Positions 1 to 64,000 of a stretch of 64,000 nucleotides of DNA are shown piece after piece. The DNA comes from Devosia sp. LC5 (GTDB lineage: Bacteria; Pseudomonadota; Alphaproteobacteria; Rhizobiales; Devosiaceae). The stretch is from the NCBI RefSeq assembly GCF_000735585.1, contig NZ_JNNO01000008.1, positions 1 through 64,000 on the forward strand. The letters are read 5' to 3'. A program made the position numbers and the translations under genes. Below the pieces are notes generated by a model. It was not told the DNA's origin. It did no database searches and saw only the letters and a list, made by a program, of their open reading frames with translations. Every line of letters starts with the position of its first letter. The stretch's first letter is position 1.

Positions 1-50
1 GCGCAGCACCCCCACCCTCGGTCCCTCCCCTCGAGGGGGAGGGAGGCGAT
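1..50. repeat. REP-like palindromic intergenic repeat
   Basis: Just beyond the stop of the DUF1989 gene lies a GC-rich imperfect hairpin at 22-45 (CCCTCCCC, loop TCGA, GGGGGAGGG). It is flanked by CCCTCGG and CCGAGGG, which could extend the stem. Read on the minus strand, it resembles the repeat at 62507-62577: a stem of C/T-rich and G/A-rich arms followed by a GGTGGGGG-like tail. No T-run follows, so a classic intrinsic terminator is not clear; it may be a transcript-stabilising REP element. Confidence 0.45.
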
Positions 51-70
51 GGGGCCGAGGGACACGTTGG

Positions 71-679
71 TCATTCCGCATCCCCCGAAATAACCACCTT
101 GATCGGCGTCGGGTTAAACCCGTTGCAGGGGTTGTTCACTTGCGGGCAGTTGGAGATGACGCAGAGGACGTCCATTTCGGCACGCAGTTCGACATGGTCG
201 CCGGGGGCGGAGAGGCCATCGACGATGGTCATCGCTCCGGAGGGGTCGATGGGCACGTTCATGAAGAAGTTGATATTGGGGACGATGTCGCGCTTGCTCA
301 TGCCGTGCCTGGTGACTTCGAGCAGGAAATTGTCGCGGCAGGCGTGGAGATATCTGGTGTCGTGGCCGAAGCGGACAGTATTGCTTTCGCAGGAGCAGGC
401 GCCTGCAGAAGTGTCATGGCGGCCGCAGCTATCGGCCGTCACCACCAGCATGACATTGCCCTCATTGCTGATGATGCGCGTGCCGATGCCGACATAGGCG
501 CTGCCCTGGACACGCAAAGTGTCTTGCCCGCTATAGCGCTCGGAGAAATCACTGGCCTTGTAGAACAGGGTATCGACGGCCTGCTGGCCTTCGCTGTCGA
601 TGATGCGGATGGTCTGGCCCTTGCGGACAATGCCAGACCAGGGCTTTTCGGCGGGGATGAAGTGTTCCTGAGTGCTCAT
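71..679 (-). CDS. DUF1989 urea carboxylase-associated protein 2 (carboxyguanidine deiminase subunit)
   Basis: A 202-residue protein of the DUF1989 family, the type annotated as urea amidolyase-associated protein 2. Family knowledge: the two DUF1989 paralogues next to ykkC-controlled urea carboxylases form a carboxyguanidine deiminase, which turns carboxylated guanidine into allophanate-type products in the cytoplasm. Visible motifs are SCGRHDTSAGACSCES in the middle and NCPQVNNPCNGFNPTP near the C-terminus, cysteine- and histidine-rich as expected for the metal site. ATG at 679 is preferred over an in-frame TTG at 694 because GAGGGG lies just upstream. It begins 11 bases after the paralogue ends, so the two are co-transcribed. 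The guanidine riboswitch at the head of the operon supports guanidine rather than urea as substrate. Which paralogue is CgdA and which CgdB cannot be decided here. Confidence 0.9.
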   Translation of the reverse strand: MSTQEHFIPAEKPWSGIVRKGQTIRIIDSEGQQAVDTLFYKASDFSERYSGQDTLRVQGSAYVGIGTRIISNEGNVMLVVTADSCGRHDTSAGACSCESNTVRFGHDTRYLHACRDNFLLEVTRHGMSKRDIVPNINFFMNVPIDPSGAMTIVDGLSAPGDHVELRAEMDVLCVISNCPQVNNPCNGFNPTPIKVVISGDAE

Positions 680-690
680 CGATGTTCCCC

Positions 691-1488
691 TCAAACCAGC
701 TGCATGGCGTTGTTTTCAAAGCCGCGCGCGGCTTCGGCGGTGGCGGTGCGGCAGAGATCGTCGACAAGCAGGGGCAGGCGGAAGCGGGTGATGGTCACCG
801 GATTGGGTTCATAGGCGGGGTTGGGATCGAGCGGGTGCGGGCAATTGGAGAGGGCGATCACCAGGTCCATCTCGGCGCGCAACTCGACATAGTCGCCGGG
901 CTGGCGCATGTCCTCGCGCCAGACGAAGGTGCCGCCGGCATTGACGCGGACGGGGGCGAAGAAGGTGAGCGCCGAGGGAATGTCGCGACGGTCCAGCCCC
1001 AGCTTGCCGGCGACGAGGACGAAATTGTCGCGCGTATTGCGGGTGTCGCCGGGATAGCGGGCATTGGAGGTGGCGTTAGAGCCACCGACCAGGCCGTCAT
1101 GGGCGGAGGAAGCGGCCTCGGTGACCGAGAACATGACGCGGCCCATGTCTGAGAACAGCACACGGCCCTTGGCGATGGCGGTGGTCCATTGCACTTTGAC
1201 CGTATCGGGCAGGTTGAGGCGCTCGCTGGTGTCGGCAAGGCTCCAGGCGATCATGGCCACGGTCGACGGGCCCTGCTCCTGAGAGATGCGGATGGTCTCG
1301 CCGGCTTTCAGATTAGTGGACCAATACCAGCCGCCGGGAATGGTTTCGGCGTGGATGGGATTGGCAATCGGTGTTGCCGGAATTGCGCTGGGGGCGGGCA
1401 AAGCCTTGGGGGCATTCTGTAGGCCCTTGCGCTGGTGTTCTTCATAGCGCGCGCGGTCGGCGGCGATCTGGTCGGGCGTACGGCTCAT
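691..1488 (-). CDS. DUF1989 urea carboxylase-associated protein 1 (carboxyguanidine deiminase subunit)
   Basis: A 265-residue DUF1989 protein, larger than its partner because of an N-terminal extension with a proline/alanine-rich linker (about residues 25-45). The family core shows GGWYW, TSERLN, SSAHDGLVGGSN, and near the C-terminus NCPHPLDPNPAYEPNP, matching the paralogue's NCPQ-type motif. By family knowledge it pairs with the second DUF1989 protein as a carboxyguanidine deiminase. The start has a good ribosome site (AGGAGA) and overlaps the ATPase stop by 4 bases, so translation is coupled to the transporter. The carboxylase that would supply its substrate is not in the window and is expected to the left. 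Confidence 0.9.
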   Translation of the reverse strand: MSRTPDQIAADRARYEEHQRKGLQNAPKALPAPSAIPATPIANPIHAETIPGGWYWSTNLKAGETIRISQEQGPSTVAMIAWSLADTSERLNLPDTVKVQWTTAIAKGRVLFSDMGRVMFSVTEAASSAHDGLVGGSNATSNARYPGDTRNTRDNFVLVAGKLGLDRRDIPSALTFFAPVRVNAGGTFVWREDMRQPGDYVELRAEMDLVIALSNCPHPLDPNPAYEPNPVTITRFRLPLLVDDLCRTATAEAARGFENNAMQLV

Positions 1489-2312
1489 GGAGTGTCTCCT
1501 TGCGTTGGCGCCAGGTCGTCCTGGACAAGACCCAAGGGCATGACCGGGTCGTCCCGGTCGGGTGCGAAAATGGAGGGCTCGCCGGCAATGCGCGGCGGCC
1601 AGATATCGATGTCGCGGCTGAGCAGGGCGCCGTAGCGCTCCCGCTCCTCGGGGCGGTCGCGCGGGCGCTCGAAGGCGATGACGCGGGTGCCCAGGGTAAA
1701 GGCCTCGCGCATGTCATGGGTAACCATGACGACGGTCAGCTCGGTTTCGTGCCAGAGGCGCTTCATCAGCACATGGATTTCGGCACGGATGCCGGGATCA
1801 AGCGCACCGAACGGCTCGTCGAGCAGCAGCACTTTGGGCTTCATGATCAGCGCCTGGGCGAGGGCGAGGCGCTGTTGCATGCCGCCGGAGAGCTGGGCAG
1901 GATATTTGTCTTCGGAACCGGCCAGGCCCACATCGGCGATGAGCTGGCGGGCTTCCTCGATGGCACTGCGCTTGCTGGCGCCGAACAGGCGGGCGGCGAT
2001 CTTGGAGCCGGTAAAGGCCTTGCCGAGCAGCACATTGCCAAGCACGGTGAGGTGTGGGAACACCGAATAGCGCTGGAAGACGACGCCGCGATCGGGGCCG
2101 GGCTCGGCCACCAGCGGGACGCCATCGAGGGTGATGGTTCCGCGCGTGGGCGCTTCCTCGCCCAGCAGCAGTTTGAGGAAAGTGGTCTTGCCGCACCCGG
2201 AAGGGCCGACCAGGGCGACGAAGGCGCGGGAGGCAATGGTCAGGCTGACCTTTTCCAGTACGATCTGGTCGCCATATTCCTTCCAGACATTGTCGAGAAC
2301 GATAGTGCTCAT
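1485..2312 (-). CDS. ABC transporter ATP-binding protein (nitrate/taurine/guanidine type)
   Basis: A 275-residue ATPase that drives the importer encoded by the two genes upstream. It has Walker A GPSGCGKTT (about residue 38), Q-loop VVFQRYSVFPHLTV, signature LSGGMQQRLALAQAL, Walker B VLLLDEPFGALD and switch THDMREA. This fits the TauB/SsuB/NrtD group. The C-terminal tail after the ATPase core (about 60 residues, with ERPRDRPEE) is longer than in TauB and is typical of ATPases beside urea carboxylase genes. ATG overlaps the permease stop by one base (TGATG) and the stop overlaps the DUF1989 start, so all are one operon. The likely substrate is guanidine, from the riboswitch. Confidence 0.93.
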   Translation of the reverse strand: MSTIVLDNVWKEYGDQIVLEKVSLTIASRAFVALVGPSGCGKTTFLKLLLGEEAPTRGTITLDGVPLVAEPGPDRGVVFQRYSVFPHLTVLGNVLLGKAFTGSKIAARLFGASKRSAIEEARQLIADVGLAGSEDKYPAQLSGGMQQRLALAQALIMKPKVLLLDEPFGALDPGIRAEIHVLMKRLWHETELTVVMVTHDMREAFTLGTRVIAFERPRDRPEERERYGALLSRDIDIWPPRIAGEPSIFAPDRDDPVMPLGLVQDDLAPTQGDTP

Positions 2313-3127
2313 CACTGCCGCTCCAGATTGGACCAGGGGAAGATGGCGATGCGCAGCCGATCGAGCGCAAAATTCATGATGATGGCAAGCAGCGTGATCC
2401 AGGCCACATAGGGGAAGATCACGTCCATCGACAGATACCGGCGGACGAGGAAGATGCGGTAGCCGAGCCCGGAATCGGCCGAGATGGCTTCGGCGGCGAT
2501 GAGGAACAGCCAAGCGGGTCCCAGTTGCAGGCGCAGGCAGGTGAACAGCCGCGGCAGGACCTGCGGTAGCACCACGCGCAGGGCGATCTGCCAGGACGAG
2601 CCGCCCAGCGTTTCGGCCTTGATGATCTGCTCGCGTGGCAGCTCGACCACCTTGAGGGCGAGGTCGCGGATCATGGCCGGGGCGACGCCGATGACGATCA
2701 GCGAGATCTTGGCGGCTTCGCCCAGGCCCAGCACGATGAAGAGAATGGGCAATAGCGCCAGCGGTGGCACCATGGAGATTGTGGCGATGAACGGGGCCAG
2801 TAGCGCTCGGACATAGGGGAACATGCCCACGATCATTCCGAAGAGCAGGGCGATGGCGGTGGAGATGCCCAGCGCCCAGAGCAGGCGGGAGAGGCTGGCC
2901 GTGGTATCGGCCCACATCAGATATTCGCCGGTCCGCGTATCGGGCGTGAAAGCCATGCGGTTGATGGCGTCGGTGAGGCTTGCCAGCGCGGGCAGCAATT
3001 TGTCGCTGGGATTGTCGGCCAGCCGCGCCGCCGAGCCCATGCCATAGGCAATGACCAGCAGCACGAAGGGCGCGAGCATGAGCATCAACCGTACGGCCGG
3101 CCCGGGTTTGGTATTGATCCAACGCAT
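2312..3127 (-). CDS. ABC transporter permease (guanidine/urea carboxylase-linked, TauC family)
   Basis: A 271-residue inner-membrane permease of the BPD_transp_1 family. The N-terminal helix covers about residues 12-32 (LMLMLAPFVLLVIAYG), and further hydrophobic helices follow from residue 75. The EAA-type cytoplasmic loop reads ELPREQIIKAETLGGSS followed by LPQVLPRL, where the ATPase docks. Length and layout match SsuC/TauC permeases. It sits between its binding protein (47 bases upstream with a hairpin between) and ATPase (1-base overlap). Substrate assignment rests on operon context only. Confidence 0.92.
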   Translation of the reverse strand: MRWINTKPGPAVRLMLMLAPFVLLVIAYGMGSAARLADNPSDKLLPALASLTDAINRMAFTPDTRTGEYLMWADTTASLSRLLWALGISTAIALLFGMIVGMFPYVRALLAPFIATISMVPPLALLPILFIVLGLGEAAKISLIVIGVAPAMIRDLALKVVELPREQIIKAETLGGSSWQIALRVVLPQVLPRLFTCLRLQLGPAWLFLIAAEAISADSGLGYRIFLVRRYLSMDVIFPYVAWITLLAIIMNFALDRLRIAIFPWSNLERQ

Positions 3128-3145
3128 GGTGTGGGCTCCGTCTGT

Positions 3146-3166
3146 GGGCCGGCCAGAGGCCGGCCC
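3146..3166 (-). other. Intercistronic hairpin after binding-protein gene
   Basis: A perfect 9-bp stem (GGGCCGGCC, loop AGA, GGCCGGCCC) fills the gap between the binding-protein stop and the permease start. It has no T-run. Such hairpins usually protect the upstream message and lower expression of the membrane genes relative to the binding protein, as in malE-malF; that role is inferred. Confidence 0.6.
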
Positions 3167-3174
3167 GTTCCGGT

Positions 3175-4248
3175 TCAGAGGGCGCCGTCGGCGGCCATGC
3201 TCATGTAGCTGGCGGTGAATCGCAGTTTCACATTGGCGGCGTCGCCCAGCACGGTACCGTCGGGCAGTTCGATGCCGATGACGTCAGCCGAGGGGGCGCC
3301 GGAGCCGAGTAGGCCCTTGTCGAACAGGAAGGTGCGGACGCGCTCCATGGTGGTGGCAAGCTCGGGCGCGGTGGTGAAGGCGACGGCCTCTGCTGGCGTG
3401 GGGAACAGCTTGGTGGCGGCGAGCTGGGCCTCGAAACCGGCTTGGTCGGTGCCCGAGGCAACGCCCATAGCCTGCCGTGCGGCGGCGCCTTCCGGCGTGT
3501 CGGCGCTCATGACAGCCATGGTGTCATACCAGATGCCGACCAGCGCCTTGCCGAAATCGGGATTGGCCGCGAGCACGTCGGTATTGGCGACCATCAGGTC
3601 GATGATTTCGCCGGGAATGTCGGCGCTGTTGAACACATTAGTGGCGTCAGGCAAAGCGAGGATTTCGGAAACCATGGGGTTCCAGGTGACCATGGCGGTA
3701 ACGTCCGGCGTCTGGAAGGCGCCGACCATGTCGGGGTCGGAAGTGTTGACCACGTTGACGTCGCGTTCGCTCATTCCGGCGCTTTCAAGTGCCCGGGCGA
3801 GCAGGTAATGCGATACGGAGAATTCGACGAGATTGACCGGCTGCCCCTTGATGGCGGCCAGCTCGGTCTCGTCCTTGAGGATGACGGCGTCATTGCCGTT
3901 GGAGAAGTCGCCGATAATGACTGCGGTGGTGTCGACGCCGCCGGCAGCAGGAATGGAGAGGCCATCCATATTGGTGAGGGTCACCGCGTCATAGGCGCCG
4001 GCGGTGTATTGGTTCATCGACTCCACATAGTCGTTGAACTGGGTCACCTCGATAGTGATGCCGTATTTGTCGGCCCATTTCTGCACGATGCCATTGTCGG
4101 CGGCGTAGCCCCAGGGCATCCAGCCGACATAGATCGACCAGGCGACCTTGAAATCGGTCTTGGCTTGAGCGAGAGCGGGCAGCGTTGCGCCGAAACCCAG
4201 TGTCGAAGCCAGCAATGCCGTAACGAGAAATTTGGACAGTTTCGTCAT
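3175..4248 (-). CDS. Periplasmic substrate-binding protein of the guanidine-linked ABC importer
   Basis: A 357-residue binding protein with a Sec signal peptide (KLSKFLVTALLASTLGFGA, cleavage expected after ALAQA). The mature part starts KTDFKVAWSIYVGWMPWGYA, characteristic of the binding proteins encoded in urea carboxylase regions (NMT1/TauA-like fold). The reading frame is open upstream, but ATG at 4248 has an AGGGGA ribosome site and directly precedes the signal peptide; the region before it is the riboswitch leader. It is first in the operon, so its expression responds most directly to the sigma-54 promoter, riboswitch and terminator. Guanidine as ligand is inferred from that control. 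Confidence 0.92.
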   Translation of the reverse strand: MTKLSKFLVTALLASTLGFGATLPALAQAKTDFKVAWSIYVGWMPWGYAADNGIVQKWADKYGITIEVTQFNDYVESMNQYTAGAYDAVTLTNMDGLSIPAAGGVDTTAVIIGDFSNGNDAVILKDETELAAIKGQPVNLVEFSVSHYLLARALESAGMSERDVNVVNTSDPDMVGAFQTPDVTAMVTWNPMVSEILALPDATNVFNSADIPGEIIDLMVANTDVLAANPDFGKALVGIWYDTMAVMSADTPEGAAARQAMGVASGTDQAGFEAQLAATKLFPTPAEAVAFTTAPELATTMERVRTFLFDKGLLGSGAPSADVIGIELPDGTVLGDAANVKLRFTASYMSMAADGAL

Positions 4249-4271
4249 GTCAGATCCCCTTTGCGTAGTCA

Positions 4272-4308
4272 CAAAAAGGGATCGGCAGAAACCATCGAGC
4301 CAATCCCT
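4272..4308 (-). terminator. Intrinsic terminator in the riboswitch expression platform
   Basis: On the minus strand a 10-bp stem (AGGGATTGGC paired with GCCGATCCCT, one G-U pair) with a 12-base loop is followed by a run of five T. It lies immediately 3' of the riboswitch aptamer and about 25 bases before the binding-protein start. Guanidine-I switches commonly act by preventing termination when ligand binds, so this is read as the off-state terminator. Confidence 0.85.
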
Positions 4309-4311
4309 TGG

Positions 4312-4420
4312 CTTACGAGGTCTCCCGGGCTTTTGTCCCGCCGTGTCCGGCACGATTGCTCCCGTGCCGGCGGGTGGCTCTCGGACCAGACACGTCACCA
4401 CGACGCCGGAACCCTAGCAC
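4312..4420 (-). ncRNA. Guanidine-I (ykkC/yxkD) riboswitch
   Basis: The leader on the minus strand carries the conserved blocks of the ykkC class in the right order: CTAGGGTTCCG at the 5' end, GGTCCGAGAG in the middle, then ACACGGCGGGA and AAAAGCCCGGGAGA at the 3' end. Between them is a variable GC-rich hairpin (GCCGGCACG, GCAAT, CGTGCCGG). It is followed by a terminator hairpin and lies just downstream of a predicted transcription start near 4428. By family knowledge, guanidinium binding stabilises the aptamer and lets transcription continue. The genes it controls fit guanidine import and breakdown. Confidence 0.95.
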
Positions 4421-4438
4421 CCAACTCGCCAGACATGA

Positions 4439-4454
4439 TGCAAGGCACGTGCCA
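4439..4454 (-). promoter_or_regulatory. Sigma-54 (-24/-12) promoter of the guanidine operon
   Basis: The minus strand reads TGGCACGTGCCTTGCA, an exact match to the RpoN consensus TGGCAC-N5-TTGCA with the GG and GC dinucleotides 10 bases apart. The predicted start, 12 bases after the -12 C, is near 4428, only about 8 bases before the riboswitch. This implies nitrogen-status control through sigma-54 and an NtrC-type activator. Confidence 0.85.
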
Positions 4455-4526
4455 AGTGTTTCTGGCCTGATATTGGGGGATTCTGAGCCGGTTCTGCTGG
4501 TCTGGCGGCTAGAACATCGGCTTGCT

Positions 4527-4552
4527 GCACACCGATTGGGCAGGTGGTGTGC
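4527..4552. promoter_or_regulatory. Inverted repeat, candidate enhancer site for the sigma-54 promoter
   Basis: GCACACC and GGTGTGC form a perfect 7-bp inverted repeat with a 12-base spacer, roughly 100-125 bases upstream of the predicted sigma-54 start. Its left part, TGCAC-N7-GGGCA, resembles the NtrC dyad TGCAC-N7-GTGCA with one mismatch. Position and sequence fit an upstream activator site; binding by NtrC is inferred. Confidence 0.45.
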
Positions 4553-4600
4553 GGTCGGCGATATTCTTGGCAATAGTGTCGGCCCGCAACAATTGTCCTG

Positions 4601-5047
4601 CTAAGGCCAGGGATAGCCAGCCGTAGCAATGCCTTGTTGGGTGAGGGTTTCGACCAGTTTGCGCCTATAGGAGACGACGTCGCCAATGGACTTCGTGCGC
4701 AGCGTACTGACCTCGACCCCCGTGAAGGGCACGAAATCAGCAGGCACGGATGCGCCGCCCCAATTGTCCATGATGTAGTTGAGCACTGCCGCGATTTCGT
4801 TATCGGACAGGCTGGCGCCGATCACGCCGGGCACATGCATCAGATAGGTACGGCCGGTTTCATCGCGGGTAAAGGCGCCCACCAGGTTGCGAAAATCGGG
4901 GATGCCGCCCACCGGATGGCCCGATCCATCCATGGCATGGCACCCCGCGCAACGCAGGACGTAATTGGCATGGGGCGAGCGCTCCTGCCCGGCTGCGGGC
5001 GTCGCCGCCAGCAAGCCGAGCAAGGCAAGGGCGCGCAGAGATTTCAT
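4601..5047 (-). CDS. Mono-heme c-type cytochrome (second of the amine dehydrogenase cluster)
   Basis: A 148-residue exported cytochrome c. It has a Sec signal peptide (RALALLGLLAATPAAGQ), one heme-binding CAGCH near residue 33, and a likely distal methionine around residue 70 (LMHVPG). The fold resembles class I cytochromes c used in the periplasm. It overlaps the preceding cytochrome gene by 4 bases (ATGA), so it is the last gene of the amine dehydrogenase operon. A role in carrying electrons from the TTQ enzyme towards the oxidase is inferred; the long C-terminal tail (about 45 residues) has no motif I recognise. Confidence 0.85.
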   Translation of the reverse strand: MKSLRALALLGLLAATPAAGQERSPHANYVLRCAGCHAMDGSGHPVGGIPDFRNLVGAFTRDETGRTYLMHVPGVIGASLSDNEIAAVLNYIMDNWGGASVPADFVPFTGVEVSTLRTKSIGDVVSYRRKLVETLTQQGIATAGYPWP

Positions 5048-5487
5048 TGGCTACCCTTGCGCATCGCCCGCAATTCAGCGTGGCTGGGCACTGCCGCGCG
5101 TAGTTCGGCGACCAGCGCGGCATCGACCGAAGGCGGCAGGCCATTGATATCGGCCAGCAGATAATTGGCGATGGCGACGATTTCCTCATCGCCCAGCCAA
5201 TTATGCGTCGGCATGGCAAGACCCACATAGGTCTGCCCGGCGGCTTCGATCTTGCCGGTGAGCCCGCTCAGGATCACCCCGGTCAGATAGCGCCCGCTTT
5301 GATCGCCCAGGGTCTGCCACAATGCCGCGTCGTTGAGCGGTGGCGCCAGCCCGGGCGAGCCGCTGCCATCGGCCATGTGGCAGGCGCCGCAGGTGTCGGC
5401 GAAGGCTGTCTGCCCCGCCGCATCCTGCCCATGGGCAGGCGCGGCGAGCAGTACAAGCGCCAGCGTCGCGACTAGGCCTTTACGCAT
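5044..5487 (-). CDS. Mono-heme c-type cytochrome (first of the amine dehydrogenase cluster)
   Basis: A 147-residue exported cytochrome c with signal peptide MRKGLVATLALVLLAAPAHG, heme motif CGACH near residue 33, and a candidate axial methionine in GLAMPTHNW. It starts 8 bases inside the end of the light-chain gene and overlaps the next cytochrome, so both are co-translated with the dehydrogenase. In classical methylamine clusters this position holds the cupredoxin amicyanin; here a cytochrome c probably accepts electrons directly. ATG at 5487 is preferred to the upstream TTG at 5493. Confidence 0.85.
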   Translation of the reverse strand: MRKGLVATLALVLLAAPAHGQDAAGQTAFADTCGACHMADGSGSPGLAPPLNDAALWQTLGDQSGRYLTGVILSGLTGKIEAAGQTYVGLAMPTHNWLGDEEIVAIANYLLADINGLPPSVDAALVAELRAAVPSHAELRAMRKGSQ

Positions 5488-6019
5488 CGGCAAGTCCGAC
5501 CAGCACGGCTACCGTGCAGTGATAGCCCTTGGAATCATTGGCCATGCACCAGTTGATGTCGTTGTAGAGACCCATGCGATAGCCGGGGCGCTCGCCTTCG
5601 GAGGTGAAGCAGAACGAGCCGGCGCAGGTCGCCTTGCCGCAGCAATCATTGTAGGAGACGAGATAGTCCTTCTCGTCATTGGGATTGCGGCAGGTGCCCA
5701 CCCAGGAGACCTTGGACGCTTCCGAGCCCGGCGGGCATTGGTTGAGCGTGCCGCCGCACTCGTTGCAGAGATTGCCGTCCAGCGCACAGTAGCGCCAGTA
5801 ATCGCAGGAGGTCTGGTCGCCGTCGGGAGAGGCGCCCTCTTGCGCAAAGGCTTGGCCGAAATTGCGATCGAAGGGCAGCATGGGCAAGAGGCTTCCCCCC
5901 AGCATGGCGGCGCCCGCCTTGGTCAGAAAGCTCCGCCGGCCAGTGCCCTGGGCGATGCGGCGGCTGCTCTTTTCGGCACCCCGGTCGAGCCATTCAAAGA
6001 TAGTGTCGATCATTGCCAT
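5480..6019 (-). CDS. mauA: TTQ amine dehydrogenase light (small) subunit, aromatic amine dehydrogenase-like
   Basis: A 179-residue quinoprotein subunit carrying tryptophan tryptophylquinone. A twin-arginine signal (GRRSFLTKAGAAMLGGS) precedes the mature domain with 12 cysteines, enough for the six disulfides of the family. The TTQ-forming tryptophans are in SCDYWRYC and NDINWCMAN. It oxidises primary amines to aldehyde plus ammonia in the periplasm. The stretches RNPNDEKDYLVSYNDCCGK, ERPGY, NWCMAN and VLVGLA look closer to aromatic amine dehydrogenase (AauA) than to methylamine dehydrogenase, which I remember as having WCFGA and IVGKA at the equivalent places; an alignment should settle this. 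MauE and MauD genes upstream serve its disulfide formation and maturation. Confidence 0.93.
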   Translation of the reverse strand: MAMIDTIFEWLDRGAEKSSRRIAQGTGRRSFLTKAGAAMLGGSLLPMLPFDRNFGQAFAQEGASPDGDQTSCDYWRYCALDGNLCNECGGTLNQCPPGSEASKVSWVGTCRNPNDEKDYLVSYNDCCGKATCAGSFCFTSEGERPGYRMGLYNDINWCMANDSKGYHCTVAVLVGLADA

Positions 6020-6039
6020 TGAAGGTACTCCTTAGGGGC

Positions 6040-6645
6040 TCAGCTATTGGCGGGGGCAGGGCTGTCGAGAAAGCTCTGGATCGAGTCGACGCCCATTTCC
6101 TTGGCGTTGAACAGGCTTTCCAACTGCTCGCGATTGTTGACCAGGCCCTTGGCGCGGATGATGCCGCGATTGTCGAGCAGTACGGCAAAGGGCAGGCGGG
6201 AGACGCGATAGGACACGCCCAGATCGCTCGACACCACATAGGGGAAGCTGGCAAGATCCGCCGTTTCGATGAAGCGCTGATGCTTGGCCACGTCGCCATC
6301 GCTGGCCAGCACCACGTCGAGCCACTTGTCTTCCGCCTGTCGCACCGAGCGCAGGATGGGCAGGAGCTTCTTGCAGACCGGGCAGGTAGGCGAGAGGAAG
6401 AACACCAGCGTCGAACGGTCGGGCCGCGGACCGATCGCCACAGTGCCGCCCGTCAGGCTGGGCAGGCTGAACAGCGGGGTCATATCGCCGATGCGCGGAC
6501 CGGCGTCATTGACCAGCGCGCCCATGGGCGAGACGCGTTCATAGAGCACGCCAATCTGGCGGGCCATGGCGAACAGCGCGACGATAAGGCAGAGCACGAC
6601 GACCCAGAGGACGCCAACTGCGAGGATGAGTGCATTCATTTCCAT
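6040..6645 (-). CDS. mauD: MauD-like thioredoxin-fold protein for amine dehydrogenase maturation
   Basis: A 201-residue membrane-anchored thioredoxin-fold protein. It has an N-terminal helix (ALILAVGVLWVVVLCLIVAL) and a periplasmic domain with the redox motif CPVC in FLSPTCPVCKKLLPIL. MauD is needed for correct disulfides in the cysteine-rich light chain encoded next. Later conserved parts include LPFAVLLD with the cis-proline region. ATG at 6645 is chosen with AAGGA four bases upstream; ATG at 6639 is nearly as good. The frame is open further upstream through the MauE gene, but that is overlap, not coding. Confidence 0.92.
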   Translation of the reverse strand: MEMNALILAVGVLWVVVLCLIVALFAMARQIGVLYERVSPMGALVNDAGPRIGDMTPLFSLPSLTGGTVAIGPRPDRSTLVFFLSPTCPVCKKLLPILRSVRQAEDKWLDVVLASDGDVAKHQRFIETADLASFPYVVSSDLGVSYRVSRLPFAVLLDNRGIIRAKGLVNNREQLESLFNAKEMGVDSIQSFLDSPAPANS

Positions 6646-6662
6646 TGTCCTTTTCTCGCGCT

Positions 6663-7193
6663 TCAGCGCCGCAGCCGCATGACGGCGGTGGTGGCCATGA
6701 TCTGTTCGATCAGCAGATAGCCCACCCACAGGATAAAGCCGCTGACCAGCGCGGCCGCTGCCTCGCTGAGCGAGAGTGCATAGGGTGAGCCGACGAGGCA
6801 CAGTGCGGCAATGGCGGCGAGCACGCCATTGCGTCCCACCAATTGCCAGCCCAGTGGCTGCACCGCGCCGCCACAGCCGCATTCGATGCGGTCCCGGCCC
6901 CGATTGATGTTGATGCCCATGCCGGCCGCATAGAGCCCGAGCAGGGCAATGGCGAGCAGGGCGCCAGCCACATTGCCGCCCGGCGTGAGCAGCACGACGA
7001 CCACCAGGACCTCGAGGCCCACCAGCGCCATCGCGACAAGGTTTACCCGGCCAGCGGGCATCAGGTCATAGTCGGCAACGAAGCCGGTGAACGCGGTGAA
7101 GTCGGAGAGCTTGTGCCAGGCCGCCCGGGCGAACAGCAGGGCGATGAACGCCGTTGCTGTCGCCGCGACCAGGCTTGTCCACGCCGCCTCCAT
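6663..7193 (-). CDS. mauE: MauE/DoxX-like membrane protein for amine dehydrogenase maturation
   Basis: A 176-residue integral membrane protein of the MauE family with about four to five helices (residues 8-28, 50-75, 80-95, 115-135, 140-160). The conserved cysteine cluster ECGCGG sits in the loop after GININRGRDRI. MauE works with MauD in making the light chain. The ATG overlaps the heavy-chain stop by one base (TGATG); a GTG 3 bases upstream is possible. Order heavy chain-MauE-MauD-light chain matches both mau and aau clusters. Confidence 0.92.
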   Translation of the reverse strand: MEAAWTSLVAATATAFIALLFARAAWHKLSDFTAFTGFVADYDLMPAGRVNLVAMALVGLEVLVVVVLLTPGGNVAGALLAIALLGLYAAGMGININRGRDRIECGCGGAVQPLGWQLVGRNGVLAAIAALCLVGSPYALSLSEAAAALVSGFILWVGYLLIEQIMATTAVMRLRR

Positions 7194-8347
7194 CACGGAC
7201 CTGCCACGACAACGGTGGCAAAGCCGGTACCATCGCCCGAACCGGTTTCCTTGAGCGCAAACCTGGCATCCGGATCAACGGCATAGCGCACGACTGTGCC
7301 CTCTTCCTCGTTGAGGCCGAACAGCACCGGTGTTTCCCCATCGGTGACCTTGATCGAGATCAGGCCGTGTGCCGGAGATTGATAGAGCGCCTTGCGACCC
7401 GCCACGTCATAGGCCCAGATTTCCTCGGACGCATTCTTGTGGCTGCCATCATAGGCTTCGGCATGCATGGTCACGAACAGCACGCCATTGGCATCGTTGT
7501 AGCTAAGCAGATTGTAGCCGCCCGGCGCCCAGCCTTCCGGCTGGCCCTCGGTGATTGAGAACTTGTCGGTCGAGGTGATGGTGCCGGTCGTATCCGACAG
7601 CAGATAAACATTGCCGTTATACGAGATGAAGGCCAAGTCGCTGCCGATGCGGTCGGACGCGATAAAGATCGGGTCGGTATCGGCGTCGAAGATTTTCTCG
7701 CTGATGGTCTTTTCGGCCGCGGCGCCATCGGTGCCAACATCAAAGCTGGCAAAGGTGCCGTCACCGCAGATGGACGAGAAGCTGTGGCCCTCGAGCGAGG
7801 GGTAAATGCCCCAGCAACCCGGCGTCGCCACTTCCTGCACCACGCTGCCGGCCGCCACATCCACCACGGTCACCGAGGTCGCCGGCGTCGCATTCTGAAC
7901 ATAGACGAACTTGCCATCGGCGCTTTGCGCGAGCAGGGGTTCATACGCCGCCACCATGGCGGCCTTGCCAGGCAGCAGGATTTCCTTGGTGATCGAGAGC
8001 GTGTTCACGTCGTAGACGTTGAGCACCTGTTCGATCGGGCCATAGGTATAGCGCTTCATGAAAGTCGATTGCGCATAGGCCGTCTTGCCATCGGGCGCGA
8101 CCAGCAGCTGGATGATGCCGCCAGCGGTCATATTGCCTTTGTTGGTCAGGTCATCGGCCGAGTAGACCTCGATCGAGCTGGCGCCGCCCCATTCCTGCTT
8201 ACCCACGAAAATATTGGGCCCCGGCTCGATGGCTTCCTTCACCGAGAACGTCTCGGGGACGAATTCGGCCTCCTGCGCCATCAAGGGAAAGGTCAGCATG
8301 GTGGCGCAGCACAGCGCGCTGGCGGCAAGCAGCTTGGGTTTGATCAT
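7193..8347 (-). CDS. mauB: TTQ amine dehydrogenase heavy (large) subunit
   Basis: A 384-residue exported seven-bladed propeller subunit. The signal peptide is KLLAASALCCATMLTFPLMA with cleavage near AQEAE. Propeller-type repeats are visible, for example VYSADD, LLVAPDGKTAYAQST, LAQSADGKFVYVQNAT and GIYPSLEGHSF, and the C-terminal part contains WAPGGYNLLSYND and LFVTMHAEAYDGSHKN. It pairs with the TTQ light chain and shapes the substrate channel. ATG at 8347 follows GGAG with 9-base spacing; an in-frame TTG at 8362 is less likely. It is first in the operon, divergent from the AraC regulator. Substrate (methylamine or an aromatic amine) cannot be read from this chain by eye. Confidence 0.92.
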   Translation of the reverse strand: MIKPKLLAASALCCATMLTFPLMAQEAEFVPETFSVKEAIEPGPNIFVGKQEWGGASSIEVYSADDLTNKGNMTAGGIIQLLVAPDGKTAYAQSTFMKRYTYGPIEQVLNVYDVNTLSITKEILLPGKAAMVAAYEPLLAQSADGKFVYVQNATPATSVTVVDVAAGSVVQEVATPGCWGIYPSLEGHSFSSICGDGTFASFDVGTDGAAAEKTISEKIFDADTDPIFIASDRIGSDLAFISYNGNVYLLSDTTGTITSTDKFSITEGQPEGWAPGGYNLLSYNDANGVLFVTMHAEAYDGSHKNASEEIWAYDVAGRKALYQSPAHGLISIKVTDGETPVLFGLNEEEGTVVRYAVDPDARFALKETGSGDGTGFATVVVAGP

Positions 8348-8504
8348 GCCATGGGTCTCCAATCGTCGGAGGCCAGACTAGGAAGACGTCATGTCCCCGG
8401 CTATCCACTCCAAGTCGATTGAATGACTAATTTATAGGCAATTGCACTGGTTGCTCAGTCTATGCGCGCCTGCTACGGATAGTGCGCAGCCTATAGCGAT
8501 CATC

Positions 8505-9422
8505 ATGACCAAAGCCTTCGCCGCTGAATTTTTCGACGCCACCGAACAGGAAACCGCCTTGCCCGGCTGGGAGCAGCGCTTCGTGCAACTGGCGTCGAAG
8601 CGCTATCATGGGCGGGTCGATTATCTGGTGATGCCGGGCATTTCGGTGATGCGCGAACGCGTCAACACTACCATCGCCCAAACCATCATGACGCCCAGGG
8701 ACAGCGTCACCTTCGCCTTCACCGTCAACGACGATGCGCATTGGCAGATCAATGCGATGCCCCTGCGTGGTGTCACCTGCAGCGTCATCACTGGCGGGCT
8801 GGAATGGGTCGCCGTTTGCCCAGGCGGCTATGACATTGTGCTCGTCACCATGCGCGCTGACCAGCTCGGCTGGGAGGTGCAGCCCGGTTTCAATGTTCTA
8901 TCGGGCCCTGCGATGAAGGCGTGCCTGCATTGGCTGCTCGGTCTGTTGCCCAATGCGGCAGGACCGGCGGCATCGGCCGGCGAATTGACCGAACTACTGC
9001 CCGAAATCCTTATCGAGCAACTCGCCGGTCTCTACTTCAACTCCACCCAACTGGCATGGCCCGGACCCGGCACCAGCCCGGATTATTCCGCCTTCAGGCG
9101 CCTGCAAGGCTGCATGTGCGGGGAAGGGGATGTGCCCCTGTCGATTACCGCGCTCGCCGCCGCCACCGGCATGACGCACCAATCGCTACACGAGACGGTG
9201 CGTAACACCTTGGGCATCAACGCCAGTGTGTGGCTCAAGCAATTGCGCCTCGACGGCGCCCGCCGCGATCTGCTGCAGGCCGGGCGCACCGGCCGCACTG
9301 TTTCGGAAATCGCCCTGCAATGGCGATTCTGGCATCTGGGCCGCTTCGCCAAATATTACAGCGCCCAATTCCACGAGACGCCGTCGGAGACATTGCGGGG
9401 CACAAGGATGGTGCGAGCCTAG
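8505..9422 (+). CDS. AraC-family transcriptional regulator
   Basis: About 305 residues, with a C-terminal AraC/XylS double helix-turn-helix (roughly residues 205-300): SITALAAATGMTHQSLHETV, then LGINASVWLKQLRLDGARRDL and VSEIALQWRFWHLGRFAKYY. The N-terminal 190 residues form a sensory domain of the EutR-like type (FFDATEQETALPGWEQRFVQL). It is divergent from the amine dehydrogenase operon with about 160 bases between, so it is the likely activator responding to the amine. The start is uncertain: ATG at 8505 lacks a strong ribosome site, and an in-frame TTG at 8442 exists. Confidence 0.85.
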   Translation: MTKAFAAEFFDATEQETALPGWEQRFVQLASKRYHGRVDYLVMPGISVMRERVNTTIAQTIMTPRDSVTFAFTVNDDAHWQINAMPLRGVTCSVITGGLEWVAVCPGGYDIVLVTMRADQLGWEVQPGFNVLSGPAMKACLHWLLGLLPNAAGPAASAGELTELLPEILIEQLAGLYFNSTQLAWPGPGTSPDYSAFRRLQGCMCGEGDVPLSITALAAATGMTHQSLHETVRNTLGINASVWLKQLRLDGARRDLLQAGRTGRTVSEIALQWRFWHLGRFAKYYSAQFHETPSETLRGTRMVRA

Positions 9423-9601
9423 GCGCTTGAGATGTTTCCGGTGCCGCCATCCAGCCCAGCCACAGCGCCGGCGCGAGCCTCCTCGCCGACGGTTCGACCT
9501 ATTTCGACGACGAAGTCCTTGGTTTCATCAACGATGAGGCCGCCGGAAGAAATCCGGCGCCTCAAGGCGGCATCCCGTAACAAGGCCAAATAGCCCCCGC
9601 A
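9423..9601. other. Intergenic region with convergent hairpin
   Basis: This stretch separates the AraC gene and the CUT2 ATPase gene, which are convergent. It contains a 7-bp stem (CGCCGGA, loop AGAAA, TCCGGCG) at 9541-9559 that may end either transcript. A stop-free run of about 45 codons on the plus strand (ending at GGIP) looks coding-like but has no start, and I cannot assign it; it could be a gene remnant. Confidence 0.4.
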
Positions 9602-10330
9602 TTAGGTCAGCACCACGTGCTGGGTCAGCTCCTCAATCGTGGTGTCGGCCTTGGCCACGTCGAACACCTTGGTGCCGTGGCTCATGATCACGAAGCGGTC
9701 GCAGACCTGATAGGCGTGATAGAGATTATGCGTGACCAGAACGCTCGACACCCCCTGCGCCTTGAGCTTGAGCACCTGATGCAGTAACGCCTCGGTCTCG
9801 CGCACCGAAAGCGCCGAAGTCGGCTCATCGAGCAGCAGCACCCGGCGCTTGAAGAACACGGCGCGCGCAATGGCGACGGCCTGTTTCTGCCCTCCGGAGA
9901 GATCGCCGACCAGCTTGTCGGGGCTCTCGATACCCGAAATATGCACCGCGCTTTCCAGCACCTGCATGGCGATGTCGCGCATCTGCTTGAGATCGAGGAA
10001 GCCGAAGCGGGTGGTCAGCTCGCGGCCCAGGAAGATATTGCGCGAAATCGAGAGGCAATCGACCAGCGCGGTATTCTGGTAGATGGTCTCGATACCCGCT
10101 TCGGCACTGTCGCGGCGGCAGGTGAAGTCGTGCCGCTGGCCATCGACCGAGATATAGCCGGAATTGGGCCGGTGAATCCCCGAGAGCAGGTTGACCGTGG
10201 TCGACTTGCCCGCGCCATTGTCGCCGAGCAGGCCCACCACTTCGCTGTGGCCGACTTCGAAGCTGAGATCGGTGAGGGCTTTGAGCGGCCCGAAGGTCTT
10301 GTTGATATTGTGCAGGGCCAAGAGACTCAT
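9602..10330 (-). CDS. CUT2-type sugar ABC transporter ATP-binding protein (single-domain)
   Basis: A 242-residue ATPase with Walker A GDNGAGKST, signature LSGGQKQAVAIARAV, Walker B VLLLDEPTSALS and switch THNLYHA. GDNGAGKST and DEPTSALS are typical of ribose-family (CUT2) ATPases, but only one ATPase domain is present, as in FrcA of fructose importers, instead of the tandem RbsA form. It overlaps the permease by 4 bases (ATGA) and is last in the binding protein-permease-ATPase operon. Substrate is unknown. Confidence 0.92.
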   Translation of the reverse strand: MSLLALHNINKTFGPLKALTDLSFEVGHSEVVGLLGDNGAGKSTTVNLLSGIHRPNSGYISVDGQRHDFTCRRDSAEAGIETIYQNTALVDCLSISRNIFLGRELTTRFGFLDLKQMRDIAMQVLESAVHISGIESPDKLVGDLSGGQKQAVAIARAVFFKRRVLLLDEPTSALSVRETEALLHQVLKLKAQGVSSVLVTHNLYHAYQVCDRFVIMSHGTKVFDVAKADTTIEELTQHVVLT

Positions 10331-11352
10331 GCGGCGGCTCCTCGGCGATCGAGCCCGTGATTGAAAATCGAGGCCACCACGATCAGCGTGGCGATGAACA
10401 TGTCGAGATAGAAGCCGGGCGCCCGCATCAGCAGCAGCACGTCGGTAATGGTGAAAATCAGCATCACGCCCAGAAACACCCCCAGGATCGAGCCGCGCCC
10501 GCCGCGCAGGGAGAGCCCGCCGATGACGCAGGCTGCAATAGCCTGCAGCTCGAGCCCGGCGCCCTGACCCGGCTGCACGGAGCCGACGCGCGTGGTAGCG
10601 AGGATGCCGGCAAAAGCCGCCATGAAACCGGCAATGGCAAAGGCCATCAGCTTGATGGCATTGGTATTGACCCCGATAGCGGTCGCGGCCGAACGATTGC
10701 CGCCGGTGGCAAAGACATGGTTGCCGAAGCGGTGCCGGTGCAGCATGGCCCAGAAGACGAGGCATAGGCCGACAAACCAGATAAAGGCGGCGTTGATGCC
10801 GAGCAGCGTGCCGGAAAACAGCGCGTTGAACACCGGGTTGGGATCAAAGCGCACCTGCACAGCGCCATTGAGCAGCAGCACCGCGCCGCGCCAGAACAGC
10901 AGGCCGCCCAGCGTCACGATGAAGCTGGGCAGGTTGAAGCGCAGCGTCAGCGCGCCATTGAGCAGGCCGATGGCAGCGCCGATAAGCAGGCCCGCGGGCG
11001 CCGCAAGAAAGGCATCGACGCCATTGCCGACCAGCATGGCCATGACGATGGCGGTAAAGGTGTAAACCGAGCCGATCGACAGATCGAATTCCCCGGCAAT
11101 CATCAGCACGCCCGCGCCGAGCGCCAGGCAGCCCAGCACTGGCACCGAGCGCATCATGATGCCCATATTGGCCGATGAGAGGTAGCGGAAGTCGTCGGGA
11201 AACAGCAGCCCGGCGGCGATGCAGCCGATTTGCACGGCGACAAAGACCAGCAGGATGGCGCCTGCCGGCATGGTCAGCAGCGCATGCAGGTTCTGGGCAG
11301 TCGTTCGCCTGGGCCAGGCGGCACGATGATCGATCATCTCGGTCACGGTCAT
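10327..11352 (-). CDS. CUT2-type sugar ABC transporter permease
   Basis: A 341-residue membrane protein of the RbsC/BPD_transp_2 family. It has about eight to ten helices and the family stretches LMIAGEFDLSIGSVYTFTA, LNGALTLRFNLPSFIVTLGG and FATGGNRSAATAIGVNT, the last being the cytoplasmic coupling loop. A soluble N-terminal segment of about 28 residues precedes the first helix. It follows the binding-protein gene after a hairpin and overlaps the ATPase. The ribosome site is weak; an internal ATG five codons downstream is an alternative start. Confidence 0.92.
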   Translation of the reverse strand: MTVTEMIDHRAAWPRRTTAQNLHALLTMPAGAILLVFVAVQIGCIAAGLLFPDDFRYLSSANMGIMMRSVPVLGCLALGAGVLMIAGEFDLSIGSVYTFTAIVMAMLVGNGVDAFLAAPAGLLIGAAIGLLNGALTLRFNLPSFIVTLGGLLFWRGAVLLLNGAVQVRFDPNPVFNALFSGTLLGINAAFIWFVGLCLVFWAMLHRHRFGNHVFATGGNRSAATAIGVNTNAIKLMAFAIAGFMAAFAGILATTRVGSVQPGQGAGLELQAIAACVIGGLSLRGGRGSILGVFLGVMLIFTITDVLLLMRAPGFYLDMFIATLIVVASIFNHGLDRRGAAA

Positions 11353-11362
11353 ATCCGGTTGT

Positions 11363-11397
11363 GAAAAAGGAGAGGCCCCAGCCCGAAAGCCGGGGCC
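11363..11397 (-). terminator. Intercistronic hairpin with T-rich tail after binding-protein gene
   Basis: On the minus strand a GC-rich stem (GGCCCCGGC with GCTGGGGCC) is followed by TCTCCTTTTT. It lies between the binding-protein stop and the permease start. It could act as a partial terminator, giving more binding protein than permease, which is usual for such operons. Confidence 0.6.
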
Positions 11398-11403
11398 GGC
11401 CGA

Positions 11404-12360
11404 TCAGCGATAGGTGCCGATAAAGGGCTTCACGACGCCGATGCGTTCCTGATTGAGGAAGGCACCCTGGCCGGTATCGACATCGGTCGGGGTCAGCCCA
11501 TACCGGGCGGCCATGGCGATCTGGGCGATCGGATAATAGCCCTGCAGATAAGGCTGCTGGTCCATGGTGGCGAACATGGCCCCGGATTCCACCGCATCAA
11601 CGATTTCGACCGCCAGATCAAAGCCGCCGAACGGCACGTCGACACCGGCATCCCTAATGGCGCCGGCGCCAACGGTGGAGGTGACCGAGCCGGTGCCGAA
11701 CACCGCCTTGATGTCCGGATTGGCGATCAACGCCTGGGCCATGATGTTCTGCGCCTCGGCCGGATCGAGGCCGGCGCGCACGGTTTCCACCGTGATGCCA
11801 TGCTCGCTCATGGCCTTTTCGATGCCGCCGCCACGGGCCACCGCAAAGCTGGCCTCGGGAATTTCGCGCGGATTGAACACCACGTCGCCTTCCTTGAGAT
11901 CGAAGGCCTCGATCATGCGATTGCCCAGTTCATATCCCGAGGCAAACTCATCCATGCCGACATAGGCCTGGCGGCAATTGCCATCGGCGCCCTCTAGGTC
12001 GTCATTGTTGAAGCCGATGACCACGATACCGGCTTCGACGGCGGCGCAGATGCTGTCATCAAAGGCGTCAGAGCTCGAGATGGCGACAGCGATGCCATCA
12101 ACGCCGGTGGCCACCGCGCTCTCGATCAGGTCGTTCTGGCGGACCGGGTCGTTATTGGCATATTGCACGTCCAGATCGACATTGAAGGCGGCAGCCGCGT
12201 CTTGCGCGCCCTTCACCACCGGATTGAAGAACTGCACGCTGGGATCGAGATAGATGATCATGGTTGCCTTGACCGGATCATCCTGAGCCGCGGCGCCATT
12301 GATAGTGGCGAACAGGGCGCAGCCGGCTAGCAAAGCGGCTTTCGACTTGGTCAAATTCAT
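11404..12360 (-). CDS. CUT2-type periplasmic sugar-binding protein (RbsB fold)
   Basis: A 318-residue binding protein of the periplasmic-binding type 1 (Peripla_BP_4) family. It has a Sec signal peptide (KAALLAGCALFATINGAAAQ) and the core stretches FFNPVVKGAQDAAAAFNVDL, NDPVRQNDLIESAVATGVDG and VFGTGSVTSTVGAGAIRDAG. It starts with a strong GGGAGGATTAAGCG leader and is first in the operon, preceded by a 114-base intergenic region that must contain the promoter. It delivers a pentose, hexose or related compound to the permease; the ligand cannot be named. Confidence 0.92.
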   Translation of the reverse strand: MNLTKSKAALLAGCALFATINGAAAQDDPVKATMIIYLDPSVQFFNPVVKGAQDAAAAFNVDLDVQYANNDPVRQNDLIESAVATGVDGIAVAISSSDAFDDSICAAVEAGIVVIGFNNDDLEGADGNCRQAYVGMDEFASGYELGNRMIEAFDLKEGDVVFNPREIPEASFAVARGGGIEKAMSEHGITVETVRAGLDPAEAQNIMAQALIANPDIKAVFGTGSVTSTVGAGAIRDAGVDVPFGGFDLAVEIVDAVESGAMFATMDQQPYLQGYYPIAQIAMAARYGLTPTDVDTGQGAFLNQERIGVVKPFIGTYR

Positions 12361-12474
12361 CGCTTAATCCTCCCTTGGATATGTGACGGGTCCTCCTCAG
12401 GTCCCGTTCCGGACGGCGCGTTCCGACCAAGATTGCGCCGCCCGAATGCGTGTCTGCCCCGCTTCAGCTCTTCC

Positions 12475-14016
12475 TCAATGCTGGAACCAGGGTTGGCCCC
12501 GCCCAAGTGTCATGTGCAGACCTTTGAATTGGGAATATTCGTCAAAACCGAAGCGCCCGAGTTCACGCCCGGTGCCGCTTTTCTTGTAGCCGCCGATGGG
12601 CAGCTCGGGCGTGCCGTCGATCACCGAATTGATCCAGCACCGTCCCGCCCGCAGCTTGCGCGTGGTCTGAATGGCGTTTTCGAGGTCGCGCGACCAGACG
12701 CTGGCCGAGAGGCCAAATGGGGTGCCATTGGCGAGAGCGACAGCTTCCTCGGGCGTGTCGAAACCAATGGTGGCGAGGACCGGTCCGAAGATTTCCTCCT
12801 GGGCGATAGCCATGTCGGGGCGCACCTTGTCGAAAACCGTCGGTGCAAAAAAGTTGCCCGATTTGGCATCGACCATGTCGCCGCCCAGCAGCAATTCGGC
12901 GCCTTCGTTGACGCCGGCGGCCACGTAGCTGGCCACCTTTTCGAGGTGGTTGCGGCTGACCATGGCGCCGAAGCGCGTGCCGGCGCCAAGCGGATCGCCA
13001 AAGGGCAGCTTGCGCGAGAGTTCGAGCACCCGCTCAAGCAATGGCTGGCGGACTGAATTCTCAACGATCAGCCGGCTGCCGGAAATGCAGCACTGCCCGG
13101 CATTGTGATAAACACCATAGGCAATACCATCGGCCGCAGCGTCCAGATCGGCATCGGCAAAGACGATCTGCGGCCCCTTGCCGCCTAGTTCGAGGCCCAC
13201 CCGCTTGACGCCCGCCGCCGCCAGACCGGCGAGTGTGGTGCCGACACGAACCGAGCCGGTAAAGGCCAATACGTCGACCCGCGGATCTTCGGCCAGCACT
13301 TGCCCCACGGCAGGGCCATACCCGGTGATGACGTTGAACACGCCGGCCGGCAGGCCCGCCTCAATAGCCAGCTCGGCGAGACGGATAGTGGTGCCGGAGG
13401 TGAATTCGCTCGGCTTGACCACGACGGTGCAACCCGCGCCCAGCGCCCACGGCACACGTTCGGAGACGATGATGAAGGGGAAATTCCACGGCGTGATGAT
13501 GCCGACCACGCCCGCCGGCTCCCGCAACACCAGGCCAAGACGGGATGCGCCAATGGCATTGTGGGTGGAGCCCTCGAGACCGCGCGACTGACCGGCGGCA
13601 TAATTCCACAGGTCAGCGCAATAGCCGATCTCGCCCTTGGCCTGTTCCAGTGGCTTGCCGGTTTCAAGGCATTCGATCAGGCCCAGTTCATCGACATGTT
13701 CGAGGATTTTGGAGGCAACAGCATGCAGAATTGTCGAGCGCTCCGCGCCGCTCATCCGCGGCCAGGCACCAGTGTCGAAGGCCCGCCGCGCCGCAGTGAT
13801 GGCAAGTTCGGCGTCGGCCGCGCCGCCCGCCGGCCATTCGCCGACGACCTTGCCGCGATGGCCGGGGCTTTCGCGGGTGATGGTTTCGCCCAACTGCGCG
13901 TCGACCGACCGGCCATCGATCAGCATGCGATAGGCGCGTTTACTCGCCAGCCGCGGATCACTAAGGTTCGGCGCGACGAAATTGTCCTGAAAGCGTGACT
14001 GCATGGATATCGCCAT
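12475..14016 (-). CDS. NAD(P)-dependent aldehyde dehydrogenase
   Basis: About 513 residues, the full length of the ALDH superfamily. It shows ITPWNFPFIIVSERV and KPSEFTS (cofactor binding), FTGSVRVG, the general base glutamate in GLELGGKGPQIVF and the catalytic cysteine in NAGQCCISGSRL, then EEIFGPVL. Oxidises an aldehyde to the acid in the cytoplasm. The frame is open to 14115, but ATG at 14016 is the best start; a perfect GAGGAGG lies 16 bases further up, which is unusually far. It is divergent from the GntR gene, whose operator-like repeats lie in the shared gap. Likely substrates are betaine-, vanillin- or sugar-derived aldehydes; none can be chosen. Confidence 0.9.
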   Translation of the reverse strand: MAISMQSRFQDNFVAPNLSDPRLASKRAYRMLIDGRSVDAQLGETITRESPGHRGKVVGEWPAGGAADAELAITAARRAFDTGAWPRMSGAERSTILHAVASKILEHVDELGLIECLETGKPLEQAKGEIGYCADLWNYAAGQSRGLEGSTHNAIGASRLGLVLREPAGVVGIITPWNFPFIIVSERVPWALGAGCTVVVKPSEFTSGTTIRLAELAIEAGLPAGVFNVITGYGPAVGQVLAEDPRVDVLAFTGSVRVGTTLAGLAAAGVKRVGLELGGKGPQIVFADADLDAAADGIAYGVYHNAGQCCISGSRLIVENSVRQPLLERVLELSRKLPFGDPLGAGTRFGAMVSRNHLEKVASYVAAGVNEGAELLLGGDMVDAKSGNFFAPTVFDKVRPDMAIAQEEIFGPVLATIGFDTPEEAVALANGTPFGLSASVWSRDLENAIQTTRKLRAGRCWINSVIDGTPELPIGGYKKSGTGRELGRFGFDEYSQFKGLHMTLGRGQPWFQH

Positions 14017-14058
14017 GGCGGGCTGAACCCCACCTCCTCGAATATATTCGGACGTTTC

Positions 14059-14094
14059 TATACGTCCTGTATGGAATTGTATGGTACCGTATGG
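14059..14094. promoter_or_regulatory. Operator region with three phased GTATGG repeats
   Basis: GTATGG occurs at 14069, 14079 and 14089, exactly 10 bases apart, so all copies face the same side of the helix. The first also forms an inverted repeat ATAC-GTCCT-GTAT with the bases before it. The decamer TTGTATGGTA at 14077 recurs exactly at 21193 upstream of the glycosidase/sugar-importer operon. The site lies between the divergent aldehyde dehydrogenase and GntR genes, and GntR binding is the simplest reading. Confidence 0.6.
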
Positions 14095-14135
14095 CGCATT
14101 GACATGAGCTGTCAATGGCGTGGGCGAGATGTAAT

Positions 14136-14819
14136 ATGACTCTTGAAATGCAGGTGGCTGAGAGCGGTGAAAGTGCCGCCGCCTCGATCGAAAAAGATCT
14201 GCGGCGCGCCATCATCGAGCTGGAATTGTTGCCGGGATCGCGTCTCAGCGAACAGGATATTGCCACCCGCCTCGGCGTGTCGCGACAGCCGGTGCGCGAG
14301 GCGCTGATCCGCCTGGCCAATTCACGGTTGATCGAAATCCGCCCGCATCGCGGCACGGTCGTGGCGCGCATCTCGGCCAAGGAGATGACCGAGGCGCTGT
14401 TCGTCCGGCAGGCGGTGGAACTCGCCGTGGTCGCCAAGGCGGCACAGAGCTTTGACGCCTGGCAGCGCAAGCGCATCGCCAGCCTGTTGATCAAGCAGGA
14501 AGAAGCGGCGGCCAAGCTCGACCATGCCGGCTTCCGCGAGCATGACGAGGCGTTTCATTTCGCCATCGCCCAGGGGGCCGGAGTCGGCATCGCCTGGATC
14601 GCCATTGCGGACATGAAGACGCACATGGACCGGGTCTGCAACATGACGCTACAGAGCCAGGCCGACATGGCGCGCCGCGTGCGCGAACATCAGGAGATCA
14701 TGGCCGCCATTGATCGACACGACGTCGAAGGCGCCCAACGCGCCATGGCCCAACACCTGGGCAGCATCCTAGATGACCTGCCGGACCTGGAAACCAAACA
14801 CGCCAGCCTCTTCATCTAG
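14136..14819 (+). CDS. GntR-family (FCD) transcriptional regulator
   Basis: About 227 residues with an N-terminal winged helix (LRRAIIELELLPGSRLSEQD, then LGVSRQPVREALIRLA and IRPHRGTVVARIS) and an all-helical FCD ligand domain. Metal-binding histidines of that domain are visible in FREHDEAFHFAIAQ, REHQEIM and QHLGSI. Such proteins are usually repressors released by a small acid or sugar acid. It is divergent from the aldehyde dehydrogenase and sits beside repeats likely to be its operator. ATG at 14136 and ATG at 14115 are both possible starts; neither has a good ribosome site. Confidence 0.9.
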   Translation: MTLEMQVAESGESAAASIEKDLRRAIIELELLPGSRLSEQDIATRLGVSRQPVREALIRLANSRLIEIRPHRGTVVARISAKEMTEALFVRQAVELAVVAKAAQSFDAWQRKRIASLLIKQEEAAAKLDHAGFREHDEAFHFAIAQGAGVGIAWIAIADMKTHMDRVCNMTLQSQADMARRVREHQEIMAAIDRHDVEGAQRAMAQHLGSILDDLPDLETKHASLFI

Positions 14820-14849
14820 CTGAGGCGGCGACCGGCTTGGGGTATCCGG

Positions 14850-15917
14850 CTATTCCACCGCGCCTAAACGCTGGCCCTCTGCATCGAAGTAATGGGCGCC
14901 ACTGGCATTGATGGTGAGGGTTACATCCTCGCCATTGCGGGTTTTGGCGTCGCCGGCGCCTTGCACCAGCACAGTTTGCTCATTGGCGAGGCGGACATAA
15001 ATGAAGACCTCGCTGCCCAGATATTCCACCAGGGTCACCTTGCCGGGAACGGTCAGATCGCCTGATGTACCCAGGCTGAGTTGTTCAGGGCGGATGCCGA
15101 TGCTGATGGGGCCATTGGCAGTGATGCCTTGGGGCAGGGCGAGGCTGCCCAGGCCCGCAATGTCGGCCTTGCCGCCTGCGGCCTGGGCGTCGAGCATGTT
15201 CATCTTGGGTGAACCGATGAAGGTCGCGACGAATTTATTGCGCGGGAAATTATACAGCTCGTAGGGCGTGCCGACCTGCTCGATACGGCCCTTGTTGAGC
15301 ACGACGATACGGGTGGCCATGGTCATGGCCTCGGTCTGGTCATGCGTCACATAGATCATGGTGGTGCCCAGCCGCTGATAGAGGCCGGCCAGCTCGACCC
15401 GCATCTGCACGCGCAATTCGGCATCGAGATTGGATAGGGGCTCGTCGAACAGGAACAGCTGCGGTTCGCGCACGATTGCGCGGCCGATGGCGACGCGCTG
15501 TTTTTGTCCGCCGGAGAGCTGGCGCGGCTTGCGCTCCATCAGTGGTTCGATCTGCAGAATACGGGCTGCGTCGGCGACGCGGCGCTCGATTTCGGGCCTG
15601 GGCATTTTGAGATTGGATAGACCAAAGGCCAGGTTCTTGCGCACGCTCATATGGGGATAGAGTGCGTAGGACTGGAACACCATGGAGAGGTTCCGCTGGG
15701 AGGCGGGCAGGTCGTTGACGATTTTGTCGCCGATGGCGATGACGCCGTCATTGATGTCTTCGAGCCCGGCAATCATGCGCAGCAGGGTGGATTTGCCACA
15801 GCCGGAGGGGCCGACCAGCACGAGGAATTCGCCTGACTGAACTTCGAGGTCGAGGCCATGGATGATGGGCACATTGCCATAGGATTTCTTGACGTCGCTG
15901 AGGGTGACAGAGGCCAT
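14850..15917 (-). CDS. CUT1 sugar ABC transporter ATP-binding protein (MsmK/UgpC family)
   Basis: A 355-residue ATPase with an N-terminal ABC domain (Walker [11 protein letters not shown]-loop [14 protein letters not shown], signature [15 protein letters not shown], Walker [13 protein letters not shown], switch THDQTEA) and a C-terminal TOBE/MalK-type regulatory domain containing [11 protein letters not shown]. It energises the two permeases upstream and may be shared among CUT1 importers. It follows the MalG-type permease by 29 bases and has the ribosome site AAGGACC. It is the last gene of the glycosidase-importer operon. Confidence 0.94.
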
Positions 15918-15946
15918 TGGTTTGGTCCTTGATGGGTATGCGAGCG

Positions 15947-16849
15947 CTATTTCATGCCGCTCATGGCGATGCCGCGGATGATGAAGCGCTGGAAGATGAC
16001 GAAGAACAGGATGATGGGCAGGATGGAGAGCACCGACATGGCAAACATCTGGCCAAATTCGGAAACGCTGTCCTGGCTGAGGAACATCCGCAGGGCGAGG
16101 GGGACGGTGTAGTCCTTGATATCGTTGAGATAAACCAGCGGCCCCAGGAAATCTTCCCAGGTCCAGATGAAGGAGAAGATGGCCGCAGTGGTCATCGCCG
16201 GCAGCGACAGCGGCAGGATGATGGCCCAGTAAATCTTGAAGGGGGAACAGCCATCGATCATGGCCGCCTCATCCAGTTCGCGCGGCAATTGGCGGAAGAA
16301 CTGGATCATCAGGAAGATGAAGAACGCGTCGGACGCGAGGAACCTTGGCACCACCAGCGGCAGATAGGTATTGACCCAGCCCAGCTGCAGGAAGGTGAGA
16401 TATTGGGGGATGAGCACGACGTGATAGGGGATCATCAGCGTCATCATCATCAGCGCGAACCAGATGGTCTTGCCGGAAAATTCGAGCCGGGCGAAGGCAT
16501 AAGCGGCAAACGAGCATGAGATGACATTGCCGATCACCGAGAGCACGGTCACTACGGCCGAATTCCAGAAGAAATTGGTGAAGCTGACCGGCAGAGCATT
16601 CCAGCCGCTGGTATAGTTGGACCATTGCGGATCGCTGGGGGTGAGCCCGAGCTGGCCGAAAATCTCGTCATTGGGTTTGAGCGAACTCGCCACCATCCAG
16701 AGCAGCGGATAGATCATCACGAAGGATGCCGCGATCAGGAAGACGTGCTTGAGCAGCGCCGCGCGTTTGGCGCGGACGGCGCGATCAGCGCGGAGCTGAG
16801 CGGAGACGGCGGTGAGATCGGCGAGGCGCGTGGAAGTTGCGTCGGTCAT
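15947..16849 (-). CDS. CUT1 sugar ABC transporter permease (MalG type)
   Basis: A 300-residue permease with about six helices. The EAA loop reads [20 protein letters not shown], the standard sequence for coupling to a MalK-like ATPase, and [20 protein letters not shown] precedes it. The N-terminal 30 residues are cytoplasmic and charged. It starts 3 bases after the stop of the partner permease with a GAGAGGGG ribosome site. The substrate is presumably a glycoside or oligosaccharide, given the glycosidase-like gene upstream. Confidence 0.93.
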
Positions 16850-16852
16850 GGC

Positions 16853-17752
16853 CTAACCCCTCTCATTTTCGTAATGGACCCAATATTTCGAGGTCCAGAA
16901 GGCGATGGCCGTGAAGGCGGCAATGATGATCAGCAGCACCCAGCCCAGCGCCGAGGCATAGCCCATGCGGAAATAGCTAAACGCCTCGTTGAACAGGTAG
17001 ACCGTGAAGAACAGCAGGCTATCGAGCGGAGCCCCGGTGCCGCCTGAAATGATGAAGGCGCCCGAAAAGGATTTGAACGCTTCGATCATCTGGAGCACCA
17101 GATTGAAGAAGATGACCGGAGCCAGCATGGGCACGGTGATGGCGAAGAATTTCCGGCTGGGCGTGGCCGCGTCGATCTCGGCCGCCTCGTACAGGTCCTG
17201 CGGGATGGCGCGGAGCCCTGCGAGGAAGATCAGCATGGGCGAGCCGAATTGCCAGATGGCGAGCACAACCAGCGTATAGAGCGAATAATTGGGGTCCGAG
17301 AGCCAATAGGGACCCTGGATGCCGAACACTGCGAGCGCCGAATTAATCACGCCATCGGCGTTGAACAATTGCCGCCACAGGATCGCCACGGCAATGGAGC
17401 CGCCCAGAATGGAGGGCAGGTAAAACAGGGCGCGATACCAGCCGACGGCGCGAATGCCCTTGTCCAGCAACATGGCCACGATCAGCGCGAAGATCAGCTT
17501 GGCCGGCACCGAAAGCACAACGAAGAGGAAGGTAACCTTGAGCGACTGCCAGAAACGATAGTCGAACTCGAACATATATTGGAAGTTTTCGAGCCCGACC
17601 CAGACTGGCGCATTGACCGCGTCATAATCGGTGAAGGCGAGATAGAGCGAAGCCAGGATCGGAAAGATCGAGAGCAGGAAAAAGCCGATCAGCCAGGGTG
17701 TGAGAAACACATAGCCCGGCCAGCTGCGGCGTAATTTGGATCGAATAGACAT
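16853..17752 (-). CDS. CUT1 sugar ABC transporter permease (MalF type)
   Basis: A 299-residue permease. It opens with RRSWPGYVFLTPWLIGFFLL and IFPILASLYLAFTDYD, typical of UgpA/MalF-like permeases, and has the EAA loop DLYEAAEIDAATPSRKFFAI. The ATG at 17752 (MSIRSK) has AAGGATGA upstream; an ATG three codons earlier is possible. It follows the binding-protein gene after a hairpin and pairs with the MalG-type permease. Confidence 0.92.
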   Translation of the reverse strand: MSIRSKLRRSWPGYVFLTPWLIGFFLLSIFPILASLYLAFTDYDAVNAPVWVGLENFQYMFEFDYRFWQSLKVTFLFVVLSVPAKLIFALIVAMLLDKGIRAVGWYRALFYLPSILGGSIAVAILWRQLFNADGVINSALAVFGIQGPYWLSDPNYSLYTLVVLAIWQFGSPMLIFLAGLRAIPQDLYEAAEIDAATPSRKFFAITVPMLAPVIFFNLVLQMIEAFKSFSGAFIISGGTGAPLDSLLFFTVYLFNEAFSYFRMGYASALGWVLLIIIAAFTAIAFWTSKYWVHYENERG

Positions 17753-17781
17753 TCCTGTCATCCTTGCGTCGTGAAGCAATG

Positions 17782-17806
17782 GCCCGCCGGGAACGCCCCA
17801 GCGGGC
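17782..17806 (-). other. Intercistronic hairpin after binding-protein gene
   Basis: GCCCGC and GCGGGC form a 6-bp stem with a 13-base loop between the binding-protein stop and the MalF-type permease start. It is weaker than the equivalents in other operons of this window but sits in the same place. A role in setting binding-protein to permease ratio is inferred. Confidence 0.4.
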
Positions 17807-17813
17807 TAGTTAG

Positions 17814-19103
17814 TCAGCGGGCGCGGCGGCGAATGCCTTCGGCTTCGCGGCGGATCTGGTTGGCGACATCGGGGATGGGCGCCTGCTCGAGTAGCACGGC
17901 CACCGCGACACGCTCGAACATGGCTTCGATTTCCTGCGCGCCGGAGGGCGGCGGGGGCGCCAGATCCATGGTCTTGCCCTGGATGCCGTCAAAGAAGGCG
18001 ACCGAGGTCGCTTCGATTTCGGTGAGCTTGGGCTGCAGTGCCGCGCGCACCTGGGCATTGGCGGGAATGCCGCGCTCAAGGCCAAGCACGGCAGTCATCT
18101 CCGGATCGTTGACGAAGGCGCTCATATAGGTGGTGGTCGCCTCGGCATCGACCGTGTCACGGCTGAGGCAGATGAACTGGCTGGGCTGGATGATCGAGCC
18201 GGGGATCATTTCGGGAGTATTGGGGAACATGGCCGCGCCAACCTTGTCCTGCATGAGGTTTTGCACGCCCACCATCTGGTTGCTCCAGGCGTAGGAAATC
18301 GCAGTCTGGCCGGTGACGATGCCCCAATTGGAGAGTTCGGCCCCGACCAGACCCGCCGAGACCTGACCCGGCGGGGTGGCGCCGGCCGCACGCAGGTCGG
18401 CCCAGATAGCGAAATAGTCGGCAATGGTTTCGGCGGAGGCGCCGAAATTGCCCTCGTCGTCGAACAGGCGCTCGCCGCGCTGGTGCACGTAATCAGAGAA
18501 GTTCTGGTAATCGGCGGTATTGTCGTCGGTGCCGAAGACGCCGGTGGCCTTGGTGACTTCGCCGGCGACGCGCTTGAGATCGTCATAAGTCCAGCCGAAG
18601 GGATCGAAAGTGATGCTGGCGGCGTCGAACAGGCGCGTATTGTAGAGCGAGACGTGCGAATTGGCGCCGATCGAAAGGGCATAGAGCTTGCCGTCGACGC
18701 GGCCGGCCGAGAGCGCGCTTTCGTCGATCTGGGAGATGTCGAGTGATTTGCCGATATGCTCGTCGAGCGGCAGGATGGCACCGCGATTGATATATTCAAA
18801 CATCACGCCATAGCCCATCTGGATGGCGTCGGCCATGTTGCGGCCGGCAATCTGGGTGGTGAGGCGGGTGAAGTAATCGGCCGAGCCGAGGGTTTCGCCG
18901 GCCACCACGATGCCTGGATTCTTTTCGTTGAATAGGCGGATGACCTCGAATGTGCGCTTGTCGCGCTCCGGATTGCCCCACCAGAAATGGCGGATGCGGC
19001 GATCCTGGGCAAAGGCGGAATTGCCCGTGGCCGACAGGATTGCCGCTGAGCCGGCAGCGGCGGCGGCGGTGCCGAGAAATTTGCGTCTGTTGAATGTGCT
19101 CAT
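17814..19103 (-). CDS. CUT1 extracellular solute (sugar)-binding protein family 1
   Basis: A 429-residue binding protein. The N-terminus is a twin-arginine-like signal (RRKFLGTAAAAAGSAAIL) followed by RRIRHFWWGNPERDKRTFEV, typical of sugar-binding family 1. Ligand-site tryptophans and GVMFEYINRGAILPLDEHI follow. GGGAGGTATCC precedes ATG at 19103. It comes 110 bases after the glycosidase-like gene in the same direction and is followed by two permeases and an ATPase, giving a complete importer. Export by Tat rather than Sec means it folds before crossing the membrane. Confidence 0.93.
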   Translation of the reverse strand: MSTFNRRKFLGTAAAAAGSAAILSATGNSAFAQDRRIRHFWWGNPERDKRTFEVIRLFNEKNPGIVVAGETLGSADYFTRLTTQIAGRNMADAIQMGYGVMFEYINRGAILPLDEHIGKSLDISQIDESALSAGRVDGKLYALSIGANSHVSLYNTRLFDAASITFDPFGWTYDDLKRVAGEVTKATGVFGTDDNTADYQNFSDYVHQRGERLFDDEGNFGASAETIADYFAIWADLRAAGATPPGQVSAGLVGAELSNWGIVTGQTAISYAWSNQMVGVQNLMQDKVGAAMFPNTPEMIPGSIIQPSQFICLSRDTVDAEATTTYMSAFVNDPEMTAVLGLERGIPANAQVRAALQPKLTEIEATSVAFFDGIQGKTMDLAPPPPSGAQEIEAMFERVAVAVLLEQAPIPDVANQIRREAEGIRRRAR

Positions 19104-19213
19104 GGATACCTCCCATTGTGAGCTACGTACCTCATTGTCGGCGTGCCCCGATCCCCGGAACGGGCCGGCAATGGCCGAAAATGCTGGGTCTGATGGCCGG
19201 TTTCGGCGCGTGA

Positions 19214-20884
19214 TTAATAGGTCGGGTGGACCAGTCCCGGATTGTGCAGGCGGGTGAAAGCTCCGTTCTCAAGGTGCAATTGCTCATTGGCGGCGGCGGT
19301 GAAGTCGAATTCTCCATCTCTAGTATGGAGCGTGCCCGCGATGGTGTTGACGCTCATGCCGATCAGGCCGGTAATGGCGCCGGCGCGGTCGGTGATGATG
19401 CGGACGCCCTTGGGCGCGCGGAACAGCACTTCCCCATCGCGATAGGCGATGGAATGAGTCTGGGTGTTGACCAGCTCGAAATGGTGGCCGTCGACGGTGC
19501 GCGCATAGGCGGTTTCATGCGCCACGTCGCGATGCTCAATCTGGTGGGGGACGAGGCCGGTGAACCACAGTGTGCCATCCGGGCGCGGCTGGATGCCGCT
19601 GAGCCGTTCGACGAAATCGAGCAGGCACAGGATCGAGGGGGAATAGGCCTCGGTGAAGCCCTCCCGCCCCGTGAAGGGGTGCAGCGTCTGGGCAAAGCGA
19701 GTGGAGCGGAATTGCGCCGACAGGATCGGATAGAGAATCCAGGTCAGCTCGACATGGCGGCCATGATGGTCGAAGGCATGCGGGGTGCGGATCAGGGTTA
19801 GGAAGTTGGTAGGGCCGCACCAGCTGTTGTAGTCATAGGCCGGGTCGAACCGCGGATCGTCGAGGGCGATCGAAGTGAGAGGGTATTTGGCGAAGAATTT
19901 GCGCGTGTTGAGCAGATAGCGGCTCAGCGCCTCGGCGAAAAAGGCGTCGTCCCCCACTTCGCAGGCCAGAACCCGCAGCAGTACGTCCGACTGGACGCGG
20001 ACGTGCTGGCCGTTGCGGTCGCGATCGTAGAAGAAGCCATCTTCGGCGTGGAAACACTGCTCGAACAGGGCCGCAATGCTCTGTTCGGCCCTGGCGCGCC
20101 AAGGGGCCGGGTCTTCGCCCAATTCCTCGGCCATGCGGGCGAGATAAAGGCGCTGGCAGGCAACGTTGGCGGTCAGGTCCGGCGCAATGAAGGGCAGTAC
20201 CGGATTGTCGGGATTATATGCCTTGGTGTCGTTATTGAACGGGGAATCCGGCACATGCCAGAAGCGGGCGGACAGATCATGGCCGGTGTCGAAAGCGCAA
20301 AAAGCTTCGACGGCGCCGGTCTTGCGTGTGTCGCGCCATTTGGCCAGCCAGGCATCATAGGCAGCCATGGAGCGGTACATTTTGGCGAGGTACGCCTTGT
20401 CGCGGCCGTTGAGGCTGTAATGGGTCCAGACCGAGCGGGCGAGGGGGGACACCAGCTGGATCTGCGAGAAAACTGGCCCGTCCGGCGTCAGCTTATAGGG
20501 CAATAGGCCATCTTCACGCTGATGCTCGGCAAAGGCGGCAAAGGTGGCGGCGGCGATGGAGGGCACGAAACGGGACAGCAATTCGGCATTGATCGTGCCG
20601 GTGCTTTCCAGCCAACAGCCGTGATAGATCCCGCCCTCATGCAGGATGGGTTGTTCGCTGCCGGTGGGCTTGATGCAGGCTATAAGCTCGGCAACCGCGT
20701 CGTAGAAGCGGTTTTCCATGGCCGGTGAGGACGCGGTGAAGGCGACGCCAGAGCGCGCGAATTCGGCAAGAATGGCGGCTTCCCACGGGTTGTTGTGCGC
20801 CGTTACCCGTTGCGTCACATCGATCGCGCGCAGCTTGTTCAGCAGCGGAGAGGATTGGGTGTGACTACCGGCGCCAAAATCCAT
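19214..20884 (-). CDS. Six-hairpin glycosidase-like protein (MGH1/GH63-like)
   Basis: A 556-residue protein without a signal peptide, so probably cytoplasmic. The central part carries motifs of (alpha/alpha)6-barrel glycosidases: GGIYHGCWLEST, HQREDGLLPYKL, GHDLSARFWHVPDSPFN, DYNSWCGPTNFLTL and GFTEAYSPSILCLLDF. These resemble trehalase/GH63-type and MGH1-like enzymes, with acidic residues in place for catalysis. A C-terminal beta domain of about 100 residues ends the protein. Its position at the head of a CUT1 importer operon suggests it hydrolyses the imported glycoside. The exact substrate and GH family are uncertain. Confidence 0.75.
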   Translation of the reverse strand: MDFGAGSHTQSSPLLNKLRAIDVTQRVTAHNNPWEAAILAEFARSGVAFTASSPAMENRFYDAVAELIACIKPTGSEQPILHEGGIYHGCWLESTGTINAELLSRFVPSIAAATFAAFAEHQREDGLLPYKLTPDGPVFSQIQLVSPLARSVWTHYSLNGRDKAYLAKMYRSMAAYDAWLAKWRDTRKTGAVEAFCAFDTGHDLSARFWHVPDSPFNNDTKAYNPDNPVLPFIAPDLTANVACQRLYLARMAEELGEDPAPWRARAEQSIAALFEQCFHAEDGFFYDRDRNGQHVRVQSDVLLRVLACEVGDDAFFAEALSRYLLNTRKFFAKYPLTSIALDDPRFDPAYDYNSWCGPTNFLTLIRTPHAFDHHGRHVELTWILYPILSAQFRSTRFAQTLHPFTGREGFTEAYSPSILCLLDFVERLSGIQPRPDGTLWFTGLVPHQIEHRDVAHETAYARTVDGHHFELVNTQTHSIAYRDGEVLFRAPKGVRIITDRAGAITGLIGMSVNTIAGTLHTRDGEFDFTAAANEQLHLENGAFTRLHNPGLVHPTY

Positions 20885-21266
20885 GCGTCGTTTCCGGCAA
20901 ATACCGGTCCCCTCCCAGGCGTCCGTTGTGGATCGGCCTGCAACACTACCCGGCGGACCGGGTCAAAAGCGGGAGCGATGGAGGGGCAAGGACCAATCCA
21001 TCAACCGTGACCGCACAGCTGAGATCGACAAGGGGTCCTGCGGAAGGTCGAAACGAGCAATGGTCCGTGTTTATCCGGTCAAACCAAAGACGTTCCGCGT
21101 AGCGCACGCTTTACCAACATACCGTGGCTGGGCTTGCTTGAGCCCATGACGTGTCTCCGGCCATTCAGCGGGAATTTATCCGCCTTCGATACTTGTATGG
21201 TAGTTTTGGCCGCGGAGCTTGTCAATCAAAGGCTATGATCGAGGCGGGCGCCCCTACTCGCCCTCG
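20885..21266. other. Intergenic promoter region of the glycosidase-importer operon
   Basis: This 382-base stretch contains no convincing gene. Near its far end is the decamer TTGTATGGTA (21193-21202) preceded by ATAC, and a related CATACCGT lies around 21118. The rest shows short open frames on both strands without a start signal or recognisable product. Confidence 0.5.
21193..21202. promoter_or_regulatory. GntR operator-like decamer shared with the aldehyde dehydrogenase promoter
   Basis: TTGTATGGTA (TACCATACAA on the coding strand of the glycosidase operon) matches all 10 bases at 14077-14086, and GATACTTGTATGG contains the same ATAC/GTAT dyad. It lies about 310 bases upstream of the glycosidase-like gene. 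Shared control by the GntR regulator encoded at 14136 is inferred. Confidence 0.45.
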
Positions 21267-22060
21267 TCAGTGGGCAACAGGAGGCCGGGCAACCTTGGCA
21301 AACAGGCGGTAGAAGTTGTCCGTAGTATAGCCGGCGACATCCTCGACTCCATCGCCGCGCAGTTTTGCGAGCAGCTCGGCTATCTTGGATAGGTTGGCCG
21401 GCTCATTTCGATCGGTCTCGAACGGCGCTGGGGGCATCGAAGGCGAGTCGGTTTCGAGCAGGATGCGGTCGCGTGGAAGGCTGCCCGCGGCCTGGCGGAT
21501 TTGATCGTTGCCTTCATAAGTCATGAGGCCGCCAAAGCCGAAATAGCCGCCGAGGTCCAGGGCGGTCTCCATCAAAAGCGGTCCACCTGAAAAGGCATGC
21601 ACTACAAACGGAAATGGCCTTGCGACGGTGGCTTCTCGCAGCATGGCCGCCATGGTTTCGTCTTCGCGCACCGAATGGATAACCAGTGGCAATTGCGTTT
21701 CCTGAGCCGCCGCAAGATGAGCGGCGAAGACGGCGATTTGATTTGTCCAATCAGCCGTCCCATAAACCCGGTCTAGCCCCGCCTCGCCAATCCCGGCAAC
21801 CTTGGGATGGCGGGTGAGTGCAACGATCTCTTCGGTCGTGACGTCTTTCTCCTCGTCGGAAAAATGCGGCAGCGTGCCCACCGTACAATAGACATTGTCG
21901 TGCATCTCGGCGACGGCACGGACCCCGGCCGAAGTCGCGCACCTTTATACCAGTGGTGAGATAGGTTTCGATGCCGATTGCTGCCGGCCCGCGCCATTAC
22001 CGCTGATCGATCATGGGCGAATTCATCGAAATCGCGATGCAGGTGGCTATCGACAAACAT
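21267..22060 (-). pseudogene. TatD-family metal hydrolase, broken by two +1 frameshifts
   Basis: The N-terminus MFVDSHLHRDFDEFAHDRSA has the HxH metal motif of TatD hydrolases, but the frame must change twice to restore the family sequence: about 21990, after ARAGS, to read IGIETYLTTGIKVRDF, and about 21932, in a GGGG run, to read VRAVAEMHDNVYCTVG. Both changes equal one extra base. The remaining 212 codons (21267-21905) are intact and contain GEAGLD, VIHSVREDE, VHAFSGG and LLETDSPSM. The gene lies 6 bases after a permease remnant, so a permease-TatD operon has decayed here. Sequencing error at the two sites is an alternative explanation. Confidence 0.8.
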
Positions 22061-22066
22061 GGATAC

Positions 22067-22201
22067 TCACTCGGCCTTGTTGCGCTGGAACGGCTGCCCG
22101 AGCGCGGCTGGATCGCGTACTTTCCCGGCAAATCCGATCAGCACCACGATGGTCAGCAGATAAGGCAGCATCACGAGGACCTGGTAGGGGATGCCGGTGC
22201 C
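22067..22201 (-). pseudogene. C-terminal remnant of an ABC transporter permease (BMP/nucleoside type)
   Basis: In one frame the minus strand reads GTGIPYQVLVMLPYLLTIVV followed by LIGFAGKVRDPAALGQPF and a stop, which closely matches the last 40-odd residues of permeases that work with BMP-family lipoproteins for nucleosides or simple sugars. Nothing upstream in this frame resembles the rest of the permease. The remnant begins where the racemase-family gene ends, marking a deletion or recombination junction near 22205. Confidence 0.75.
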
Positions 22202-22935
22202 CGGGGGACGCCTGAAAACAGACGTCCCCATTGACTCAAAAGAGCGGGGCCTCGCGCGGTGATCCGCAGGGCGTCCCATACCGCTGTGGCCACGGAATCG
22301 AACACGGCAATACCGAGCTCTTCTTCCAGCGCCGCTGCAATGCCCGCGCCCACCATGTTGGTACAGAGGATGGCAACCACCTGACATCCCGAGGCGGCGA
22401 CGGCGCGCACCTGTTGGGCAACTGTTGCCTCGCTGATCCGGGAGAAGCTGAAATTGTCCTGGATGGACAAGTGCCGCTCATCGGTGATGGTAAGGCCGGC
22501 GGCGGTCCAGTTCGTGACGATGCGGTGCTGGATCTCATCGAGGTATGGCGTGACCAGGCCGATCTTGCTGTAGCCAGACTGCGTGAAGGCGTCGCGGATG
22601 GCAAGGATCGAAGTTCCGGCAGGGATGCCGGTGCGCTGGGTGATCTCGGCGCATAGGCGCTCGTCCTTGTCGAAGCCCATCCAGGCGGCGGACGTGCCGC
22701 TCCAGACGATGACATCCACTTTGGCATCGGCGAGCAGTTGCGCAGCATCCAGGATTGTCGAATTGTCGAACTGGGCCAGCGCGTCGGCCGAGAGCGCAAT
22801 CTGGGTGACACGAAATCGACTGAAGTGAACACTGACACCCGGAATGGCCGACAACATGCGGGTTGTTGCCGGCTCCAGGATCGTATTGGAGGACGGAGTG
22901 AGTACACCGATCCGCAGTGAATTGATTTCTGGCAT
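22171..22935 (-). CDS. Aspartate/glutamate racemase superfamily protein (maleate isomerase/arylmalonate decarboxylase-like)
   Basis: A 254-residue protein of the Asp/Glu racemase fold. It has RIGVLTPSSNTILEP at the N-terminus, VWSGTSAAWMGF at the first active-site loop and VAILCTNMVGAG at the second. Racemases and maleate isomerase carry cysteines in both loops; here the first loop has GTS instead, as in arylmalonate decarboxylase, and only the second cysteine remains. The normal family end is LLSQWGRLFS; the last dozen residues come from reading into the permease remnant in another frame. It is preceded by OHCU decarboxylase and importer genes on the same strand. The reaction is unknown: single-cysteine decarboxylation or isomerisation of a malonate- or ureide-like acid is possible. 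Confidence 0.8.
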   Translation of the reverse strand: MPEINSLRIGVLTPSSNTILEPATTRMLSAIPGVSVHFSRFRVTQIALSADALAQFDNSTILDAAQLLADAKVDVIVWSGTSAAWMGFDKDERLCAEITQRTGIPAGTSILAIRDAFTQSGYSKIGLVTPYLDEIQHRIVTNWTAAGLTITDERHLSIQDNFSFSRISEATVAQQVRAVAASGCQVVAILCTNMVGAGIAAALEEELGIAVFDSVATAVWDALRITARGPALLSQWGRLFSGVPRAPASPTRSS

Positions 22936-22982
22936 CACCGATGGCCTCGCGGGAGCATAACAAGCCTGTTCATGTAATGACC

Positions 22983-23510
22983 CTAATTGGAAAGGCGGGC
23001 CGCCAACCGGTGCCGGGAGATTTTGCCGATCTCCGACAAAGCCTGGCTCAGCTCGTTTTGGCGATCATTGTCCAGGCGTTGCATGAAGACGGACAGCAGC
23101 GAAGCATAGTCATGTTCCGCAACCCGGATGATGAACGGAAAGCCGAACTGCGACCTGTAACGCGCATTGAGATCGATCCACCGTGCCGCCTCGCCCTCGG
23201 GCAATTGCCCCAGGTTGAGGCGCCCCTGTTCGGCGGTCGAGTGGCTTGTCATCGTCCCCGCGCGCGCTTCACTGCCAGCGATTTCCGGATGGCCCGACAG
23301 AAAGGCGACAAGTTCGGCTTCGGGCAGGGCCTCCGCCTGCCGCATAATGGCCTGATGCAGCGCATCCAGATCGGCAAAAGGGCGCGCGTCCGCCGCTCGG
23401 CGCACCAGGTACTGAGCGTGCTCGAGAACACCGCCAAGCAGGTCGGCAAACTCGTCGGTCGTGCACGTGTTCAGTCGGACTAAATCCAGCACCGGCAGGT
23501 CGATGGTCAT
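22983..23510 (-). CDS. uraD: 2-oxo-4-hydroxy-4-carboxy-5-ureidoimidazoline (OHCU) decarboxylase
   Basis: A 175-residue protein of the OHCU decarboxylase family, the enzyme that converts OHCU to S-allantoin in uric acid breakdown. Visible motifs are RLNTCTTDEFADLLGGVLEH at the start, LSGHPEIAG with the catalytic histidine region, STAEQGRL, and LNARYRSQFGFPFIIRV near the C-terminus. ATG at 23510 overlaps the ATPase stop by 4 bases. Its coupling to a polyamine-type importer suggests that the importer brings in a purine-derived ureide; no urate oxidase or HIU hydrolase is in the window. Confidence 0.92.
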   Translation of the reverse strand: MTIDLPVLDLVRLNTCTTDEFADLLGGVLEHAQYLVRRAADARPFADLDALHQAIMRQAEALPEAELVAFLSGHPEIAGSEARAGTMTSHSTAEQGRLNLGQLPEGEAARWIDLNARYRSQFGFPFIIRVAEHDYASLLSVFMQRLDNDRQNELSQALSEIGKISRHRLAARLSN

Positions 23511-24628
23511 GCGCGCGACACCACGATGGTGCGGTCGGCAGGCCAGGTCATGCGCCATATCTGGCCGGCCGCCGGCACGGCAGACCCGGTCATCGCGACC
23601 GGTATGGTGCAGACAAAATCGGCCCCTCCCGGCACGCGAAGATGGATCGCCAGGTTCTGGCCCTTGAACACCGCCTGCGTCACGAGGCCTTCGAGGCTAT
23701 TCGGGCCCGACGCGGAAGCCCCAGAAGGAGCAAGGGTGACATGTTCAGGCCTGATGGAAACCGTGACGGCATCCCCCAATGCGAAGCCATGCCTGGTGGT
23801 CGAGTGGATGGATTGCCCCTGATCGGTTTCAAGGACAGTGACATCCCCGTCGCGAGAAACGATCCGCGCGTCGACGAGATTGGAGGTTCCGATGAAGTTG
23901 GCGACGAATGCGGAGATTGGATGTTCATAGACCTCGCGCCCAAGGCCGACCTGTTCGATCCTGCCGCCCCGCATGACCGCGATCCGGTCTGCCAGCGTCA
24001 AGGCTTCTTCCTGGTCATGAGTGACGAGAACCATGGTCAGACCAAGCTGGGCGCATAGTTGCCGCAACTCCAGTTGCATGGATTCGCGCAATTTCTTGTC
24101 GAGGGCACCCAAGGGTTCGTCGAGCAGCAGAAGTCGTGGCCGATAGACGATGGCGCGGGCCAGAGCCACGCGTTGCTGCTGGCCGCCGGAAAGCGCCTTG
24201 GGCAAGCGGTCGGCAAGTGCTTCGAGCTGCACGAGGCGCAACGCTTCTCGGCTTCGCTCGGCGATCTCCGCTTTGGCAACGCCCCGCATCGACAGGCCGA
24301 ATGCCACATTGTCGAGTACGCTCATATGCGGAAACAGTGCATAATTCTGGAACAGCATGCCCAGATTGCGCCGGTGAACTGGCAGCGACACGATCGAGGT
24401 GCCATCGATGAGGATCTCACCGGCACTTGGGGTGATCAGCCCGGCGATCATCCGCAGTGTCGTGGTCTTGCCACACCCGGAGGGTCCCAGCAGCGCCAGG
24501 ATTTCCCCCGGCGCCACTGCAAGGTCGATGGCATCCACACCCACGGTTCCACCGGAATAGACCTTTGACAGGCCTTCGAGCTGTACATGGGCGCCCCGGA
24601 TCTGCGCGTCACTGATGTTGATTTTCAT
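23507..24628 (-). CDS. ABC transporter ATP-binding protein (PotA type)
   Basis: A 373-residue ATPase with Walker A GPSGCGKTT, Q-loop LFQNYALFPHMSV, signature LSGGQQQRVALARAI, Walker B LLLLDEPLGALD, switch THDQEEA and a C-terminal TOBE domain (VSIRPEHVTLAPSG). This is the spermidine/putrescine-iron family. Ribosome site GGAGAAG precedes ATG at 24628. It lies between the binding protein and uraD in one operon with two permeases. Confidence 0.94.
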   Translation of the reverse strand: MKINISDAQIRGAHVQLEGLSKVYSGGTVGVDAIDLAVAPGEILALLGPSGCGKTTTLRMIAGLITPSAGEILIDGTSIVSLPVHRRNLGMLFQNYALFPHMSVLDNVAFGLSMRGVAKAEIAERSREALRLVQLEALADRLPKALSGGQQQRVALARAIVYRPRLLLLDEPLGALDKKLRESMQLELRQLCAQLGLTMVLVTHDQEEALTLADRIAVMRGGRIEQVGLGREVYEHPISAFVANFIGTSNLVDARIVSRDGDVTVLETDQGQSIHSTTRHGFALGDAVTVSIRPEHVTLAPSGASASGPNSLEGLVTQAVFKGQNLAIHLRVPGGADFVCTIPVAMTGSAVPAAGQIWRMTWPADRTIVVSRA

Positions 24629-24657
24629 GTCATGCTTCTCCGGGGCGGATGTCGGCG

Positions 24658-25731
24658 TCAGACCGAGAAAATGCCGTTCAGTTCCTCGGTCCAGGCAGCG
24701 CGATTGGCGTTCACGAATTCCCAGTCCGGCGTGAACAGGCCGGCGCTGTCCATCGCGGTGTCGGGATAGACCATGTACTTGCTGGCCTCTTCCGAGAACT
24801 CGATGCCGGCGACCGGTGGAGCGGTCAGGGCGAATTCAGAAAAGGCTTTCTGCACGTCGGATTCGAGCATGCGGTTCATGAAGGCGACGGCAAGGTCCTG
24901 ATTGGGACCATCCTTGACCAGCACCTGGGAATTGTTGCCGGCAAAGCTGCCCTCCTTGGGGAAGCTCATGGTCACCGGCGCGCCTTGGGCGGTGTAGGGA
25001 TAGACATATTTTGAGAGCTCGAGGAAACCGATATCGGCCTGCCCCTGCGCAACTTCGCCAACCGCTACCGGGCCGTTGTCGAAAATATTGAGCACGTTGG
25101 GCTTGAGCTCGGCGACCTTGTCAAAGGCATTGCCGATCTCATACTGCGCCTCGGAGAAGGGCTTGCCGGTCTTGAGGGCGGCAGCAACTATGAGGAAAAA
25201 GACGGAGGGCGTGTTCTTGGGGCTGACGAGCTTGATCTTGCCGGCCCATTTCGGATCCCACAGGTCGCCATAACTGTCGGGTGGCGTAACGCTGGTATTG
25301 TGGAAGAGGCTCGCGACCGAGATGGCCAGGCCCGTGCCATAGCCGCCGAAATTGAAGCGGTCGAACAGCATTTCGGACGCTGGCATCTGGTCGAGCGGCA
25401 ATTCGGCAATCAGCCCTTCGTCACGGGCGATCGGAATGGCCACGTCGTCGATGAACATCACCGAGAACTGCGGATTACTGCGCGTTGCGCGCATTTTTTC
25501 GACATTGGCGAGGGTGAAGCCTTCCTCGGTAATGACGGTGCAGCCGAAATCGGCTTCGAACTGGGGCACGATCGAACTGCGGACATATTCGCCCTGCGCA
25601 CCGCCCCAGATGCCCACCTGGATTTCCTTGCCTTGGGCCCAGGCATTGCGGGTGAGAATAGTGGGGGCAGCCAGGAGGCTGGCGGTGCCAAGCGCGAGTT
25701 TTCCGAAAGTCCTGCGGTTCATCGAAGTCAT
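24658..25731 (-). CDS. ABC transporter substrate-binding protein (PotD-like, Tat-exported)
   Basis: A 357-residue extracellular binding protein of the spermidine/putrescine type. The signal MTSMNRRTFGKLALGTASLL has a twin-arginine motif. The mature part shows IWGGAQGEYVRSSIVPQFEA, LWDPKWAGKIKL and LPLDQMPASEML. AGGAATTCACC precedes ATG at 25731; in-frame codons before it run into the neighbouring permease. Ligand unknown, with uraD in the operon hinting at a ureide or purine derivative rather than a polyamine. Confidence 0.92.
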   Translation of the reverse strand: MTSMNRRTFGKLALGTASLLAAPTILTRNAWAQGKEIQVGIWGGAQGEYVRSSIVPQFEADFGCTVITEEGFTLANVEKMRATRSNPQFSVMFIDDVAIPIARDEGLIAELPLDQMPASEMLFDRFNFGGYGTGLAISVASLFHNTSVTPPDSYGDLWDPKWAGKIKLVSPKNTPSVFFLIVAAALKTGKPFSEAQYEIGNAFDKVAELKPNVLNIFDNGPVAVGEVAQGQADIGFLELSKYVYPYTAQGAPVTMSFPKEGSFAGNNSQVLVKDGPNQDLAVAFMNRMLESDVQKAFSEFALTAPPVAGIEFSEEASKYMVYPDTAMDSAGLFTPDWEFVNANRAAWTEELNGIFSV

Positions 25732-25759
25732 GGTGAATTCCTGTGGGTGAGAGGGGAGG

Positions 25760-26557
25760 TCAGGTAGCGAGCCGGGCGATGCTGATGCCGAAGACCTTTT
25801 CGATGACGACCACGAGAAGGAGGGCAAACAGGATGACCAGGGTGGAAATGGCGGCGATCGAGGGATCGATGGACCGCTCAAGCAGGCCGTGCAGATAGAG
25901 AGGGATGGGGAAGTGCCTGCCGTCGGCGAGCCACATCGAGATGGGGTAATCATCGAACGAGACCACAAAGGAGAACACCGCTCCTGCCAGGATGCCCGGC
26001 CGCACCTGTGGCCAGACGATCTTGGTCAGCACCTTGTGGGGCGGCGCGCCCATTACGGCGGCGGCATCCTCCAGGTCGCGATTGACCAGCACGAAACTGG
26101 CCGTCACCGAGCGGACCACATAGGGCAGGCACACGACGGCATGGCCGATCACCAATTGGGTCAGGGTGTCGCCCCAGCCGAGGCTGCTGAACATCTGCAG
26201 CAGGGCGACGCCGGTGACGATCAGCGGGACGATGACCGGTGACAGCATCAACCCGATAATAGCCGAGCGTCCGCGAAATTCGTATCGCACCAGGGCCGCG
26301 GCAGCCGGCACGCCGAGCAGCAGGGCGGTGATCGTGGCCAGAAAGGCCAGTTGCAGCGAGAACAGGAATGAGGTCTGCGCTTCGGGGCCGAACAGCACGC
26401 GCTCGAACCAGCGCAGTGTGAATCCCTGCGGCGGGAAGGTCAGGAAGGGCGTGTCGGAAAAGGCCATCAGCATCGGCACGGCCAGCGGCGCGACAATGAC
26501 GAGAAGCAGCAGCAGGACCAGGATGCGGATCGGCAGGCTGATGACGGAGTCGGTCAT
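25760..26557 (-). CDS. ABC transporter permease (PotC type)
   Basis: A 265-residue permease with about six helices. N-terminal LPIRILVLLLLLVIVAPLAV is the first. The EAA loop reads DLEDAAAVMGAPPHKVLTKI, and FSFVVSFDDYPISMWL is typical of PotC-like permeases. It overlaps the PotB-type permease by 4 bases and is followed by the binding protein after 28 bases. Confidence 0.92.
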   Translation of the reverse strand: MTDSVISLPIRILVLLLLLVIVAPLAVPMLMAFSDTPFLTFPPQGFTLRWFERVLFGPEAQTSFLFSLQLAFLATITALLLGVPAAAALVRYEFRGRSAIIGLMLSPVIVPLIVTGVALLQMFSSLGWGDTLTQLVIGHAVVCLPYVVRSVTASFVLVNRDLEDAAAVMGAPPHKVLTKIVWPQVRPGILAGAVFSFVVSFDDYPISMWLADGRHFPIPLYLHGLLERSIDPSIAAISTLVILFALLLVVVIEKVFGISIARLAT

Positions 26558-27477
26558 TTTGCGCCTCCGGTCCATCGGGAGAAGCGGCGGCTGAGGAGGC
26601 CGATAAAGACCAGGTTGACCGCGAGGACTACGATGATCAGCAGGGTCGAAATTGCGGCGCCGAATGGCCAGTCGCTCAGGGTGAGCACCTGCTGTTCGAT
26701 GAGCGTGCCCAAAAGCGGCGAGAAGTTCCCGCCTAAAATCTGGGGCATGACATAGGCGGCGGCCGTCAGCGAAAAGGCCAGCGAGGCGCCGACCGCCAGG
26801 CCGGGGAGGCTGAGCGGAAAAGTGACGCGCAGGAAGGTCATCATCCTCGATGCGCCGGCCACACGCGCGGCCTCTTCGACCGAGGGATCGATGCGGCCGA
26901 TGGCAGTGGCGATCGGCATCACCACGAAGGGCAGATAGACGTGGACGCAGGCGATCAGCACCGCCCATTCGGTGTAGAGCAGGGCCGGCGGGCTGGCCGA
27001 AAGGCCAGTAGCCTTGAGCACATAGGCCAATGCCCCAGCATTGTTGAGAATGGCAGACCAGCCATAGGATCGCACGACGACATTGACCAGCAAGGGAGCG
27101 ACCAGAGTGATGGTCACCAATCGGGCGAGACCTGGCCCGCCCCGGGCGATCGCGATCGCCAGCGGGTAGGCGAGCAGTACAGCAACGACACTTGATGCCG
27201 CTGCCAGCCGCAGGGTGCGCAGAAGAACCCGAAAATAGAGATCATTGCAGAAGAGGCGCAGGTAGTTGTCGAGGGTCCAGCCCTCGATCAACACGCCCTC
27301 GACTCGTTGCTGCGTGACGCTGAGGACAATCATCTGCAGCACCGGCCAGACAAAGAATACTGCCAGAAATGCCGTCGCGGGCAGCACAAGAGCGACCCCC
27401 GATGCCTTGCCGCGCAGCAATTGCGCAAGCATGGCCGGCTCAATCCTTGGCAGGGTCGGGGTGGCGGCGACGTTCAT
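26554..27477 (-). CDS. ABC transporter permease (PotB type)
   Basis: A 307-residue permease, first gene of the importer operon. It has VALVLPATAFLAVFFVWPVL at the first helix, the EAA loop SVEEAARVAGASRMMTFLRV and PYVM-type segments near AAAYVMPQILGG. ATG at 27477 has GGAG about 10 bases upstream; an in-frame TTG at 27492 is weaker. The 118-base gap to the divergent LysR gene holds both promoters. Confidence 0.91.
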   Translation of the reverse strand: MNVAATPTLPRIEPAMLAQLLRGKASGVALVLPATAFLAVFFVWPVLQMIVLSVTQQRVEGVLIEGWTLDNYLRLFCNDLYFRVLLRTLRLAAASSVVAVLLAYPLAIAIARGGPGLARLVTITLVAPLLVNVVVRSYGWSAILNNAGALAYVLKATGLSASPPALLYTEWAVLIACVHVYLPFVVMPIATAIGRIDPSVEEAARVAGASRMMTFLRVTFPLSLPGLAVGASLAFSLTAAAYVMPQILGGNFSPLLGTLIEQQVLTLSDWPFGAAISTLLIIVVLAVNLVFIGLLSRRFSRWTGGAK

Positions 27478-27595
27478 CGGGGATAGCTCCAAGTCTGCAA
27501 TAGCTGCATTCTTGAAGGCATCATCGGCAAGAGGACAATTGCCGTCCAGCAGAGTTTAAGCAATCATCCATGCGAAAAATTAGGATGGTGCGACA

Positions 27596-28564
27596 ATGCC
27601 CAATTATCTAGTCCCGGCAAGTTTGCGCTATATCGATCAGGTGGCACGCTCCGGGTCGATTCAGCGCGCCGCCAAGGAAATCAACGTCGCGGCCTCGGCG
27701 ATAAACCGGCAAATCCTGCTGCTCGAGCAGGAACTGGGCGTAGAACTGTTCGAGCGTCAGGCGCGCGGCATGCGGTTGACCGCCTCTGGGGACGCTATCG
27801 TGACACTAACGCGGAAATGGCGGTCGGACGAGCGGCGGCTGGCCGCTGAAATCAAGGAATTGCAGGGCGTCAGTCAGGGACATGTGCGACTGGCAGCCAT
27901 GGACAGCCACGTCAACAGTTTCCTGCCGACGCTGGTCCGGGAATTGTCGATAAGCCATCCCCAGATCTCGCTCGATATCGAAGTGGTCAGTACCGACGAC
28001 GCAGTCGCGGCTCTCCTCAATCAGACGGCAGACCTGATCATTGCCTTCAATCTGTCGCCGCGGCGCCAGATCCACACCCTGTGGCAGACCGAACTACCCT
28101 TCGGATGCGTGGTGTCGCCCACTCATCCCCTGACCGGCAGCAAGACCACAAGTCTGCAGGAAGCGGTCCAATATCCCATCGCCCTGCAAAGCAAGGCGCT
28201 GCTCATCCGGCGCTACCTCGAGTCGCGCTACAGCTGGCTGTTTTCCGAAGGACAAAAACGCATCGAGACCAATTCGCTGCAATTGGTCAAACTCCTCGCC
28301 AAAAGCGGTGACTATGTCGCCTTTACCTCTGAGCTCGACGCTGCGCCAGAATTGCTGGCAGGAGACCTGGTCTTCATTCCAGTTCGTGACCACGGCGCCG
28401 AGCCGCAAACGATCAGCATCGCCATGGATGGGAGCCGATCCCTGTCCCGAGTAGTGCGCATCGTCGCCGAACTCACCAAAGAGGTCGCCGAGAAGTGCCT
28501 TGAGAATGTGAGGGTTCAGGCATCGATTAATCTCGTCGCATCGATTTCGTCCGCCAATACTTGA
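27596..28564 (+). CDS. LysR-family transcriptional regulator
   Basis: A 322-residue regulator with an N-terminal helix-turn-helix (LRYIDQVARSGSIQRAAKEI, VAASAINRQILLLEQELGVE, LFERQARGMRLT) and a substrate-binding effector domain from about residue 90. ATG at 27596 has AGGATGG upstream. Divergent from the PotB-PotC-binding protein-ATPase-uraD operon, it is the likely regulator of that operon. The effector is unknown. Confidence 0.92.
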   Translation: MPNYLVPASLRYIDQVARSGSIQRAAKEINVAASAINRQILLLEQELGVELFERQARGMRLTASGDAIVTLTRKWRSDERRLAAEIKELQGVSQGHVRLAAMDSHVNSFLPTLVRELSISHPQISLDIEVVSTDDAVAALLNQTADLIIAFNLSPRRQIHTLWQTELPFGCVVSPTHPLTGSKTTSLQEAVQYPIALQSKALLIRRYLESRYSWLFSEGQKRIETNSLQLVKLLAKSGDYVAFTSELDAAPELLAGDLVFIPVRDHGAEPQTISIAMDGSRSLSRVVRIVAELTKEVAEKCLENVRVQASINLVASISSANT

Positions 28565-28658
28565 CGCCGCATTCCCGCCGTAGGCGATGCCGCAGATATC
28601 GAAGCAATATATCGGCAAAGTAATTGTCAGACTCTGCGGCCGACAGCTTTTAGGAAAC

Positions 28659-28916
28659 TCATGAGGCGGTCTCAACGACCGATTTGGGGCGCGTTGCGGC
28701 CGGGGCAGATAACGCCCCCATTTGGCCTTTCAATGCCCGCTGTTCTTCGCCTGAAGGCGGACGCCCCACTCTCGCCAACCATGCCCTAACCGTTTCCATG
28801 GTTTCCGCTCCCAATCGCCTCAAGCAAAAGCGCTCCACGACGTTGGTAGCTGGTAGGTGCACAGCGGCGACTAAAGGTTGTTGCCCATCCTGCAGACTAT
28901 TGGCTAGTCGTTTCAT
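28659..28916 (-). CDS. Small hypothetical protein coupled to the SUMF-domain gene
   Basis: An 85-residue frame whose ATG overlaps the stop of the NTPase-SUMF gene (ATGA), the same 1-4-base coupling used by every other junction in this operon. The protein is basic with a helix-prone first half (RLANSLQDGQQPLVAAVH, ETVRAWLARVGRPPSGEEQR) and no recognised domain, signal or membrane segment. Coupling argues for a real gene; lack of homology cues argues for caution. Confidence 0.4.
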   Translation of the reverse strand: MKRLANSLQDGQQPLVAAVHLPATNVVERFCLRRLGAETMETVRAWLARVGRPPSGEEQRALKGQMGALSAPAATRPKSVVETAS

Positions 28917-30637
28917 CCGCAGTTCAAACAACTGACGACAATACGGAAGCCGTTGCCGCGCCAGAAGCCGTCGGGTTCGAGACTCCCGCGATAGGAGCAG
29001 CAGGCTTTGTGGCGCGTGCTAGAGAAACAGCCGCCGCGCAGCACGCGACGGATGCTGGGGCCGGCCGAGAGGTCTTCGCGGCCGTCATCGGCATAGGGAT
29101 AGGTGAAATGGGGCGTGCTCATGTCGTCGCCCCAGAGCGTCGTGGTCCATTCCCAGATCTGGCCAGCCATGTCGAGGCAGCCGTAGGGGGACTGGCCGGT
29201 GGGAAACAGGCCGGTGGCACAAGGAGCGTTGAAGCCGGTTTCTTCGGAATTGGCAGCGTCGCTGTCCCAGCCATGGCCCCAGGGATAGACGATCTCGTCG
29301 CCGCCGTCGGGCATATCGCCGCGCGAGGCACGTTCCCATTCCGGTTCGGTCGGCAGACGCACGATCTGGTCAGGACCAATGCGGCCTTCACTACGCCACT
29401 GGATGGTGAGCCAATCGCAATAGGCGCGGGCGTCGTGCCAGGTGAGGTCGGTGGCCGGGACGTTGCGCCTGTGCGGATTATCGGCGTCGGGTGACACCCA
29501 TTTGCGGTCCGTTGCGGCGATGAAGCGGGCATAAAGCGCGTTGGTTACGGGATAACGGCCGATGCTGAAGGTCTCGACGCCGACCTGATGCACGGGTTGG
29601 GAATTGGGATGGCTGGTCGAGCCCATGGTGAACCGGCCGCCCGGAACGGCACAAAGGGCCTCCAGGTCGCGCGGGTCTCCTTGAACGGAGAGTATGCGAG
29701 CGGCGCGATTGCGGTCCATTGGCGCGAGGCGACCCGCTTCGATCAGGTTTCGCAGGCGAGTGAGGACCGACGGATCATCGGGGACAACGTCCGCGATCAG
29801 CAGGGCGCCGCGCAGGCTGGCGTCGCTATCGCCGGCCATCAAAAGTGGCGCAATGGCCGCAGCGCGCTCAGGTCTGCGTCGGAGAAGGCTCGCCAGACTG
29901 GGCGTCCAGACCGTGCTATTGGAAAGAAACAGTTCTGCCACCGCGGCATCATCGAGACCGGTCAAATGGCGCCCGGCCAGAAGCTCATCAATGGCACGAT
30001 TTGCCGAAGTGCCCGCCAAAAGGGCGCGAAAGCCGGCCTCGGCACCTTCAGGAACCTGCCGCAGCCAGACATCCACAATGTCTTCTGCGCTTTGGGCTGG
30101 CCCGCTCACGGCGAGGGCAAGCCCAAAGAGGGCTGGGTTGCCGGCTGCCTCAGAAAGCGCAGCGGGGGCGGTGATGCCCTGAGCCTCAAGAAAGGCAGCG
30201 CGCTCATCGACGTCAAGCAGCATCAGGCTGTGGACGGCAATGTCAGAGGGGATTTTCCAAGCGTTGACCACGGCAGCATCGCCCAGCAGCACGACCGGGC
30301 GATCGCCGATGGCTCTGAATAGTGGCGCCAGCAGCGCACCGTCGATGCGATCCAGGCCGTCGAGGATCAGAGCGCCGGTTTCGGGCAGGTCGATGCCCGC
30401 GCCGAGATCAATATAGCTCGCGCCCGTCTCGGCGGCCACGTTCTTGGCAAAGATGGTCTTTCCGGAGCCGCGCCCACCCAGGAGCAGCAGGCGCGGGAAC
30501 ATGTCCACAGCTTCGCGCGCGGTGAAATAGACAGGCGGCTCGGGGGCCGTCTGTGGTTCGCGCAGCGAGCGCAGGCCTTTCGCGGCCTTGTCCTCATGGG
30601 TGAAATTCACTCGGAGCGTGAAGTGGGGCGCGATCAT
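28913..30637 (-). CDS. NTPase-SUMF (formylglycine-generating enzyme-like) fusion protein
   Basis: A 574-residue two-part protein. The N-terminal half has a P-loop (LLLGGRGSGKTIFAKNVAAE, about residue 50) and an acidic Walker B-like GALILDGLDRIDG, then helical repeats of about 150 residues. The C-terminal 220 residues form a SUMF1/FGE-like domain: VPGGRFTMGST, FSIGRYPVTNALYARFI, VRLPTEPEWERASRGD, YPWG, GCLDMAGQIWEWT and RVLRGGCFSSTRHKACCSYR, ending GNGFRIV. The Cx4C pair of true formylglycine-generating enzymes is not evident, so sulfatase activation is doubtful. It lies in an importer operon, coupled to the VOC gene (ATGA). The function, perhaps regulated modification or ligand sensing, is unknown. 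Confidence 0.8.
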   Translation of the reverse strand: MIAPHFTLRVNFTHEDKAAKGLRSLREPQTAPEPPVYFTAREAVDMFPRLLLLGGRGSGKTIFAKNVAAETGASYIDLGAGIDLPETGALILDGLDRIDGALLAPLFRAIGDRPVVLLGDAAVVNAWKIPSDIAVHSLMLLDVDERAAFLEAQGITAPAALSEAAGNPALFGLALAVSGPAQSAEDIVDVWLRQVPEGAEAGFRALLAGTSANRAIDELLAGRHLTGLDDAAVAELFLSNSTVWTPSLASLLRRRPERAAAIAPLLMAGDSDASLRGALLIADVVPDDPSVLTRLRNLIEAGRLAPMDRNRAARILSVQGDPRDLEALCAVPGGRFTMGSTSHPNSQPVHQVGVETFSIGRYPVTNALYARFIAATDRKWVSPDADNPHRRNVPATDLTWHDARAYCDWLTIQWRSEGRIGPDQIVRLPTEPEWERASRGDMPDGGDEIVYPWGHGWDSDAANSEETGFNAPCATGLFPTGQSPYGCLDMAGQIWEWTTTLWGDDMSTPHFTYPYADDGREDLSAGPSIRRVLRGGCFSSTRHKACCSYRGSLEPDGFWRGNGFRIVVSCLNCG

Positions 30638-31029
30638 TGAAAGAGCCTGGCGACGTCGGGATTGTGGAAGCGCTGGATTTCGATGGCGTAGCCGGCGGGG
30701 TCTTCGAAGAAGAAGTGCTCGCAATAATTGCCGCGCAGCATTTCCGAGAGATTGGCGACGCCAGCGGCCTTCATGCGCGCATGCCAGCCTTCGACATCCT
30801 GCGCCACGATAGTGAGCAGCACGGCGCTCTTTTCCTGGTGCCTGAGGTGACCACGATTGCCATCGACGATCCCGAAATAGCTATTGGGCGCGATGCGATA
30901 GATGCGGGCGAGGCCCTGGTCGAGCACGAGTTCGAAGCCGAGCACGTCCTCGTAAAAGGCAGTCACCGCATGGATATCGGGGTAGTAGAAAAAAGTGATG
31001 GAATAGTCTCTGGTCATATTGGTGCTCAT
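30634..31029 (-). CDS. VOC-family (glyoxalase/bleomycin resistance-like) protein
   Basis: A 131-residue protein of the vicinal oxygen chelate superfamily. It has two beta-alpha-beta-beta-beta units, seen as FFYYPDIHAVTAFYEDVLGF and LLTIVAQDVEGWHARMKAAG, and ends FEDPAGYAIEIQRF with the usual metal-site glutamate. Cytoplasmic, one-domain length. It overlaps both neighbours by 4 bases, so it is part of the peptide-type importer operon. Substrate unknown. Confidence 0.88.
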   Translation of the reverse strand: MSTNMTRDYSITFFYYPDIHAVTAFYEDVLGFELVLDQGLARIYRIAPNSYFGIVDGNRGHLRHQEKSAVLLTIVAQDVEGWHARMKAAGVANLSEMLRGNYCEHFFFEDPAGYAIEIQRFHNPDVARLFQ

Positions 31030-32399
31030 TGGACCGTGAGGATCCCCTTGTGATCGATGCCCAGCCCCGCAATGCCGGGGCGGGCCGCGAAAATATCGGT
31101 TGGGTGGAAGAGGTAGAGCCAGGGGGGATTGGCGTTGAGGCGCCGCAGGGCGGCTGCATAGGCGGCCTCGCGAGCGTCGTCGGTGACGGCGCTATTGGCC
31201 GCCTGGATCAGGTGTTCGGTGTCGGGATCGTCGAAGCCCTGCCACCAGACGGCCTTGTTGCGGGCCGAAATCTTGTCGTCAAGCACGCGGAACGTGCTTT
31301 GCGGCGAGGAGTCGAAAATGGCCATGTCGCCCATGGATTTGCGACCGATCTGGCGGGCATATTCGGGGCGATCGGGTTCGGTCTCGATGGTGACGGTAAG
31401 GCCGATCTCCTGAAGCGCAGCGGCGACGAACTGGCTGATCTGCGGCGAGCGTTCGGGCATATAGAGCGGCGTGCGCAGGGTGATGGTGCCGGGACCGCCG
31501 GCCTTGTCGAGCAGGCGCCTGGCAGTGTCGGGATCATAGGCGATTGGGGCGATCGGCTCGCTCATGCCCAGGTGAAAGGGGCTGACGGCGGTCGACGCTT
31601 CGGCGCCCAGATCGTGCACGATCTCGGTGATCAGGCGCTTTTTGTCGACGGCATGGTTGGCCGCGAGCCGGGTTTCGGGGGAGGCGAAGAGACCGGTGCT
31701 GCAATTGAGATAATACATCACCGAGAGCGTGTTGACCGCCTTGCCCCATTGAAAGCGCGGATCGAAATCCACCCTGCCGTGCATGCGCTCGAGGTTGAGC
31801 GCGGCATCGATCTGGCCGGATTTGAGCCGGGCATAGCGCTCCTCGGCGCCGGGCACGCAATGAGCGGTGATCGGGCGCAGATCTTCGGCCAAGGGTTCGA
31901 TGCGGGCGAACTCGCCAGCGGCGAATTCGACGACGCGATAGGGGCCGGTACCGAGGACGGCCTGGCCGGCAGCGTTCTGCCGGCAGATGAAGAATTCCGA
32001 AAAGATGTCGAGAATGTCGGCCAGTGGCTCGGGGTTATCGACGGTGAGCGTGTCGCTGGTTGGCGCGCTGGTCGTGGCATGTGCCAGATAGCGCGAATAG
32101 CTCCACTTCATGCCGAACATGTCGACGGAGTTGAGAATGCCGTCGATGAAGGCGATGATGTGATCGGATGTGCAGGCGACACCATCGTGGAAGGTTGCGC
32201 CGGGGCGGATGGTGAAGGTCCAGCGCCGGCCGTCTTTGCTATGCGACCAGCGCGAGAAGAGCGCCGGGGCAACTCGGCCGCCCGGCTGCCAGCGCAGCAG
32301 CGGTTCGAAGACCAGGTTCTTGAGCGTCAGGATCGAGGTATCGTCCGTCACCCTATTGGCGGGCAGGAAATCGAGCTTTTCGAGGGCGATAGTCAACAT
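31026..32399 (-). CDS. Family 5 solute-binding-like protein lacking a signal peptide
   Basis: A 457-residue protein with the fold of oligopeptide/nickel-binding proteins: VFEPLLRW, GRRWTFTIRPGATFHDGVAC, LGTGPYRVVEFAAGE, SGQIDAALNLERM and YDPDTARRLLDKAGG. It begins directly with MLTIALEKLDFLPANRVTDD and has no hydrophobic export signal. ATG overlaps the permease stop by one base (TGATG), fixing the start. The operon already encodes a normal exported family 5 binding protein, so this one may act in the cytoplasm as a ligand sensor, or it is a non-classical binding component. It is shorter than the usual 500-530 residues. Confidence 0.82.
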   Translation of the reverse strand: MLTIALEKLDFLPANRVTDDTSILTLKNLVFEPLLRWQPGGRVAPALFSRWSHSKDGRRWTFTIRPGATFHDGVACTSDHIIAFIDGILNSVDMFGMKWSYSRYLAHATTSAPTSDTLTVDNPEPLADILDIFSEFFICRQNAAGQAVLGTGPYRVVEFAAGEFARIEPLAEDLRPITAHCVPGAEERYARLKSGQIDAALNLERMHGRVDFDPRFQWGKAVNTLSVMYYLNCSTGLFASPETRLAANHAVDKKRLITEIVHDLGAEASTAVSPFHLGMSEPIAPIAYDPDTARRLLDKAGGPGTITLRTPLYMPERSPQISQFVAAALQEIGLTVTIETEPDRPEYARQIGRKSMGDMAIFDSSPQSTFRVLDDKISARNKAVWWQGFDDPDTEHLIQAANSAVTDDAREAAYAAALRRLNANPPWLYLFHPTDIFAARPGIAGLGIDHKGILTVQ

Positions 32400-33238
32400 C
32401 AGTCGATCTCGTTGCGCCGGCGCGGATTGAACCAGTCGGCCAGGCTGTCGCCGATCAGGTTGAAGCAAAGCACGGTGAAAAGGATCGCCGTGCCCGGCGA
32501 CAGTGCAACCCAGGGACTTTCGCGCAGATATTGCAGATTGGCTGAAACATCGGCGCCCCATTCCGCGAGCGGCGGCTGTGCACCAAGGCCGAGGAAGCCG
32601 AGGCTGGCGGTCTGGAGGATTGCGCTGCCCAGGCTCAGGGAGGCCTGAACGAGCAGGGGGCCGAGGCCATTGGCAAAGACGTAGCGCCACAAGATGCGGC
32701 GGGTCGGCAGGCCGAGCGAGACGGCCGCCTCTACATAGGGCTTGACCGAGATGGCCAACGCCTGGCTGCGCGCGACACGGGCAAATTGCGGGGCGAGCGT
32801 GATGGCCACGGCGAGCATCGCATTGTTGAGGCTCGGGCCGAAGGCGGCGGCAAGCGCGATGGCCAGCACCAGCGCGGGGAAAGACAGCATGGCATCGACG
32901 ATGCGCATGATGACCATGTCCACCGGACCGCCGGCGAAACCAGCCAGCGTCCCAAAGAACACGCCGATCGTAAAGGAGATGGTGACGACGCCGATGCCAA
33001 TGGCAAGGGTGAAGCGGCCGCCATGCAGCACGCGGGTCAGCACATCGCGTCCGAGGCTGTCGGTGCCCAGCCAATGGGCCCAACTGGGGCCCTGCAGCTT
33101 GTTGAGCACATCGAGCTTGGTCGGCCCATAGGGGCTGATCATGGGCCCAAAGATCACTGCCAGGATGATGGCGAGGAGGACTAAGCCACCGAGAGTGGCG
33201 AGACTGTTCTTGCGCAGGAAATGGAGAAGTGCAGTCAT
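32399..33238 (-). CDS. ABC transporter permease (DppC/OppC type)
   Basis: A 279-residue permease. The first helix is LATLGGLVLLAIILAVIFGP, followed by HWLGTDSLGRDVLTRVLHGG, a hallmark of DppC-type permeases, and the EAA loop YVEAAVSLGLPTRRILWRYV. About six helices. It overlaps the DppB-type permease by 4 bases and the signal-less binding protein by 1 base. Together with the double ATPase at 37081 it would form a complete importer. Confidence 0.93.
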   Translation of the reverse strand: MTALLHFLRKNSLATLGGLVLLAIILAVIFGPMISPYGPTKLDVLNKLQGPSWAHWLGTDSLGRDVLTRVLHGGRFTLAIGIGVVTISFTIGVFFGTLAGFAGGPVDMVIMRIVDAMLSFPALVLAIALAAAFGPSLNNAMLAVAITLAPQFARVARSQALAISVKPYVEAAVSLGLPTRRILWRYVFANGLGPLLVQASLSLGSAILQTASLGFLGLGAQPPLAEWGADVSANLQYLRESPWVALSPGTAILFTVLCFNLIGDSLADWFNPRRRNEID

Positions 33239-34245
33239 TTCATCCTCTTGCGCACGCGGGGGTCGAGTACGCCATAGAGCAGATCGACCAGCACCGACGT
33301 CAGCATGAACAGCAGCGAGAACACCAGAGTTGTGCCCTGGATGACGGGATAGTCGCGGTTCTTGATGGCTTCGAACATGAAACGGCCAATGCCCGGCCAG
33401 GCAAAAATGGTTTCCGTGAGGATGGCCCCACCCAGCATCTCAGCGAATTTGAGGCCCACGACGGTAATGGCCGGCAGCAGCGAATTGCGCAGGCCATGCT
33501 CCAGAATGACCTGTGAGCGCGACAGGCCCTTGGCGCGGGCGGTGCGGATGAAGTCTTCCGACATGACTTCGAGCATGGTGTTGCGCACGAAACGGCCCAG
33601 CGTGGCGGCAAGAAACGCGGCAAGCACTGCGGTGGGCAGAACCAGATATTGGATGGCGCTCCAGACCACGTCCCATTGCCCGGTAATGATGCCATCGACC
33701 ATGGCGAAACCGGTAATGGGCTGCATGATGATATAGGGGCTGAGGCGCCCCGAAACGGGCAGCCAGCCCAGATAGGTGGCAAAGATCAGCTGGAGGATGA
33801 GCGCAAGTAGGAAGGCCGGCATCGACACGCCGACCAGCGAAAAGACGCGGGTAAAGTGGTCGAACAGCGAATTGGGGCGCGTGGCCGAGAGCACGCCGAT
33901 CGGTACGCCAAAAACGATGGCGACCAGCGTGGCACAGATGGCGAGTTCAAGCGTCGCGGGCAGGCGGAGCAGGATTTCCTGCAGCACGGGAGCACCGCTC
34001 TTGAGCGATGTGCCCATGTCGCCCTGGAGCAGGCCCAGCACGTAATTGACGAATTGCAGGTAAAAGGGCTCATCGAGACGCATCTGCGCGCGAAGCGCTG
34101 CAATCTGTGCGTCGGTCGCGCCGGGGCCGAGCAGCGTCACGGCCGGATCGCCAGGGATCAGCCGAACGAGGGAGAATACGATGACCAGGACCAGGATCAG
34201 GACCGGGATCAGCGCCAGAAGGCGGCGCACTAGAAAACTCGCCAT
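33235..34245 (-). CDS. ABC transporter permease (DppB/OppB type)
   Basis: A 336-residue permease with RRLLALIPVLILVLVIVFSL as first helix, then LIPGDPAVTLLGPGATDAQI and DFIRTARAKGLSRSQVILEH, all typical of DppB-type proteins. ATG at 34245 has GGAG at 8 bases; ATG at 34251 is too close to it. It follows the exported binding protein after a strong hairpin. Confidence 0.93.
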   Translation of the reverse strand: MASFLVRRLLALIPVLILVLVIVFSLVRLIPGDPAVTLLGPGATDAQIAALRAQMRLDEPFYLQFVNYVLGLLQGDMGTSLKSGAPVLQEILLRLPATLELAICATLVAIVFGVPIGVLSATRPNSLFDHFTRVFSLVGVSMPAFLLALILQLIFATYLGWLPVSGRLSPYIIMQPITGFAMVDGIITGQWDVVWSAIQYLVLPTAVLAAFLAATLGRFVRNTMLEVMSEDFIRTARAKGLSRSQVILEHGLRNSLLPAITVVGLKFAEMLGGAILTETIFAWPGIGRFMFEAIKNRDYPVIQGTTLVFSLLFMLTSVLVDLLYGVLDPRVRKRMK

Positions 34246-34270
34246 GTCCATTTCTCCACGACACGAAAGT

Positions 34271-34304
34271 CTCCCGCGGCGCTGAGGGAGAGGCGCCGCG
34301 GGAG
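34271..34304 (-). other. Intercistronic hairpin after binding-protein gene
   Basis: A perfect 12-bp stem (CTCCCGCGGCGC with GCGCCGCGGGAG) with a 10-base loop fills the gap between the exported binding-protein gene and the DppB-type permease. No T-run follows. It probably stabilises the binding-protein message. Confidence 0.65.
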
Positions 34305-34320
34305 GCCGAGCAGGTTAAGC

Positions 34321-35886
34321 CTACTCTTTGGAAACGCCCCAATATTCATTGAGCGGGGGTGCGCTGTTGATCACGAGGCCTTTGACATTGGCACGGGTGA
34401 ACACGATCAGCTTGGGGCTGAACAGGTAGGCACCCGGCACCTTGGCGGCGATCTTTTCCTGGATGTCGAAGTAGAGCTGCTTGCGCTCGTCCTGGTCGAC
34501 GGTCTGTTGTGCCTTGAGGATCAGGGCGTCGAGCTCCGCATCTTCGGGCATGCGGAAGGTCATCGCCGTGTCTGCGAGACTCGACAGGTAACCGATGGTG
34601 ATATGGGCGTCTGGATCGTTGTACCAGGGCTGGCGGCCGTCAAGGGCGACGTCGAACTGGCCGGCGGTCTGCAGAGCGCGATAGGCCGGGAACTCGGTCT
34701 GGGCGATGGTGGCATTGATACCGATATCAGCCAGGTTTGCCTGAACGAAGGTCGCGACAGCACCCCAGAGCGGACCCTGGAAGCTATAGAGGGTGAGATT
34801 GAGGCTCGACGGATCAATGCCGGCCTCGGTCAGTAGCGACTTGGCCAGTTCGGGGTCATAGGTCGGGGCTTCCGCTGCCATCTTGGGGTTGAAGGCCCAG
34901 CTATTGGTGGTCAACGGACCATAGACGCGCTCTGCCGTGCCACCGAAGACGCCCTGAAGCAGGCCGTCATAGTCGATAGCGTGTACGATGGCTTCACGCA
35001 CCTTGATATTGGCGACCGGGCTATCGGGATTGTTGTTGTTGAATTCGAGCTGGCGGATGATCTGGCTGGGCGCTTCGAGAATGGCAACGTCCGCGTTGGA
35101 TTGAAGCGCGGCAACGTCTTCTGCGGCAATGGCCGAGAGCTGACCCTGCTGCTGAACGACGTCGACCCCGCCATTTTCGAGCTCTAGACGACGGGTCGAG
35201 GCATCGGGAATGACGCGATAGATGATGCGTTCGAGCTTGGGCGCGCCGCGGAAATAATCAGGATTGGCATCGAGCACGATATTGGTATCGGCCTGATAGC
35301 TGGCGAACCTGAAGGGGCCGGTACCGACCGGATGGGTGGCAAAGCCTTCATCGCCATATTCGGCAACGGCGGCCGGGCTGACGATGGCGGCCTGCGGCTG
35401 CGCCAGGATCGAGAGGAATGCCGGATAGGGTTCGCTGAGAGTGACCTTGACTTCGGTGGGCGAGACCACGGCAATGTCCGAGATCAGGCTGAAGGTCGCT
35501 TCGACATAGGTGTTGATCGCCTTGGTGCGTTCCAGCGAGAATTTGACCGCTTCGGCATCGAAATCGGTGCCGTCGTGGAATTTGATGCCCTCGCGCAGCT
35601 TGAAGTCGAATTCGGTGCCATCGGGCGAGACGGTCCAGCTGTCGGCCAGGCGGCCTTCGAGCTGGGTGAAATCGGGCGCGGTCCAGGCGACGAGGGTGTC
35701 GAAGACGTTGAGAATGACTTCGCTGCCGATCGGTTCGGCCTTGTTGGCGCCGGGCTCGAGACCAACGGCATCGGACGGCACGGCGACAACCAGCGTCTTC
35801 GCCGGATCGCTGCTCTGCGCATAGGCGCTGCCTAGCGCGAGCGGCAGGGCGATGGTCGCGCCCGCCAGGAGGTTGCGTAACTTCAT
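34321..35886 (-). CDS. Family 5 extracellular solute-binding protein (peptide/nickel type)
   Basis: A 521-residue exported binding protein with Sec signal LRNLLAGATIALPLALGSAY. It shows NVFDTLVAW, FDFKLREGIKFHDGTDFDAE, THPVGTGPFRFASYQAD and KVREAIVHAIDYDGLLQGVF, the family 5 signature set. ATG at 35886 is at the signal peptide and has AAGGGTC upstream. It is first in the seven-gene importer operon; the operator-like palindrome at 35941 lies 55 bases upstream. The ligand may be a peptide-sized organosulfur or ureide compound, judged from the co-regulated enzymes. Confidence 0.93.
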   Translation of the reverse strand: MKLRNLLAGATIALPLALGSAYAQSSDPAKTLVVAVPSDAVGLEPGANKAEPIGSEVILNVFDTLVAWTAPDFTQLEGRLADSWTVSPDGTEFDFKLREGIKFHDGTDFDAEAVKFSLERTKAINTYVEATFSLISDIAVVSPTEVKVTLSEPYPAFLSILAQPQAAIVSPAAVAEYGDEGFATHPVGTGPFRFASYQADTNIVLDANPDYFRGAPKLERIIYRVIPDASTRRLELENGGVDVVQQQGQLSAIAAEDVAALQSNADVAILEAPSQIIRQLEFNNNNPDSPVANIKVREAIVHAIDYDGLLQGVFGGTAERVYGPLTTNSWAFNPKMAAEAPTYDPELAKSLLTEAGIDPSSLNLTLYSFQGPLWGAVATFVQANLADIGINATIAQTEFPAYRALQTAGQFDVALDGRQPWYNDPDAHITIGYLSSLADTAMTFRMPEDAELDALILKAQQTVDQDERKQLYFDIQEKIAAKVPGAYLFSPKLIVFTRANVKGLVINSAPPLNEYWGVSKE

Positions 35887-35940
35887 CGGTGACCCTTTCG
35901 CGGTCTGAACTAGCACCAGCGAGACTGTCATATCTCGCTT

Positions 35941-35959
35941 GGTATATTACGAAATATCC
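35941..35959. promoter_or_regulatory. Operator-like palindrome (ATATTACG element A)
   Basis: GGTATATTACGAAATATCC is an imperfect palindrome with arms ATATTACG and ATATTTCG (opposite strand). The 9-mer TATATTACG recurs exactly at 39699, and ATATTACG at 37016. It sits in the promoter region of the peptide-type importer operon. Binding by the GntR regulator encoded at 38900 is inferred. Confidence 0.55.
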
Positions 35960-36124
35960 TACAGCTTTGACCCTGTAAAGCAGCGTTGCTGCCTTTTTGG
36001 TGTGTGGCGGAAAGTTGCACAATTAATATGCGTAGTGACGGCGTGGTGGAGTGCTGTCTTGGCGAATTTGTCGGCATAATAGACATTTTCATCCAAGGGG
36101 AGGCCGAAAGGGCCGGAATTATTC

Positions 36125-36982
36125 CTAGCCCGGTCGACCACCACGGATGACTGGTCTGGCCGGATCGGCAGCCCATTGCGACCAGGAACCGACATATAAA
36201 GCGGCCTCGATGCCGATGGCGGCGAGGGCCAGAACGGTGTGGGCTGCCGACATGCCGGCCCCGCAATAGGCGCCAACCGGCTTGCTGCCATCGGCCCCGG
36301 CAGCTTCATAAATGCCGGTCAGCGCGTCCTGATCGGCGAAGGTGCCGTAATCGGTGAGGTTGTCGTGGGCCGGGGTGCTGATCGCGCCGGGAATGTGGCC
36401 ACGAGCCGGCGCGCCGGCAGGCGTTGGGCCTCCGACATAGTTGGGGCGGATGCGGGCATCGAGCAGAATGCCACTGCGGGCAAGCGCGGCGGCGCCGTCA
36501 GCATCCAGTTCTGGCATATGGCTCGGAGACAACACGATATCACTGGGGGTGGGCACAGGTTTGTCGGCCGTGCTCGGCAGATTCGCCTTGAGCCAGGCCG
36601 GCATGCCGCCATCGAGCACGCGCACATCGGGCAGACCCGCCCAACGCAATGTCCACCAGGCGCGGGCGGCTACCATGCTGCGATCGCTATCATAAATGAC
36701 AATGGTGGCTTCCGGCCGCAGGCCCCAGCGACGGGCCTTTGCCTGTAATACGGCTACTTCGGGCAGGGGACGAGCCCCCTCTGTTGGGGAACTCGGGGAC
36801 TGGAAGTCCTCATAGGCTTCGGTGTCGATCGCCCCGGGGATGCGTCGGTCGCGAATGGAATCTGCGCCCGTATAGGGATTGATCGACTGCACAGCCAGAA
36901 TGATCAGATCGCGCCCCTCACTCATCATGGTATTGAGTTGGGCCGGCGTCAGCAGGACGCGGCTGCGCAGGGTGTTTGTCAC
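36125..36982 (-). CDS. Sulfurtransferase (two-domain rhodanese, thiosulfate/mercaptopyruvate type)
   Basis: A 285-residue protein of two tandem rhodanese domains. The N-terminal domain contains RRIPGAIDTEAYEDF and ATIVIYDSDRSMVAARAWW. The C-terminal domain ends with the active-site loop YCGAGMSAAHTVLAL, where the cysteine carries the persulfide; CGAGMSA differs from the CGSGVTA usual in mercaptopyruvate sulfurtransferases. It starts with GTG at 36982 (GGAG upstream). It is divergent from the double ATPase and shares the ATATTACG element with the operon containing a C-S lyase and a persulfide dioxygenase, suggesting a role in handling sulfur released in this pathway. Confidence 0.9.
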   Translation of the reverse strand: MTNTLRSRVLLTPAQLNTMMSEGRDLIILAVQSINPYTGADSIRDRRIPGAIDTEAYEDFQSPSSPTEGARPLPEVAVLQAKARRWGLRPEATIVIYDSDRSMVAARAWWTLRWAGLPDVRVLDGGMPAWLKANLPSTADKPVPTPSDIVLSPSHMPELDADGAAALARSGILLDARIRPNYVGGPTPAGAPARGHIPGAISTPAHDNLTDYGTFADQDALTGIYEAAGADGSKPVGAYCGAGMSAAHTVLALAAIGIEAALYVGSWSQWAADPARPVIRGGRPG

Positions 36983-37000
36983 GGTGCATCTCCAGTTATT

Positions 37001-37023
37001 GGAATATCACGTAGCATATTACG
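37001..37023. promoter_or_regulatory. Operator-like repeat (ATATTACG element B) between divergent genes
   Basis: ATATCACGTAG and ATATTACGT occur as direct repeats 12 bases apart in the 98-base gap between the rhodanese and the double ATPase genes. A TTGACA at 37024 directly follows. The core matches elements A and C. One site could control both divergent promoters. Confidence 0.55.
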
Positions 37024-37080
37024 TTGACATTTGTCATGTTCGGCGTTGTGTTACAGGCGACCCGTATCAGGAATGCTCTA

Positions 37081-38898
37081 GTGCCGATCCTTTCCGTAGA
37101 ACACCTCACCACCCAGTTGCGCCGAGAAGGCATGTGGAACACGGTCGTCAACGACGTGAGCTTCGATATCGGCGCCAATGAGACCGTGGCTGTGGTGGGA
37201 GAATCCGGCTCGGGCAAAAGCGTGACCGCGCTCTCCATCATGGGGCTCCTGCCGCCGCGGGTAAGCAAGGTGTCTGGCCGCGTGCTGCTCGATGGCGAGG
37301 ACCTGCTGAGTTTTGATGAGAAGCGCATGCAGTCGGTGCGCGGCAATCAGATCGGCATGATCTTTCAGGAGCCCATGACCAGCCTCAATCCGGTGCTGAG
37401 CGTGGGGCGGCAGATCGCCGAACCGCTGCTTCGCCACCGTGGGATCAGCCGTGTCGAGGCGCGGACGCAGACCATTCAACTGCTCGACCGTGTCCGCATT
37501 CCGGCGGCGACGCGGCGGTTCGACGAATATCCCTATCAGCTATCAGGCGGCATGTTGCAGCGCGTGATGATCGCCATGGCACTGGCTTGTCGCCCGCGCC
37601 TGCTGATTGCCGACGAACCCACCACGGCGCTAGACGTTACCATTCAGGCGCAAATCCTCGATCTGATCAAGGAATTGCAGCGCGAGGAGAATATGGGTGT
37701 GTTGTTCATCACCCACGACATGGGCGTTGTGGCCGAGATCGCCGATCGCACCGTGGTGATGTTTCGCTCGCGGGCACTCGAAACCGGCGCGACTGAAGAC
37801 ATCTTTGCCAATTCGACGCAGAACTATACACGCGCGCTGCTGGCTGCCGTGCCGCAGCTCGGCTCGATGGCCGACATTACCCATCCGACCGCTTTCCCCA
37901 TTGTCGATGTTGCCACGGGGGAAACCACACCGGCGCGCGAGAGTGGCGATACCGTGGTGCCCGGCAAGCCGGTGCTCGAGGTCAAGAACCTCGTGACGCG
38001 GTTCGACATCCGCTCGGGCCTGTTCGGCAAGGTCATGGGCCGCGTGCATGCGGTAGAGAATGTCAGTTTCTCGCTGCAGCCGGGCGAGACCCTGGCGCTG
38101 GTAGGGGAGTCGGGATGCGGCAAGTCCACCACCGGGCGCTCGGTGCTGCGTCTGGTCGAAGCGACCAGCGGCTCCATCCTGGTGGCTGGCGAAGATGTAC
38201 GAACCATGTCCAAGCGAGCCCTCGACGCCAAGCGCCGCACCATGCAGATGATTTTTCAGGACCCGTTTTCGAGCCTAAATCCGCGCATGCGGATCGGCGA
38301 TGCCATTGCAGAGCCGCTGCTGAGCCATGGATTGGAAACGCCAGCCATGGCGCGTCACCGGGTGGTGGAACTGCTCGAAAGCGTAGGCCTGGGCGCCGAC
38401 ATGGCGCGGCGTTTCCCGCATGAGTTTTCGGGTGGTCAGCGCCAGCGCGTTGCCATCGCGCGGGCATTGGCGCTCAATCCCAACCTGATCGTGGCCGACG
38501 AAGCGGTTTCGGCCCTGGATGTGTCGGTCAAGGCGCAGGTGATCAACCTGATGCTCGAGCTGCAGGAGCGGCTCAAGCTCGGCTACCTGTTTATCTCCCA
38601 TGACATGGCGGTGGTCGAGCGCATCAGCCATCGCGTGGCAGTGATGTATCTTGGCGAAATTGTCGAGACTGGGCCGCGGGCGGAAATCTTCGGCAATCCG
38701 CAGCATCCCTATACCAAAAAGCTGTTGGCGGCTGTGCCGATCGCCGATCCGACGCGTCGCCATCTGCGTCGCATGGTGGGCAATGATGACATCCGCAGCC
38801 CCGTGCGCGCGGCCGATTATGTGCCGCCGCAGCGGCAATATCGCGAGCCGACGCCCGGCCATATCGTGCAGGTGCCGGGCGCGGAATGGGCTGCCTGA
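37081..38898 (+). CDS. Double ABC ATPase (DppD-DppF/GsiA-type fusion)
   Basis: About 605 residues with two complete ATPase domains. The first has [34 protein letters not shown] and [13 protein letters not shown]; the second has [35 protein letters not shown] and [13 protein letters not shown], each with a peptide-importer C-terminal extension ([25 protein letters not shown]). It supplies energy to the DppB/DppC permeases encoded on the other strand. In the second Walker B the usual DEP is DEA, a mild variation. GTG at 37081 is preferred because AGGA lies 8 bases upstream; earlier in-frame starts fall in the promoter region. Confidence 0.93.
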
Positions 38899-38899
38899 G

Positions 38900-39589
38900 C
38901 TAGAACGAAATCCCGCTGTCGGATTTGTCGAGCAGGGCGCGCAACAGGCCCTGGCGCGTATTCTCGTTATGCTCAATCATCGCGGCCCGGGCCGCTTCCG
39001 GGTCGCGTTGTCGCAGGATCGCGACGATGCGGTGATGGTCGTTGGTCGTTTCCGGATTCACGTCGCGGACTTGCGCGCCCATGTAGAAGAAGCGGCCGCA
39101 TTCCTCGAGGTGACTGACCACGAGACTTAGCAGCCGCGGATTGCGCGAGCCACGAGCAATGGCGGTGTGGAAGTCCTCATTGGCGCGCACGAAGCTTTGG
39201 GTGCTGACATTCTCACCGCGCACATAGCTGGCATCGGCCAGGGCGTCGAGCTGTTCGAACTCATTGTCGGTGAGGTTGACCGAGGCAAGGGCGCCCGCGG
39301 TACCCTCCAGCATGGCGCGGACGGCAAAGAGATCGTTCATGTCCTTGACCGTCACGGAGGTGACGCGATAGCCGCGGCGGGGAAAGGCTTCGACCAGCCC
39401 CTCCACGCCAAGTCGGCCCAGCGCTTCGCGCACCGGCGTTTTGCTCATGGCAAGTTCGTCTGCCAGTTCGAGTTCGCTCATTTCGCTGCCCGGCGGCAAT
39501 TGCCCCGTGATGATGCGGTGGCGCAGCTGCTGATAAGCCTGATCGGTGAGGGAGGTCTTCGTTTTCGTCAACGGCTCTATGCTTCCCAA
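38900..39589 (-). CDS. GntR-family (FCD) transcriptional regulator of the organosulfur locus
   Basis: A 229-residue regulator with a winged helix (AYQQLRHRIITGQLPPGSEM, LAMSKTPVREALGRLG, FPRRGYRVTSVT) and an FCD ligand domain showing FVRANEDFHTAIARGS and NDHHRIVAIL. It is convergent with the double ATPase (1-base gap) and divergent from the racemase operon. The start is probably a TTG (39589 or 39571), as there is no ATG. The ATATTACG elements in three nearby promoters are its likely targets. Confidence 0.9.
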   Translation of the reverse strand: MGSIEPLTKTKTSLTDQAYQQLRHRIITGQLPPGSEMSELELADELAMSKTPVREALGRLGVEGLVEAFPRRGYRVTSVTVKDMNDLFAVRAMLEGTAGALASVNLTDNEFEQLDALADASYVRGENVSTQSFVRANEDFHTAIARGSRNPRLLSLVVSHLEECGRFFYMGAQVRDVNPETTNDHHRIVAILRQRDPEAARAAMIEHNENTRQGLLRALLDKSDSGISF

Positions 39590-39686
39590 GGCAGGTCTGT
39601 GCGGCGCCGAATCTTATGGCTCTGCCTCAATATAGGGCAGGGGTGCCAAAATTGGCCACGTAAGCTGCACATAACCCTTTTCGTGT

Positions 39687-39717
39687 CGTATTTCGTAGTA
39701 TATTACGTAGAATATTC
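39687..39717. promoter_or_regulatory. Operator-like repeat (ATATTACG element C) before the racemase operon
   Basis: ATTTCGTAG, ATATTACGTAG and AATATTC follow each other with about one helical turn between them. TATATTACG at 39699 is identical to element A. The site lies between the divergent GntR and racemase genes, about 20-45 bases upstream of the racemase start, where it could overlap the promoter. Confidence 0.55.
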
Positions 39718-39732
39718 TAGCGCAGGTGCACC

Positions 39733-40395
39733 GTGCCGTCGATCCTCGTCATCAATCCGAACAGCTCACCCTCGGTTACGCGCTCGATGCAGGACTGCCT
39801 CGGCATCATCACCGAGCGGAGCAGTTACGATATCCAATGCGTCGAGCTGCCCAAATCCCCGCCGGGCATCGAGACCGATGAGCATGTCGGCATGGTCATT
39901 CCCAATATCATCGAAAAGATCGCCGAGAGCGACGCCAGCGCCTATGTGCTGAGCTGCTTTTCTGATCCGGGCATCGAACAGGTCCGCGCATCGACCGACA
40001 AACCGGTCGTCGGCATTGCCGAGTCGGCCTATCTCGCGGCGTTGGGCCTGGGCAGGACGTTCGGCATAGTCTCGCTGGGGCCGTCTTCGATCGGCCGCCA
40101 CAAGCGCTATCTCGATGCGCTGGGCCTGTCGCGCCGGCTGGCGGGTGATCGTTCCATCGACATGACCATTCCCCAGTTGATGGCCAATAACGTGGTTGAA
40201 ACGGTTGTTCGCACCGGCATGAAGCTGCGCGATGAAGATGGCGCCGATGTCGTCATTCTCGGCTGCGCCGGGCTCGGCTCCTACCGCGCAGCGATGGAAG
40301 AGATGCTCGGCCTGCCTATCGTCGATCCGGTGCAGGCAGGCGTCGCGCTGGCTGTCACCAATCTCGACCTGAAATATCGTACAAGGGCTCGTTGA
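39733..40395 (+). CDS. Aspartate/glutamate (hydantoin) racemase family protein
   Basis: A 220-residue protein with the hydantoin racemase-type N-terminus ILVINPNSSPSVTRSMQD. Both catalytic cysteines are present, in YVLSCFSDPGIEQVRA and VVILGCAGLGSYRAAM, so it can racemise by a two-base mechanism. GTG start at 39733 with CAGGTG upstream. It is first of six genes on the plus strand, 3 bases before a hydantoinase-like amidohydrolase. Racemisation of a hydantoin-like or amino acid intermediate is inferred. Confidence 0.88.
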   Translation: MPSILVINPNSSPSVTRSMQDCLGIITERSSYDIQCVELPKSPPGIETDEHVGMVIPNIIEKIAESDASAYVLSCFSDPGIEQVRASTDKPVVGIAESAYLAALGLGRTFGIVSLGPSSIGRHKRYLDALGLSRRLAGDRSIDMTIPQLMANNVVETVVRTGMKLRDEDGADVVILGCAGLGSYRAAMEEMLGLPIVDPVQAGVALAVTNLDLKYRTRAR

Positions 40396-40398
40396 CCT

Positions 40399-41754
40399 AT
40401 GGACCAAGTGATCCGCGGCACCATCGTTACGCCAGTCGGCCCGATCGAAAATGGTTGGCTCGCCATCAAGGACGGCAAGATTGCCGCCATTGGCGAGCGT
40501 AACGCGCCCGCTGCCGCATCTACCCACGATGCCGGGGCGGCCTATGTCATTCCCGGCATTATCGATGGCCAGACCCATGCCGGCAGCTATGCTGGCTTGC
40601 CTGGCATCGGCTCGACAACGCGCTCGGCAGTGGCCGGCGGCATCACCACCATCGTCGACATGCCATATGACAATCCCGCTCCGCTCAACACCATCGAGCG
40701 GCTCGGGGAGAAGAAGGCCGCCGTCGCTGCGCATGCCCACGCCAATGTCGCTCTCTATGCGACGGTCATGCCCGGGCAGGATATGTCCTCGGTGCAGCCG
40801 CTGATCGATGCCGGGGTCGTTGCCTTCAAGATTTCCGGCTTTGAATCGAGCCCCACGCGCTTCCCGCGCATTGCCGCCGATCAATTGCTCGATCTCTTCG
40901 AGGCGCTGGCGCCCACTGTCGTGCCGCTTGGCATCCACAACGAAGATCAGGAAATCGTCCGCGCCCGCATCGCCCGTGCCAAGGCGGCCGGGCAGAATGG
41001 CATCGAAGCACATTCATCGAGCCGTCCGCTGGCGGCCGAACAGGCTTCCACTGCACATTTCCTGGAGCTCGGCGCGCTTTCGGGCGCGCATGCTCATATC
41101 GTGCACCTGACCTCGGCGCGTGGTTTCCATCTGGTCGAAAACTATCGCCGCGACGGCTTCCGATCGACCGGCGAGCTGTGCGTGCACTATCTCTGGTTCG
41201 ATCCGACGATCGACAATGCGCTGGGCGCGCGCATGAAGGTCAATCCGCCGATCCGCCCGGGACAGATCGAAGCGCTCTGGGCCGATGTCGTCGCTGGTCG
41301 CGTGGCCTTTGTCAGCTCGGATCACTCGAGCTGGCCGATCGACAATAAGTTCACCCCCTCGATCTTTGATGCCGGGGCAGGGGTGCCAGGACTCGAAACC
41401 CTGCTGCCCGCCTTCTATACCGGCGCGGCTCAGCGCCAGCTCGATGCCTTGCGTCTCACCGTCGAGCAGCTTGCCGAACGGCCCGCCAAATTCTTCGGTC
41501 TCTGGCCGGAAAAGGGCGTGTTGCAGCCGGGCGCCGATGCCGACATCGCCATCCTGTCGCTCGAGCCGCAGGTCTGGGACGAAACCATGGCGCATGACGA
41601 GCTCAACTGGAGCCCGTTCCATGGCCGGCAGTTCGCATGCCGCGTGGCGGGCACCTATGTCGGCGGCAAACTGGCCTGGGATGGCCAGGCGGTCGTCAAC
41701 CAGCCAGGCGATGGCAAATATGCGCCGCGCCTTGTCTCTCACTGGTTCCAATAG
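40399..41754 (+). CDS. Dihydropyrimidinase/hydantoinase-like amidohydrolase with altered metal motif
   Basis: A 451-residue cyclic-amidase-type amidohydrolase. It has the carbamylated lysine in VVAFKISGFESS, histidines in GIHNEDQEI and AHIVHLTSARGF, and the catalytic aspartate region FVSSDHSSWP. The first metal motif, normally DxHxH, reads IIDGQTHAGS: the first histidine is glutamine. The rest of the barrel looks intact, so it may use one metal or a different substrate. It would open a hydantoin, dihydropyrimidine or allantoin-like ring. It starts 3 bases after the racemase. Confidence 0.85.
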   Translation: MDQVIRGTIVTPVGPIENGWLAIKDGKIAAIGERNAPAAASTHDAGAAYVIPGIIDGQTHAGSYAGLPGIGSTTRSAVAGGITTIVDMPYDNPAPLNTIERLGEKKAAVAAHAHANVALYATVMPGQDMSSVQPLIDAGVVAFKISGFESSPTRFPRIAADQLLDLFEALAPTVVPLGIHNEDQEIVRARIARAKAAGQNGIEAHSSSRPLAAEQASTAHFLELGALSGAHAHIVHLTSARGFHLVENYRRDGFRSTGELCVHYLWFDPTIDNALGARMKVNPPIRPGQIEALWADVVAGRVAFVSSDHSSWPIDNKFTPSIFDAGAGVPGLETLLPAFYTGAAQRQLDALRLTVEQLAERPAKFFGLWPEKGVLQPGADADIAILSLEPQVWDETMAHDELNWSPFHGRQFACRVAGTYVGGKLAWDGQAVVNQPGDGKYAPRLVSHWFQ

Positions 41755-41765
41755 CAGGACAGTTC

Positions 41766-42692
41766 ATGCCTCAGATTACCACCGAGACGAAGGGCGTCTT
41801 CGTCATTGCCGTTACCCCATTTACCGACACCATGGCGGTCGATACGGCCAGCATCGATTCCATGGTGGATTTCTACTACGACAAGGGCGCTGACGGCCTG
41901 ACCATTCTGGGCATGATGGGAGAGGCACCCAAGCTCACCCAGAGCGAAGCGCTCGACATCTCGCGTCAGACGCTGAAGCGTTCAGGCGACAAGCCGGTGG
42001 TCGTCGGCGTCTCGGCACCGGGTCTGGCGGCTATAGGAGAGCTGACCAAGGCGGTGATGGACATGGGCGCGGCAGGCGTCATGGTGGCGCCCCCCGGTTC
42101 GCTCAAGACCGACGACCAGATTTTCACCTATTACCAGAACGTCCTCGATGCCATCGGCAGCGATGTGCCGGTCGTGTTGCAGGATTTTCCGCTGGTCACC
42201 GGTATTCACATTTCGTCCTCGCTGCTGGGACGGATCGTCGAGGCCATGCCCTCAATCGTCATGCTCAAGCATGAAGATTGGCCCGGCCTTGCCAAGATCT
42301 CCGACATTCGCAACGCCGAAGCCAAGGGGCGCCGTCGCCTGTCGGTGCTGTGTGGCAATGGCGGCATGTTCCTGACTGAGGAAATGGAACGGGGCGCCGA
42401 CGGTGCCATGACCGGTTTTGCTTTTCCCGAAATGATGGTCGACGTCGTCCGCCTGGTCGCCAATGGCGAAATGGAGCGTGCACAGGATCTGTTCGACGTC
42501 TATCTGCCGCTGGCGCGCTACGAGCAGCAGCCGGGCCTGGGCCTTGCCGTGCGCAAGCACACCCTGGCCAAACGCGGTGCCATTGCCAGCGCCACCCAGC
42601 GTCGTCCCGGTGCCCCGCTCGCGCCCAGGGCCGTTGCCGAGGTCGAGCGCCTGATCGCGCGCCAGACCCGCAAGCTGGAGGCCTTGTCGTAA
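41766..42692 (+). CDS. DapA-family (dihydrodipicolinate synthase/N-acetylneuraminate lyase-like) protein
   Basis: A 308-residue class I aldolase-fold protein. It has GVFVIAVTPFTD, LTILGMMGEAPKLTQSE and the Schiff-base lysine in SIVMLKHEDWPG. The motif YNxPxxT with the catalytic tyrosine is replaced by LQDFPLVTG, so it is not a lysine-pathway DapA. It probably cleaves or forms a C-C bond of a keto acid in this pathway. Eleven bases follow the amidohydrolase stop; the stop overlaps the next start by one base (TAATG). Confidence 0.87.
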   Translation: MPQITTETKGVFVIAVTPFTDTMAVDTASIDSMVDFYYDKGADGLTILGMMGEAPKLTQSEALDISRQTLKRSGDKPVVVGVSAPGLAAIGELTKAVMDMGAAGVMVAPPGSLKTDDQIFTYYQNVLDAIGSDVPVVLQDFPLVTGIHISSSLLGRIVEAMPSIVMLKHEDWPGLAKISDIRNAEAKGRRRLSVLCGNGGMFLTEEMERGADGAMTGFAFPEMMVDVVRLVANGEMERAQDLFDVYLPLARYEQQPGLGLAVRKHTLAKRGAIASATQRRPGAPLAPRAVAEVERLIARQTRKLEALS

Positions 42693-43420
42693 TGGATTTC
42701 GGACTTTCCGGTAAGCGCGCGCTGGTCCTCGGCGCCAGCCGTGGCCTCGGTGCCGCAATTGCCGCTGCCCTTGCGGCCGAAGGCGTCACCGTGCTCGGCG
42801 CATCGCGTTCGGGCGACTATACCGTAGATCTCGCTGACAAGGCCTCCGTTGCGGCCCTGATTGACAAGGTCAGGACCGAAGGGGGCGTCGATATTCTCGT
42901 CAACAATTCGGGTGGTCCCAAGGCCGGTCCGGCCCAGGGACAGGCCACCGCCGATTGGGTCGCCGCCTTCGAGACCATGGCTACATCGCTCTATGCCGTC
43001 ACCGATGCCCTGCTGCCTCAGATGATCGAACGCAAGTTTGGCCGCATCATCACGGTTGGTTCTTCGGGTGTGGTTGCGCCGATTGCCGGCCTCGCGCTCT
43101 CCAATGCCGTGCGCGGCGCCATTGCCGGCTGGTCCAAGACCCTGGCGGCGGAAGTGGCCAAGCATGGTATCACCGTCAATATGGTGCTACCGGGCCGCAT
43201 CGATACCGATCGCGTGCGTGAACTCGACCAGGGCAAGGCCGGCCGCACCGGCACAAGCGTCGAGGCGGTGCAGGAAGCGTCGCGCAACGATATTCCAGCC
43301 GGCCGTTATGGCCGTCCCGAGGAATTCGGCGCTGTCGTTGCTTTCCTTGCCAGCCAGCAGGCGAGTTACGTCACCGGCAGCATGCTGCGGGTCGATGGCG
43401 GCATGATCAAGGGGCTCTAG
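42692..43420 (+). CDS. Short-chain dehydrogenase/reductase lacking the YxxxK motif
   Basis: A 242-residue SDR with the cofactor motif LVLGASRGLGAAIA, NNSGG in place of NNAG, and the serine region ITVGSSGV. The catalytic YxxxK position reads LALSN, so both tyrosine and lysine are missing. The C-terminal GSMLRVDGGMIKGL is normal. It belongs to an atypical subfamily or has a different chemistry. Co-translated with the DapA-like protein (1-base overlap) and 2 bases before the aminotransferase. Confidence 0.87.
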   Translation: MDFGLSGKRALVLGASRGLGAAIAAALAAEGVTVLGASRSGDYTVDLADKASVAALIDKVRTEGGVDILVNNSGGPKAGPAQGQATADWVAAFETMATSLYAVTDALLPQMIERKFGRIITVGSSGVVAPIAGLALSNAVRGAIAGWSKTLAAEVAKHGITVNMVLPGRIDTDRVRELDQGKAGRTGTSVEAVQEASRNDIPAGRYGRPEEFGAVVAFLASQQASYVTGSMLRVDGGMIKGL

Positions 43421-43422
43421 GC

Positions 43423-44550
43423 ATGACCTATTCGTTCGACACCCAGATCGACCGGCGCAATACCGGTAGCAACAAGTGGAGCAAATATGCTTCCGACGTG
43501 TTGCCGATGTGGGTGGCGGACATGGATTTCGCGGCCGCGCCGCCTATCATCGACGCGATCACCGAGCGGCTGCGTCATCCGGTTTTCGGCTATTGCTCGG
43601 CCAAGCCCGAACTGCGCGATCAGATCGTCGCCGATATGCAGGCCAAATATGGCTGGACCATCTCGCCAGACGATATCGTGTTTTTGCCCGGCGTCGAACC
43701 GGGCTTCAACATGGCGATCAAGGCGCTGCTGTCGCCCGGCAAGACCCTTGCCATTCAGACACCGATCTATCGCCCGATCCTGATGGCCCCGCGCCATTGG
43801 GACCTGTCGCAGGTCGATCTGCAGGTCGATCGGCCCGTTGCCGAACAAGCCGCTGCGCTGGCACTGGCCGATGCCGTGCTGCTGTGCAATCCGCATAACC
43901 CGACCGGCAAGGTCTATGGCCGTGATGATCTTCAGGCTCTCGCTGCGGCCACGCGCGGCAAGCCGATCATTTCCGACGAGATCCATTGCGAGCTGCTTTA
44001 CGACGGGCGCAAGCACATCCCGATCGCCTCGCTCGATCCGTCCATTGCGCGCCGCACGATCACGCTGATGTCGGCGGCCAAGACCTATAACATTCCCGGC
44101 CTCAAGGCTGGCTTCGCTATCGTCACCGACCAGATGCTTCGCGAGCAGTTCAATGCCTCGCGACTGGGCATGGTCGATAGCGTCAATATTCTGGGGCTCG
44201 AAGCATCGCTCGCCGCCTTCCGCGATTGCGCCGATTGGCGCGACGACGTCGTGGCCTATCTGCAGGCCAATCGCGACTACCTGGTCAAGGCGGTAGCCGA
44301 GCGTTTGCCGGGCGTCAGCATGGTAGCGCCTGAGGGTACCTATCTCGCCTGGCTCGATTGCAGGGCGCTGGGCCTGGACGATCCGCAGGCCTATTTCCTA
44401 GAGCACGCCCGTATCGCCTTCAGCGCCGGTAGCGACTTCGGTGCGCGTTACGGCAAATTCATCCGCCTTAATTTCGGCTGTACCCGCGCCACGCTGGAGG
44501 AGGCGATAGAGTGTCTCGCTGCCTGCCCCGCTTTTGCCAGCAGAGCCTGA
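43423..44550 (+). CDS. patB: PLP-dependent C-S lyase/aminotransferase (MalY/PatB family)
   Basis: A 375-residue class I/II fold PLP enzyme of the MalY/PatB group, cystathionine beta-lyase-like. It has NKWSKYASDVLPMWVADMDF at the start, LLCNPHNPTGKVY, ISDEIHCELLYDG and the PLP lysine in MSAAKTYNIPGLK. Enzymes of this group split C-S bonds of cysteine conjugates, giving pyruvate, ammonia and a thiol. Next to a persulfide dioxygenase and under the same control as a rhodanese, release of sulfur from an imported compound is the best reading. Confidence 0.9.
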   Translation: MTYSFDTQIDRRNTGSNKWSKYASDVLPMWVADMDFAAAPPIIDAITERLRHPVFGYCSAKPELRDQIVADMQAKYGWTISPDDIVFLPGVEPGFNMAIKALLSPGKTLAIQTPIYRPILMAPRHWDLSQVDLQVDRPVAEQAAALALADAVLLCNPHNPTGKVYGRDDLQALAAATRGKPIISDEIHCELLYDGRKHIPIASLDPSIARRTITLMSAAKTYNIPGLKAGFAIVTDQMLREQFNASRLGMVDSVNILGLEASLAAFRDCADWRDDVVAYLQANRDYLVKAVAERLPGVSMVAPEGTYLAWLDCRALGLDDPQAYFLEHARIAFSAGSDFGARYGKFIRLNFGCTRATLEEAIECLAACPAFASRA

Positions 44551-44582
44551 TCCAAGTGACGACCATTTCACCCGTGCCCTTC

Positions 44583-45458
44583 ATGGTCGATCTTTCGGTC
44601 CGGCCGGACGTGGTTCCGTTCTTTGATCCGGCGTCCAACACGATCAGTTATCTGGTGCGCGATCCGGCATCGGCCAGCTGTGCCGTCATCGATTCCGTGA
44701 TGGACTTCGACTATGCATCCGGCCGGCTGGCGCATGACAGCGCTGACCGGATCATCGCCCATATTCGCTCCCAGGGCTGGCAACTGGAATGGCTGATCGA
44801 AACCCATGTCCATGCCGATCACTTGTCGGCCGCGCCCTATATCCAGGAGCACCTGGGCGGCAAGCTCGGCATTGGCGACCAGATCCGGGCAGTGCAGGAA
44901 ACCTTCGGCAAGATTTTCAACGAAGGCACGCGCTTTGAACGCGACGGGTCGCAATTCGATAGGCTGTTTGCCGATAGCGACAGCTACACGATCGGCACGA
45001 TGGTTGCGCACACGCTGTTCACGCCCGGTCATACTCCCGCCGATATGGTGCATGTGATCGGCGACGCGGCCTTTGTCGGTGATACGCTTTTCATGCCCGA
45101 TGGCGGGTCCGCCCGTGCCGATTTCCCGGGCGGGAATGCGCGCACGCTCTATCGCTCGATTCAGCGCCTTTTGACACTTCCGGCCGAGACGCGGCTGTTC
45201 ATGTGCCACGACTACGGCCCGAACGGTCGCGCCATTGCCTGGGAAACAACTGTGGCAGAGCAGCGGGCCGGAAATGTCCATGTGGGCGGCGGGATCGACG
45301 AAGACGCTTTCGTCGCCATGCGGCAGGAGCGCGACAGGAGCCTCGCCATGCCACGGCTCATCTTTCCCTCGCTACAGGTCAACATGCGCGGCGGGCACCT
45401 GCCCGAGGCCGACGACGATGGCAAACGTTTCCTGAAGGTGCCCCTCAACGGGCTTTGA
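44583..45458 (+). CDS. MBL-fold persulfide dioxygenase (Blh/ETHE1-like)
   Basis: A 291-residue metallo-beta-lactamase-fold protein. It has the metal motif THVHADHLSAAPYI, GTMVAHTLFTPGHTPADMVH, GDTLFMPDGGSARADFPGG and MCHDYGPNGR, matching the Blh/ETHE1 persulfide dioxygenases of alphaproteobacteria, and ends RMxAGHLP-like in NMRGGHLPEADDDG. These oxidise glutathione persulfide to sulfite using ferrous iron. ATG at 44583 fits the family start; GTG at 44556 is an alternative. It is the last gene of the six-gene operon, followed by a hairpin at 45575. Confidence 0.9.
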   Translation: MVDLSVRPDVVPFFDPASNTISYLVRDPASASCAVIDSVMDFDYASGRLAHDSADRIIAHIRSQGWQLEWLIETHVHADHLSAAPYIQEHLGGKLGIGDQIRAVQETFGKIFNEGTRFERDGSQFDRLFADSDSYTIGTMVAHTLFTPGHTPADMVHVIGDAAFVGDTLFMPDGGSARADFPGGNARTLYRSIQRLLTLPAETRLFMCHDYGPNGRAIAWETTVAEQRAGNVHVGGGIDEDAFVAMRQERDRSLAMPRLIFPSLQVNMRGGHLPEADDDGKRFLKVPLNGL

Positions 45459-45574
45459 CCAGCATAAAGGTTGTCCGTTTGGCCACCATCTCGACAAATT
45501 CGTTGAAACCAGTATGGTGACCGCATGACCTTCGTTGTTCACATCGCAGTTGCGACCAGCGGACGATTTAGTCG

Positions 45575-45598
45575 CCCGACCTGATACTTCAGGTCGGG
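45575..45598 (+). terminator. Hairpin terminator after the racemase-to-persulfide dioxygenase operon
   Basis: A perfect 10-bp stem (CCCGACCTGA with TCAGGTCGGG, loop TACT) lies 117 bases past the last gene. The tail is TTCGTCT, only partly T-rich, so termination may be weak. The 249-base gap 45459-45707 otherwise shows no gene. Confidence 0.55.
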
Positions 45599-45707
45599 TT
45601 CGTCTGAGTGAACCGATGCCAACAGGCATCTTCAGTTTAGAGTGCACTTGTGCCTAGCCGGATAGTCCGGCGGCAGGCAGTGCGCTTCTGGAAGAAGGGC
45701 GATATCT

Positions 45708-46079
45708 GTGACGCTGCCTACAATCATTCAAAGCTACCTTGATGCCTATAATCGCAAGGACGTCGCCGCACTGGTGGCGTGTGTTGCCGACGATGTTGTA
45801 TTCGAAAACGTCTCCAATGCGGGACAGAGTGTGAAGATCGAAGGCAGCGTCGCTTTTGCCGAACTTGCAAAACAAGCGTCGACCATTTTCGCTACTCGCC
45901 ACCAAGCAATCAGGAATGCAGTTGTCGCTGGCGATCAGGTCGCGTTGGAGGTGGATTGGACCGGCACGCCAGCCATTGACCTCGGGCCTTTGAAGGCTGG
46001 CGAACAAGTCTCCATGCGTGGCGCTTCGTTCATAACGATCTCGGGCGGAAGGCTAGCGCGCATCGTTGACTTGAGCTGA
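45708..46079 (+). CDS. SnoaL/NTF2-like domain protein
   Basis: A 123-residue one-domain protein with the NTF2/SnoaL cone fold: IIQSYLDAYNRKDVAALVAC, VVFENVSN, IEGSVAFAELA and ALEVDWTGTP followed by SMRGASFITISGGRLARIVD. Such proteins are ketosteroid isomerase-like or polyketide cyclase-like, or bind small ligands. GTG start at 45708. It is the first gene of the accessory block and has no operon partner. Confidence 0.82.
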   Translation: MTLPTIIQSYLDAYNRKDVAALVACVADDVVFENVSNAGQSVKIEGSVAFAELAKQASTIFATRHQAIRNAVVAGDQVALEVDWTGTPAIDLGPLKAGEQVSMRGASFITISGGRLARIVDLS

Positions 46080-46364
46080 TCCGCACCCAGCAACGATCTC
46101 GGGGAGCGCGCTCCAGCAGCAAGCCTTGCTAGGATCGCGAACGGCAGCTTGTTGCCAATCTAGTCCACAAGCGGACCGGAAGCTAACCACCCCGATGCGG
46201 TCATCTGCCCGCCACGAAGGAACGGCAGGTTTCAGGAATCGCCAAGGCTGCTTGAACGGCCGAAAAAGGGCGCATCGCAGCCAAGAGCTTAGGTTCCTGC
46301 GGATCTTATCGGCAGCAAACCTTCTCCGATTACCGCGTTGCAACGCAACCTCCCCGCAACACCG
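46080..46364. other. Intergenic region without recognised gene
   Basis: About 285 bases between the convergent SnoaL-like and MBL genes. Open frames here are antisense shadows or lack starts; I see no clear terminator. Confidence 0.4.
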
Positions 46365-46964
46365 TCAGCGTCCGTGCCACGGTTCACTGACATGGGTGAG
46401 CCAGACCATTTCGGGCTCAAGGGCACGGACAAGCTTCTGACCCTCCGAAGCAGGCTCCTCCAGTTCACCGAACCAAACGGCGACATCACCGCCAACGATT
46501 GTCGGGTGCTCGCCCGAGTCGATAACCAAGATCTGCAGCCCATCAGAATGGCCGGGTGCCGGGAGCAAGCGAATGCCAGGAAGAAGCTGATGTTGGCCCT
46601 CGATGACCTGATAGGAAATGCCGGCGGGATCGACCCATTCTGGAATGGTGTAGTCCTTGATGCGGCGAGCGTCTTCGAGTTCCCGGCGCTGAACGTAAAT
46701 CGGCTTGCCGGCAAACAGATGATTGTTGCCGCAGTGGTCAAAGTGAAGGTGCGTGTTGACGACGATGTCGATGCTATGGGGATCGATGTCGAAGGGGTAG
46801 AGCCTGGGGTCCATGTCCGCAGCCAGCGGATGAAGGTCCCGGATGCCGGTATCGACGAGAATGCGGGCGTCCGGATGGTCGATAACATGCACATTGACTG
46901 GCATGCGCTCGTTCCCTGCCAGAAGATCGGCAACAAGATAAGGGGTGACCGTGATGTTTGTCAT
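46365..46964 (-). CDS. MBL-fold hydrolase, N-acyl homoserine lactonase-like
   Basis: A 199-residue metallo-beta-lactamase-fold protein. It has HPDARILVDTGIRDLHP, the dinuclear metal motif NTHLHFDHCGNNHLF, HQLLPGIRLLPAPGHSDGLQ and GGDVAVWFGELEEP, as in the AttM/AhlD-type lactonase group. Length is slightly shorter than the usual 240-260. It may open lactones; quorum-signal hydrolysis is possible but unproven. It lies 13 bases downstream of the DoxX gene on the same strand. Confidence 0.82.
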   Translation of the reverse strand: MTNITVTPYLVADLLAGNERMPVNVHVIDHPDARILVDTGIRDLHPLAADMDPRLYPFDIDPHSIDIVVNTHLHFDHCGNNHLFAGKPIYVQRRELEDARRIKDYTIPEWVDPAGISYQVIEGQHQLLPGIRLLPAPGHSDGLQILVIDSGEHPTIVGGDVAVWFGELEEPASEGQKLVRALEPEMVWLTHVSEPWHGR

Positions 46965-46977
46965 GTTCGGCTCCAGT

Positions 46978-47379
46978 TCAGGCCTGCGTTTGTGCGTGAA
47001 AGTTCGGAACGTTGGGCGAGCGTCGCTTCCGCGCCATGTTTTGGGTCAGGAAGGAGGTGACCAGAAGTGCAAGGGCGACAAGGGCAGGCACAAAGCCACC
47101 GTCACCGGCGTTCAGATGCGCCGAGACCGCCAACAACAGATGGAACAGCATGCCGGCATAGGCCAGGTCGCTGAGTTTTACAGAAGCGCGGCTGAGGATT
47201 GCCAACGGTGCGAGGATCTTGACCACGATCAGCACGACGACGAGGTAACCGGGATAGCCGAAGTGTGCGAAACCCTCCTCCACCAGCGACCGCTGCAGAA
47301 TGTACATGACGGCGCCTGCTCCGTAGATCGAGCAGAGCAGCACTGTGCTGGCCCAGTAGGCGATGGTTCCCTTGGTCAT
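46978..47379 (-). CDS. DoxX-like integral membrane protein
   Basis: A 133-residue protein with four hydrophobic helices (about residues 8-25, 45-65, 72-90, 97-113) and the family stretch FGYPGYLVVVLIVVKILAPL. DoxX-like proteins are small quinone- or redox-linked membrane proteins. It probably forms an operon with the MBL gene downstream and follows the SRPBCC/ArsR pair after 111 bases, a frequent genomic neighbourhood. Confidence 0.85.
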   Translation of the reverse strand: MTKGTIAYWASTVLLCSIYGAGAVMYILQRSLVEEGFAHFGYPGYLVVVLIVVKILAPLAILSRASVKLSDLAYAGMLFHLLLAVSAHLNAGDGGFVPALVALALLVTSFLTQNMARKRRSPNVPNFHAQTQA

Positions 47380-47490
47380 TCTTTCCTCCTGCTAGGGCGT
47401 ACGTGAGCGTTCGCAGAAGCGGCCCCTCGCCTGCGTTGAATTCTGAGATGAGTGGTTGGCCTAGTCGGCTAGAAGCGCTTCCAGCTTGTC

Positions 47491-47937
47491 CTAGACCTCG
47501 CTGTAGCCATCGGTCATGCCGCTCTTCACCGCAGCGGCGCGAGCCTCGGCACTTGGCCAGCGCATTACTATGGTCATCCTGGTGCCGCCGGATTCCGGCA
47601 CAAGATCGGTGGTGACATGGGTGCCTGAGGACTCATCGCCATTGAAGTACTCGATCACCGCCAAATGGCGTGGCGCCTCCGCACGCAGCACCGGACCGGA
47701 AAAGTAGAATTTCCTCTCCTGGCAATTCCATTCGTAGCGGAAGCTGCCACCTGGTCTGGCGTCCATCTGGCAATCGGTCATCGGGTCGAGCGATTCCATC
47801 CACCGGGGGATTAGCGAAGGGTCTGTCATGGCCCGCCACACCCGCTCCGGTGGGTGGGCCAAGCTGCGACGCACCACGATATCGCAATCTCCTTGCTCGG
47901 CGATCTGAAGTTGGCTTTTTGAAACAGCTTGGTTCAT
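47491..47937 (-). CDS. SRPBCC/AHSA1-domain protein
   Basis: A 148-residue START-like protein with VVRRSLAHPPERVWRAMTDP, IPRWMESLDPMTDCQ, GGSFRYEW and GGTRMTIVMRWPSAEARAAA, typical of AHSA1 proteins paired with ArsR regulators. It likely binds a hydrophobic small molecule. ATG overlaps the ArsR stop by 4 bases. Confidence 0.88.
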   Translation of the reverse strand: MNQAVSKSQLQIAEQGDCDIVVRRSLAHPPERVWRAMTDPSLIPRWMESLDPMTDCQMDARPGGSFRYEWNCQERKFYFSGPVLRAEAPRHLAVIEYFNGDESSGTHVTTDLVPESGGTRMTIVMRWPSAEARAAAVKSGMTDGYSEV

Positions 47938-48263
47938 TTGCCGCGGGTCTCTTCCTGAGCGATGCTGTCGAGCACAGCATCCATCTTGTTGAACTGCGCT
48001 TCCCAAAGCTCACGGTACTGGCCCAGCCAGTCCCAGAGCTCGGCGACAGCTTCTGGCTTAAGGCGTCTGGGCCTGGCGGTGCCAGCCACGCGCGTTTCGA
48101 TCAGCCCAGCTTCTTCCAAGACCTTGAGATGTCGACTTATCGCCGGCTGGCTTATGGCGAAGGGTTCGGCCAGATCCTGTACAGTTGCCTCGCCTTTCGC
48201 CAACCGCGTGATAATGGCGCGGCGAGTTGGATCGGCAAGGGCTGAGAAGGAGAGATCAAGCAT
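47934..48263 (-). CDS. ArsR-family transcriptional regulator
   Basis: A 109-residue winged-helix repressor: FSALADPTRRAIITRLAKGE, VQDLAEPFAISQPAISRHLK and VLEEAGLIETRVAGTARPRR. No metal-site cysteines, as in the ArsR proteins coupled to SRPBCC partners. ATG at 48263 begins the conserved LDLSFSALADPTRR; frame is open 8 codons upstream. It probably represses its own operon. Confidence 0.9.
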   Translation of the reverse strand: MLDLSFSALADPTRRAIITRLAKGEATVQDLAEPFAISQPAISRHLKVLEEAGLIETRVAGTARPRRLKPEAVAELWDWLGQYRELWEAQFNKMDAVLDSIAQEETRGK

Positions 48264-48441
48264 CAACGCACCGTCCGTTAGAAACAACCAGTTTATATAA
48301 CGTATTTGTTATTTTTTCAAGAGGGCAGGGTTGGGCAGTTGCGGCGTGTGCTCAAACGGCCGCTCTTGGATGCGGCTGAAGCTGCGCCGATGGCAAGATT
48401 TTGGCGCATCAAAGACGCGCAACGCACCTCGCGATCGCAGT

Positions 48442-49161
48442 TTAGCGGGAAAGATCCCGAACGGGGCGAACGTAGTCCTCAAATCGCACTCGCCGTCGCT
48501 GAAAGGTGAGACTCTCATCGACTTCTGGTCTACTGATCCGGTCCATTCGAAAGTAGCGGAATTCCTTACGCGCCGGGTCCCAGGCCACTAAATACCAGAG
48601 CGGTGGCAGGACCAGCATGGCTTGAGGTTCGACACGGCGATTGGTGATGACCCCCTTCGCGTCCCGGTACCGGAAGCTGAGATACCACCGCCGCAGGAAC
48701 GCAGTCTCGAACGCGGGGAGAAGTGCTGGCTCCATCGCCGCCAGATCTGATATGTCCACCAAGGGTGAGAGCTGCCCCACATAGAGGCAATCGAGAAGTC
48801 GGCGCAGGTCACGCACTTTGTCCGAAGGCAGAGCCTTCTCGATCTTGGCGAGCCCGGCGTCGGCCAGGTGGGCAAAGGGAAGATTGCTGACGGCCCGCAT
48901 TGATGCGACGCTGACAAGGAGCGCAAAGACCTCGCTGACAGAGAGTTTGGCCGTGGTCTGAATTGATTGGGCATCGAGTTGCAGCCCGCCACCGCGTCCC
49001 GGCTCGGAATGAATGACGAAGCCCTCTTCACGCAACGCGCCGATGTCGCGCAATATTGTGCGCCTCGAGACACCGACCGCGGCTGCCAACTCCGCAACCG
49101 TCGATGTCCCGTTGCGTCGAAGGCTGCGTACGATTGCTTCATGTCGATGACGTCCACTCAT
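48442..49161 (-). CDS. YafY-type HTH and WYL-domain transcriptional regulator
   Basis: A 239-residue regulator. The N-terminal helix-turn-helix reads IVRSLRRNGTSTVAELAAAV, VGVSRRTILRDIGALREEGF and SEPGRGGGLQL; the C-terminal WYL-type domain contains AFLRRWYLSFRYRDAKG and PLWYLVAWDPARKEFRYFRM. Divergent from the epoxide hydrolase gene with about 100 bases between, so it may regulate that gene. Confidence 0.88.
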   Translation of the reverse strand: MSGRHRHEAIVRSLRRNGTSTVAELAAAVGVSRRTILRDIGALREEGFVIHSEPGRGGGLQLDAQSIQTTAKLSVSEVFALLVSVASMRAVSNLPFAHLADAGLAKIEKALPSDKVRDLRRLLDCLYVGQLSPLVDISDLAAMEPALLPAFETAFLRRWYLSFRYRDAKGVITNRRVEPQAMLVLPPLWYLVAWDPARKEFRYFRMDRISRPEVDESLTFQRRRVRFEDYVRPVRDLSR

Positions 49162-49264
49162 GCCTTCGATCTAACATCCTTCAGTGCCAGTTCTTGGCAC
49201 CATTGCTTCCTATCCAGCCATCGTTACGCGTTCCGCTGCCCTGAACTGCAGCCGGGAAACGCAC

Positions 49265-50239
49265 ATGGTCGATCAAGATACAGAAGGATATGCAGTGTCG
49301 ATCGCAACCGATTTTCTCAAGCCGACCCTTATTCGCGTTAATGGGGTGGAACTGGAAGTCTTCGAAGCAGGACGGCAGCATGCCGGCCAACCTATCGTGC
49401 TCTGCCACGGCTGGCCCGAGCATGCCTATTCCTGGCGCCACCAGGTGCCAGCGCTTGTTGCTGCCGGCTACTACGTCATCATTCCCAACCAGCGAGGCTA
49501 CGGCAACTCGTCTCGTCCCGACGCGGTGACGGACTATGACATTGATCACTTGGCGGGCGATCTGGTTGGCCTTCTCGATCACTACGGATACGAGGATGCG
49601 ACCTTCGTCGGCCACGACTGGGGCGCGATGGTGGTGTGGGGGCTGACCCTTCTGCATCCCACTCGCGTCAGCAAGGTGATCAATCTGAGCATGCCCTATC
49701 AGGCTCGCGGGGACATGCCGTGGATCGAGTTCCTGGAGATGGTGCTGGGTAGCGACTACTATTTCGTCCACTTTAACCGGCAGCCGGGGGTGGCGGACGC
49801 AGTCCTCGATAAGAACACATCCCGGTTCCTCCGCAACCTGTACCGGAAGAATGTACCCCTGCTGCCGCCCGAGCCTGGCATGACCATGATCAATCTCGCG
49901 CGGGCGGAGACGCCGCTCGGCGAGCCGGTGATGAGCGATGAGGACTTGGCTGTTTACGTCGCGGCCTTCGAAGGATCCGGTTTCACGGGGGGTATCAACT
50001 GGTACCGAAACCTTGACCGCAACTGGCACCTGCTGGGCGAGGTGGAGCCAATCATCCATCAACCAACACTCATGATCTATGGCGAACGAGACGTGATCCC
50101 CCGGTCGGAGAACCTTGCGGACTTCGTGCCCAATGTAGAGGTCGTCAGCCTCGATTGCGGTCACTGGATCCAGGAGGAAATGCCGGAGGCAACCAACCAG
50201 GTGATCGTAAGTTGGCTGGCGCGGCAGAACGCCATCTGA
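49265..50239 (+). CDS. Alpha/beta hydrolase, epoxide hydrolase family
   Basis: A 324-residue alpha/beta hydrolase. It has the oxyanion motif CHGWPEHAYSWRHQ, the nucleophile aspartate in FVGHDWGAMVVW and the catalytic histidine in SLDCGHWIQEEMPE, with two cap-domain tyrosine candidates. The nucleophile is Asp, as in epoxide hydrolases and haloalkane dehalogenases. ATG at 49265 is the only sensible start within the open frame. The next gene starts 3 bases later. Confidence 0.9.
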   Translation: MVDQDTEGYAVSIATDFLKPTLIRVNGVELEVFEAGRQHAGQPIVLCHGWPEHAYSWRHQVPALVAAGYYVIIPNQRGYGNSSRPDAVTDYDIDHLAGDLVGLLDHYGYEDATFVGHDWGAMVVWGLTLLHPTRVSKVINLSMPYQARGDMPWIEFLEMVLGSDYYFVHFNRQPGVADAVLDKNTSRFLRNLYRKNVPLLPPEPGMTMINLARAETPLGEPVMSDEDLAVYVAAFEGSGFTGGINWYRNLDRNWHLLGEVEPIIHQPTLMIYGERDVIPRSENLADFVPNVEVVSLDCGHWIQEEMPEATNQVIVSWLARQNAI

Positions 50240-50242
50240 TCC

Positions 50243-51016
50243 TTGAATCGATCGAAATCACTCCACCCATTGGTCGGCCTCAATTCTGGGTTGGATTTTC
50301 GCAATGCTGACCTCAGTGAGGTCGATTTTAGTTATAGCAACCTCGCCGGATTTGATTTCACCGATACCAACCTTCGGGAAGCGACCGGCATCCTGGTGAC
50401 CTGGGACAAAACGACGGTGTTCCCCACTAGCGAGCTGGATGGTTCTATCTTCGCACTGCCAGTCGCGTTGGAAAGGAGGATTCGCGATGACTGCCGCGCT
50501 CAGGACTGGTTGACCAGAGTTGGGCGGCTGGGAGCGGCGGAAAAAATCTTGTGGAGCGCTGACCAATTGAGAGCTGGGGCGCCGCATAACGACGCCGCTC
50601 TGCCAGTCGCACAGGATTTGTTCTGGAAGTCCGGCGCCCCCTTCCTCCAGTCGCAGCTGCTGTTTTTTCTCTCTCCCAGAATGTCCGACGATCAGATTAG
50701 AGAGATGCTAAACGCATCGCCTTCCCATAACGCTGCGAGCGGCGCTCTGGTCCGCAACGCCCTGGACATCGCTATCCGTCGACGGATGATTGGCGACGGT
50801 GACATTCGGGCCATGACTCGATCGCTGCTGCAATCCAAAGACACTGCCGTTCGAGAACGGGCTCTCAGGGTGCTCTCGCGCCATCGTCCCTCAGTTGATG
50901 ATGTTTCGGCAGTTTATCGAGCGATCGAGCAGCATCCGAACTTGGGAGCAACCTACGTTCTCGAAACCGCGAGAGCTTGGGCGAGCAATATCTGGTCCAA
51001 TCTTCGACCGGATTGA
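50243..51016 (+). CDS. Pentapeptide-repeat-containing protein
   Basis: A 257-residue protein. It begins with about five pentapeptide units (LDFRNADLSEVDFSYSNLAG then FDFTDTNLREA), which would fold as a short right-handed beta helix. The remaining 200 residues are mostly helical with repeats of the ARM/HEAT kind possible (ALDIAIRRRMIGDGDIRAMT, RALRVLSRHRPSVDDVSAVY). It starts with TTG, 3 bases after the epoxide hydrolase stop, with no clear ribosome site. Its end overlaps on the opposite strand the point where the CD-NTase remnant loses homology, so its 3' end may be new. Confidence 0.65.
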   Translation: MNRSKSLHPLVGLNSGLDFRNADLSEVDFSYSNLAGFDFTDTNLREATGILVTWDKTTVFPTSELDGSIFALPVALERRIRDDCRAQDWLTRVGRLGAAEKILWSADQLRAGAPHNDAALPVAQDLFWKSGAPFLQSQLLFFLSPRMSDDQIREMLNASPSHNAASGALVRNALDIAIRRRMIGDGDIRAMTRSLLQSKDTAVRERALRVLSRHRPSVDDVSAVYRAIEQHPNLGATYVLETARAWASNIWSNLRPD

Positions 51017-51233
51017 CCATCGCCAGGATGTCTGCGTCGAACTCGCCAAGGTCCACGGGCTTGATGATCGTTTCGTCGGCCCAGGATCCTTGCTCGGCCC
51101 ATCGCCTGATGGTGGGCGCCCAGTTCGAGTTTTCGACAAACGTTTTAAGCGCGTCTACGTTGTCGCTCAGGGTCTCGATGCGGGTCGCATTCAGATTGAC
51201 TGCGTTCTTCAGAAAGTCAGCAAAATCCGCCAA
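50865..51233 (-). pseudogene. Truncated CD-NTase (CBASS nucleotidyltransferase), N-terminal part
   Basis: The first 78 residues look like the start of a CBASS cGAS/DncV-like nucleotidyltransferase: FADFLKNAVNLNATRIETLS, then WAEQGSWADETIIKP with the GS motif and GEFDADILAMVNPVEDW with the metal-binding acidic pair. After EDW, near 51000, the frame continues into sequence antisense to the pentapeptide gene, with no nucleotidyltransferase features. The third catalytic acid and the rest of the domain are missing. The frame starts 5 bases after the S-4TM stop, as expected for a two-gene CBASS operon. Confidence 0.75.
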
Positions 51234-51238
51234 CAGCT

Positions 51239-51960
51239 TCAGCGGTTTCTCTCCGGATCAATTCCAGCTTCTCGCAATCGATCCGCGGCGCTGACATACA
51301 TCTTGTTTTCGAGGCGTTTTCGGAGCGCACTGTAAATAAAGGGCACGGGCAGGGGGCTTCGAACGCGATATATGAAGATAGCGTCCTGCAGGCTGCGTGA
51401 CTCTGTTCGGAAATAGCGGGCGTCAATTTCAGCCGCCAGCGACTCGTTCCAGAGCTCGAACGCGCGATCTTGAATGTCTCGAAGAGGACCATCGGTTTCC
51501 CATTGACGGAGAAACTCGCGACCCGTCCAAATCAGGACCGGCAAGGAAGGAGTAATGGCGACAATGGGCAGTTGGTCCGTCGGCAACCGAGCCGCGATTG
51601 CCGCGATCAAAAGCACGGCAATGCAACCAGCGCTACCAAGCCGACCACGGTGCGATAAACGGCCCGAAGGCGCCCATCATACTGTGCATTTGTGAGCTGA
51701 CAGATCAGGCGAGCCTGATGTTCGGGCACCAATGAGGCAGTTACCGGGTACCAGTCGACAAGTCGGTCGTCGCTCCCCACGCGATCCTTGTAGTTGCTGG
51801 AATATTCCTGAACCGTAGCATCTTTCACTGCGGTCCCAGTGGATGTTTGTTAGAGGGCAGGTTGAGGACGTCACAATCGAAATGCTCGGCTGATCGCGCC
51901 ACGGTCCGAAGCAGCCTTTTCCGGCCGCGTCCGTTGCCAGGAATCTGTTCAAACCTCATG
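51239..51960 (-). pseudogene. Frameshifted S-4TM pore-forming effector (CBASS)
   Basis: Three fragments in different frames together match the S-4TM family. An upstream piece reads EHFDCDVLNLPSNKHPLGPQ then stop; a second (51607-51828) contains RLVDWYPVTASLVPEHQARL and ICQLTNAQYDGRLRAVY; a third (51239-51616) contains ITPSLPVLIWTGREFLRQWE, SRSLQDAIFIYRVRSPLPVP and YSALRKRLENKMYVSAADRL. Frame changes occur near 51840 and 51612. Intact members are inner-membrane effectors of about 300 residues activated by a cyclic nucleotide. The N-terminal 50-70 residues are degraded beyond recognition. Confidence 0.78.
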
Positions 51961-52268
51961 AGCCGCGACACTCACAACACTCCGATGTGGTTTCACCCTC
52001 ACTGCGTGGTCGCCGCAAGAGTCGCGCTTTGGGCTTGTGCCTCTTCGCACCAATTGATGTGACCGTGTAGTTTCCGTGGCCCAGCCCGCTTGCCGGGCAA
52101 GACGATCTCGACGTAGACCGCCACCCCGCACGTCAGTGCCGGAAATTGCGTCTTGGATCAAACCAATAGTCCGTAGGCTAAGTGCATGACCAAGCGCAAA
52201 AAATTGCCGAAAATCCGCCCCCGGCATATCCATTTGGGCAAAACCAATAGCAATTCAACATATTGAAA
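51961..52268. other. Intergenic stretch next to the tRNA 3' end
   Basis: No convincing gene. AAACCAATAG occurs twice (near 52160 and 52241). A 26-codon plus-strand frame (52186-52266, MTKRKKLPKIRPRHIHLGKT) ends 2 bases before the tRNA; its beginning resembles tyrosine integrase N-termini only loosely. Confidence 0.3.
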
Positions 52269-52345
52269 TGGCGATCCCGGGAGGACTCGAACCTCCGACC
52301 AACAGCTTAGAAGGCTGCTGCTCTATCCAGCTGAGCTACGGGACC
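52269..52345 (-). tRNA. tRNA-Arg (anticodon UCU)
   Basis: A 77-base cloverleaf on the minus strand including an encoded CCA. Acceptor arm GGTCCCG pairs with CGGGATC; D arm GCTC/GAGC; anticodon arm GCAGC-CTTCTAA-GCTGT with anticodon TCT; T arm GGAGG-TTCGAGT-CCTCC. All stems pair with only G-U exceptions. Confidence 0.97.
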
Positions 52346-52409
52346 CGCGCGACATCCCTTTAGCCTATCATTGCGCCGGGGAAAACTGCTTTGCAGCCAT
52401 TGCCCAAAG

Positions 52410-53447
52410 CTAGTTGCAGTCACGCGGTGGGGCGGTGCTGGCGCGGATGATGAGTTCGGATTTCAGAATGCGCCGCGCCGGCGTGCGTTCGGTTGCCGGG
52501 CCATCGAGAATGTCCAGCAACAGGGCTGTCGCAACCTTGCCCATATCATAGCGCGGCTGCCGCATCGTGGTGAGGGCAGGCAAGAGATGCTCGGCGACGG
52601 CGATGTCGTCAAAACCCACTACCGACACGTCCCGCGGGCAATCGACCCCTGATTGGCGCAGCCGGGAGATGAAGCCGATTGCCGTTTCGTCATTGCCGCA
52701 GAACATGGCTGTGGGCCGCTCATTGAGCGCCAGCCAGGATTCGGCTGCGGCTATGCCGCCGGCAATGGCGTGGTCGCCTTGCCATATCCAGTCCTGGCGG
52801 ATGGGCAGGTCGGCCCGCATGAGTGCGCGCTCGAAGCCGGCATGCCGTTCGCTGACCACATTGGGCGTGGTGCGGCTGCGCACGGTGCCGATTTTTTTGT
52901 GTCCCAGCTCGATCAGGTGCCGCGTGGCGGTGTCGGCCGCATCGCGATTATCCGTCATCACCAGGTCCAGCGGTGCATCGGGAATGTCGTCGCAGGATAG
53001 TACAAGGGGCCGGTTACCCCGCACCAGCGGCAGGTCCTGCAGGGATTCCAGATCCAGCGTCGCATCGAACAGCAAAAGCCCATCCGCGCGGTTGGAATAA
53101 AAATAGTCCTTGAGACCAAGCGTCGGATCGCCGCCGAGCCTATTGGCTACCAGCACGCCATAGCCACGCTCGGCAGCATCCTGCACCACCGCGTCGAGAA
53201 TCGTCGAATAGAATGGATTGCCGATATTGGGGATGGCGATGAGAATGGTTTTGGCAGCTCGCAAGCGCAGTGACCGCGCCATCTGGTTCACGGTGTAGCC
53301 GGTCTCTAGCACGGCCGCCGTAATGCGCTCCCGTGTGGCCTCCGACACCCGCTCCGGCGACGTCAAGGCGCGGCTCACCGTTGCCGACGAAACTTCAGCA
53401 ACGCGCGCAACATCTTGAATTGTCGGCGTTTTCTTGAACTCGTTCAT
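52410..53447 (-). CDS. LacI-family transcriptional regulator
   Basis: A 345-residue LacI repressor. The N-terminal headpiece reads TIQDVARVAEVSSATVSRAL and VNQMARSLRL, followed by a periplasmic-binding-type sugar domain (LIAIPNIGNPFYSTILDAVV, MTDNRDAADTATRHLIELGH, VSVVGFDDIAVAEHLLPALT). Divergent from the sugar importer operon with 225 bases between, containing a matching palindrome (53565). It likely represses the importer and sugar enzymes until the sugar is present. Confidence 0.93.
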   Translation of the reverse strand: MNEFKKTPTIQDVARVAEVSSATVSRALTSPERVSEATRERITAAVLETGYTVNQMARSLRLRAAKTILIAIPNIGNPFYSTILDAVVQDAAERGYGVLVANRLGGDPTLGLKDYFYSNRADGLLLFDATLDLESLQDLPLVRGNRPLVLSCDDIPDAPLDLVMTDNRDAADTATRHLIELGHKKIGTVRSRTTPNVVSERHAGFERALMRADLPIRQDWIWQGDHAIAGGIAAAESWLALNERPTAMFCGNDETAIGFISRLRQSGVDCPRDVSVVGFDDIAVAEHLLPALTTMRQPRYDMGKVATALLLDILDGPATERTPARRILKSELIIRASTAPPRDCN

Positions 53448-53529
53448 CCCCGTTCGCGCCTCTTCCTCGCTCCCTCAGACTTTGGTCTAATTCGATCTTG
53501 ACAGAGACGCAACAAGTAGCCGAAGGTTA

Positions 53530-53578
53530 TTATATCGATTGCACACCGTCTGAGGATGTGGCGATGCAATCGATTACA
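53530..53578. promoter_or_regulatory. LacI-type operators upstream of the sugar importer operon
   Basis: TGCAATCGATTACA at 53565-53578 is a near-perfect 14-bp palindrome with the central CG step typical of LacI-family operators. TTATATCGATTGCA at 53530-53543 repeats its right half (ATCGATTGCA), 35 bases away centre to centre. A TTGACA at 53498 may be part of the promoter, though a matching -10 at normal spacing is not clear. Confidence 0.65.
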
Positions 53579-53672
53579 TGCGGCCGGTCCGGACATCTTG
53601 AGGAAGATGCACCGCGGTCGGCGGCTTCGCGGGGGCAGTATGCCTCATGAGGACGTTGGGAGGATTATAGTT

Positions 53673-54917
53673 ATGAAGAAATTTGCCGTGGCCGCCACTT
53701 TGGCGGCTGCTTTGATGTGTTCGGCTGCGCCGCAGGCTGCTGAACTCGAAGTGACCCATTGGTGGACATCGGGTGGTGAATCCGCCGCTGTCGCCGAATT
53801 TGCCCGTCTGTTTGACGCGACCGGCAATAAATGGGTCGATAGCGCACTGGCCGGTTCCGGCACGGGCGCCAACCCGGTGATCATCAGCCGCATCCTGGGC
53901 GGCAACCCCATGGGCGCCACCCAGATGAACACCGGCCGCGACGCCGAAGAACTTATCAAGGCTGGTCTGATCACCGATCTGACCCCGATTGCCGAAGAAG
54001 ATGGCTGGGCCGATTTCTTTGCCGATCCCAAGCTGCTCGACGCCTGCACCTTTGACGGCAAGATCTACTGCGTGCCGATCAATATCCACTCCTGGCACTG
54101 GCTCTGGCTGAGCGACAAGGCTTACAAGGATGCCGGTCTCGAAACCCCCAAGGACTGGAACGAATACGTCGCTTCCTTCCCCGCTCTGCGTGAAAAAGGT
54201 ATCATTCCCTTCGGTCTGGCCGCCGGCTGGCCGCTGAACGGCATTCCCGGCGTTCTGCTGGCCGACGTTGGTGGTCCTGAGCTCTATCTCAAGGTCAACC
54301 AGGATCACGATGCCGAGGCCGTCCGCAGCCCCGAATTCCGCAAGGTTGCCGAAGCCTGGGCCGCTGTCCGCGACGTTGTCGATCCCGCTGAAGTCGTGCC
54401 GCAGTTTTCCGACGTGGCCAACCAGCTGATCGCTGGCGAAGCCGCCGGCAACATCCACGGTGACTGGATTCAGGGCGAATTCGCACTGGCCGGCGCCGTT
54501 CCCGGCACCGATTACGAATGCCTGCCCGGCCTGGGTCTGTCCAACCGCATCGAAGGCGGCGGCGACGCATTCTACTTCCCCAAGCTGCCTGAAGGCACGG
54601 CGCAGGACGTTCTCGACGCCCAGACAGCGCTGGCTCGTCTGCTGGTCTCGCCGGAAGCTCAGGTTGCGTTCAACCTGAAGAAGGGCTCCATGCCGATCCG
54701 CACCGACATCGATATGTCGTCGGCCAATGATTGCATGAAGAAGGCCATCGATATCCTCAAGGGACCGGACGGCCTGCTGCCCGGTGGCGAAACCCTGAAT
54801 TCGAGCGACACCCAGCAGCAGCTGGACGATCTCAACCAGGAATTCTTCGCCGACAAGTCCTATCCGATCGATGACTATATTGAGGCTTACGCCCAGATCA
54901 TCGAATCCGCTGACTAA
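53673..54917 (+). CDS. Sugar ABC transporter substrate-binding protein (family 1)
   Basis: A 414-residue binding protein with Sec signal MKKFAVAATLAAALMCSAAP and cleavage near PQAAE. The mature N-terminus ELEVTHWWTSGGESAAVAEF is typical of family 1 glucose/mannose-type binding proteins in Rhizobiales; also GDWIQGEFALAGAVPGTDYE. ATG at 53673 has GGGAGG upstream. First gene of the LacI-controlled operon. Confidence 0.94.
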   Translation: MKKFAVAATLAAALMCSAAPQAAELEVTHWWTSGGESAAVAEFARLFDATGNKWVDSALAGSGTGANPVIISRILGGNPMGATQMNTGRDAEELIKAGLITDLTPIAEEDGWADFFADPKLLDACTFDGKIYCVPINIHSWHWLWLSDKAYKDAGLETPKDWNEYVASFPALREKGIIPFGLAAGWPLNGIPGVLLADVGGPELYLKVNQDHDAEAVRSPEFRKVAEAWAAVRDVVDPAEVVPQFSDVANQLIAGEAAGNIHGDWIQGEFALAGAVPGTDYECLPGLGLSNRIEGGGDAFYFPKLPEGTAQDVLDAQTALARLLVSPEAQVAFNLKKGSMPIRTDIDMSSANDCMKKAIDILKGPDGLLPGGETLNSSDTQQQLDDLNQEFFADKSYPIDDYIEAYAQIIESAD

Positions 54918-54924
54918 GCGCGTC

Positions 54925-54950
54925 GCGGGGCGGCCTTCGGGCTGCCCCGC
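54925..54950 (+). other. Intercistronic hairpin after binding-protein gene
   Basis: A 10-bp stem (GCGGGGCGGC with GCTGCCCCGC, one G-U) closed by the stable CTTCGG loop lies 8 bases after the stop. The tail is TTCCGCATCTTTG, not a true T-run. It sits where hairpins are found in the other importer operons here. Confidence 0.6.
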
Positions 54951-54988
54951 TTCCGCATCTTTGTTTTTAGCCGGAGTAGGCAAGACCC

Positions 54989-55930
54989 ATGACCGAAGCC
55001 CAGTCCCTGCACGGGGCGACTGCACTGGAGCGGACCCGTCCGCCTGGTCTGTTGTACAATTTATTCGTGCGCAATATCAGTGCCAAGCTCGCCGCCAGCC
55101 CGATGGTTGCCATCGTGCTCGTCGTGTTCATCGGCTGCACGCTGTGGACCATTTGGTTCTCCTTTACCGATTCCCGTGCATTGCCCAATGGCGCCTTTGT
55201 CGGTTTCGATCAGTATGAGCGTCTCTTCGCCACGCGCCGCTGGCGCATCTCGGCGACCAATTTGCTGACCTACGGCATTTTCTCGCTCGTCTTCACCATG
55301 GTGGTGGGCTTTGTGCTCGCCGTGCTCATGGATCAGCGCATCCGCTTTGAAGATGGTTTCCGCACCATTTTCCTCTATCCCTTCGCGCTGTCCGGCATCG
55401 TTACCGGTCTGGTGTGGCAATGGATCATGAACCCCACTTTGGGCCTGCAATCCACCATGCGCGGCCTGGGCTGGACCAATTTCACCTTCGACTGGATCAC
55501 CAATACCGACATGGTGCTCTATGCACTGCTCATCGCCGGCCTCTGGCACGGCACGGGCTTTGTCATGGTATTGATGCTGGCCGGCTTGCGCAGCGTCGAC
55601 GGCGAAATCTGGAAAGCCGCGCGCGTCGATGGCATTCCCACCTGGCGCACCTATCTGCAGATCGTGCTGCCCATGATGCGCGGCGTCATCGTCACCACCC
55701 TGGTGATCGTCGGCTCGGGCATTGTGCGCACCTACGATCTGGTCGTCGCGCTCACCAATGGCGGCCCGGGCCTGTCCTCGGAAGTGCCCGCCAAATACGT
55801 CATCAATTACATGTTCTCCGCCGGTAATCTCGGTCAGGCGCTGTCCGCCTCCACCGTGATGCTCCTGACCGTTTTCGTCCTGCTCATTCCATGGGTCATC
55901 GTCGAATTCGGCCCCAAGAAGCACACGTAG
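54989..55930 (+). CDS. Sugar ABC transporter permease (MalF type)
   Basis: A 313-residue permease. After a cytoplasmic start, helix MVAIVLVVFIGCTLWTIWFS is followed by FTDSRALPNGAFVGFDQYER. The EAA loop reads EIWKAARVDGIPTWRTYLQI. This length and motif set fits glucose/mannose-type CUT1 permeases. Followed after 12 bases by the second permease. Confidence 0.93.
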   Translation: MTEAQSLHGATALERTRPPGLLYNLFVRNISAKLAASPMVAIVLVVFIGCTLWTIWFSFTDSRALPNGAFVGFDQYERLFATRRWRISATNLLTYGIFSLVFTMVVGFVLAVLMDQRIRFEDGFRTIFLYPFALSGIVTGLVWQWIMNPTLGLQSTMRGLGWTNFTFDWITNTDMVLYALLIAGLWHGTGFVMVLMLAGLRSVDGEIWKAARVDGIPTWRTYLQIVLPMMRGVIVTTLVIVGSGIVRTYDLVVALTNGGPGLSSEVPAKYVINYMFSAGNLGQALSASTVMLLTVFVLLIPWVIVEFGPKKHT

Positions 55931-55942
55931 GAAGGACCGGTC

Positions 55943-56833
55943 ATGACCACAAACGCAGAAGCCAGCGGACCCCGCCCGCGCTCGTTCTTTACCCCTACGC
56001 GGATCGTTATCTACGGCATCATCATCGTCGCAGCGCTTTACTACCTGCTGCCGCTCTATGTGATGATCACCACCTCGCTCAAGGGCCTGCCCGAAATCCG
56101 GATCGGCAACATCTTCGCCCCGCCGCTCGAAGTCACCTTCGAACCATGGGTCAAGGCCTGGACCAGTGCTTGTACAGGTCTCACCTGTAATGGTCTGGCG
56201 CCCGGGTTCTGGAATTCGGTCAAGATCACGCTGCCCTCCACAATCGTGTCGGTGTTCATCGCTGCGGTCAGCGGTTATTCGCTGGTCAATTGGCGGTTCA
56301 AGGGCTCCGAGTTCTTCTTCACCGTGCTGCTGCTCGGCTCGTTCATTCCCTATCAGGTGATGCTCTATCCTCTGGTGATGATCACGGCGCAGATGAAGAT
56401 CTTCGGCACGCTCTGGGCCGTCATCCTGATCCACACCATTTTCGGCATGCCGATCCTGACCCTGCTGTTCCGCAACTATTTTGCGTCACTGCCGCAGGAA
56501 TTGTTCAAGGCGGCGCGCGTCGATGGGGCAGGGTTCTGGCGGATTTTCTTCCAGATTATGGTGCCGATGTCGCTGCCGATCTTTGCGGTCGCCATCATCC
56601 TGCAGGTCACCGGCATCTGGAATGACTTCCTGTTCGGCGTCGTCTTCGCCGGCACGCAGAACTACCCGATGACCGTTCAGCTCAACAATATCGTCAACTC
56701 TGTCCAGGGCGTACGCGAATACAACGTCAACATGGCCGCCACCATTCTCACGGCCGCCGTTCCGCTGATCGTCTATTTCGTTTCTGGCAAATGGTTCGTG
56801 CGCGGCATCGCCGCTGGCGCGGTGAAGGGATAA
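55943..56833 (+). CDS. Sugar ABC transporter permease (MalG type)
   Basis: A 296-residue permease with IVIYGIIIVAALYYLLPLYV as first helix, MITTSLKGLPEIRIGNIFAP, and EAA loop ELFKAARVDGAGFWRIFFQI. Near the start is a short CTGLTC segment with two cysteines in the periplasmic loop, also seen in related glucose-type permeases. The ATPase starts 4 bases after its stop. Confidence 0.93.
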   Translation: MTTNAEASGPRPRSFFTPTRIVIYGIIIVAALYYLLPLYVMITTSLKGLPEIRIGNIFAPPLEVTFEPWVKAWTSACTGLTCNGLAPGFWNSVKITLPSTIVSVFIAAVSGYSLVNWRFKGSEFFFTVLLLGSFIPYQVMLYPLVMITAQMKIFGTLWAVILIHTIFGMPILTLLFRNYFASLPQELFKAARVDGAGFWRIFFQIMVPMSLPIFAVAIILQVTGIWNDFLFGVVFAGTQNYPMTVQLNNIVNSVQGVREYNVNMAATILTAAVPLIVYFVSGKWFVRGIAAGAVKG

Positions 56834-56837
56834 GCAC

Positions 56838-57929
<1,092 letters not shown>

Positions 57930-58099
57930 CCCGCATTATCGAGGCGTCGCGCAAGGCGCGGCGCCCCGTCATTCGCTGCCGCTCCGGCACATTACTTTTC
58001 GGGCGGATCGCCTGCCTTTGCGGCGGGACAGCACGACACAAACGCACTACCTCCTTTGCCCGTCGACCGGGCAGCAGCCCAAATTATCAAGAGGCCCCC

Positions 58100-58858
58100 A
58101 TGACCGAACTGTCATTCCAGCTCTATAGCGCTCGCAACGTACCCTCGCTCGAGGACTTCCTGGGTAAATTGGCCGCGCTCGGCTACACCCAGGTAGAGGG
58201 CTATGGTGGTCTTTACGGCAACGTCGCCGACGCAACGACCCTGGCCGCCATTCTCAAGAAGAATGGCCTCACCATGCCGACCGGCCATTTCGGCCCGGCT
58301 CAGGTCCAGGACGTCGATACCACGCTCAAGACAGCCGAAATCCTGGGCATCAAGCGCATCTATTGCCCCCATATCGGTCCTGAAGGCCGCAGCGAAGACG
58401 AGTCCAAGTGGATCGAGCTGGCCGAAATGCTGGCCAAGGGCGCCGACACCTACACCAAGCACGGCTACGGCTTTGGCTGGCACAACCACGATTTTGAGTT
58501 CAAGCCGACCACTTCCGGCCGCACGCCGATGGAAATCATCCTCGAAACCGCTCCCAACATCGAATGGGAAGCCGACGTCGCCTGGATCGCGCGCGGCAAG
58601 GCCGACCCGGTTGCCTGGTTCGACCGCTATGGCGACCGCATCAGCGCCGTCCACGTCAAGGACATAGCGCCCGCTGGCGAGAACGCTGACGAAGACGGCT
58701 GGGCCGATGTGGGCTACGGCACGCTCGATTGGGACAATCTCATCACCAAGGTGAAGAGCAAGACCAAGGCGCAGTATTTCGTTGCCGAACACGACAAGCC
58801 TTCCGACGAAGTGCGTTTCGCCACGCGCTCCATCGCTACCGCCCAGAAGTGGAAGTAA
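58100..58858 (+). CDS. Sugar phosphate isomerase/epimerase family TIM-barrel protein (252 aa)
   Basis: A xylose isomerase-like AP2 barrel. It starts ELSFQLYSARNVPSLEDFLG, with metal-ligand candidates in GFGWHNHDFEF, NIEWEADVAW, ISAVHVKDIAP and YFVAEHDKPSDE. No signal peptide, so cytoplasmic. Members act as isomerases, epimerases, dehydratases or 3-keto-glycoside lyases. It is 6 bases before a Gfo/Idh/MocA dehydrogenase, suggesting they handle the same sugar in sequence. Confidence 0.88.
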   Translation: MTELSFQLYSARNVPSLEDFLGKLAALGYTQVEGYGGLYGNVADATTLAAILKKNGLTMPTGHFGPAQVQDVDTTLKTAEILGIKRIYCPHIGPEGRSEDESKWIELAEMLAKGADTYTKHGYGFGWHNHDFEFKPTTSGRTPMEIILETAPNIEWEADVAWIARGKADPVAWFDRYGDRISAVHVKDIAPAGENADEDGWADVGYGTLDWDNLITKVKSKTKAQYFVAEHDKPSDEVRFATRSIATAQKWK

Positions 58859-58864
58859 GCTAAA

Positions 58865-60007
58865 ATGGCAAAGACCTACGGCGTCGGCATCATGGGTGCC
58901 GGCAATATTTCCGCGGCCTATCTGCGTCTTGCGCCCCTGTTCAAGGGGCTTGAGGTTCGCGCCGTGGCAGACATTCTGCCCGCTGCGGCCCAGAAACGTG
59001 CTGAGGAATTCGGCGTTGCCGCCCAGACGCCCGACGAGCTGCTCAAGAACAGTGAACTCGACGTCATCGTCAACCTGACCATCCCGGCCACCCATTATTC
59101 GGTGTCCAGGGATATCGTCTCGGCCGGCAAGCACGCCTATTCCGAAAAGCCCTTCGTGCTGACCCTCGAAGAGGGCATGGCCCTCAAGAAGGCCGCCGAC
59201 GAGCGCAACCTCAAAGTGGGTAGCGCTCCCGACACCTTCCTCGGTGGCGCCCATCAGCAGGCTCGCGACATCATCGACAGCGGCCAGCTTGGCAAGATCA
59301 TGAGCGGTACCACCCACGTGATGGGGCCGGGCATGGAACATTGGCACCCCAATCCGGACTTCTTCTTCAAGCCCGGCGGCGGCCCGATCCTTGATATGGG
59401 CCCGTATTACGTGACCAATCTGGTCCACCTGCTTGGGCCGGTTAAACGCCTATCGGCCTTCACCAATATGGCGCGCACCGAGCGCGTGGTGACCGCCGAA
59501 GGCCCGATGAAGGGCAAGGCCGTTCCGGTTGAGACGCCGACCACCATTCACGGCATTCTCGAATTCCATAGCGGCGCCGTGATCACCATCGGCGCCAGCT
59601 GGGACGTGGCCAGCCACGGCCACCACAATATCGAGCTCTATGGCACGGGCGGCTCGATCTTCGTGCCCGATCCGAACTTCTTCGGCGGCGATCTGGTCAC
59701 CACCAATTGGGCCGGCGAGAAGAGCGCGGTCACCCCGTGGGATCACCCCTTCGGCCGCGCCAATCAGGATCTCGACAAGCCCGTCCACCGCGCCAATTAC
59801 CGCACGGCGGGTCTGGCCGACATGGTCGCTTCGATCGATGGCGGCTATAATGCCCGCTGCGGCCTTGATGTTGCCCTGCATGTCGTCGACGTACTCACCA
59901 GCCTGCTCCAGGCGGGCGAGACCGGCCAGGTCATTACCCTGTCGACCACCTGCGAGCGTCCGCTGGCCCTCACGCCGGCCGATGCACAGGCGCTTTTGAA
60001 GGCTTGA
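58865..60007 (+). CDS. Gfo/Idh/MocA family oxidoreductase (first)
   Basis: A 380-residue NAD(P)-dependent sugar dehydrogenase. The Rossmann motif is GVGIMGAGNISAAYLRLAP, the catalytic EKP is in AYSEKPFVLTLEEG, and GGGPILDMGPYYVTNLVHLL is the substrate-side helix. Similar to ThuB-like proteins that oxidise sugars at C3 in Rhizobiales. Paired with the TIM-barrel protein upstream. Confidence 0.9.
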   Translation: MAKTYGVGIMGAGNISAAYLRLAPLFKGLEVRAVADILPAAAQKRAEEFGVAAQTPDELLKNSELDVIVNLTIPATHYSVSRDIVSAGKHAYSEKPFVLTLEEGMALKKAADERNLKVGSAPDTFLGGAHQQARDIIDSGQLGKIMSGTTHVMGPGMEHWHPNPDFFFKPGGGPILDMGPYYVTNLVHLLGPVKRLSAFTNMARTERVVTAEGPMKGKAVPVETPTTIHGILEFHSGAVITIGASWDVASHGHHNIELYGTGGSIFVPDPNFFGGDLVTTNWAGEKSAVTPWDHPFGRANQDLDKPVHRANYRTAGLADMVASIDGGYNARCGLDVALHVVDVLTSLLQAGETGQVITLSTTCERPLALTPADAQALLKA

Positions 60008-60094
60008 GGTTCGTACCTCATTGACAGGCCCATGGGCCTGTCGAACAATGTGCTGAAAGTGGACCTCGCCCTGCGACAAGCCGGGGTGAGGTCC
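60006..60094 (+). other. Three consecutive intercistronic hairpins
   Basis: GAGGT-TCGT-ACCTC (60006-60019), the perfect palindrome GACAGGCCCATGGGCCTGTC (60023-60042), and a long stem between GGACCTC (60061) and GAGGTCC (60088) follow the first dehydrogenase gene. None has a T-run. They may be processing or stability elements, or partial terminators inside the operon. Confidence 0.5.
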
Positions 60095-60153
60095 GCTGTT
60101 TGAAAACGGCAAAAGACCAAGGCGCCTCAGCGCCTCACGAGGAGAGAGATTTC

Positions 60154-61209
60154 ATGCGCACCATCAAGGGTCCCGCAGTCTTCCTGGCGCAATTCGCCGG
60201 AGACAAGCCACCATTCAATTCCTTCGATGCCATTTGCGGCTGGGCCGCCAATTACGGCTACAAGGGCGTGCAGATCCCCACCTGGGTCACCAGCCTGATC
60301 GATCTGGAAAAGGCCGCCACCTCCAAGACTTACGCCGATGAGCTGACTGGCACCGCCGCCAAGCATGGCCTCGCCATCACCGAGCTATCGACCCACCTCC
60401 AGGGCCAGCTCATTGCCGCCCATCCGGTTTATGACACCATGCTCGATGGGTTCGCGCCGGCATCGGTGCACAACAATCCCAAGGCCCGCCAGGAATGGGC
60501 GGTGCAGCAGCTGTATTGGGCCGCCAAGGCCTCCAAGAACCTCGGCCTCACCGAGCACGCCACCTTCTCGGGCGCGCTCGCCTGGCCGTTCCTCTACCCA
60601 TTCCCCCAGCGCCCCGCCGGCCTGGTCGAAGAAGCCTTCGATGAATTGGCCCGCCGGTGGACCCCCATCCTCAACGCCTTTGACGAAGCTGGCGTCGATG
60701 TCGGCTACGAACTGCACCCGGGCGAAGACCTGTTCGACGGCGTCACCTTCGAGATGTTCCTCGACCGCGTCAAAAACCACCCGCGCGCCAACATCCTCTA
60801 CGATCCCAGCCACATGGTGCTGCAGCAGCTCGATTATCTCGATTTCATCGATATTTATCACGAGCGCATCAAGCTGTTCCACGTCAAGGACGCCGAGTTC
60901 AACCCGACCGGCCGCCAGGGCGTCTATTCGGGCTATCAGAGCTGGATCAACCGGGCAGGGCGCTTCCGCTCGCTGGGCGATGGCCAGGTCGATTTCGCCT
61001 CGATCTTCTCCAAGATGGCGCAATATGACTTTGCCGGCTGGGCCGTGCTCGAATGGGAATGCGCCATCAAGCACCCCGAAGATGGTGCGCGTGAAGGCGC
61101 CGAGTTCATCAAGAACCATATCATCCACGTCACCGAACACGCCTTCGACGATTTCGCATCCGCCGGCACGGACCTGGCGGCCAACCGGAAGATTTTGGGT
61201 CTGAGCTGA
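60154..61209 (+). CDS. Sugar phosphate isomerase/epimerase family TIM-barrel protein (351 aa)
   Basis: A larger xylose isomerase-like barrel. Metal-ligand candidates are YELHPGEDLFDGV, ANILYDPSHMVLQQ, IKLFHVKDAEF and WAVLEWECAIKHPED. It has MRTIKGPAVFLAQFAGDKPP at the start and ATG at 60154 with GAGGAGAG upstream. Its 351 residues exceed the usual 250-300. It is distinct from the 252-residue paralogue, and a second dehydrogenase follows. Confidence 0.88.
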   Translation: MRTIKGPAVFLAQFAGDKPPFNSFDAICGWAANYGYKGVQIPTWVTSLIDLEKAATSKTYADELTGTAAKHGLAITELSTHLQGQLIAAHPVYDTMLDGFAPASVHNNPKARQEWAVQQLYWAAKASKNLGLTEHATFSGALAWPFLYPFPQRPAGLVEEAFDELARRWTPILNAFDEAGVDVGYELHPGEDLFDGVTFEMFLDRVKNHPRANILYDPSHMVLQQLDYLDFIDIYHERIKLFHVKDAEFNPTGRQGVYSGYQSWINRAGRFRSLGDGQVDFASIFSKMAQYDFAGWAVLEWECAIKHPEDGAREGAEFIKNHIIHVTEHAFDDFASAGTDLAANRKILGLS

Positions 61210-61227
61210 CCCAATCGCCCCCACGGT

Positions 61228-61305
61228 GTCATTCCCGCGAAGGCGGGAACCTCCGTTTGCGGACACAGTGACAACAACAGAGATTCCCGCCTTCGCGGGA
61301 ATGAC
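61228..61305. repeat. REP-like inverted repeat (two hairpins in mirror order)
   Basis: GTCATTCCCGCGAAGGCGGG at 61228 is repeated in inverse as CCCGCCTTCGCGGGAATGAC ending at 61305, with about 38 bases between. Each copy can also fold on itself (CCCGC, GAAG, GCGGG). Such BIME-like pairs are common in alphaproteobacterial intergenic regions. It separates the second isomerase from the second dehydrogenase. Confidence 0.8.
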
Positions 61306-61347
61306 CTTGTGGTAGACGTCGGACGACGTTGAATTGAGGAGGCATCA

Positions 61348-62499
61348 ATGGCTGAAAACGGCGCAAAGCGCATTCGCCTGGGCATGGTTGGCGGCGGCAC
61401 GGGAGCCTTTATCGGCTATGTGCACCGCGTGGCCGCCCGCATCGATGGGGATTACGATCTGGTGGCCGGCGCCTTGTCGTCGCGCCCCGAAGTGGCCAGG
61501 GAATCGGGCCGCAATTTGGGCTTGGCCGAAGACCGCATCTATACCAGCTACGAAGAAATGGCCCGCGCCGAAGCCGCACGCCCCGATGGCATCGAGGCTG
61601 TGGCCATCGTCACGCCCAACCACATGCATTACGGCCCTGCCAAGGCCTTCCTCGAGGCCGGCATCCATGTCATCTGCGACAAGCCGATCACCTCGACCAT
61701 CGAAGACGCCCGCAAGCTGGCCGAGATCAAGCCAAAGAATGGCGCCAAATTCCTGCTGACGCACAATTACACCGGCTATCCGCTGATCCGGCAGGCCCGC
61801 GAAATGGTTGAGTCGGGCGCTCTGGGCAAGATTCGCGTCATCCAGGCCGAATACCCGCAGGATTGGCTCGCCGAAGCCACCGATGACGACAACAAGCAGG
61901 CCGCCTGGCGCACCGATCCGGCCCGATCCGGCGCCGGCGGTGCCATCGGCGATATCGGCACCCATGCCTATAATCTGCTGCGCTTCGTCACCGGCCTCAA
62001 GACCGATTCCGTCTCGGCTGATCTGACCAGCTTCGTCCCCGGCCGCAAGCTCGACGACAATGTCCACATTATGCTGCGCTTCGAAGGCGGGGCCAAGGGC
62101 ATGCTCTGGGCCAGTCAGGTGGCGGTCGGCTGCGAAAACGGCCTCCAGCTGCGCATCTATGGCGAGAAGGGTGGCCTGGAATGGCGCCAGGACAATCCCA
62201 ATTACATGTGGTTCACCGAATTCGGCAAACCCAAGCAATTGCTGACCCGCGGCGGCGCCATTTCCGGCAATGCCGCTTCCACCATGAATGTGCGCATCCC
62301 CTCCGGCCATCCCGAAGGGTATCTGGAAGCCTTCGCCACGCTCTATAGCCAGTTCGCCGCCGTCATCCGCGGCGAAGGCGCAGCCTATGAAGGCCTGCTA
62401 CCGACCCTCGCTGATGGCGTCGAAGGCATGCAGTTCATCATGGCGTCGGTGGCCTCGAGCCAGGCCGACGGCAAATGGACCAAGTTGAGCGCAGTCTAG
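61348..62499 (+). CDS. Gfo/Idh/MocA family oxidoreductase (second)
   Basis: A 383-residue dehydrogenase with Rossmann motif [20 protein letters not shown], active-site DKP in [15 protein letters not shown], and [20 protein letters not shown]. It is not a close copy of the first: the loop and C-terminal sequences differ. Starts with GAGGAGG upstream. Last gene of the catabolic operon; a repeat and convergent TraB gene follow. Confidence 0.9.
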
Positions 62500-62506
62500 C
62501 CCCACT

Positions 62507-62577
62507 TCACCTCTCCCTTGGGGGAGAGGTCGGCCCGTTTGGGCCGGGTGAGGGGGCCTTCCTTATGAGGCCCCGAA
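62507..62577. repeat. REP-like multi-hairpin repeat between convergent genes
   Basis: Three stems in a row: CCTCTCCCTTGGGGGAGAGG, CGGCCCGTTTGGGCCG, and GGGGCC-TTCCTTATGA-GGCCCC. The first plus the GGTGAGGGGG tail resembles the element at 1-50 on the other strand. It lies between the convergent dehydrogenase and TraB genes, so it may also act as a bidirectional transcription end. Confidence 0.6.
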
Positions 62578-62581
62578 AAAG

Positions 62582-63454
62582 TTATTGAAGGCGCTGGACC
62601 TCAAATCCAGCGTCTTCAAGCAGCGCCTGCACCCCACGATCCCCGATCATGTGCCCGGCGCCGACCACCACCAGCGCGTTCTTATTCTCGGCCAGCACGC
62701 CTTTCAGCGTCTCCGCCCAGCGCTCATTGCGGTCATAGATCAAACGATCCATCACCACCGCTTCGTCGGCCCCCAGATCTTCCATGAAATAGGCCGCCAG
62801 GCTTTCCGGCGTGCCGCCTGTCCAGGCCGAGATCATCTTGCTGAGCATCTTGCTCATGCCGCCCACCTCGGCCAGCGTCGCCGCCAGCATCTCGGTCTGC
62901 TCCTCCTCCGAACCATCGGCCAGCAGGGCAAGCTGTTCCTCCCCAGTCTCGAAATAGGCCTGCCGCTCCGCCGGCACTTCCCGCTGCAACACGATATCCA
63001 CCCCGCTATTGGGGTCGAGTCCCGCCCGCTGCGCAACAGCGGCCGTCAGGGTAATCGAAGCTAGCCAGGGCTTGAGCGTATTGAGCAACGGCATGGGCAC
63101 GGCGTATTCCGCCGAAACCTCGCGCAACAGGTCCGTCGTTTCCGGCGGGAGCGCTTGTGCTAAAAACTTGCCATCGTCCCGCAAGCCCAGCTCAAAACTC
63201 TTGGCCCCCAGCACCGCTTGCGCCGCCGGGCCCACATCGGTTTCGAAATAGACCACATCGGCATTTTCCAGTGTTTCGGAGAACAAATCCGTCCGCCATT
63301 CCAGATCGGGCGGCAGCAGGTGAAACGAACCGAATAACCAGATGGAGCTGTCTTCGTCGCTGATCGACCACAGGGCCGGCGCCGCCTGCACAGGCGCAGC
63401 CAGCATGACAAGGAGGGCAGGGAGGGCAGGGAGGGCAAAAAGCGATCTGGTCAT
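62582..63454 (-). CDS. TraB/GumN-family protein
   Basis: A 290-residue exported protein. The signal peptide is RSLFALPALPALLVMLAAPV with cleavage near VQAAP. It carries IWLFGSFHLLPPDLEWR (the GxxH motif) and, near the C-terminus, ALVVVGAGHMIGDRGVQALL, the two conserved motifs of the TraB/GumN (TIKI-like) family, whose members may be metalloproteases. Periplasmic location is expected. The PAL-PAL-PAL stretch of the signal is coded by three 9-base repeats. Confidence 0.88.
   Translation of the reverse strand: MTRSLFALPALPALLVMLAAPVQAAPALWSISDEDSSIWLFGSFHLLPPDLEWRTDLFSETLENADVVYFETDVGPAAQAVLGAKSFELGLRDDGKFLAQALPPETTDLLREVSAEYAVPMPLLNTLKPWLASITLTAAVAQRAGLDPNSGVDIVLQREVPAERQAYFETGEEQLALLADGSEEEQTEMLAATLAEVGGMSKMLSKMISAWTGGTPESLAAYFMEDLGADEAVVMDRLIYDRNERWAETLKGVLAENKNALVVVGAGHMIGDRGVQALLEDAGFEVQRLQ
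63412..63438 (+). repeat. Three tandem 9-base repeats in a signal-peptide region
   Basis: GGAGGGCAG, GGAGGGCAG and GGAGGGCAA follow one another. On the coding strand they give the repeated leucine-proline-alanine of the TraB-type signal peptide. Unit length divisible by 3 means slippage would lengthen or shorten the signal without a frameshift. Confidence 0.7.
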
Positions 63455-63504
63455 GCAAATGTTCCTTTGGTCTTACCCTGCCAGAACATTGTCCGCCCGA
63501 AAAG

Positions 63505-64000
63505 TCACAGCCAGGCGGCGACACTGCCCCACACCAGCGAAGCGCCCGACAGCAGCAGGAAGCTCAGGATAATCCGGCGGAAAGCGATCGCCTTGAGCCG
63601 CCGGAATAGTAACACCCCCAAAATCGCGGGCACCAGCAGCGCCGGCGTGATCCAGGCAAACATGGTCAGCGCCTGTGCCGTGATCGAGCCCGAAAAGGCA
63701 TAGGCGGTGAGCGTTGACACATGCATGGCGATGTTAAATGCCTGCAACACGCCCCGCTGCGTATCCTTGTCCCAGCCCCGCAGCGTCGTCCACAGCGTCG
63801 GCACCGGCCCCGACATGCCGCCAATCCCGCCTAGTACGCCGCCAACCAGCCCTGAAACCGCATCCGCAAGACGCCCGCCACGCTGCCATCGATAATCAGC
63901 CGGCAACAGAAGCAGCAGCGGACAATAGATCAGCAGGAATACGCCAAGCCCGAACTTGAACGCTGTCGGATCTAGCCATTGCAGCAGCACCACGCCTACC
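63505..64000 (-). CDS. TauE/SafE (TSUP) family membrane permease, 5' part outside window
   Basis: About 165 C-terminal residues of a sulfite exporter TauE/SafE-type permease. Visible helices include FGLGVFLLIYCPLLLLLPA, a conserved glycine-rich VSGLVGGVLGGIGGMSGPVP, ALTMFAWITPALLVPAILGV and RIILSFLLLSGASLVWG. The frame stays open to the window edge, and full members have about 250 residues, so the start lies beyond 64000. It is upstream of the TraB gene on the same strand. Confidence 0.85.
   Translation of the reverse strand, partial: VGVVLLQWLDPTAFKFGLGVFLLIYCPLLLLLPADYRWQRGGRLADAVSGLVGGVLGGIGGMSGPVPTLWTTLRGWDKDTQRGVLQAFNIAMHVSTLTAYAFSGSITAQALTMFAWITPALLVPAILGVLLFRRLKAIAFRRIILSFLLLSGASLVWGSVAAWL

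Follow-up and report, generated by a model that had tools for sequence, protein, structure and literature searches.

Guanidine-I (ykkC) riboswitches are described in the literature as ON elements whose ligand is guanidine. Aptamers of this family (Rfam RF00442) lie before operons that, in the part of PMC12186494 available to us, are now read as encoding a guanidine carboxylase, an importer and a carboxyguanidine deaminase. The locus analysed here resembles the systems described there in its aptamer, its importer, its pair of deiminase genes, the carboxylase (in relatives) and a downstream guanidine-II aptamer. It differs from them in that transcription is predicted to start on the opening base of an outer helix, P0, and in that the expression platform looks translational.

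The other closely similar systems are the promoters of the NtrC/sigma-54 regulon, such as those of glnK, glnA and genes for urea or nitrate uptake, with which the locus shares a -24/-12 element, a TGC-N11-GCA sequence about 100 bp upstream and nitrogen-scavenging genes. Unlike those promoters, this one is followed directly after the predicted start by a ligand-sensing RNA, which would add a substrate-specific signal to the general nitrogen one. An in silico sigma-54 regulon of Pseudomonadota published in 2025 lists, in the part accessible to us, the ABC transporter families COG0715, COG0600 and COG1116 together with COG3665 as sigma-54-regulated, and 59% of the 102 COG3665 genes are annotated 'urea carboxylase' (PMC12316311); the strings guanid* and ykkC have no occurrence in the accessible main text of that paper. 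In Burkholderia cenocepacia H111 the operon I35_7283-7286, annotated as a urea carboxylase with its ABC transporter, was NtrC-dependent under nitrogen limitation (PMC5491218), a likeness to the present operon that is one of names and not of sequences. It was interpreted as an operon for urea use, and guanid* has no occurrence in the part of that paper at hand. Likewise, 'RpoN' and 'NtrC' have no occurrence in the accessible parts of PMC12186494 and PMC11410670 among the matches listed, and among the matches listed from the open-licence literature, none of the papers connects guanidine riboswitches to sigma-54 or NtrC. Both halves of the arrangement are known, then, and part of the sigma-54 half has already been published, as far as the accessible part of PMC12316311 goes. 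The new parts are the conserved coupling, the position of P0 at the start site and a corrected platform. The coupling connects work on guanidine riboswitches and carboxylase with work on nitrogen control by NtrC and sigma-54, two fields that stay separate in the papers searched.

The guanidine operon of Devosia sp. LC5

Devosia sp. LC5 is a soil bacterium. The window, a stretch of 64,000 nucleotides forming positions 1 to 64,000 of contig NZ_JNNO01000008.1, carries on its minus strand, in 5′ to 3′ order, an NtrC-type box, a sigma-54 promoter, a guanidine-I aptamer, a set of competing hairpins that form the platform (4324-4253) and, at 4248, the ATG of an ABC substrate-binding protein gene. The operon continues with genes for a permease, an ATPase, UAAP1 and UAAP2 (Table 1), and the contig ends at base 1. 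The nearest match of the substrate-binding protein was from Devosia (94%), and UAAP1 is a carboxyguanidine deiminase subunit according to the literature. The guanidine-I aptamer is thus upstream of genes for guanidine transport and degradation (TIGR03427 binding protein, UAAP1, UAAP2). In two named relatives the gene after UAAP2 is annotated as a urea carboxylase; the contig of the window stops before that point.

Table 1. Positions of the regulatory elements and genes in the window
Feature	Positions	Strand	Basis
TGC-N11-GCA enhancer box of NtrC type (centre near -106 relative to the predicted start)	4526..4542	-	exact sequence match
Sigma-54 -24/-12 promoter TGGCAC-N5-TTGCA	4439..4454	-	TGGCAC 4454-4449, TTGCA 4443-4439
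P0 5′ strand CGAG with predicted start (about 4428)	4425..4428	-	12 bases after -12 C; duplex test
Guanidine-I (ykkC) riboswitch aptamer	4320..4428	-	RF00442, 83.9 bits, cut-off 63, E 1.7e-13, full length 1-107
P0 3′ strand CUCG, in linker	4316..4319	-	pairs with 4428-4425
Hairpin A (proposed ligand-free form), GAGACCUCG...GGUUUC	4288..4324	-	folding, -18.2 kcal/mol
Hairpin B ('terminator' of the sequence-only reading; probable anti-sequestering helix)	4276..4309	-	-18.5 kcal/mol
Hairpin C, 3′ arm of B with Shine-Dalgarno region	4253..4283	-	-15.9 kcal/mol
Shine-Dalgarno AAGGGG of the substrate-binding protein gene	4256..4261	-	7 bases before ATG at 4248
Periplasmic substrate-binding protein, guanidine ('urea carboxylase-related') ABC importer	3175..4248	-	TIGR03427, 544 bits, cut-off 334
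ABC permease	2312..3127	-	NCBIfam matches under cut-off, best TauC
ABC ATPase	1485..2315	-	ABC ATPase matches under equivalog cut-offs; frame sits within a longer listed ORF
Guanidine-II (mini-ykkC) aptamer, just before UAAP1 start	1511..1560	-	RF01068, 41 bits, cut-off 32
UAAP1	691..1488	-	TIGR03425, 256 bits, cut-off 206
UAAP2, second deiminase subunit	71..694	-	TIGR03424, 332.5 bits, cut-off 285

Directly upstream of this locus is a methylamine-dehydrogenase-like cluster (4601-8362, minus strand), whose large and small subunit matches were under the curated cut-offs and in which two small genes look c-type cytochrome-like by eye. The cluster may act on a different amine. A gene for an AraC-type regulator is found beside the cluster (8442-9422, plus strand).

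The sigma-54 promoter and the aptamer in the window

The sigma-54 consensus is YTGGCACG-N4-TTGCW, and the promoter in the window matches it at 13 of 13 letters. The pattern TGGCAYRNNNNTTGCW had 8 occurrences in the 4.2-Mb genome (both strands) as against 2 for the same pattern written backwards, so that a chance site exactly at this position is very unlikely. The genome contains one rpoN. The aptamer, 4428-4320, is the sole RF00442 match in the genome. A sequence-only reading of the window had named an exact -24/-12 promoter and a ykkC aptamer, and both were borne out, the promoter by its consensus letters and its conserved position in relatives, and the aptamer by the Rfam model search, which gave a full-length match with the conserved core.

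The last base of the promoter is ten bases before the aptamer, and 11 bases lie between the -12 C (4440) and the start of the model match. Transcription is therefore predicted to start at about 4428. This position opens the Rfam match and precedes the first P1 pair by six bases; the start had earlier been put about 8 bases before the aptamer, close to this prediction.

Exact sigma-54 sites with an upstream TGC-N11-GCA were also seen at two other places in the genome (G000:C11:12008, L227; G000:C14:14541, L230), before genes that by eye are ABC transporter-like. They possibly mark further nitrogen-starvation genes of this genome.

Conservation of the promoter and aptamer in relatives

The pairing was followed through 397 Hyphomicrobiales genomes, which gave 122 RF00442 matches; the 92 over the cut-off were counted and the 30 below it were left out. 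A sigma-54 site was scored as placed if it had at least 9 of 13 letters, the pattern GG-N10-GC, and a -12 C separated from the start of the model match by 5-16 bases; since the filter demanded GG-N10-GC, those four letters are conserved by design. A placed site was found at 79 of the 92 aptamers, compared with 0-3 of 92 when the same rule was applied to windows shifted by 200-800 bases. Sites with at least 11 of 13 letters were present from -60 to +10 around the aptamer start in 73/92 cases, compared with 0-3/92 for same-sized windows 200-800 bases upstream on either strand and an average of 0.15 sites in shuffled sequences. The 79 units with a site represented 20 of the 21 families, 35 of the 40 genera and 67 of the 77 genomes; in 37 of these units exactly 12 bases lay in between. 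Named relatives of the binding protein likewise had the site in 71 of 80 cases. The pairing of a sigma-54 promoter with a guanidine-I riboswitch is common to many related bacteria and is not peculiar to the window.

In other alphaproteobacteria, a site with at least 11 of 13 letters was found within 16 bases in 20 of 30 aptamers (controls 0/30). None of 40 aptamers from other classes of Pseudomonadota had a site that close, whereas 36 of them had one 34-84 bases upstream. These 36 came from 24 of 27 genomes and 13 families sampled, the controls giving 0-2/40 and shuffles 0.16; at one locus there was a second site at 194. The class set left out a truncated match (G977:C347:1-102) and matches under the cut-off. 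Caballeronia sp. NK8 (Burkholderiaceae), for example, has a guanidine-I aptamer with a 12/13 sigma-54 site 34 bases upstream. There are therefore two architectures, with the site near the aptamer in alphaproteobacteria and 34-84 bases upstream in the other classes. In the other-class loci (L263-L336) a leader of roughly 20-70 bases precedes the aptamer.

These counts bear on the possibility that the sigma-54 match is incidental, the operon being read from the methylamine-dehydrogenase-like genes or from a sigma-70 promoter, so that the riboswitch alone matters. The upstream gene is on the same strand and stops at 4601, roughly 150 bp short of the promoter, which would allow such read-through. 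No sigma-70-like site was found, however, in positions 1-9000, although the scan relied on an E. coli-type consensus, and the placement of the promoter is conserved even where the upstream gene differs (Rhizobium sp. BT03). We consider an incidental match very improbable.

Aptamers without the promoter

In the 13 aptamers of the order set that were scored as misses, the first gene by tblastn was of UAAP type in five, a binding protein in four and neither in four, compared with 65 binding-protein and 6 UAAP genes in the 79 units with a site. rpoN was over the cut-off in 12 of the 13 genomes, and is in pieces in the thirteenth. Two of the misses have particular features: the contig of L014 ends just downstream of the aptamer, and L018 has an 11/13 site 39 bases away. 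Among the named loci, nine were without a site (L039, L045, L073, L097, L099, L104, L106, L107 and L111); eight have Rhodobacterales-type names and L045 is Allorhizobium borbori. A pattern search found no aptamer core in L106.

Rhodobacteraceae keep the riboswitch without a sigma-54 site, as seen in 3/3 sampled aptamers and in seven named loci with Rfam-confirmed aptamers. In four genomes of family f60, which we infer to be Rhodobacteraceae, rpoN was over the cut-off in 0/4: two genomes gave no match, a third a short fragment, and the fourth a pair of sub-threshold copies, the better of which scored 275 against 277 bits. Loss of the promoter thus goes roughly, but not strictly, with loss of rpoN in this family.

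The NtrC-type box and the activator

NtrC boxes are expected about 100 bp upstream of a start, and an exact TGC-N11-GCA is found at that distance in the window and also in Devosia sp. A8/3-2. When the spacing was varied, TGC-Nx-GCA upstream of the promoters was enriched only at x = 11, with 31/79 units in the order set and 36/71 among the named loci, compared with 3-15 and 0-19 at other spacings, and the positions formed clusters spaced by about one turn of the helix. With no motif set beforehand, a palindrome search gave TGCccAaaattTggGCA at a width of 17, widths of 16 and 18 fitting much worse; it was this search and the three-letter spacing test that gave the box, a four-letter dyad search having yielded a diffuse signal only. 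In other classes the box was weakly enriched (10/36 compared with 2-7). The same sequence, TGC-N11-GCA, is the NtrC motif in Sinorhizobium according to the accessible part of PMC10746234. An upstream inverted repeat, GCACACC-N12-GGTGTGC, was dropped as a candidate; its right half overlaps the box.

As a positive control we used glnK-amtB loci. TGC-N11-GCA was present before 12 of the 23 loci with a PII gene, compared with 0-5 at other spacings; a further 37 of the 60 amtB loci, in which the script found no PII gene, were excluded from this count. Few clear -24/-12 sites were seen upstream of glnK-amtB, and the control therefore supports the box alone. In the Devosia sp. LC5 genome TGCACATTTTTTGTGCA lies about 660 bases before the amtB match, in the expected place of glnK; the script found no PII gene before that match.

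The genome has an ntrC (TIGR01818, 673 bits, cut-off 559), one of six strong sigma-54 activator matches that also include ntrX and flbD. The first input might consequently be something other than general nitrogen status, if sigma-54 works here with NtrX, FlbD or one of the three remaining activators instead of NtrC. The box in the window scores 15.6, and the 99th percentile of a 300-bp null is 15.8, so that by itself it is suggestive and not proof; moreover the exact box, present in 39-51% of units, is missing from 49-61%. Against another activator are the enrichment of the same box before glnK-amtB, the NtrC dependence of the like-named B. cenocepacia operon, and the contig of the window, which carries none of the genome's PF00158 matches. 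In RNA-seq of the H111 ntrC mutant under nitrogen limitation the 'urea carboxylase' gene I35_7286 changed by log2 -6.0, and the 'urea carboxylase-related' genes I35_7283 and I35_7285 are entered as 'na(m)', not applicable owing to the read number in the mutant (accessible part of PMC5491218). Caballeronia sp. NK8 has the same gene order as this operon. We think it improbable that the activator is another protein, and NtrC is the putative one, predicted to bind upstream of the window promoter and to activate it.

The predicted start site and the outer helix P0

The bases at the predicted start can pair with the linker that follows the aptamer, as CGAG with CUCG in the window and as GUGCAG or GUGCGG with CUGCAC and CCGCAC in other families. 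In 99 distinct alphaproteobacterial units the energy of this P0 duplex was -4.78 for cognate partners and -3.33 (sd 0.19) for permuted ones, giving a z of -7.7, a value that overstates the certainty because related sequences are not independent. Changes on both strands are plain across the units, and the duplex test did not detect P0 in family f2 and in some units of family f34. As the alphaproteobacterial promoter would make the first transcribed base the first base of P0, the choice of start site appears to be part of the riboswitch.

The expression platform

Hairpin A of the platform uses the last conserved bases of the aptamer (GGGAGA) and competes with hairpin B, in which 4309-4299 pairs with 4286-4276 to give a GC-rich stem of 10-11 bp with a loop of about 12, accompanied by T5 at 4277-4273. 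A simple terminator scan did not list hairpin B, which fits the loop limit of 3-8 in that scan. In 66 distinct related leaders the U-run was 0-3 in 17, 4 in 15 and at least 5 in 34; the T-run of hairpin B is thus not conserved in relatives with the same platform.

The complementarity between the 3′ arm of hairpin B and the Shine-Dalgarno region was retained in most leaders. For 62 leaders the pairing energy was -12.2 with the cognate partner and -11.5 (sd 0.19) with permuted ones, a value reached in 0 of 2000 permutations; in two Rhodovulum loci (L099, L111), for instance, the arm is CUUUCC and the Shine-Dalgarno region GGAAAG. The pairing was weak in L031, L097 and L153 (-4.0 to -5.9 kcal/mol as cut there). 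The length of the U-run correlated with that of the A-run before the Shine-Dalgarno sequence (r 0.64, a crude measure over 66 leaders, in which L096 was omitted and L048, L097 and L111, where the pattern did not work, were given an A-run of 0), as pairing predicts. Helix B itself showed no covariation, 1870 of 2000 permutations reaching the cognate value.

Summed folding energies were compared in 71 leaders. With the aptamer bases free, A and C together lay below B in all 71, and with those bases held, B lay below a shortened A plus C in 63. For the window, B (-18.5) is disfavoured at equilibrium against the short A plus C (-22.8) when the bases are held, and wins only before the Shine-Dalgarno sequence is made. 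At that earlier stage in the free state, A beats B in 13 of the 71 leaders, the mean difference being 0.75 kcal/mol the other way, and the window values are -18.2 for A and -18.5 for B. The free state must therefore rely on early-made arms of A or on C, and a translational model, which was worked out on type-1 leaders, leans on the order of folding. A cruder fold, in which Shine-Dalgarno exposure was computed once including the 3′ aptamer bases and once omitting them, gave 44 rises and 5 falls in type 1 (n 80) and 13 rises and 5 falls in type 2 (n 33; means 0.26 and 0.28), with no change in the window (0.01 and 0.01); it is a weak measure, as some start codons were wrong (in-frame ATG inside the platform).

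The sequence-only reading had described hairpin B as a 10-bp terminator with a T5 tail. Hairpin and T5 are both present, and if B were a true intrinsic terminator prevented by guanidine, both inputs would act on transcription. The GC-rich stem in the window, the 34 leaders with at least 5 T, and the description of guanidine-I switches that permit transcription only with guanidine (Nature 2024; accessible part of PMC11410670) are all in keeping with this. The 17 leaders with runs of 0-3 include, however, three from Devosia or the same genus (L031, L036, L153), the covariation is between the anti-Shine-Dalgarno arm and its target, and B falls in the guanidine-bound state in most leaders (63/71), so that as a terminator it would turn the importer off with guanidine, the wrong sign. 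A terminator as the main model was accordingly set aside, since relatives lost the T-run and most kept the Shine-Dalgarno complementarity, and we regard it as unlikely. Hairpin B is probably not a terminator; judged from the modelled folds, it is most simply the ON-state helix that would free the Shine-Dalgarno sequence, and a translational ON switch fits better than a terminator, with window folding energies that are ambiguous. The 4272-4454 extent of the sequence-only reading holds the promoter, the aptamer and hairpin B, and omits the box at 4542-4526 and the stretch to 4253 that the switch probably needs.

Probable two-input control of guanidine use

Taken together, the elements suggest the following course of events. 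Under nitrogen limitation, phosphorylated NtrC would bind the 4542-4526 box and fire the sigma-54 promoter, and the transcript would begin at about 4428, its first bases forming the 5′ strand of the P0 helix that closes the aptamer. Without guanidine, the last aptamer bases would be taken up in hairpin A and the 3′ arm of B would pair with the Shine-Dalgarno sequence as hairpin C, leaving the importer untranslated. With guanidine, the aptamer would keep its last bases, A would be lost, and B would form and take the anti-Shine-Dalgarno arm, so that translation could proceed. The guanidine-II switch before UAAP1 would provide a second guanidine check. The expected outcome is expression that requires both nitrogen hunger and guanidine.

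We judge it likely that NtrC/sigma-54 transcription and a guanidine-I translational switch together form a two-input control for guanidine as a nitrogen source, and the importer and breakdown proteins are probably made only when nitrogen is needed and guanidine is present. For Devosia sp. LC5, comparison with relatives gives good support to a predicted AND gate of nitrogen hunger and guanidine. The AND gate of the sequence-only reading had placed both inputs on transcription by way of a terminator. Its two inputs agree with the conserved spacing, the NtrC-type box, the gene content and the like-named NtrC-dependent operon; a gate that combines transcription (nitrogen) with translation (guanidine) is more likely than the purely transcriptional form.

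On balance we also favour a wider reading, in which Pseudomonadota as a whole would typically control guanidine assimilation through a sigma-54/NtrC promoter with a guanidine-I riboswitch. This unit would exist in two forms, one in alphaproteobacteria with transcription beginning on the first base of P0 and one in other classes with the promoter 34-84 bases upstream, and would combine nitrogen at initiation with substrate at translation as a widespread AND gate. If this is true, most guanidine-I switches of Pseudomonadota would respond to guanidine only in cells that lack nitrogen, with consequences for the way in which guanidine use, the effects of fertiliser and waste water, and riboswitch reporters are tested. 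It also suggests that genes entered as 'urea carboxylase' in older NtrC regulons belong to guanidine use, and would provide a naturally conserved two-layer AND gate that is testable with simple reporters.

Guanidine-II aptamers and possible separate control of importer and enzymes

In the window, the ABC ATPase gene (stop 1485) contains the guanidine-II aptamer within its coding sequence, and its end overlaps the UAAP1 start (1488). Guanidine-II was present in 20 of 24 related loci scanned, and in 15 of these 20 the ATPase frame also extends past the aptamer; in Caballeronia the aptamer is placed before the carboxylase instead. The order guanidine-I then guanidine-II has already been described for the enterobacteria Raoultella, Erwinia and Klebsiella (accessible part of PMC12186494).

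The guanidine-I aptamers L018, L115, L125, L130 and probably L015 are before UAAP-type genes and have no placed sigma-54 site. In two of these genomes, G193 and G034, a second aptamer ahead of the importer has the promoter. Importer and enzymes therefore seem to be separately controlled in these two genomes. Genome G179, of the same genus as the window, has two more sigma-54/guanidine-I units (L031, L153) before genes that by eye are of other ABC types; the usual importer is not downstream of them, and they have no U-tract.
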